A DNA stretch of 23,072 nucleotides from the IMG/VR virus record IMGVR_UViG_3300025872_000317, positions 1-23,072 of that record; one strand, written 5' to 3'. This DNA is from a virus. Shown here piece by piece: positions 1-23,072 of the stretch. The notes below the pieces were generated by a model, which ran no database searches, was not told where the DNA came from, and worked only from the letters and a program-made list of their open reading frames with translations. The stretch's first letter is position 1, and each line of letters starts with the position of its first letter. Position numbers and translations under genes: made by a program.

Positions 1-279
1 CCCTACCGCGCGCAGGACTTCGCCCATCTGCTGGCGGCCGATTTCCTCAGCCTTGACGCTCTTGTTTCGGACGTTGAGGTTACCGAACACAACCCGCCCT
101 TCATGCGCAGGGCCGTCGATCCGCCAGCGGATCTTGATGTACTGCCCAGTGCCGTCCTTGGTCGGACGAGCGTCGGCTTCCTGAATCGTTGCGGTATACC
201 AGCCCGGCGGCACCGGGTCGTAGGACGACTCCCGCACTGGGAGATCGTTGAGGTCAATTGCCATATCAAGACGTGCCAT
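1..279 (-). CDS. DUF669 family phage protein, probable ssDNA-binding partner (partial)
   Basis: The 93 visible codons start at the ATG whose complement is 277-279; the 3' end is outside the window. Upstream on the minus strand GGAG lies 7 bases from the ATG. The previous gene ends 2 bases before it. Residues run MARLDMAIDLNDLPV, then PPGWYTATIQEADARP, DGTGQYIKIRW and HEGRVVFGNLNV, closing with EIGRQQMGEVLRAVG. This PAGxY...GxGxYLxLxFxV...GRxxxxxLNL...A pattern is what I recognise as DUF669. DUF669 proteins commonly sit beside phage recombination ATPases and are thought to act as single-strand DNA-binding or recombination accessory proteins. That role is inferred here from the neighbouring Sak4-like gene. 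Family call good, biochemical role uncertain. Confidence 0.8.
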   Translation of the reverse strand, partial: MARLDMAIDLNDLPVRESSYDPVPPGWYTATIQEADARPTKDGTGQYIKIRWRIDGPAHEGRVVFGNLNVRNKSVKAEEIGRQQMGEVLRAVG

Positions 280-281
280 TT

Positions 282-683
282 TTATTGCTCCTTAGCTTCG
301 ATGGTATAAGACGGACGGCCTGGCTTGGCCGTGATCGCCGGGGAAAGAAGTCTGGTCGTCGTTTCGGGATACGACTTCCAAAAGTTCATGTTGATTTCTG
401 GCTTCCAGCGGAAAAGCCGCGACAGCTCATCCGTCAGGTCGTGCTCCGCTGCAAGCTCCTGCACCTTTTCGGCATCGACCTTGCGATCGATCCTGCCGGT
501 GACCTTGACGGCGTAACCGTCGACCTCAGGCCGCAGGGTTCCGTCCAGCGTCTCGGCGATCTCCAAGCGCCGCGTCAGTTCGTCCTCAATCTCGCGGCGG
601 TGGTCGGTCGCCGCTTTCTCAGTGGCTTTGCACTCGATCCAATCTGAACAAAGTTCCGATGTCGACATATTGTTAAATTTCAC
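282..683 (-). CDS. DUF7173-like phage protein of unknown function
   Basis: 133 residues. I chose the GTG at 681-683 because it overlaps the stop of the upstream Sak4-like gene (GTGA) and has a perfect GGAGG (690-694) six bases away; the ATG at 666-668 lacks a ribosome site. The N-terminal third is helical and charged (SDWIECKATEKAATDHRRE, IEDELTRRLE). The middle has GYAVKVTGRIDRKVD, and the end has FRWKPEINMNFWKSYPE followed by ITAKPGRPSYTIE. A helical hairpin, a GYKVxxTxxxxRKxD strand and a WKPExNxxxW segment match small early-operon phage proteins I know as DUF7173. Function is not established. Its place between the Sak4-like and DUF669 genes suggests a recombination or DNA-metabolism operon role. 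Confidence 0.7.
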   Translation of the reverse strand: MKFNNMSTSELCSDWIECKATEKAATDHRREIEDELTRRLEIAETLDGTLRPEVDGYAVKVTGRIDRKVDAEKVQELAAEHDLTDELSRLFRWKPEINMNFWKSYPETTTRLLSPAITAKPGRPSYTIEAKEQ

Positions 684-1351
684 AGCTCGCCTCCGATCTT
701 CTTGATCAGTGCCCCAAGATCCGGCTCTTCCCACATATCGAGCGCGCCGCTTCGGTCCTTCGCAAGCCAAGCGCCGTCGGGCTGGCACTGCAGAACCCGG
801 ACGGGGTTGCCGTCGGCGTCCTTCTCGACGCGCAGAGCCAGTACCTCGTCGAAGAAGTAAGGCAACATCTGGCCGGTTTTATTGCCGGGCATGCTGGGCG
901 CGTAGAGGATCTTGCCCATTTCGTCCTGCGACTTGTCCAACTTGGCCGACATATAGACGTGCTTACCCGGCAGGTCGCGGAAGGCGCGAATGAGATCCGC
1001 CATCTGCTCCTGCATCGCGCCGTATGCCTGGCGCGGGTCCTTCGTTGCCTTCTTCTCGGCGTTGAGAACGACCTCGGCGATCTCGCTGATTGAGTCGAGC
1101 GCGACGGACTGGTACGCCTTCGCTTCGTCGCTAGAAAGCAACCAGGCGTAGGCTTCGTGCAGGTCGTTGATGTTGCTGATCTCAATGAAAGGCAGATCCG
1201 CCTGCCGGATTGATAGCAAACCGGCTTCTGAAGAAAGGATGATCGGGTCGGGCAAGCTCGGAATGAGCGAGGTCTTGCCTGCGCCTGCAGCGCCGTAGCA
1301 GAGCAGTTTCACGCCGGAGGCGGCGATGCTATTGGTTCGTTGAAGTTTCAT
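680..1351 (-). CDS. Sak4-like RecA-fold recombination ATPase (AAA_24 phage nucleotide-binding protein)
   Basis: 223 residues. A Walker A motif GAAGAGKTS is at residues 20-28 after a short strand (VKLLCY). The probable Walker B aspartate is D86 in SVALDSISE. A later strand HVYMSAKLDK (131-140) and the segment KTGQMLPYFFDEVLALRV complete the minimal RecA-like core. Length and motif order fit the AAA_24/Sak4 group, phage ATPases that promote single-strand annealing or strand exchange together with an SSB. The start ATG overlaps the stop of the upstream 73-residue gene by 4 bases (ATGA), so translation is probably coupled. The nearby DUF669 gene is the plausible SSB partner. Sak4 activity itself is inferred; the ATPase fold is clear from the motifs. 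Confidence 0.85.
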   Translation of the reverse strand: MKLQRTNSIAASGVKLLCYGAAGAGKTSLIPSLPDPIILSSEAGLLSIRQADLPFIEISNINDLHEAYAWLLSSDEAKAYQSVALDSISEIAEVVLNAEKKATKDPRQAYGAMQEQMADLIRAFRDLPGKHVYMSAKLDKSQDEMGKILYAPSMPGNKTGQMLPYFFDEVLALRVEKDADGNPVRVLQCQPDGAWLAKDRSGALDMWEEPDLGALIKKIGGEL

Positions 1352-1569
1352 TCGACTTCTACCTCTTCAATGTCCACGCCCTCGTCGCTGACCATGTACG
1401 TGCGAACAGTTCGGTCTTTGCTCCAGTACGAGCGAAGCTCAATGTGGCCGTCTTGCTCTGCCTTTTCGCACCAGGCCGACAACATGTCGGGGGTGATGTA
1501 GCCCAGGTTGCTGTATTCGTTGAGCCAGGCAAGGATTTCGCGTGCGCCGGTGTCGTTGATTCGTAGCAT
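1348..1569 (-). CDS. hypothetical 73-residue early protein, first gene of the leftward operon
   Basis: I chose the ATG complementary to 1567-1569 because GAGG lies about 8 bases upstream (minus-strand GAGGAAAAACAAATG). An upstream ATG at 1621-1623 is in frame but would run through the leftward promoter. The protein begins MLRINDTGAREILAWLNEY, continues YITPDMLSAWCEKAE and ends in an acidic tail VSDEGVDIEEVEVE. The N-terminal part looks helical; the HIELRSYWSKDRTVRTYMVS part alternates like beta strands. I see no helix-turn-helix, so it does not look like a CI-type repressor despite facing the Cro-like gene. Short early phage proteins with this helical-then-acidic layout are common, but I cannot assign a function. 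Confidence 0.7.
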   Translation of the reverse strand: MLRINDTGAREILAWLNEYSNLGYITPDMLSAWCEKAEQDGHIELRSYWSKDRTVRTYMVSDEGVDIEEVEVE

Positions 1570-1611
1570 TTGTTTTTCCTCTTCAGCCCCTTCGGCGAAT
1601 CCGTTCGGGCA

Positions 1612-1647
1612 TGTGGACATCATCCCGGTTTCTGTTTAGCATGTCAA
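1612..1647 (-). promoter_or_regulatory. leftward early promoter (sigma-70 type)
   Basis: On the minus strand a perfect -35 TTGACA (complement of 1642-1647) is followed after exactly 17 bases by GATGAT (complement of 1619-1624), a 4/6 match to TATAAT. Transcription would begin near 1612, about 43 bases before the ATG of the 73-residue gene, and would serve the whole leftward operon. It overlaps the rightward promoter on the other strand. Confidence 0.6.
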
Positions 1648-1649
1648 CA
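1614..1649 (+). promoter_or_regulatory. rightward early promoter (sigma-70 type)
   Basis: TGGACA at 1614-1619 (5/6 to TTGACA) and TAGCAT at 1637-1642 (4/6 to TATAAT) are separated by 17 bases, giving a start near 1649 and a leader of about 30 bases before the Cro-like gene. Its -35 box abuts the -10 box of the leftward promoter and the reverse, so one polymerase should exclude the other. Weaker by consensus than the leftward promoter. Confidence 0.45.
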
Positions 1650-1680
1650 CCTAAATGCTTCAACAAAAGGTAAATCATTG

Positions 1681-1854
1681 ATGACAACAGACGAGGCAAT
1701 CAAGTTCTACGGAACCAAGAAGGCGCTTGCCCAGGCGCTCGACATCTGGCCGCACGTGATCAGTCGATGGGGCAAATACCCGCCGATGGCAAGGCAGTAC
1801 GAACTGGAGGTCAAGACCAGGGGCGAGCTGAAGGCGGACCATGAACACAACTGA
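1681..1854 (+). CDS. Cro/YdaS-like helix-turn-helix regulator
   Basis: 57 residues starting MTTDEAIKFYGTKKALAQAL. The ATG at 1681 has AAAAGG ten bases upstream; longer in-frame extensions would run back through the promoter. The core YGTKKALAQALDI-WPHVISRWGK is a helix-turn-helix of the small Cro/YdaS type: first helix, tight turn, then recognition helix ending in xxSRWGK. It is followed by PPMARQYELEVKTRGELKA, which fits the usual P(P/E)xRAxxIexxTxGxLka ending. It should bind the symmetric sites just upstream and tune the divergent early promoters. The 3' end overlaps the replication gene by 14 bases. No CI-type partner is encoded opposite it. Biological role as Cro rather than antitoxin is inferred from context. 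Confidence 0.8.
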   Translation: MTTDEAIKFYGTKKALAQALDIWPHVISRWGKYPPMARQYELEVKTRGELKADHEHN

Positions 1855-3703
1855 AGCGGCGCTCGGCTACGCCGCGCTCGGTTGGCGCGTTCTGCCCATC
1901 CTGGCCGACAGCAAGGCGCCTGCGACGCAGCATGGCGTGCATGACGCCACGACCGACGAGGCGCAGTTGCGCGCGTGGTTTGAGCATTCGAATCACAACA
2001 TCGCCATCGCAGCCGGTCGGGATAGCGGTATCGTCGTGTTCGATGTCGACCCGCGCAATGGCGGTGAGGACGGCTGGGCTGAGTGGCTCGAGAACAACGG
2101 CAGCCTCGACGAAGGCGCGGTGCAGCTCACCGCTGGAGGCGGAACGCACCACGTCGCCATCTATGACGAATCCATCCGCAGCTGCAAGCTCGCCCAGGGC
2201 GTCGATCTGCTCTCCGACGGGCGTTACTTTCTGGTCTATCCCAGCGTCATCAACGGGCGCGCATACGAGTGGGAAGCATCAAGCGATCCGTTCGACGGCG
2301 TTGCGCCCGCGCCAGTTCCGGCACACTGGATCAGCGCGATCACAACCCGCAAGCGCGAAGCGCCCAAAACAACGGACGGGAATCTGATCACCGGTAACCG
2401 CAACAGCGGCTTAACCGCTCTGGCTGGCGCTATGCGGCGGCACGGCATGACGCAAACGGAGATCCTGGCTGCGCTCCAGATCGCCAATGAGGAACGCTGC
2501 GAGGTGCCGCTGCCGTCCTCTGAGATCGCCCAGATTGCGCGGTCTGTCAGCCGGTACGAACCTGAGTGGGACTACGCTGCCGACGTAGCTCTCGGCACGG
2601 AAGCGGTCGAAAACATCCTCGAGGCTGAGCGGGCGAAGCGCGCCGACTACTACCTGACCCGCGCGACATCCTATCTGTCACAGCCGACGCCAATACGCTG
2701 GGCTGTGAAGCGATGGATACCAGACCAAGGTCTGACCATGATCTACGGCGAGAGCGGAGCCGGTAAGACGTTCGTGCTGCTCGACGTTCTCTGCCATATG
2801 GCAGCTGGCATGCAGTGGCAAGGCCTAAAGACGAAGCCGGGCGTTGTCGTTCTGCTCGCAGGCGAGGGCCATCATGGTCTGCGGCAGCGGGTGGCCGCAT
2901 GGTGCATGCATCACCAGGTCGACCGCCTCGACAATCTATTGATCGCCAATAAGGCCATCGACGTCGACTCGCCTGCCGCTGCTATCCAGATCCTGCACGC
3001 CGTCATGGAAGCCACCGACGAGGAGGTGGCGTTCCTCGCCATCGATACTGTCAACAACCACATGTCCGGCGACGAGAACAGCGCGCGGGACACGAGGATG
3101 TTCTTGAACCAAGTGGCGGTTGTGTCATCAGCCCTAGGCGCAGGCGTCGCAATCAATCACCACGTCGGCGTGGCGGCAGAGGCCAAAACCCGCGCTCGAG
3201 GCTCCAGCGCGTGGAAGGCGTCGCTTGATGCGTCCATTCTGGTCACGAACGACGACGGCGCGATCACTGTAAAATGCACCAAGATGAAGGATGCAGAAGA
3301 GCCGGAGGAGATCTACGGAACGCTTACGCAAGTCGCTCTCGGGTGGTTTGATGACGACGGAGAAGAAATTAAAGGCGCGGTATTTGCTGCGACAGAAAAG
3401 CCAATAACTAACAAGACAACATCAAAGATAGACCAGCACCGGAAGCTGTTCGAGAACGCCTGGTTCGCCAGCGACAGAGAGGTTAAAAAGGGTTCGCCTT
3501 ATTTAGACCGAATGGTTTTCATTGAATATCTAATTAGCCAGAAGGGATTAACTGAGCAGTCGGCGAAGGCTTACGCAAAGCCCAGCCAGAAGGGCAAACC
3601 GATCTCTGATTTAATAGATGCAGATATTATTGAGGGGTTCGCGAACGGCTGGATTGTAAAGCATGATTACCATGCTAGCGCCATGATGGTCAGCGGGAAC
3701 TAA
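1841..3703 (+). CDS. bifunctional primase-polymerase / RepA-like helicase replication protein
   Basis: 620 residues. The N-terminal PrimPol domain (about 5-165) opens with ALGYAALGWRVLPI and carries the metal motif VFDVDPRNGG (D68, D70) and GGGTHHVAIY (H103, H104). A primase C-terminal linker (about 185-240) contains GNRNSGLTALAGAMRR. The ATPase domain (about 285-520) has Walker A GESGAGKT (303-310), Walker B FLAIDTVNN (D402), INHHVG (438-443) and RGSSAWKA (453-460), as in AAA_25/RepA-type hexameric helicases. The last 90 residues are more AT-rich in DNA and may hold an origin-binding domain. GAAGGCGG precedes the ATG. Such fusions prime and unwind phage DNA, here probably at the repeat region just downstream. 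The domain calls are firm. Confidence 0.9.
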   Translation: MNTTEAALGYAALGWRVLPILADSKAPATQHGVHDATTDEAQLRAWFEHSNHNIAIAAGRDSGIVVFDVDPRNGGEDGWAEWLENNGSLDEGAVQLTAGGGTHHVAIYDESIRSCKLAQGVDLLSDGRYFLVYPSVINGRAYEWEASSDPFDGVAPAPVPAHWISAITTRKREAPKTTDGNLITGNRNSGLTALAGAMRRHGMTQTEILAALQIANEERCEVPLPSSEIAQIARSVSRYEPEWDYAADVALGTEAVENILEAERAKRADYYLTRATSYLSQPTPIRWAVKRWIPDQGLTMIYGESGAGKTFVLLDVLCHMAAGMQWQGLKTKPGVVVLLAGEGHHGLRQRVAAWCMHHQVDRLDNLLIANKAIDVDSPAAAIQILHAVMEATDEEVAFLAIDTVNNHMSGDENSARDTRMFLNQVAVVSSALGAGVAINHHVGVAAEAKTRARGSSAWKASLDASILVTNDDGAITVKCTKMKDAEEPEEIYGTLTQVALGWFDDDGEEIKGAVFAATEKPITNKTTSKIDQHRKLFENAWFASDREVKKGSPYLDRMVFIEYLISQKGLTEQSAKAYAKPSQKGKPISDLIDADIIEGFANGWIVKHDYHASAMMVSGN

Positions 3704-3818
3704 GGGAACTTTTGGGAACTGTTCCGGAACTGTTCCGTTAGGCAAAGGCAATTGGCCGGGAACGAACGGAACTATACCTTAGGATAGTTCCCAGTTCCCG
3801 CCTGTTGCGCGGGGAACT
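3695..3818. repeat. GGAAC/GTTCC iteron-like cluster, candidate replication origin
   Basis: Eleven copies of GGAAC occur in 124 bases: forward at 3696, 3705, 3715, 3726, 3759, 3768 and 3813, and reverse at 3721, 3732, 3787 and 3794. The first four forward copies are 9, 10 and 11 bases apart, close to one helical turn. Two tandem 11-base palindromes GGAACTGTTCC occupy 3715-3736. The cluster starts in the last codons of the replication gene and fills the non-coding gap after it. Iterated sites beside a replication initiator are the usual layout of phage and plasmid origins; origin function is inferred. Confidence 0.6.
3757..3800. repeat. large nested inverted repeat inside the iteron cluster
   Basis: CGGGAAC (3757-3763) pairs with GTTCCCG (3794-3800), and GGAACTAT (3768-3775) pairs with ATAGTTCC (3784-3791). 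Together they form a 15-pair stem with a small internal loop (4 versus 2 bases) and an 8-base loop ACCTTAGG. No T-run follows on the plus strand, so it does not look like an intrinsic terminator. It could be a cruciform or unwinding element of an origin, or an RNA structure upstream of the DUF3310 gene. Confidence 0.6.
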
Positions 3819-3850
3819 GTTACGATGAAGCAACGAGAATGAGGTAGAAC

Positions 3851-4063
3851 GTGGGAAACGAAAACGCCAACTCGCGCCAGCACGGCGGAACGCACTACAT
3901 CGACAGGGTGGTGCAGCCGTGGGATTATATAGCGGCTAATAACTTGGGTTTTTTTGAGGGCAATATAATAAAATACGTCACGCGCTGGCAGGCCAAAGGC
4001 GGCGTCGCCGACTTGGAGAAGGCGCGGCATTATTTGGATAAGCTAATCGAGATATCCAAATGA
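3851..4063 (+). CDS. DUF3310 (SaV-like) phage protein
   Basis: 70 residues from a GTG start at 3851 with GAGG six bases upstream. The sequence has GGTHYIDRVVQPWDYI, then NNLGFFEGNIIKYVTRWQAK and ADLEKARHYLDKLI. This is the DUF3310 pattern HYxxxxxxPxDxI...FxxGNxIKYxxRxxxKxGxxDLxKAxxYLxxxI, at normal family length. The family is common in phage replication regions and is sometimes called nucleotide-kinase-like, but no activity is established. The stop overlaps the methyltransferase start (ATGA), implying coupled translation. The DNA is more AT-rich than the terminase genes downstream. Confidence 0.85.
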   Translation: MGNENANSRQHGGTHYIDRVVQPWDYIAANNLGFFEGNIIKYVTRWQAKGGVADLEKARHYLDKLIEISK

Positions 4064-5382
4064 ATATAAACGTCAAATATAAATTAACGGACGAATTAAT
4101 ACCTTATGCGCGTAATTCGCGCACGCATTCCGATGATCAGGTGGCGCAGATCGCCGCCAGCATCAAGGAGTGGGGCTGGACGACGCCGATCCTGGTCGAT
4201 GAGACCGGCGGCATCATCGCGGGCCACGGGCGGCTACTGGCGGCGCGTAAGCTGAAGATGGAGCAAGTGCCCACCATCGAGGCCGCTGGCTGGTCTGATG
4301 CACAAAAGCGCGCCTACGTCATCGCGGACAATAAGCTGGCGCTGAACGCAGGATGGGATGAGTCGCTCCTGGCGCTTGAGTTCGGTGAGCTTGAAGGGCT
4401 TGGGTTTGACGTTGAACTAACCGGGTTCAGCGCGGAGGAGATTGCGGCTCTGACGCCAGAGGAGGTTCCAGCGGCGCTTACCGATGAGGACGAGGTGCCG
4501 GAGCCGCCAGAGGAGCCGGTGACTAGGCTCGGAGACGTTTGGCTGCTTGGGCGGCATCGGGTGATGTGCGGGGACTCGACGAGCGTTGATGCCGTTGAGA
4601 AACTGATGGATGGTAGTCACGCACAGTTTTGCTTTACTAGCCCACCATACGCCGACCAGAGGGAATACAACGGCGGCAAAGAATTGAGCACCCAGCACCT
4701 TGCGACGTTTATTCGTGCCAGCAATGGGGTCTGCAATTTTTTTGCGGTAAATCTCGGTTTGAGCAGGAAGAACGGAGAAATAAACACTTATTGGGAAGAC
4801 TACATAGAAGAAGCACGTCAATGCGGCCTTAAGCTAGTGAGTTGGAACATATGGGATAGATCAGGAGAAGGCGGAAGCATCGGAAACATGACTGCACCGT
4901 TCCCGATCAATCACGAATGGATTTTTGTTTTTGCGAATGAGGCACCAAATTTAAGTCGCACAATTCCAAACAAACACGGCGGGAAAGGAGTTTCCGCAAC
5001 AATTCGCGGTGCAGATTCTGAATTTGCAGAACGCAAGAGCGTCGTCCATGAATTTGGCAAGCTTGGCACCGTCTTGAAATGCGGCGTCCAGAGAGGCAAG
5101 AACGAGCACCCGGCGATGTTCCCGGTGGAACTCCCACAGAGTTACATTGAAGCATGCACAAACAATGGCGGCATCGTTTATGAACCGTTTGGTGGAAGTG
5201 GAACGACGCTGATTGCATGCGAAAAGACCAGCCGCGTCGCCCGCCTGATGGAACTCGACCCAAAGTATTGCGACGTCATCATCAAGCGCTGGCAGGACTA
5301 CACTGGCAAGCAAGCAACACACGCAGAAACTGGACAACCTTTCGCGGAGGTTAGCAATGGCAACAAAGAAGCCTACACTTGA
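4060..5382 (+). CDS. ParB-domain / DNA methyltransferase fusion protein
   Basis: 440 residues. Residues about 5-95 form a ParB/Srx-like domain with IIAGHGRLLAARKL (52-65) and the phage-typical YVIADNKLALNAGW. After an acidic, proline-rich linker (135-155), the catalytic part begins LGDVWLLGRHRVMCGDST. Motif IV is TSPPY (193-197) and the AdoMet-binding motif I is EPFGGSGTT (375-383), followed by ELDPKYCDVII. The IV-before-I order is beta-class. TSPPY is most often seen in N4-cytosine enzymes, while N6-adenine enzymes usually have DPPY, so the target base is inferred. Residues about 195-340 would carry target recognition and are encoded by visibly AT-richer DNA. The enzyme could protect phage DNA from host restriction. 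No cognate nuclease is nearby. The 3' end overlaps the next gene by 26 bases. Confidence 0.88.
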   Translation: MNINVKYKLTDELIPYARNSRTHSDDQVAQIAASIKEWGWTTPILVDETGGIIAGHGRLLAARKLKMEQVPTIEAAGWSDAQKRAYVIADNKLALNAGWDESLLALEFGELEGLGFDVELTGFSAEEIAALTPEEVPAALTDEDEVPEPPEEPVTRLGDVWLLGRHRVMCGDSTSVDAVEKLMDGSHAQFCFTSPPYADQREYNGGKELSTQHLATFIRASNGVCNFFAVNLGLSRKNGEINTYWEDYIEEARQCGLKLVSWNIWDRSGEGGSIGNMTAPFPINHEWIFVFANEAPNLSRTIPNKHGGKGVSATIRGADSEFAERKSVVHEFGKLGTVLKCGVQRGKNEHPAMFPVELPQSYIEACTNNGGIVYEPFGGSGTTLIACEKTSRVARLMELDPKYCDVIIKRWQDYTGKQATHAETGQPFAEVSNGNKEAYT

Positions 5383-5776
5383 AACTTCGGATGTAAAAAA
5401 GACAAACGGGCACGGCGGAGCGCGTCCAGGCGCAGGTCAGCCGCCGTTTAAGCCGACTGACGCTGAGCGAAAGCAGGTCGAGGCGCTGTCAGGGTACGGT
5501 TTGCCTTTCGAGCAGATCGCGGTTCTCGTGCGCGACGGCATTGACGCCGACACGCTGCGCAAGCACTTTTCTCAAGAGCTGATGTCCGGCAAGGCGAAGG
5601 CGAACGGGCAGGTCGGCAAGACCCTGTTTCAGAAGGTCATGGCCGGCGACACCGCGGCGGCGATTTGGTGGAGCAAGACACAGATGCGGTGGAAGGAGGT
5701 TCAGCACCACGAGCACACGGGCGTTGATGGCGCTCCGATTGAGATCCGAAAGATCGAGCGCGTGATTAAGCGTTGA
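5357..5776 (+). CDS. terminase small subunit
   Basis: 139 residues. The ATG has GGAGG seven bases upstream, although the start lies inside the methyltransferase gene. The N-terminus is lysine-rich and contains GGARPGAGQPPFKPTD. A helix-turn-helix-like segment follows (EALSGYGLPFEQIAVLVRD, GIDADTLRKHF), then KTLFQKVMAGDTAAAIWWSK and TQMRWKEVQH. The GRPxFxPTD...YG(L/I)PxxxIAxLI...TLRKHFxxEL...GDxxAxIWWxKTxxGW pattern marks the short DNA-binding terminase subunits seen just upstream of large subunits. It should recognise the packaging site and load the large subunit. The product is basic at the C-terminus. Function rests on motif plus position. Confidence 0.8.
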   Translation: MATKKPTLETSDVKKTNGHGGARPGAGQPPFKPTDAERKQVEALSGYGLPFEQIAVLVRDGIDADTLRKHFSQELMSGKAKANGQVGKTLFQKVMAGDTAAAIWWSKTQMRWKEVQHHEHTGVDGAPIEIRKIERVIKR

Positions 5777-7002
5777 GCACGCTCCAGATCCAAACCCCAG
5801 AATGGGGACTCCCGTTCCTGCAACCGTCCCGCTACAAGGGCGCGCATGGCGGACGAGGCTCTGGCAAGTCGCACTTCTTTGCCGAGATGGTCGTCGAGGC
5901 GCATCTGATGGACCAGCGGCGGCGCACGGTCTGCGTGCGTGAGGTTCAAAAGAGCCTGGCGCAGTCGGTCAAGCGCCTGCTAGAGCTCAAGATTGAGCAG
6001 ATGGGCGCGGGCGCGTACTTCGAGGTTCAAGAGTCGGTCATCAAGTCGAAGCACGGCGACGGCTTGATTATCTTCCAGGGGATGCAGAACCACACGGCGG
6101 ACAGCATCAAGTCGCTTGAAGGCTACGACTGCGCCTGGTGCGAGGAGGCGCAGAGCCTGTCGCAGCGCAGCCTGGACCTGTTGCGTCCGACGATCCGCAA
6201 GCCAGGCTCTGAGCTTTGGTTTACGTGGAACCCATCGCAGGCGACCGACCCGGTAGACGTGCTGTTGCGCGGCCCGACACCGCCGCCAGACGCGGCGATC
6301 GTTGAGGTCAACTTTAGCGACAACCCTTGGTTCCCCGATGTGCTGCGCGCCGAGATGGAATACGACCGGGCCAGAGACCCGGAAAAGTATCAGCACGTCT
6401 GGCGCGGCGCTTACCTGACGAACAGCGAGGCGCGCGTGTTTCGCAATTGGAAGGTCGAGGAGTTCGAGGCACCGAAGGACGCGATCCATAGGCTCGGCGC
6501 AGACTGGGGCTTCGCTGTCGACCCGACCGTGCTGGTGCGCTGCCATCTGGTCGGCAGGACTTTGTACGTCGACCACGAGGCCTACGCGCTGGGTTGCGAT
6601 ATCACGGCGACGCCGGATCTGTTCATGTCGATCCCAGAAGCCGAGAAGTGGCCGCTGGTTGCCGACAGCTCCAGGCCCGAGACGATAAGCCACATGCGAA
6701 AGAATGGCTTCCCGAAGATCACAGCCGCAGTGAAGGGCGCGAACAGTGTCTCGGAAGGCATCGAGTGGCTGAAGTCCTACGACATCGTCGTGCACCCGCG
6801 CTGCCAGCACGTCATCGACGAGCTGTCGCTCTACAGTTACAAGACGGACACCTTGACAGGAGCCGTGCTTCCTGTTCTGCAGGACAGAGACAATCATTGC
6901 ATCGATGCGCTAAGATATGCGCTCGAGGGCGTCCGCAGGGCGCAGGCTGCGCGGCCAGTCGCCGAGGTGACGCCGCTGGCGGTGGCGAATCGCTGGAGAT
7001 AG
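5773..7002 (+). CDS. terminase large subunit (PBSX-like)
   Basis: 409 residues from a TTG at 5773 overlapping the preceding stop (TTGA). The first internal ATG lies after the ATP-binding motif, so a non-ATG start is needed. The ATPase has Walker A GGRGSGKS (26-33), the acidic Walker B/coupling segment YDCAWCEEAQSLS (118-130) and LWFTWNP (148-154). The nuclease domain has GADWGF (D244), VADSSRPE (D298) and DRDNHCIDALRYALE (371-385), matching the acidic triad of RNase H-fold terminases. It cuts concatemers and pumps DNA into the prohead through the portal encoded next. The fold resembles the PBSX/Terminase_3 group rather than P22 gp2, a common mosaic combination. Confidence 0.92.
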   Translation: MSTLQIQTPEWGLPFLQPSRYKGAHGGRGSGKSHFFAEMVVEAHLMDQRRRTVCVREVQKSLAQSVKRLLELKIEQMGAGAYFEVQESVIKSKHGDGLIIFQGMQNHTADSIKSLEGYDCAWCEEAQSLSQRSLDLLRPTIRKPGSELWFTWNPSQATDPVDVLLRGPTPPPDAAIVEVNFSDNPWFPDVLRAEMEYDRARDPEKYQHVWRGAYLTNSEARVFRNWKVEEFEAPKDAIHRLGADWGFAVDPTVLVRCHLVGRTLYVDHEAYALGCDITATPDLFMSIPEAEKWPLVADSSRPETISHMRKNGFPKITAAVKGANSVSEGIEWLKSYDIVVHPRCQHVIDELSLYSYKTDTLTGAVLPVLQDRDNHCIDALRYALEGVRRAQAARPVAEVTPLAVANRWR

Positions 7003-7005
7003 TGC

Positions 7006-9375
7006 ATGGCTCGAATCAGTAAAGAGCAGCGGCTGCTTGACGTACATACCGAAGCGCTCAGTCGCTTCGACGACATCCAGTCGGCGCTGCGAGATGAAAG
7101 GCTTCAGTGCCTTCAAGATCGACGATTCTACTCGCTGTCGGGCGCGCAATGGGAAGGGCCGCTTGGCTACCAGTTCGAGAACAAGCCGCGCTTCGAAGTC
7201 AATAAGATTCACCTCGCCGTCATTCGGATTATCAACGAGTACAGGAACTCTCGCGTCACGGTCGACTTCATCGCCAAAGACGGCGCGACGAATGAGAAGC
7301 TCGCCGAAACCTGCGACATGCTGTTCCGGGCAGACGAGCAGGACTCGACGGCCGAGGAAGCCTACGACAACGCATTCGAGGAGGCAGTCGCAGGTGGCTT
7401 CGGAGCCTGGCGGCTACGATCGTGCTACGAGGACGAATACGACCCAGAGAACGAACACCAGCGCATTCGAATCGAGCCTATCTTTGACGCTGATAGTTCA
7501 GTCTTCTTCGACCTTGACGCCAAGCGCCAGGACAAGGCAGACGCGCGGTACTGTTACGTCGTGCATTCCGTCACGCGCGAGGCCTACAAAGAGGAGTGGG
7601 GCGACGACCCGTCCGACTGGCCTAAGCTGGTGCAGCAGGTCGAGTTCGACTGGGACACGCCGGACGTGGTTTATCTGGCTGAGTACTACCGGGTCGAGGA
7701 AGCGTCCGAGGTCATTCGGACCTTTAGGAACATCGACGGCAGCGAGGAGAAGTATTCCCAGAGCGACTTTGAGGCGGACGACGAACTCGAGGAGACGCTG
7801 GCCGCTATCGGTGCGGTCGAGGTCAAAAAGCGCAGCATCAAGCGGCGTCGGGTCAGGAAGTACATTCTGTCCGGCGGAAAGATCCTCGAGGACTGCGGCT
7901 ACATTCCTGGAACCTGCATTCCTGTCGTGCCTGTCTACGGCAAGAGATGGTTCGTCGACAACGTGGAACGCTGCATGGGTCACGTTCGTCTAGCCAAGGA
8001 CGCGCAGCGACTTAAGAATATGCAGCTGAGCAAGCTCGGCGAGATTAGCGCGCTGTCCTCCGTCGAGAAGCCCATTCTGTTGCCAGAGCAGGTCGCTGGC
8101 CATCAGGTCATGTGGGCTGAAGATAACATCAAGAACTACCCGTACCTGCTGGTCAACCCGATCAACTCGCCTGACGGCACCCAGCAGGTCGCCGGGCCTG
8201 TCGCCTACACCCGCTCGCCTGCGATTCCGCCCGCACTGGCAGGACTGCTCCAGATCACCGAACAGGATATGTCGGACATCCTCGGCAACCAGGGCGAGGC
8301 CGATAAGATCGTCTCGAACATCAGCGGCAAAGCCGTTGAGATGATCCAGCAGCGGCTGGATGGCCAGACGTTTATCTACATGAGCAACTTCACCAAAGCC
8401 ATGAAGCGCTGCGGCGAGATCTGGCTTTCGATGGCTCAGGAGATCTACGTAGAAGAAGGCCGCAAAATGAAGGGCGTGGCGGTCACCGGCGAAACACAGC
8501 CGCTGGTGCTCATGCGTCCGAAGATCGACGAGGAGACCGGCCGGATCGATTTCGAGCACGACCTATCCGACGCGAAGTTCGACGTGGTTGCAGACGTTGG
8601 TCCCAGCTCTGCCAGCAAGAAAAGCGCGGCTGTGCGTGCGCTCACTGGAATGATGCAGATCACGAGCGACCCAGAGACGCAGATGGTGCTGCAGGCTTTG
8701 GCGCTTATGAACATGGAGGCCGAAGGCCTGTCAGACGTTCAGGACTTCTTCCGCAAGCGCCTGGTCGGCATGGGCGTTGTGAAGCCCACCGAGGAAGAGC
8801 TGGCAGAGATGGAACTGGCAGCAGGCCAAGGCCAGCCGCAAGACCCGAATGCGATCTATCTGCAAGCCGCAGCAGAGGAAGCCGTCGCCAAGGCCGAGAA
8901 GGCGCGCGCGGATGTCATCGATACGATCGCGGATGCGGAACTGAAGCAGGCAAAAACGGCAGAGGTGCTGGCAGGAATTGGCGTCGAACCCGTGGCTGCT
9001 TCCGCCTCCCCTCCCTCGGCCACGCCTGGCGCACCGGCCAGCACTTCTGCCGTCCCGCCTGCTCCGAATGTCCTCGACGAGATCGAGACCGAGAAGAAGC
9101 TGCTGCAGCTCGAGCAGCTGCGCCTTGAGACCTCGCTCAAATTCCGCGAGGCGCAAGCCAAAGAGGACGAAAAAGAGCAGCTCGAGAAGCTGCGCCAAGC
9201 GGAGCTATCCGTGCAGGACGCAGCCGAGCAGTTGGTGACGGCGAGCCAGGACATCAAAGCAACAATCGACGCGCTGATCCGGTCCAATGAGTCGACGGCG
9301 AAAGACGCCATTGAAGCGATCAAGCGGCCGAAGCGAATCATCAGAGACAAGGGCCGCATCGTCGGCGTGGAGTAA
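7006..9375 (+). CDS. portal protein (P22 gp1-like) with extended C-terminus
   Basis: 789 residues, somewhat longer than P22 gp1 (725). The ATG has GGAG seven bases upstream. The N-terminal part has YQFENKPRFEVNKIHLAV and IINEYRNSRVTVDF, matching the P22 portal start (RPxxxxNK...V...RQNRP), then FEEAVAGGFGAWRL. Stem and wing regions follow, including a long tract up to about residue 655. An alanine/proline/serine linker (about 660-690) then leads to a long charged coiled coil of Glu/Lys/Gln-rich heptads, ending RPKRIIRDKGRIVGVE. In P22 the portal C-terminus forms the helical barrel. This tail probably does likewise, though the linker sets it apart as an add-on. Forms the dodecameric DNA gateway. 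Confidence 0.9.
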   Translation: MARISKEQRLLDVHTEALSRFDDIQSALRDERLQCLQDRRFYSLSGAQWEGPLGYQFENKPRFEVNKIHLAVIRIINEYRNSRVTVDFIAKDGATNEKLAETCDMLFRADEQDSTAEEAYDNAFEEAVAGGFGAWRLRSCYEDEYDPENEHQRIRIEPIFDADSSVFFDLDAKRQDKADARYCYVVHSVTREAYKEEWGDDPSDWPKLVQQVEFDWDTPDVVYLAEYYRVEEASEVIRTFRNIDGSEEKYSQSDFEADDELEETLAAIGAVEVKKRSIKRRRVRKYILSGGKILEDCGYIPGTCIPVVPVYGKRWFVDNVERCMGHVRLAKDAQRLKNMQLSKLGEISALSSVEKPILLPEQVAGHQVMWAEDNIKNYPYLLVNPINSPDGTQQVAGPVAYTRSPAIPPALAGLLQITEQDMSDILGNQGEADKIVSNISGKAVEMIQQRLDGQTFIYMSNFTKAMKRCGEIWLSMAQEIYVEEGRKMKGVAVTGETQPLVLMRPKIDEETGRIDFEHDLSDAKFDVVADVGPSSASKKSAAVRALTGMMQITSDPETQMVLQALALMNMEAEGLSDVQDFFRKRLVGMGVVKPTEEELAEMELAAGQGQPQDPNAIYLQAAAEEAVAKAEKARADVIDTIADAELKQAKTAEVLAGIGVEPVAASASPPSATPGAPASTSAVPPAPNVLDEIETEKKLLQLEQLRLETSLKFREAQAKEDEKEQLEKLRQAELSVQDAAEQLVTASQDIKATIDALIRSNESTAKDAIEAIKRPKRIIRDKGRIVGVE

Positions 9376-9378
9376 CAA

Positions 9379-9780
9379 ATGGCACTTCAGTATTCCGTAA
9401 CAGTTCGTAACGCCAAACTTGATGCGGTCGAGACCGCTATCGGCGCTTCGGCTGTACTAAAGATCCGCAGCGGATCTGCGCCAGCAAACTGCGCGGCGGC
9501 TGACCAAGGCACGGTGCTGGCAACGATCAACCTGCCGTCCGACTGGATGGATGCTGCCACCGGCGGCACGAAGTCGAAGGCTGGCACCTGGACGGACGCA
9601 TCGGCAGACGCCACCGGAACTGCCGGTCACTTCCGGCTGTATGCCAGCGACGGCACGACCTGCCACGCGCAAGGCACCGTCGGGACCAGTGCAACCGACA
9701 TGATCGTTGACAGCACGAGCTTCACGAGCGGGCAGTCTTTCACGGTCACTGCGTTTACCCTGACGGCGGGTAATGCGTGA
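9379..9780 (+). CDS. conserved phage virion-type protein, function unknown
   Basis: 133 residues. The ATG has GGAG six bases upstream, just after the portal stop. The sequence starts MALQYSVTVRNAKLDAVET, then AVLKIRSGSAPANCAAADQG, TVLATINLPSDWMDAA, TGTAGHFRLYASDGTTCHAQ and ends FTSGQSFTVTAFTLTAGNA. This rich beta-strand, Ala/Thr/Gly pattern with PAN(C)AAAD...GTVLATI and TAGHFRI is a family I recognise as frequent in phage structural regions, but I know no proven function. It lies between portal and scaffold, where P22 has nothing, so it is a candidate minor capsid or decoration protein. It overlaps the next gene. Confidence 0.7.
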   Translation: MALQYSVTVRNAKLDAVETAIGASAVLKIRSGSAPANCAAADQGTVLATINLPSDWMDAATGGTKSKAGTWTDASADATGTAGHFRLYASDGTTCHAQGTVGTSATDMIVDSTSFTSGQSFTVTAFTLTAGNA

Positions 9781-10190
9781 TGGATGTCTTCTTGATCAAA
9801 GACGGCAAGGTGGATAACTGCATCCACGCTAGCAGTGTGGGTAGAGCGCAGGAAGTCTACCCGGACCACATTTGCATTGAACGCACTGACGCGCTTCGTG
9901 GGTTTGGACCCGGAGACTTATACGATGGGACAAACTTTTCAAAGGCTCCCTACGCGCATGTGATCGTTCCAGTCACCCGGCTGGAGTTCCTGCGGCGCTT
10001 CACGCCTGAGCAGCGCATCGCAATCCGTGCCGCGACAGATCCTCTAATAATCGACGGGCGCGAGCTGCTTGACATGGCAAGCGATGTCTCGGCAGACGAT
10101 CCTGACACCATCAGGTATGTGCGCTATCTGCAACAGCAGGGATTCATTTCGGCAGAAGATGCTGACCGTATTTTGGAGGTGTCGCAATGA
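9780..10190 (+). CDS. hypothetical phage protein with fibre-type C-terminal module
   Basis: 136 residues from the ATG at 9780, which shares a base with the preceding stop (TGATG); a GTG at 9777 is an equally possible start one codon earlier. The N-terminal part is MDVFLIKDGKVDNCIHASSV, then YPDHICIERTDALRGFGPGD and LYDGTNF. The C-terminal part has LEFLRRFTPEQRIAIRAA, LLDMASDVSADDPDTIRYVR and QGFISAEDADRIL. Modules with RFTxxERxAIRxA...LDxxxxVxxDDPxTxxxxxxLxxxGxxxxxxAxxIL occur at the ends of phage tail-fibre or assembly proteins. A role as a small structural or assembly partner of the next gene, a glycine-rich adhesin-like protein, is plausible but unproven. Confidence 0.65.
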   Translation: MDVFLIKDGKVDNCIHASSVGRAQEVYPDHICIERTDALRGFGPGDLYDGTNFSKAPYAHVIVPVTRLEFLRRFTPEQRIAIRAATDPLIIDGRELLDMASDVSADDPDTIRYVRYLQQQGFISAEDADRILEVSQ

Positions 10191-11182
10191 GTCTTGGCGG
10201 GCCGGTAGTACACCAACACATCGTCGAATTTACGACCGCAGGCGTTTTGTGTGATGGAGTCCTTGATACTACAGACACATCCAGCCCTTTTAGCTGGACC
10301 GTCCCAGACGGTGTAACTCAGCTTCAGGTCTCTATGGTGTCGGCTGGCGGTGGCGGCGGGGGTGGTGGCGGGCCTTCGACCACAGCGGCATCTGGCGTTG
10401 GTGGCGGTGGTGGCGGCACAAGCGGCGGCGCACTTAATCTTTTTCCTTGTGTTGTGGTACCACGCTCTGTTTTGACGGTCACAATTGGCGCAAAAGGTAC
10501 TGGCGGTGCTGTTGGCGGTGAGGTTTTAACCGGATCTAGCGGAACAACAGGCGGGGCGACCTCCATTGTTTGTACTACTGGGACAATGGTTCCGCCAAAA
10601 CTTTCTATGCGTGCAGGAGCCGGAGGAAGTGGAGGACAAGCATCCACTACTACGTTTGCAAACGGCGGCGCCGGTGGCACTACTTTTGTTGGAGGCACCG
10701 GAACAGCCGGAGGAACAACATCAGCGGGCGCAGGTGCAAACGCTGGCGGGCAAGGACTGTCAAACACAAACATTAACGTTTTCCCAGGCCTAATGCAGCA
10801 AATCAACGGAGCAGGCGGCGGCGCATCAAGCTCAACATACACCGCAAATGGCGGAGCTGGAGGCACGCAAGTTTTTACTGTTCAGGCTTTGACAAACGCA
10901 GACGGCGGCACTGCAAATCTAGGTGGCGGGAATACATCTGGGACCGGGACTTCTGCTGTTTCTCGCGGAGCAGGCGGTCACGGCGGTCCTTCTGTATTGG
11001 TCCAAAAAGACGTTACTGACCGCGGAGCCGGACAAGGCGGCGGAGGTGGAACGACTGCGGTAGCTGGCACAAATGCTGACTCTGACGCTTATGGCGCAGG
11101 TGGTGGTGGCGGTTCTGGCGGCGCAGCAGGCGGCGACGGTGCAGATGGTTATCTTGTAATTACCTACTGGAGCGCTGACTAG
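10187..11182 (+). CDS. glycine-rich adhesin-like virion protein
   Basis: 331 residues. The ATG overlaps the previous stop (ATGA) and has GGAGG seven bases upstream. After FSWTVPDGVTQLQVSMVSA, the family's usual entry (F.VPxGVxxLxVxxxGAGGGG), most of the chain is glycine with Ala/Ser/Thr. There are runs GGGGGGGGG and GGGGGGT, many GGAGG blocks, and a closing strand DGYLVITYWSAD. Short non-glycine strands (CVVVPRSVLTVTIGAKGTGG, NVFPGLMQQINGAGGG) separate the tracts. Such proteins are thought to fold as packed polyglycine II helices, as in some T4-like fibre-tip adhesins, and often bind receptors. Its position between portal and scaffold is unusual for a receptor-binding protein. Function inferred. 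Confidence 0.75.
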   Translation: MSLGGPVVHQHIVEFTTAGVLCDGVLDTTDTSSPFSWTVPDGVTQLQVSMVSAGGGGGGGGGPSTTAASGVGGGGGGTSGGALNLFPCVVVPRSVLTVTIGAKGTGGAVGGEVLTGSSGTTGGATSIVCTTGTMVPPKLSMRAGAGGSGGQASTTTFANGGAGGTTFVGGTGTAGGTTSAGAGANAGGQGLSNTNINVFPGLMQQINGAGGGASSSTYTANGGAGGTQVFTVQALTNADGGTANLGGGNTSGTGTSAVSRGAGGHGGPSVLVQKDVTDRGAGQGGGGGTTAVAGTNADSDAYGAGGGGGSGGAAGGDGADGYLVITYWSAD

Positions 11183-11532
11183 TGGCTATCTCAGAAGCAT
11201 TCAACGGCAGCGCCTCGATTGGCACGACTGAGTACGACTTGCCTAGCGCGAGCACGACCATCTCTGCACAGACGACGGACGGGATCTACCAGCTTTTTAT
11301 CGACCTTAACGCACTGACCTCGACCGAGGAATACCGTTTGCGGATCTACGAAAAGGTCCAGTCAAGCAGCACGCAACGTGTGGTGCAGGAGGTCATCTTC
11401 TCGGGTGCTCAGACCACGGAGCCTGTATACGTCACGCCTGCGATTCTATTCCTTCACGGTTGGACGTTCACTCTGAAGAAGAACTTCGGGACTGACCGCA
11501 CCATCAACTGGTCCATCCGGTCGGTTGCATAA
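11182..11532 (+). CDS. hypothetical structural protein, beta-rich
   Basis: 116 residues from a GTG whose first base is the last base of the preceding stop; GGAG lies nine bases upstream. The sequence has FNGSASIGTTEYDLPSAS, then TDGIYQLFIDLNALTSTEEY, RLRIYEKVQSSS, TEPVYVTPAILFLHGWTFTL and TINWSIRSVA. It is almost all beta strand with no signal peptide or membrane helix, consistent with a small virion component. The pattern (G.YQLFIDL..L..GD.yrlriyEkv..g....v...f.g.q..p.....p.l.l..G.dvTLkq..Gtdr.i.WsIR) is one I have seen in phage structural clusters. I know no assigned function. Confidence 0.65.
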   Translation: MAISEAFNGSASIGTTEYDLPSASTTISAQTTDGIYQLFIDLNALTSTEEYRLRIYEKVQSSSTQRVVQEVIFSGAQTTEPVYVTPAILFLHGWTFTLKKNFGTDRTINWSIRSVA

Positions 11533-12309
11533 ATGATCTGGTGGGGGCCGCTACTTCAGGGCGGGGCAGAGCTACAGTCAGCAGCCGGTGCAATCACCGG
11601 CACGCTCAATGTCACAGAGGCGGATGACACCCTATCCAGCACAGGCGCGCTGGAGATCTCTGGCAGCCTCAATGTCACCGAAGAAGGCGACAGCCTTTCC
11701 TCGACTGGCGCTCTGGCGATCTCTGGCTCTCTGGCCGTCACTGAAGAAAACGACGCCCTCGCCTCCACCGGCGCGCTGGCCATCAGCGGCAGCCTATCCG
11801 TCACCGAAGATGACGACACGCTCGCATCGAGCGGCACTTCCGGCGCGACGGGCAGCCTGAATGTCACCGAGGAAGGCGACACGCTCACGGCCACCGCAAC
11901 CGTCACCCAGTTGGTTGGCGGCGGCGGGATGGGCAAGCAGAAGCGCCAGCGCGGCTGGGCGAATGAACGCGCCAGGCTGGAAGCGTCGCTCCAGACCGAA
12001 ACCGCAGCGCAGGAGGTCAAGACTGCCACCAAGATCTTGCGCGCGTCTGACTCTGAATCCGCACGACGGGTCGCCGACCTGGTACGCGAGTATGAATCCG
12101 CCCGCGCGACGCTGGAACAGCTGCGAGACGAGGTGGAGCGCCTGCGCGTCGAGACCGATCGCTCCGAGCGCCTGCGGGATGAACTCGAGACCGCCGCTAA
12201 GGTCGTCGAGATATTTGCTCAGGAAGAGGCCGAGCTGCTCGAGATCTTGGACATCATCGACGAGATGGAGTCAAGGGCGTTGCTGATAGCACTTGGCATT
12301 GCTGCGTAA
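11533..12309 (+). CDS. repeat protein with tandem 21-residue VTE units and coiled-coil tail
   Basis: 258 residues. After MIWWGPLLQGGAELQSAAGA come five consecutive 21-residue units (23-127) of consensus GSLNVTEEGDTLSSTGALAIS, in which VTE, the aspartate, the second leucine and a following S/T-G are best kept. A glycine hinge (VGGGG) joins them to a basic segment GMGKQKRQRGWANERARLEA and a long charged coiled coil (about 140-250) rich in heptads such as RDEVERLRVETDRSERLRDE. Repeats of this VTEADDTLSSTG kind are widespread in phage structural proteins and are probably short beta-hairpin or solenoid units on the virion surface. Joining them to a basic helical tail is less usual. No clear ribosome site is visible. 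Confidence 0.65.
   Translation: MIWWGPLLQGGAELQSAAGAITGTLNVTEADDTLSSTGALEISGSLNVTEEGDSLSSTGALAISGSLAVTEENDALASTGALAISGSLSVTEDDDTLASSGTSGATGSLNVTEEGDTLTATATVTQLVGGGGMGKQKRQRGWANERARLEASLQTETAAQEVKTATKILRASDSESARRVADLVREYESARATLEQLRDEVERLRVETDRSERLRDELETAAKVVEIFAQEEAELLEILDIIDEMESRALLIALGIAA
11599..11913 (+). repeat. five tandem 63-base in-frame repeats
   Basis: Five 63-base units encode the VTE repeats at residues 23-127 of the containing gene. Units 1-4 are closest in their first half (GGC AGC CTC AAT GTC ACC GA-type start); unit 5 diverges after its leucine. Unit number could change by slippage or recombination. Confidence 0.7.
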
Positions 12310-12326
12310 TATCAATTAACATTGAT
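12293..12326 (+). promoter_or_regulatory. possible late-region promoter before the scaffold gene
   Basis: TTGGCA (12293-12298, 5/6 to TTGACA) is followed after 18 bases by TAACAT (12317-12322, 4/6 to TATAAT). The -10 region lies inside a perfect inverted repeat ATCAAT-TAAC-ATTGAT (12311-12326), AT-rich in an otherwise GC-rich area. This is a rare non-coding gap in the morphogenesis block, directly before the scaffold and coat genes, which need high expression. Weak evidence; the dyad could equally be an RNA hairpin. Confidence 0.3.
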
Positions 12327-12358
12327 GTATGGTTTCCGCCAACCAACCAGGCGAGCAC

Positions 12359-13162
12359 ATGGATATCGAAAATCAGGCAGAAGAGATTGAACTCGAACCG
12401 GAAGCGCCCGAGACCGAGATGGTCGAGGATGTGGAAGAGGAAGAGGTAATCGTCTCGATTGGTGAGGAGTCGCCACCTCACGAAGAAGAATCGCAGCCCG
12501 CGCCACAGTGGGTTAAGGAACTGCGCAAGAGCCACCGAGAACAACAGCGTCTCATTCGTGAACTCGAGGCCAAGCTGTCCACTGCGGAGCCGAAACGGCC
12601 GCCGCTTGGGAATAAGCCGAAGCTCGAGGACTTCGATTACGACACTGACAAGTTTGAGGGCGCTCTAGAAAGCTGGTACGAGCGTAAGCGTGCAGTCGAT
12701 GCCGAATCGGCGAAAGCCAAGGCGGCAGAGGAAGAAGCAGCGCGTTCGTGGCAAGCTCGGCTGGATGATTACGGCAAGGCCAAATCGGCTTTGCGGGTAC
12801 GTGACTACGAGGACGCAGAAGCGACGACGCAAGAAGCGCTCTCGGAGGTCCAGCAAGGCATCCTGCTGCAAGGCGCAGATAACCCAGCTCTGGTCGTGTA
12901 CGCAATCGGCAAAAACCCGAAGCGTGCAAAGGAACTGGCAGCGATCTCCGATCCCGTTAAATTCGCGTTCGCGGTTGCGAAGCTGGAGAAGGAACTCAAA
13001 GTGACAACTCGAAAGCCGCCACCGCCGCCGGAGTCGCCCGTTAAAAGCTCGGGCCGCACGGCTGGTACTGTAGACAATCAACTCGATCGCCTGCGGGCTG
13101 AAGCACTGAAGACGGGCGACCTGTCTAAAGTCTTGGCTTACAAGCGGGCCAAACAGAAATAG
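12359..13162 (+). CDS. scaffolding protein (P22 gp8-like)
   Basis: 267 residues from the ATG at 12359 (MDIENQAEEIELEPEAP), preceded by AGGCGAG at a usable distance. An ATG at 12329 would add ten residues but lacks a ribosome site and overlaps the AT-rich dyad. The N-terminal third is very acidic, followed by QWVKELRKSHREQQRLIREL, a proline break, and long charged helices (residues about 95-155). A proline-rich linker (RKPPPPPESPVKSS) precedes a C-terminal amphipathic helical pair LDRLRAEALKTGDLSKVLAY and the basic end KRAKQK. An acidic head, helical body and basic C-terminal helix-turn-helix that contacts coat is the P22 scaffold design. It sits directly upstream of the coat gene, as in P22. 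Confidence 0.85.
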   Translation: MDIENQAEEIELEPEAPETEMVEDVEEEEVIVSIGEESPPHEEESQPAPQWVKELRKSHREQQRLIRELEAKLSTAEPKRPPLGNKPKLEDFDYDTDKFEGALESWYERKRAVDAESAKAKAAEEEAARSWQARLDDYGKAKSALRVRDYEDAEATTQEALSEVQQGILLQGADNPALVVYAIGKNPKRAKELAAISDPVKFAFAVAKLEKELKVTTRKPPPPPESPVKSSGRTAGTVDNQLDRLRAEALKTGDLSKVLAYKRAKQK

Positions 13163-13173
13163 AGGACTGAAAA

Positions 13174-14445
13174 ATGCCTAATGCATTCTCGAAAGAGGAA
13201 ATCGTCGCCTTCGAGAACATTCTCGAGGGCTTCCAAGACGCACTGGTTCTGTCGCGCAACGTCGCGGTGTTCAACACCGACGCGACCACGATGGAACGCG
13301 CACGTGACACCATCTGGCGTCCGATGCCGTACATTGCGCAGAGCTTTGACTCGACCGTAGGCACCAGCATCTCGTCGAACTACGACGATATGACTCAGCT
13401 CAGCGTCCCGGCAACGCTCGGCTTCTCCAAGACCAGCGCTTGGAAGCTGAACACCAAGGAGCTGCGCGATGCTCTGCAGGAAGGCCGCCTCGGCGATGCT
13501 GCAAAGCAGAAGCTGGCATCCGACATCAACCGTTCTGTCATGAACGCCGCTGCAAATCAGGGCACGCTGGTCGTTGCGGTTGCTGGCGCTGCTGGCGACT
13601 ATGACGACGTAGCGCTCTGCGACGCGATCATGAACGAGCAGGGCGTGCCGGATTACGACCGCTACCTGGCGCTCTCGACCCGCGACTACAACGGCCTGGC
13701 CGGTAACCTTGCAACTTCAACGCGCTCTTTTGGAAATGCAAAGTCTGACCGCGCCTACGAGCGTAGCTACGTCGGCATGGTGGCTGGTTTCGAGACCTAC
13801 AAGCTCGACTACGCCAACCGTCTGCTGGCTCAGGCAACGACCGTCACGATCGCCACCAACGGCGCGCAGGTTCGGTTTGTTCCGCGTGCGACCACGACTG
13901 CAACCGCAGGCATCCTGAACGTCGACAACCGGTACCAGACCGTGACGGTTTCGACCACCACCGGCGTGCGTGCGGGTGATGCGTTCACGATCGCAGGCAT
14001 CGAAGCCGTTCACCAGATCACCAAGCAGTCGACGGGCCAGCCCAAGACTTTCCGCGTGATCTCGGTTGACTCCGGCACGACCATGACGATCAGCCCTCCG
14101 ATGATTGGTGCGAACAGCTCCCCGACCGACGCCGAGCTGCAGTACCAGAACATCAACGTGGCTAGCACGTCTGCAACTGCTGCGATCAACTGGCTGAACG
14201 ACAACGCCTGTAACGTCAACTGCTTTTGGCAAAAGGACGCGATCGAGCTGTTGCCGGGCCGGTATGCTGTCCCGACCGATAGCGGCGCCGCAGTCATGCG
14301 CGCCTCGACCGACCAGGGCATCGAGCTGGTGATGCAGAAGTTCTACGACATCGACACCATGACGATCAAGTATCGTCTGGACACGCTGTACGGCGTGGTC
14401 AACCGGGCACCGGAAATGTCGGGCGTTCTGCTGTTCGGACAGTGA
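13174..14445 (+). CDS. major capsid (coat) protein, P22 gp5-like
   Basis: 423 residues, close to P22 coat (430). The ATG has AGAGGA seven bases upstream. The N-terminal arm has FSKEEIVAFENILEGFQDAL and VFNTDATTMERARDTIWRPM, the P22-coat family start. The HK97-type core continues with TSISSNYDDMTQLSVPATL and DYDRYLALSTRDYNG. An inserted beta domain (about 223-330), including NVDNRYQTVTVSTTTGVRAG and VHQITKQSTGQPKTFRVI, corresponds to the P22 I-domain. The C-terminal part (YDIDTMTIKYRLDTLYGVVN, GVLLFGQ) also matches. It builds the icosahedral shell with the scaffold just upstream. A terminator follows immediately, consistent with a coat transcript needing strong, bounded expression. Confidence 0.93.
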   Translation: MPNAFSKEEIVAFENILEGFQDALVLSRNVAVFNTDATTMERARDTIWRPMPYIAQSFDSTVGTSISSNYDDMTQLSVPATLGFSKTSAWKLNTKELRDALQEGRLGDAAKQKLASDINRSVMNAAANQGTLVVAVAGAAGDYDDVALCDAIMNEQGVPDYDRYLALSTRDYNGLAGNLATSTRSFGNAKSDRAYERSYVGMVAGFETYKLDYANRLLAQATTVTIATNGAQVRFVPRATTTATAGILNVDNRYQTVTVSTTTGVRAGDAFTIAGIEAVHQITKQSTGQPKTFRVISVDSGTTMTISPPMIGANSSPTDAELQYQNINVASTSATAAINWLNDNACNVNCFWQKDAIELLPGRYAVPTDSGAAVMRASTDQGIELVMQKFYDIDTMTIKYRLDTLYGVVNRAPEMSGVLLFGQ

Positions 14446-14467
14446 TGTCCTGATCAGTTAGAATCTT

Positions 14468-14494
14468 GGGGGGCGCAATGCCCCCCATTTTTTT
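14468..14494 (+). terminator. intrinsic terminator after the coat gene
   Basis: GGGGGGC (14468-14474) pairs perfectly with GCCCCCC (14480-14486) around a 5-base loop GCAAT; an A and seven T residues follow (14488-14494). This is the clearest rho-independent terminator in the window. The T-run directly abuts the GGAG ribosome site of the next gene, so leakage or antitermination is needed to express the downstream genes unless another promoter exists. Confidence 0.85.
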
Positions 14495-14504
14495 GGAGAT
14501 GACG

Positions 14505-14675
14505 ATGCCGCTCAAGAAGGGTTACAGCAAGAAGTCGATCAGCGAAAACATCTCGAAAGAGGTCAAATCAGGCCGCCCGCAGAAGCAGGCGATTGCGATC
14601 GCACTTTCGACCGCGCGTGATGCGGCCATGAAAGCAGGCAAGCCGAGCAAGGCACCGAAGGCGAAGAAGAAGTGA
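14505..14675 (+). CDS. small basic DUF6496-like protein
   Basis: 56 residues beginning [20 protein letters not shown], then [20 protein letters not shown] and a lysine-rich end [12 protein letters not shown] chose the ATG at 14505: GGAG (14495-14498) is six bases away, while an ATG at 14499 would touch it. The pattern MPLKKGxSxKxxSxNIxxxxxxGRPxxQAxAIAxxxAR is the DUF6496 family, frequent near phage structural genes with no known activity. The strongly basic character suggests nucleic-acid binding or packaging with the genome, which is inference. The stop is part of the GTGA overlap with the next gene. Confidence 0.8.
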
Positions 14676-14818
14676 AGAAAGGTCTTTACGCGAACATCGC
14701 AGCCAAGCGCGAGCGCATCAAGGAAGGCTCTGGCGAGAAGATGCGCAAGACCGGCACCAAAGGCGCGCCTACCGCGAAGGCGTTCAAGCAAGCAGCAAAA
14801 ACCGCGAGGAAAAAGTGA
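14672..14818 (+). CDS. very small basic phage protein (48 residues)
   Basis: GTG start at 14672 overlapping the preceding TGA (GTGA), with AAGGCGAAG upstream. The frame reads [20 protein letters not shown], then [18 protein letters not shown] and [10 protein letters not shown], ending in a TGA that overlaps the next GTG (14815). The [38 protein letters not shown] pattern recurs in many phage head-tail regions, so this is a real gene despite its size. It contains many Lys/Arg and almost no acidic residues. Function unknown. A DNA-binding or capsid-internal role is a guess from charge and location. Confidence 0.8.
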
Positions 14819-15201
14819 CGTTTCCAAAACACGTATACAAATCACCCGGCCCGTATGCCAAGACATCCAGCCACCCGACTTGGGGTTGCGCGACTGTTGT
14901 TGACGAGGCCGACCTGGCAGAAGCTCTGAAAACAGGCAACTGGTTCGAAACCGTCGAGGAGGCGATCGAGGCGGCTGGTATCAATGCCTATCCGAAGCTG
15001 AAGGGCAAGGCGCGCGTGCGCGAGCTGCGCAAGCGGAAGGTTGTCGAGATCATGGATAACGGGCCGCCTACCCGTTCTGAGATGGAGATGCAAGCCAAAA
15101 AGCTCGGCATCGGCTACAATGCTCGGACGAGCGATCAAGTATTGCTCAGTCGGATCAGCGAGGTGATGAGGAGTGGCCTACACAAAACGGCAATTCGTTG
15201 A
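14815..15201 (+). CDS. hypothetical phage protein upstream of the gp4-like gene
   Basis: 128 residues from a GTG at 14815 with GAGGA five bases upstream. It begins [20 protein letters not shown] and PTWGCATVVDEADLAEAL, then NWFETVEEAIEAAG. The start resembles small phage proteins with FPxxVYxxPGxH......Y......Vxxxxexxxal..GWfxt, which often precede head-tail joining genes. The C-terminal segment PTRSEMEMQAKKLGIGYNAR and TSDQVLLSRISEVM looks like a small helical LEM/HeH-type domain that may bind DNA. A basic stretch (RVRELRKRKVVE) separates them. Its 3' end overlaps the next gene by 29 bases. Function not established. Confidence 0.75.
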   Translation: MTFPKHVYKSPGPYAKTSSHPTWGCATVVDEADLAEALKTGNWFETVEEAIEAAGINAYPKLKGKARVRELRKRKVVEIMDNGPPTRSEMEMQAKKLGIGYNARTSDQVLLSRISEVMRSGLHKTAIR

Positions 15202-15655
15202 GGCAGCGCTGACCGAGATCGGCCTGGCGTCCTACGTGTTCGACCTGTCGCCGGAGCAACTGGAATACGCTCGGCGCAGGCTGGACGCCATGATGGCCGA
15301 TTGGAACGGCAAAGGCATTCGCCTCAGCTATCCTATTCCCGCCTCCCCAGAGCAAGGCTCGATCAACGACGAGACCTTCGTGCCCGACAGCGCCAACGAG
15401 GCTGTAATCCTAAACCTTGCCCTTAGATTAGCGCCCTCGTACGGCAAAGCCGTCATGGTCGAGACGCGAATCGCAGCAAAAGGCGCATACGATACCGTTC
15501 TGCAACGCGCAACAGCGCCAATTGAGCAGCAGATGCCCGGCACCATGCCAGCAGGCGCAGGCAACAAATACTGGCGCGTTGCGGATGACCCATTCCTCGA
15601 GCCGCCGAGCGATCCTGTCGAAACAGGGCCGGAAGGCGTTCTGGAGTTTTACTGA
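15173..15655 (+). CDS. tail accessory factor / head completion protein (P22 gp4-like)
   Basis: 160 residues, against 166 in P22 gp4. GTG start at 15173 inside the previous gene with GAGG upstream. It begins MAYTKRQFVEAALTEIGLA, then YVFDLSPEQLEYARRRLDAM and MADWNGKGIRLSYPIP, continues through NEAVILNLALRLAPSYGK and closes with FLEPPSDPVETGPEG. These are the hallmarks of gp4: helical start, ALxxLDxMMAxWxxxGIRL..., and an exposed NxAVxxNLAxxLAP helix. In P22 twelve copies bind the portal after packaging and are the platform for gp10 and the tailspikes. Here tailspike genes follow directly. The stop shares a base with the next ATG (TGATG). Confidence 0.9.
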   Translation: MAYTKRQFVEAALTEIGLASYVFDLSPEQLEYARRRLDAMMADWNGKGIRLSYPIPASPEQGSINDETFVPDSANEAVILNLALRLAPSYGKAVMVETRIAAKGAYDTVLQRATAPIEQQMPGTMPAGAGNKYWRVADDPFLEPPSDPVETGPEGVLEFY

Positions 15656-17667
15656 TGCCCACCATCAATCAGCTACCTCGCCTCGACTCGCTCGCAAGCG
15701 GTGACCAGCTGCCCGTCTACGCTACCGCGCAGGGCGATTCTCGGCGCATGTCGGTGGAGTTGCTGCAGGATTACATGCAGGACAACCTGAACCTGCCAGA
15801 TAACTCAGACGAGGTGAACTTTCTACAGGCTGGGACCGGCGCGGTTACCAGGACGGTGCAGGCTAAGCTGCGTGAAACTGTATCTTTAAGAGACTTCGGT
15901 GCTGATCCAGCCGCTTCCGCAGCAGTCAACAACGCAGCAATAAATGCAGCTTTTGCATCTGGAGCAAAACGCGTCATAGCAGAGCCAAACGCTGTTTATG
16001 CCGTTAGTGCTCAAATCGCAATACCGTCCACGCTAGAATTCGACGGGCAAGGCTGCACGTTTAGTGTAACCATGCCTGCGAGCATTGTGTTTTTCCAAGT
16101 TTTTGCTTCTGCATCAATCAAAAACCTCACAATAAATTTCAACAATGGATACTGCTACATTGGAATTAACTTTCCTAATTCAAATCTTGGCTATATTGAG
16201 CTGACCAATGTTGCTGTTAAAAATGTAAACGACATTGCGACCACATACGGAACAATCCCGATAAACATTAATGCAAACGGGAATGAAATCCGTCTTGATG
16301 GCATCACGATAGAAAACATCACCAAACGAACAAACAACGATCCATTGGATCTTTTGGGCGGCATCGAAGGAATTTACGCATTCTTGCCATCGTCAACATC
16401 TGTTGCGCTTGGTGGATACATGCGCAACATTGAAATCAGAAACCTTCTGACTGTGAACTCTGTTGGGACTCAAGTTTACGAAGTTGCAAATGCTATCTAT
16501 GTCGCATGTTTGCCCGCTTCTGACAATCGAGCAAGGCTTGTTATTGAGAACGTGCGTGGATATGACTTTGGAAAACGACTGATAAAGACACAATGCAGCG
16601 ATCTGATAATTCAAAACGTCTATGCTGAAGCAATAAACGTTATTGCACAGGAGGCATTGAGCCTTCAGGATCAAGAACCTGCGCCTCCGGCAGTTGTGGC
16701 CAGATCGTATAACGTCAAAGTCAAAGACGTTGTAATCCGAGGGAAAATGCGCTACGGGATTGTTTCAAGTGTTAATGACGCGCTGATTGATGGTGCCGAT
16801 ATTGATATTTCACTAACCGGCACGAATTCTTTTTACGGCAACAACGCGCTAGGAATTGGTCTCAGCGGCGATAGCACGACAATAACAAACAGTTTTGTTA
16901 GCGCAAAGATTTGCTTGTTTATTAGCCGAGAGTATGGAACCTATGCTGGAGATTTGAAAAACCTTCTTATTTCAAACTCAACTTTTAAGACAAATGAATC
17001 TGGGTCGCTGTTTTTAGAGTTTTCGGCGGCAACAACAATTGCGTCATTAGAGTCTGGTTTGTTTAGCAATATTGTTTTTGATGCTTCTGATTTCCCTGGC
17101 GGAAACACGGTTCTTGGTAATTCAACAAATCAATCTGGATTTGTCAGCTTTAACAACTGCGTATTGATTGACAACGACGCCACAACCAACGGCGGCAGTT
17201 ATTTTACTTTTGACAAATTCAAGACAATAAACGTCACCGGCTTCACGCACTTAAACAAGAACGCAACAAGTCTTATAAACAGAACCTTCCGCGTTTTTCG
17301 CTGCGGATCTTTGACTCTTGCGTCTCTTAATTTACAGGCCAAACCCAACTCGGCATCTATTACGACAGACACGGTTGACAGCTTGATTGTGTCCGGCATG
17401 TATGTTGACCCTGCAACCACAAACGCTATCGTCATGACAACGACAACGGCATCTAGGCTATCTGGCGTTAATCGCTCGAAAGTCTCTTTTAACGATGTCG
17501 CATCAAGACAGGGGTGCTTGTTTGCACCGGAGTTTTCATCTGGAACGACTGCGCAGCGCCCATCTTCTGGATTGATCGCCGGACAGCAATACTGGGATAC
17601 CACATTGGTAAAGCCGATCTGGTGGAACGGTACAGAATGGAAAGACGCAGCAAACACGACGGTGTGA
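15655..17667 (+). CDS. tailspike-like receptor-binding protein 1 (beta-helix)
   Basis: 670 residues. The N-terminal module (1-85) reads MPTINQLPRLDSLASGDQLP, RRMSVELLQDYMQDNLNLPD and AKLRETVSLRDFGADPAAS. It is shared with the two tailspikes downstream and probably anchors the spike to the tail. The centre (about 110-620) is a long series of Asn/Ile/Val/Ser-rich short strands (NIEIRNLLTVNS, ARLVIENVRGYDFGKRLIK) typical of a right-handed beta-helix. The C-terminal cap is AQRPSSGLIAGQQYWDTTLV, KPIWWNGTEWKDAANTTV. The module edge lacks the GDGxTDD found in the other two. Central DNA is much more AT-rich than its ends. GGAG lies eight bases upstream. Presumably binds or degrades surface glycan; no catalytic residues identified. 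Confidence 0.82.
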   Translation: MPTINQLPRLDSLASGDQLPVYATAQGDSRRMSVELLQDYMQDNLNLPDNSDEVNFLQAGTGAVTRTVQAKLRETVSLRDFGADPAASAAVNNAAINAAFASGAKRVIAEPNAVYAVSAQIAIPSTLEFDGQGCTFSVTMPASIVFFQVFASASIKNLTINFNNGYCYIGINFPNSNLGYIELTNVAVKNVNDIATTYGTIPININANGNEIRLDGITIENITKRTNNDPLDLLGGIEGIYAFLPSSTSVALGGYMRNIEIRNLLTVNSVGTQVYEVANAIYVACLPASDNRARLVIENVRGYDFGKRLIKTQCSDLIIQNVYAEAINVIAQEALSLQDQEPAPPAVVARSYNVKVKDVVIRGKMRYGIVSSVNDALIDGADIDISLTGTNSFYGNNALGIGLSGDSTTITNSFVSAKICLFISREYGTYAGDLKNLLISNSTFKTNESGSLFLEFSAATTIASLESGLFSNIVFDASDFPGGNTVLGNSTNQSGFVSFNNCVLIDNDATTNGGSYFTFDKFKTINVTGFTHLNKNATSLINRTFRVFRCGSLTLASLNLQAKPNSASITTDTVDSLIVSGMYVDPATTNAIVMTTTTASRLSGVNRSKVSFNDVASRQGCLFAPEFSSGTTAQRPSSGLIAGQQYWDTTLVKPIWWNGTEWKDAANTTV

Positions 17668-17684
17668 TAAATAACCCATTAACC

Positions 17685-17706
17685 GAGACCCCTCCCCATG
17701 CCCACC
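17685..17706 (+). repeat. direct repeat copy 1, at the 5' edge of tailspike gene 2
   Basis: GAGACCCC, five variable bases, then ATGCCCACC (the first nine coding bases of tailspike 2). The same arrangement with identical spacing recurs at 19681-19702, so the whole tailspike 2 gene lies between the two copies. Similarity continues for about 11 more bases (…AAxCAGCT). Confidence 0.65.
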
Positions 17707-19680
17707 ATCAACCAGCTATCAACGATCGGCGAAGTCACCTCGGCAGACACGCTCCCAGTGTTTGACGAGTCGAACGGCGACGCCAGGAAGATGTCGGTGC
17801 TGCAGTTGCAGGACTATCTGGAAGAAAACCTGAATCTTGCGGACGTTGACTTCCTGCAAGCAGGCACCGGCGCAGTCGAGAGGACTGTGCAGAGCAAGCT
17901 CCGGGATGTGGTGTCGGTGAAGGATTTTGGGGCTGTAGGAGATGGCGTAACAGACGACATTCTGGCATTCACGAGAGCGCTTGCAACGGGCAAGGACGTT
18001 CTGGTGCCTGAAGGAACCTACAGGCTTGCGCCGACGGCGGTGCAAACCATTGCGAATTTGGGCGAACAGCTTATTTATGGAGAAGGAACGGCGACACTAA
18101 AGGTCGATCTTGCATCGAGCATTCAGCTTTTTGCATTTTATGGGCCGGTATCTCTAGAAAATCTTTCTGTTGATTTTAATCAAAAGTCTTGCCTGATTGC
18201 ATTTTCTTGGGCACCAAACGTTGGTCAAATTAATATCAGCAACATTCGAGTATTCAATCTCAAAGATACAAATAGCTCAACGTCATCTATAACTTTCAGA
18301 ATCTCTGCTGCTGGGAACACCTTTGACATTGAAAACATAAAAGCGACCTCGATGCTTAAGCGAGGAAACGGCACCATCACGGATGGGCCTGGCGCTTACA
18401 ACATGATTTACGTGCTCAATGATTCCGCAAATGTCAGCACAAAAGGATCAATTCGAAACGTGTTTGCTAGTGAAATTCACAATATAAACGCGTCAGATCA
18501 GATCATTTTTGAAGATACTGCTGTCATTTTTATCGCAACCCACGGCGACGACAAAGAAAACAACGTCGTGATAGACGGCGTGCATGGTTACAACTTCGGC
18601 AAAAGAATAGTAAAAACGCAAGCGTCTAACGTTTCAATTTCAAACGTGGTTGGCAACGTTACAGCCGAAGACACATTGTGCGTTATTTCTATCCAGCAGG
18701 ACGCGGCAACATATGGCGTTAAGACTGGATGCTCCGCGACCAACATCGTTGGTTACGGGAAGATGAACTCAGTGATTGAATGCAGCGCGTTGGGGTCAAA
18801 AATAAATAACGTTGTCGGACAAACAACGCCAAGCTCAATTGCCGGTGGGTCTGTAAACGACGCAAATACGTTGATCATCGCAGGAGACAACATCGTTGTT
18901 GACGGTGTTTGGTCTAACTCTCAGAGAGACATTGCAATCGGAACCGACGTTCAGATAGTTAAAAATCTGACACTAAAAAACGTGCACTTGGTCATCGGAA
19001 GCAGCAAACCTTACGGCGTAACCATTTACAACAGAAGCAACACATCAGGTTTTGATGGAATTTTGATTGATGGTCTTACAGCAACAACAAACGCCGATGT
19101 TTCACAAATTAACGGGCCGGTTTGGCTTGTTGATTATTTAAACGGAACAACCAAAAAAGGTCGAAACTTAGCGATAAAAAATGTTTTTATACAATCAAGC
19201 ACAACAACATCGACTTCTGGTTACGGAGTGGCGTGCAGTTTTGTAGAAAATGTTTCAATCGATACTGTAAAATATATTAATTTGAGCGGTGGTAGTCATC
19301 ACAGGGGTGTTATTACAACTTCCTGTAGCAATGTAAACATATCAGATGTAACGGTTGAGGGAGCAATTCAAATTGGTGTGCAATTGGTCACCTGCACCGG
19401 AAGAAACACTGTTAGCAAGGTTTATAGCTCAGGCGCTACGACTGCCGCCGTATTTAATACAAACTCAAGCGACGTAACCGTCATGAACTGCAACACCACG
19501 CAAGTTAGCGCAGCCACAACGCCTGCGTGGCAAAACTCCAAAATGACCGTCGGCACAACCGCTAACAGACCGACCGTCGGACTGACTCCTTATTTTACAC
19601 AATACTTCGACACAACCATCACCAAGCCGATTTGGTGGGACGGTAGCGTCTGGAAGGATGCTACAGGCACAACCGTATAA
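17698..19680 (+). CDS. tailspike-like receptor-binding protein 2 (beta-helix), paralogue of protein 1
   Basis: 660 residues. The N-terminal module begins MPTINQLSTIGEVTSADTLP, has KMSVLQLQDYLEENLNLADV and passes into DFGAVGDGVTDD (76-87), the classic entry to a pectate-lyase-like beta-helix. The central region aligns by eye with tailspike 1: VIDGVHGYNFGKRIVKTQ matches VIENVRGYDFGKRLIKTQ, and ISAAGNTFDIENI matches INANGNEIRLDGI. The cap ANRPTVGLTPYFTQYFDTTI, TKPIWWDGSVWKDATGTTV is also shared. The two genes therefore look like a diverged tandem duplication. No good Shine-Dalgarno is visible (GAGACCCCTCCCC precedes ATG), in contrast to most genes here. The AT-rich middle suggests imported or fast-evolving specificity. 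Enzymatic activity is not assignable. Confidence 0.82.
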   Translation: MPTINQLSTIGEVTSADTLPVFDESNGDARKMSVLQLQDYLEENLNLADVDFLQAGTGAVERTVQSKLRDVVSVKDFGAVGDGVTDDILAFTRALATGKDVLVPEGTYRLAPTAVQTIANLGEQLIYGEGTATLKVDLASSIQLFAFYGPVSLENLSVDFNQKSCLIAFSWAPNVGQINISNIRVFNLKDTNSSTSSITFRISAAGNTFDIENIKATSMLKRGNGTITDGPGAYNMIYVLNDSANVSTKGSIRNVFASEIHNINASDQIIFEDTAVIFIATHGDDKENNVVIDGVHGYNFGKRIVKTQASNVSISNVVGNVTAEDTLCVISIQQDAATYGVKTGCSATNIVGYGKMNSVIECSALGSKINNVVGQTTPSSIAGGSVNDANTLIIAGDNIVVDGVWSNSQRDIAIGTDVQIVKNLTLKNVHLVIGSSKPYGVTIYNRSNTSGFDGILIDGLTATTNADVSQINGPVWLVDYLNGTTKKGRNLAIKNVFIQSSTTTSTSGYGVACSFVENVSIDTVKYINLSGGSHHRGVITTSCSNVNISDVTVEGAIQIGVQLVTCTGRNTVSKVYSSGATTAAVFNTNSSDVTVMNCNTTQVSAATTPAWQNSKMTVGTTANRPTVGLTPYFTQYFDTTITKPIWWDGSVWKDATGTTV

Positions 19681-19702
19681 GAGACCCCATAACATGCCCA
19701 CC
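19681..19702 (+). repeat. direct repeat copy 2, directly after tailspike gene 2
   Basis: GAGACCCC, five bases, ATGCCCACC, beginning at the base after the tailspike 2 stop and ending in the first codons of the holin-like gene. Identical in its fixed parts and spacing to 17685-17706; the two copies bracket exactly one gene. Confidence 0.65.
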
Positions 19703-19888
19703 CTAAAACAGCTCCTTCGTTCCCGCACCGTTCTGTTCGCAGTAGCGGTCGCGATCCTTAGCGTCTTGCAAGGATTCGTCTTTGCACTGCCATTGCCACC
19801 TGCCGGACAAGCCGCAGTTGGTTGTATCATTGCTGTGGCGGTGGTTTTGCTAAGAGCCATCACGACCGAGCCGCTCACGAGGAAGTAA
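19694..19888 (+). CDS. holin-like two-helix membrane protein
   Basis: 64 residues from the ATG at 19694, just after GAGACCCCATAAC with no strong ribosome site. MPTLKQLLRSRTV leads into a first hydrophobic helix (about 13-33, LFAVAVAILSVLQGF). After a short PLPPAGQ turn comes a second helix (about 42-58, AVGCIIAVAVVLLRAI), then the charged end TTEPLTRK. Small phage proteins with KS(K/R)T...helix...turn...helix...LRxxTTxPL are annotated as holins, or holin-associated, in many genomes. It would form inner-membrane lesions that time lysis. No endolysin is seen nearby. Its first codons (MPTLKQL) mirror the tailspike start MPTINQL. Lies between tailspike genes 2 and 3, 3 bases from the latter. Confidence 0.7.
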   Translation: MPTLKQLLRSRTVLFAVAVAILSVLQGFVFALPLPPAGQAAVGCIIAVAVVLLRAITTEPLTRK

Positions 19889-19891
19889 TCC

Positions 19892-21340
19892 ATGCCGACT
19901 ATCAACCAGCTCCCGTCTATCGACGAAGTGTCAGGCGGCAACCAGATCCCGACCTATTACTCAGGCGGCGGTGATGCGAGGAAGATGTCGGTCAATCTGC
20001 TGCAGGACTATCTGCAGGACAATCTTAACTTCCCGGACAACGCTTCAGAAGTAACCTACAACCCCGCAGGCACCAGCGCGGTGGCGAGGACGGTGGAGTC
20101 GAAGCTACGCGACGTTGTGAGCGTTAAAGACTTCGGGGCGGTTGGGAATGGCGTGGCGGATGATACGGGGGCGATTCAGGCGGCGATTGATTACGTCTAC
20201 GGAATCGGCGGAGGAACTGTTGCTGGAGCATTGAACTGCAAAACAACCGCCACCTTGAAAATGGGTAAAAATGTTATTTTTTCAGGTGGTTCGATTGTAT
20301 GTTCTGCAACCAACGTTCCAATTATTCAAGTAGACAAAGACTCATTAAACTTTTTTTGGCAAATCAAAGACATGACGCTTGCGTATGCTGCGCAGCAAAC
20401 TGGGGCGTCTGCTGCTGCAATCCAAATATCAACAACCGGCAAGGTTGCTTACGAGTTTTTGATTGAAAACATTTTAGTAGACAAAGCGACATATGCGATT
20501 TATCTGCCAAACCTGACCAGTTGCCGCGCTTTTTTGGGGAGATTTGTAAACATTAACGCTAACAAATGTTCAGGAGCGGCATTCACAATTTACGGCGATC
20601 TATCTGGCGGAGCAAATACAACGCTTTCATTTATTGACTGCTGGTCTGTACAGACCGTTGGGTCTGAAATTGCAGGCTCTTCGTTGTGTGATATCAGAAA
20701 CACGCAAAACGTATACATAAACAACTTGGCCGGGGATCATCTTCAGGGAGCAACTCTTGCAAAGTTTGTTTCTTGTAGCGCCGTTATTGACGCGATGGCT
20801 CTTGAGTCATGCGACCAATCTGCGTCGTCTGGATTGCTTAACACCTACAATTTTAGCGGCGGAAATTATGTTGTTGGTACGCTCACAACGACAGATAACA
20901 ACATCAATATCAGCGGATCCGCAAGCGCCTCTATGGTTCGTGTTGACAGCAGCGCACAAGTAAACATTGGGTTGCTTGAAAACAAAAACACAAGCGTCAC
21001 TGACACCAGCTCGGACAACTACTACACAGTTTCGATAGACGGCACCGGGTTTGTTAGAAACGAGCAGTGGAAATCAACTGGATATACTCCTGCAATCAGC
21101 ACAAATGAATTTGCAGCAAACGTCAGGAAGCGCGTTGAACGGTTAAACGGAATTGATTACACGCGATTCGAGGGCGGAAAGCTTGTTATTTACGGAACAG
21201 CCGCTCCAACCACCGGCACTTATGCTGTTGGTGATCAGCTGATCAACACTGCTCCAGTGGCCGGAGGCAATGTTGGCTGGGTCTGTACAACTGCAGGAAC
21301 ACCCGGCACTTGGAAAACATTTGGTGCTATTTCTGCGTAA
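19892..21340 (+). CDS. tailspike-like receptor-binding protein 3 (shorter beta-helix)
   Basis: 482 residues. GAGG nine bases upstream. The N-terminal module MPTINQLPSIDEVSGGNQIP, ARKMSVNLLQDYLQDNLNFP and RTVESKLRDVVSVKD leads to DFGAVGNGVADD (80-91) and AIQAAIDYVYGIGGGTVAGA, the usual start of a pectate-lyase-superfamily helix. The central strands do not visibly align with tailspikes 1 and 2. The C-terminus differs too: after RKRVERLNGIDYTRFEGGKL comes GTAAPTTGTYAVGDQLINTA, PVAGGNVGWVCTTAGTPGTW, a small beta cap common on phage fibres. So only the anchor is shared, giving a third specificity on the same platform. The central DNA is AT-rich. Function by fold and context. Confidence 0.82.
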   Translation: MPTINQLPSIDEVSGGNQIPTYYSGGGDARKMSVNLLQDYLQDNLNFPDNASEVTYNPAGTSAVARTVESKLRDVVSVKDFGAVGNGVADDTGAIQAAIDYVYGIGGGTVAGALNCKTTATLKMGKNVIFSGGSIVCSATNVPIIQVDKDSLNFFWQIKDMTLAYAAQQTGASAAAIQISTTGKVAYEFLIENILVDKATYAIYLPNLTSCRAFLGRFVNINANKCSGAAFTIYGDLSGGANTTLSFIDCWSVQTVGSEIAGSSLCDIRNTQNVYINNLAGDHLQGATLAKFVSCSAVIDAMALESCDQSASSGLLNTYNFSGGNYVVGTLTTTDNNINISGSASASMVRVDSSAQVNIGLLENKNTSVTDTSSDNYYTVSIDGTGFVRNEQWKSTGYTPAISTNEFAANVRKRVERLNGIDYTRFEGGKLVIYGTAAPTTGTYAVGDQLINTAPVAGGNVGWVCTTAGTPGTWKTFGAISA

Positions 21341-21350
21341 GGATTAACCC

Positions 21351-21551
21351 ATGTCCGAAATCGACCTTATAAAATTCGGCCAGCTGATCAACCAGGTAAA
21401 CACGCTTGAGGCGCAGGTTTCTGAGCTGCAGAGCGACATCAAGCAGCTTCTGGCGCTGGCGAATAAATCCAAAGGTTCGTTCATGGCGGGTATGATGCTG
21501 GCAAGCATCTTCGGGGCCGGGGTCACTTGGACCATCAACTTTTTTCGATAG
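21351..21551 (+). CDS. small coiled-coil, single-helix membrane protein (lysis-associated candidate)
   Basis: 66 residues with a perfect AAGGA seven bases before the ATG. MSEIDLIKFGQLINQVNTLE, AQVSELQSDIKQLLALANKS forms a coiled coil of about 40 residues (repeating hydrophobic positions I/L/V), followed by GSFMAGMMLASIFGAGVTWT, a single C-terminal transmembrane helix, ending INFFR. The layout is like XhlA/hemolysin-type phage membrane proteins found with holins. It could be a holin accessory, antiholin or membrane-anchored regulator; a spanin is less likely because there is no signal peptide or lipobox. It follows tailspike 3 by 10 bases and may work with the upstream holin-like protein. Confidence 0.7.
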   Translation: MSEIDLIKFGQLINQVNTLEAQVSELQSDIKQLLALANKSKGSFMAGMMLASIFGAGVTWTINFFR

Positions 21552-21560
21552 AGGTCTGAT

Positions 21561-21860
21561 ATGAGCGTAAATAATCAATTCAGCCAGCGGGTTGGCTCTA
21601 ACCAAGTCACGACGCCTGGGGCTACCAGTGCGAGCATCACGCTAGCCGCTAACGACAAGGCCGTTCGGCTGGTGAACTCGGGCGCCAACATCTGCCACGT
21701 GCGGATCGGTGAAGGCTCGCAGACGGCCACGACGGCCGACCTGCCGGTGCGCGCGGGTTCCGAGATTATCGTTCGCAAGCGCGACGGCGATGTTACCCTG
21801 GCGCATATCTCTGCCAGCGGCACGACGCTGCACGTAGCGACCGGCGAAGGCGGGCTGTGA
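21561..21860 (+). CDS. small conserved phage structural-type protein
   Basis: 99 residues with GAGG six bases before the ATG. It begins MSVNNQFSQRVGSNQVTTPG, then ATSASITLAANDKAVRLVNS, GANICHVRIGEGSQTATTAD, LPVRAGSEIIVRKRDGDVTL and ends GTTLHVATGEGGL. The xRLVNxGANxCxVRIGxGxQTATTADxPVxAGxxxxxxKGxGxxTxAxIxxxGTTLxxxTGEGG pattern is a compact beta protein I recognise from many phage tail or head-completion regions, without known function. A minor virion protein (plug or decoration) is the simplest reading. The stop overlaps the next GTG start (GTGA). Confidence 0.7.
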   Translation: MSVNNQFSQRVGSNQVTTPGATSASITLAANDKAVRLVNSGANICHVRIGEGSQTATTADLPVRAGSEIIVRKRDGDVTLAHISASGTTLHVATGEGGL

Positions 21861-22141
21861 AGAAAGACCCGCGCCTCGAGCGGGCTGGTGTCGCTGGCTA
21901 CAACAAGCCGAAAAAGACACCATCCCACCCGACAAAGAGCCATGTGGTCGTGGCCAAGGTCGGCGACGAGGTGAAGACTATTCGCTTCGGCCAGCAGGGC
22001 GTCTCAGGCTCTCCCAAGAAAGAAGGCGAGAGCAAAGCGGCGAAGGCCAGGCGCGAGTCGTTCAAGGCGCGGCATGCGAGCAATATCGCGAAGGGTAAGA
22101 TGTCGGCGGCGTGGTGGGCGGATCGCGTTAAGTGGAAATAA
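21857..22141 (+). CDS. small basic conserved phage protein upstream of gp10
   Basis: 94 residues from a GTG at 21857, with AAGG six bases upstream, overlapping the previous stop. It has MKKDPRLERAGVAGYNKPKK, HPTKSHVVVAKVGDEVKTI, RFGQQG, ESKAAKARRESFKARHASNI and AKGKMSAAWWADRVKWK. The phrase HPTKSHxVxAKxGxxxKxIRFGxQG...RxSFKARHxxNIxKGxMSAAxWAxxVKW is highly conserved among unrelated tailed phages, so this is a real gene, but its function is unknown. The strongly basic middle (KKEGESKAAKARRES) hints at nucleic-acid contact. It is 23 bases from the gp10-like gene. Confidence 0.75.
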   Translation: MKKDPRLERAGVAGYNKPKKTPSHPTKSHVVVAKVGDEVKTIRFGQQGVSGSPKKEGESKAAKARRESFKARHASNIAKGKMSAAWWADRVKWK

Positions 22142-22164
22142 AACAAAGTGGTGTATAAATAACC

Positions 22165-23072
22165 ATGCCGCAAATCCCCGTAATTCAAGGCATCTACACC
22201 GACAACACGCCCGACCTGCGCTCTAGCTACCCGGTTAACCTGGTTCCTGTCCCGCGAGAGTCTGGTATCTCGTCGGGCTTCCTGCGGCCTGCGGATGGTC
22301 TGGTGTCGAATGGCACCGGACCCGGCACTGATCGCGGTGGCATTGAGTGGAACGGAACACTCTACCGCGTGATGGGCACCAAGCTGGTGAGCATATCAAG
22401 CGCCGGTGCTGTCACTGTCTTGGGCGACGTTGGTGGTAGCGGGTACGTTACTTTTGACTACTCATTCGACCGGCTGGGGGTTGTTTCGTCAAACAACCTT
22501 TTCTACTGGGATGGAACGACACTGACGCAGGTCACAGACCCAGACCTCGGCCCTGTGCTCGACATGTGCTGGGTCGACGGTTACTTCATGACGACTGACG
22601 GCACCAGTTTGGTTGTGACGGAACTGACCGACCCGACTGCGGTTAATCCGTTAAAGTACGGATCTTCCGAGATCGACCCAGACCCGGTCGTGGCTCTGTT
22701 GAAGCTGCGCAACGAGGTCTACGCGCTTAACCGGCACACGATCGAAGTATTCGACAACATCGGCGGTGAGTTTTTTCCTTTCCAACGCATCGATGGCGCG
22801 CAGATCCAGAAAGGCGCCATCGGCACGTTCGGATGCTGCGTGTACCTCGAAACGGTCGCTTTCCTCGGCAGCGGCAAGAATGAAGCGCCAGGCATCTATC
22901 TCGGCGCTAACAGCACCGCCACCAAAATATCCACGCAGGAAATAGACGAGATCCTGCTCGGATACACAGAGACGCAGCTCGAAGGCGTAAAACTCGAGTC
23001 GCGCAACGATCGCTCGCATCAGCACCTATATATCCACCTTCCAGACCGGACGGTCGTATACGACGCGGCTGC
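22165..23072 (+). CDS. packaged DNA stabilisation protein (P22 gp10-like), partial
   Basis: 302 codons are visible and the frame is open at the window end; P22 gp10 is 472 residues. MPQIPVIQGIYTDNTPDLRS, SYPVNLVPVPRESGISSGFL and RPADGLVSNGTGPGTDRGGI match the P22 gp10 start (PVNMLxxPxxxxxSxGYLRxxPG...RGxxxN). Further on come LYRVMGTKLVSISSAGAVTV, VGGSGYVTFDYSFDRLGVV, NRHTIEVFDNIGGEFFPFQR, IQKGAIGTFGCCVYLE and HQHLYIHLPDRTVVYDAA, again gp10-like. The protein forms the tail hub layer below gp4 that keeps DNA in the head and holds the needle. The ribosome site is weak; TATAAAT lies just upstream. Here gp10 is separated from gp4 by about 6.5 kb of tailspike and lysis genes. Confidence 0.88.
   Translation, partial: MPQIPVIQGIYTDNTPDLRSSYPVNLVPVPRESGISSGFLRPADGLVSNGTGPGTDRGGIEWNGTLYRVMGTKLVSISSAGAVTVLGDVGGSGYVTFDYSFDRLGVVSSNNLFYWDGTTLTQVTDPDLGPVLDMCWVDGYFMTTDGTSLVVTELTDPTAVNPLKYGSSEIDPDPVVALLKLRNEVYALNRHTIEVFDNIGGEFFPFQRIDGAQIQKGAIGTFGCCVYLETVAFLGSGKNEAPGIYLGANSTATKISTQEIDEILLGYTETQLEGVKLESRNDRSHQHLYIHLPDRTVVYDAA

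Follow-up and report, generated by a model that had tools for sequence, protein, structure and literature searches.

The stretch 3696-3817 of the virus record IMGVR_UViG_3300025872_000317 is very probably the replication origin of the phage, an origin of the iteron type situated directly 3' of the gene for its own initiator. The analysed DNA, called the window below, comprises positions 1-23,072 of the record, which is classed as linear and is thus possibly a fragment. This reading is favoured because relatives keep both the array of repeats and a hairpin after the same helicase gene. A first-pass annotation, made from the letters of the window, had proposed a candidate origin here and had named two outcomes that would speak against it, an equal density of the GGAAC element elsewhere in the phage and homologous genes without downstream repeats. 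Both were tested and the proposal withstood them. Beyond the view of that annotation, the motif differs from lineage to lineage, while the hairpin is preserved and so, in most cases, is the repeat order.

The initiator gene (1841-3703, plus strand) encodes, according to Pfam matches, a Prim-Pol (AEP) domain, a PriCT_1 domain and an AAA_25 domain, the last being a RepA-like helicase of the RecA fold; a C-terminal winged helix is predicted by modelling. The array begins within the final codons of this gene and then fills the gap 3' of it. Its eleven GGAAC/GTTCC elements lie on both strands: iterons 1 (3696-3700), 2 (3705-3709), 3 (3715-3719), 5 (3726-3730), 7 (3759-3763), 8 (3768-3772) and 11 (3813-3817) on the plus strand, and iterons 4 (3721-3725), 6 (3732-3736), 9 (3787-3791) and 10 (3794-3798) on the minus strand. 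The annotation had described the elements as filling the gap after the gene, which holds except for iteron 1, since it overlaps the last codons (GGG AAC TAA).

The first four non-reversed plus-strand copies are spaced by 9, 10 and 11 bp, the helical phasing that had been pointed out. Iterons 3 and 4 make up a perfect palindrome GGAACTGTTCC (3715-3725), abutted by a second one made up of iterons 5 and 6 (3726-3736), so that the tandem pair noted earlier is indeed present. The interrupted stem of 15 pairs (3757-3800) was likewise found. Its outer arms, CGGGAAC (3757-3763) and GTTCCCG (3794-3800), hold iterons 7 and 10, and its inner arms, GGAACTAT (3768-3775) and ATAGTTCC (3784-3791), hold iterons 8 and 9. 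The inner arms enclose the core ACCTTAGG to form a hairpin (3768-3791, assigned to no strand). A spacer element, GGCAAAGGC (3741-3749, plus strand), bears a weak resemblance to the GRCAARGC word of some relatives. The DNA fold of 3690-3830 has a z of -3.67, and no shuffle was equally stable; no obvious AT-rich DNA unwinding element lies within these limits.

There are 11 GGAAC elements in 140 bp, compared with 61 in the other 22.9 kb of the window, a 30-fold difference in density that answers the enrichment check set by the annotation. For GGGAAC the numbers are 7 in the array and 5 in the rest of the window (229-fold). The busiest other 140-bp stretch of the window contains 4 GGAAC elements, and when the whole window was put through dinucleotide shuffling 300 times, the highest count was likewise 4. 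With every 5-mer admitted, self-overlapping words included, 3 of 40 shuffles reach at least 11, and for this reason a 5-mer count does not decide the matter by itself. A 6-mer test of the gap gave no equally high value in 200 shuffles. This test and the comparison with relatives are the decisive evidence for the array.

A gene of the P22_Cro family (Pfam) is situated immediately upstream of the initiator gene, and the genes 3' of the array are those of DUF3310, then a methyltransferase, then the terminase. An operator through which the Cro-like protein or the C-terminal domain of the helicase controls the DUF3310 and methyltransferase genes, or the initiator itself, would also typically have repeats and palindromes, and initiators often autoregulate. 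However, the array is 3' of the initiator; at the divergent Cro promoter no cluster was found. No promoter-like match lies inside the array, the sole match being at 3900-3928. The gene that follows differs among relatives, whereas the array and hairpin stay, and ten or more helically spaced sites with a hairpin exceed the needs of a phage operator. An operator is thus quite unlikely.

Elsewhere in the window, three large neighbouring genes (15655-17667, 17698-19680 and 19892-21340) have the N-terminal start MPTINQLP... in common and look like tail-spike paralogues with a common adapter. The N-terminal half of the protein of 11533-12309 has repeated units like GALEISGSLNVTEEGDSLSSTG. The large terminase of the window (5773-7002) and that of the phage L012 (1745-2962, minus strand) are nearly identical in their C-terminal halves and different in their N-terminal halves; judged from the two sequences, this is a mosaic exchange within the gene.

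Arrays in relatives

The array is retained in seven contigs whose proteins are 95-100% identical. The array of L004/L020 is a natural variant, near-identical to that of the window except that it lacks iteron 11 and its surroundings. In L012, a more distant phage whose C-terminal domain is 71% identical, the eleven GGAAC elements and the hairpin are kept and the intervening sequence has changed. At the corresponding site, arrays spelled with other motifs were seen in five of six phages whose genes are homologous, namely GGGACA in L021 and L025, GGTACA in L022, and GGTTCA in L023 and L024. The remaining one, L026, has no array 3' of the helicase gene, and its C-terminus is divergent. Relatives in culture include the Alteromonas phages PB15 and XX1924, the Idiomarinaceae phage 1N2-2 and Salicola CGphi29.

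An enriched hexamer is present within 350 bp 3' of the helicase stop codon at 72 of the 82 non-redundant homologous loci (shuffle p<0.01), showing that genes homologous to the PrimPol-helicase gene are usually followed by repeats. About one in eight relatives has no array at p<0.01, including L026, L063, L079, L090, L131 and L137. The fitted motifs are GGGACA, GGAAC, GGTACA, GGTTCA, CGTAACA, GGTAACA, CGTTACA, CGAACA, GCCACA, CGTGACA, GGTGCA, CGATACA, GGTATA and others; CGGACA was also seen. In the relatives most of them read NNNNC and then A.

The arrangement is more constant than the spelling. Many lineages keep the repeat order >>>>(>)<>>>|<<< around the hairpin, that is, four to five forward repeats, one to two reversed, two to four forward, the hairpin, and at least two reversed. 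The spacing between repeats of the same orientation peaks at 8-11 bp across relatives. In part of the relatives a GRCAARGC word, similar to GGCAAAGGC, is found roughly 40 bp ahead of the loop of the hairpin, between blocks of repeats; it is independent of the iteron spelling, and it is enriched but loose.

Since the downstream genes differ among relatives, the array goes with the helicase gene. The N-terminal primase also varies, being Prim-Pol/PriCT_1 in the window, Prim-Pol/PriCT_2 in L243, and Toprim_3 in L110, L114, L136 and L217. One could imagine that the array serves packaging, partition or recombination and is next to the gene by coincidence, since in the window the terminase genes start about 1.5 kb downstream, but it is the helicase gene, not the terminase, that the array accompanies in relatives. 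In L188 the array is at 24.2-24.6 kb and the terminase at 17.4-19.0 kb; L022, with the array at 34.2-34.45 kb and the terminase at 66-1845, is a weak case, as the ends of this linear record are maybe arbitrary. That the array is a site of this sort is hardly credible.

BLASTN of the window's gap against phage records gave only a chance match, because each lineage re-spells the motif. A DNA search with 3400-4300 matched the methyltransferase only. The GGGAACTGTTCCGGAAC contigs L010, L011, L014, L016, L018 and L019 look like chance matches. In L009, where no clear homologue was established, eight GGAAC-type sites (3318-3440) lie near a gene that is unlike the AAA_25 helicase gene; an origin of the same design may here serve a different replication protein.

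DnaA boxes (TTWTNCACA) occur in 13 of 178 downstream regions and in 66 of 5035 control windows (1.3%; p 8e-7). Three boxes occur in each of L276, L191, L298 and L310; two of the three directly precede the iterons, close behind the stop. The cumulative GC skew, which the annotation had put forward as a check, does have its minimum near the array, at 0.6-2.7 kb, in five of six genomes, but at a divergent gene switch, and in L187 the minimum is far away. Being confounded by gene orientation, the skew is uninformative.

The conserved hairpin

The relatives have, between their inward-pointing repeats, a hairpin with the common core ACACCCCTTTAGGGGTGT. The window has GGAACTATACCTTAGGATAGTTCC at this place, and the core of its hairpin, ACCTTAGG, is a variant that is shorter than the consensus. 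In most relatives the strongest inverted repeat has this build: an iteron is followed by a pyrimidine-rich inner stem, then by the loop and lastly by the iteron in mirror image. Its usual distance from the stop is some 75-105 bp.

Words of the core whose stem has 4 pairs or more were found in 39 of 82 downstream regions and in 3 of 2362 control windows, using a word list compiled after inspection of those same relatives. Because the list came from the same loci, an independent scan of viral contigs was made for ACACCCCTWTAGGGGTGT. It gave at least 120 stretches, with 80 loci among the matches listed. Among these matches, an array is present in 76 of the 80 loci and a helicase-family open reading frame in 69. 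The hairpin is at most 250 bp 3' of that frame in 66 of those 69, a count made up of 58 found by script and 8 palindromic-loop loci that were listed on the minus strand and whose strand assignment is arbitrary.

The same hairpin together with CGGACA-type repeats was seen, with no adjacent AAA_25 helicase gene, at L266 (position 7604), L192, L225, L227, L230, L240 and L258. PF13481 has no match anywhere in the records of L266 (34 kb), L240 (33 kb) and L225 (27 kb). Perhaps a different helicase serves these loci, or perhaps the records are fragments.

On the gene-sense strand of 89 non-redundant hairpins, CTTTAG was found in 57 and CTAAAG in 3 (p 3e-14 if the hairpins are independent). This bias suggests that the hairpin is recognised as a single strand by the primase or the helicase. 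The hairpin probably has a function of its own and is more than a by-product of the repeats.

A stable hairpin right after a stop codon might also act as RNA, terminating or attenuating transcription after the primase-helicase gene. An intrinsic terminator has a GC-rich hairpin and a T-run, but a T-run follows the hairpin in only 2 of 34 relatives, and at the hairpin of the window there is no terminator-like match. Furthermore, the arms of the hairpin are the iteron of the respective lineage, many copies of which lie outside the hairpin. A role as RNA is therefore extremely unlikely.

The C-terminal domain and the repeat motif

The predicted iteron-binding winged-helix domain, residues 529-620, is encoded by 3425-3700 (plus strand). 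In the AlphaFold model of residues 501-620, for which the alignment was drawn from the loci of relatives, the chain forms a winged helix with a pLDDT above 90 in the core. The domain has no Pfam or PHROG family of its own and no PDB sequence match. Its fold neighbours, none with a Z above 7.2, are winged helices of a generic sort, and hence no particular family is claimed for it.

The motif covaries with the predicted recognition helix. A partial Mantel test of motif against recognition helix, given the helicase distance, yielded r 0.47 for 68 non-redundant proteins, with p 0.002, the smallest value attainable with 499 permutations; the sequences are related and not independent, so that the covariation is inflated and the p-values are optimistic. 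The partial correlation is lower for the wing (0.21) and the first helices (0.19), and the helicase columns average about 0.

The column that best follows the motif across relatives is residue 577, which in the window is Ala577 of the predicted recognition helix (codon 3569-3571, plus strand). Threonine at this position is associated with GGGAC at all 20 loci and leucine with GGTAC at all 3. Glutamine is found at 18 of 20 GTAAC loci and 3 of 3 GTTAC loci, and also with GGTAC (3) and CGTAC (2). Valine, isoleucine or alanine occupies the position at 6 of 7 GGAAC loci, in keeping with the alanine of the window, and also at 2 GTAAC loci. Exceptions include L052 (Val with GTAAC) and L118 (Lys with GGAAC); L106 (Ile577, scored as GTAAC) is an apparent exception, its hairpin arms being GGAAC. 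L310 and L276, which are 82% identical over the helicase and the C-terminal domain, differ in the helix region at 569, 577 (V/Q) and 584 and have arrays of GGAAC and GTAAC, respectively. The model and the covariation support the guess of the annotation that the C-terminal domain of the initiator recognises the iterons.

From the repeats, the hairpin, their position, conservation and covariation we infer the following course of binding, melting, priming and replication start. The C-terminal winged helix of the primase-helicase would bind the GGAAC iterons about one helical turn apart. As both arms of the array are directed towards the hairpin (3768-3791) between them, the bound subunits would be loaded around the dyad. 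The core of the hairpin might then melt or extrude, the RecA-fold helicase would be loaded onto the exposed strands, and the fused primase would lay the first primers. Each lineage would re-spell its iteron together with the recognition helix, making the origin private, with the hairpin core staying nearly constant.

Comparison with known origins

Multiple short, helically spaced repeats beside the initiator gene characterise iteron origins and are found here. In Streptococcus phage Sfi21 a 302-bp non-coding origin lies directly 3' of the initiator-helicase gene, as in the window; its record annotates this stretch as 'origin of replication, phage inhibitory sequence'. It contains short repeats of the same format in both orientations (AGTAAC nine times, AGTTAC five times), and a Prim-Pol + PriCT_1 primase is nearby. 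It differs in that the helicase is of the DUF5906/Pox_D5 type and not AAA_25 (HMM negative), the primase is a separate gene, an AT-rich block is present, and no hairpin with a conserved core was seen in the origin sequence. In phage 7201, the second S. thermophilus case, the stretch examined has no replication genes.

The helicase of P4 alpha belongs to SF3. The crr region of P4 is situated directly 3' of the alpha (primase) gene, and the iteron GGTGAACA ends in NNNAC(A), with copies in both orientations that are 9-11 bp apart in places. Unlike the window, P4 has two separate iteron sites (crr and ori1), no conserved hairpin was seen there, and a putative rho-independent terminator lies between the alpha gene and crr. 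Since the P4 record annotates the origin about 5 kb from crr, the array might by analogy be a copy-control or helper region, with synthesis beginning at a separate ori. However, P4 has iterons at both places, whereas the window and five further phage genomes, of which four are annotated 'complete' and one 'genomic sequence', show no second cluster. Each of the five has one array, 84-276 times over background, and no other equal stretch has more than 2 copies of the motif, which argues against a second P4-like site. It is very unlikely that the array is only such a helper.

In those parts of PMC7581432 that deal with them, the C-terminal domain of SaPI Rep recognises short iterons directly 3' of its gene and SCCmec Cch2 recognises iterons downstream of its own; the helicase fold and the iterons are different, and the same parts report no common hairpin. 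The P4, SaPI and Sfi21 systems have repeats directly 3' of an initiator-helicase gene, as the window does, but a D5/SF3 (or MCM-like) helicase. The proposed origin of the window would thus work like this kind without being a member, because its helicase is AAA_25.

In the archaeal plasmid pRN1 a stem-loop right after orf904 is required for replication (PMC4234260). It too is 3' of a prim-pol-helicase-winged-helix gene, but it is a 100-nt stem-loop without an iteron array, and the helicase is SF3. The window, having iterons and a hairpin of conserved sequence, does not have a structure-only origin of the pRN1 type. In the RepA/ori system of PLE in Vibrio cholerae the DNA-binding domain of the initiator and the origin covary and are mutually specific (PMC8263062), but RepA_N is an initiator without primase or helicase, and the semi-palindromic iterons are about 30 bp long.

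The kind of origin is therefore already known; it is set apart here by the AAA_25 helicase, the common hairpin and the iterons that are re-spelled along with the recognition helix. No description of a conserved hairpin with repeat-domain covariation was found in the open-access literature, and a text search with the hairpin sequence found no paper in open-access text. The chances seem evenly balanced that this is a broad class of origins, in which a near-invariant, strand-asymmetric hairpin accompanies AAA_25 helicases with AEP or TOPRIM primases, the iterons, re-spelled with a few recognition-helix residues (577 foremost), amount to a readable specificity code, and the loop is a universal site of melting or priming.

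The array and hairpin offer a way to find replication origins in many uncultivated phages from sequence only. The relatives provide initiator domains naturally paired with their origin motifs, and on these a code of protein-DNA specificity becomes directly testable. They also raise the question of why iterons are re-spelled repeatedly while the hairpin is kept. A reason open to testing would be that the phages thereby evade nucleases directed at origins, an idea put forward for PLE versus ICP1 (PMC8263062).
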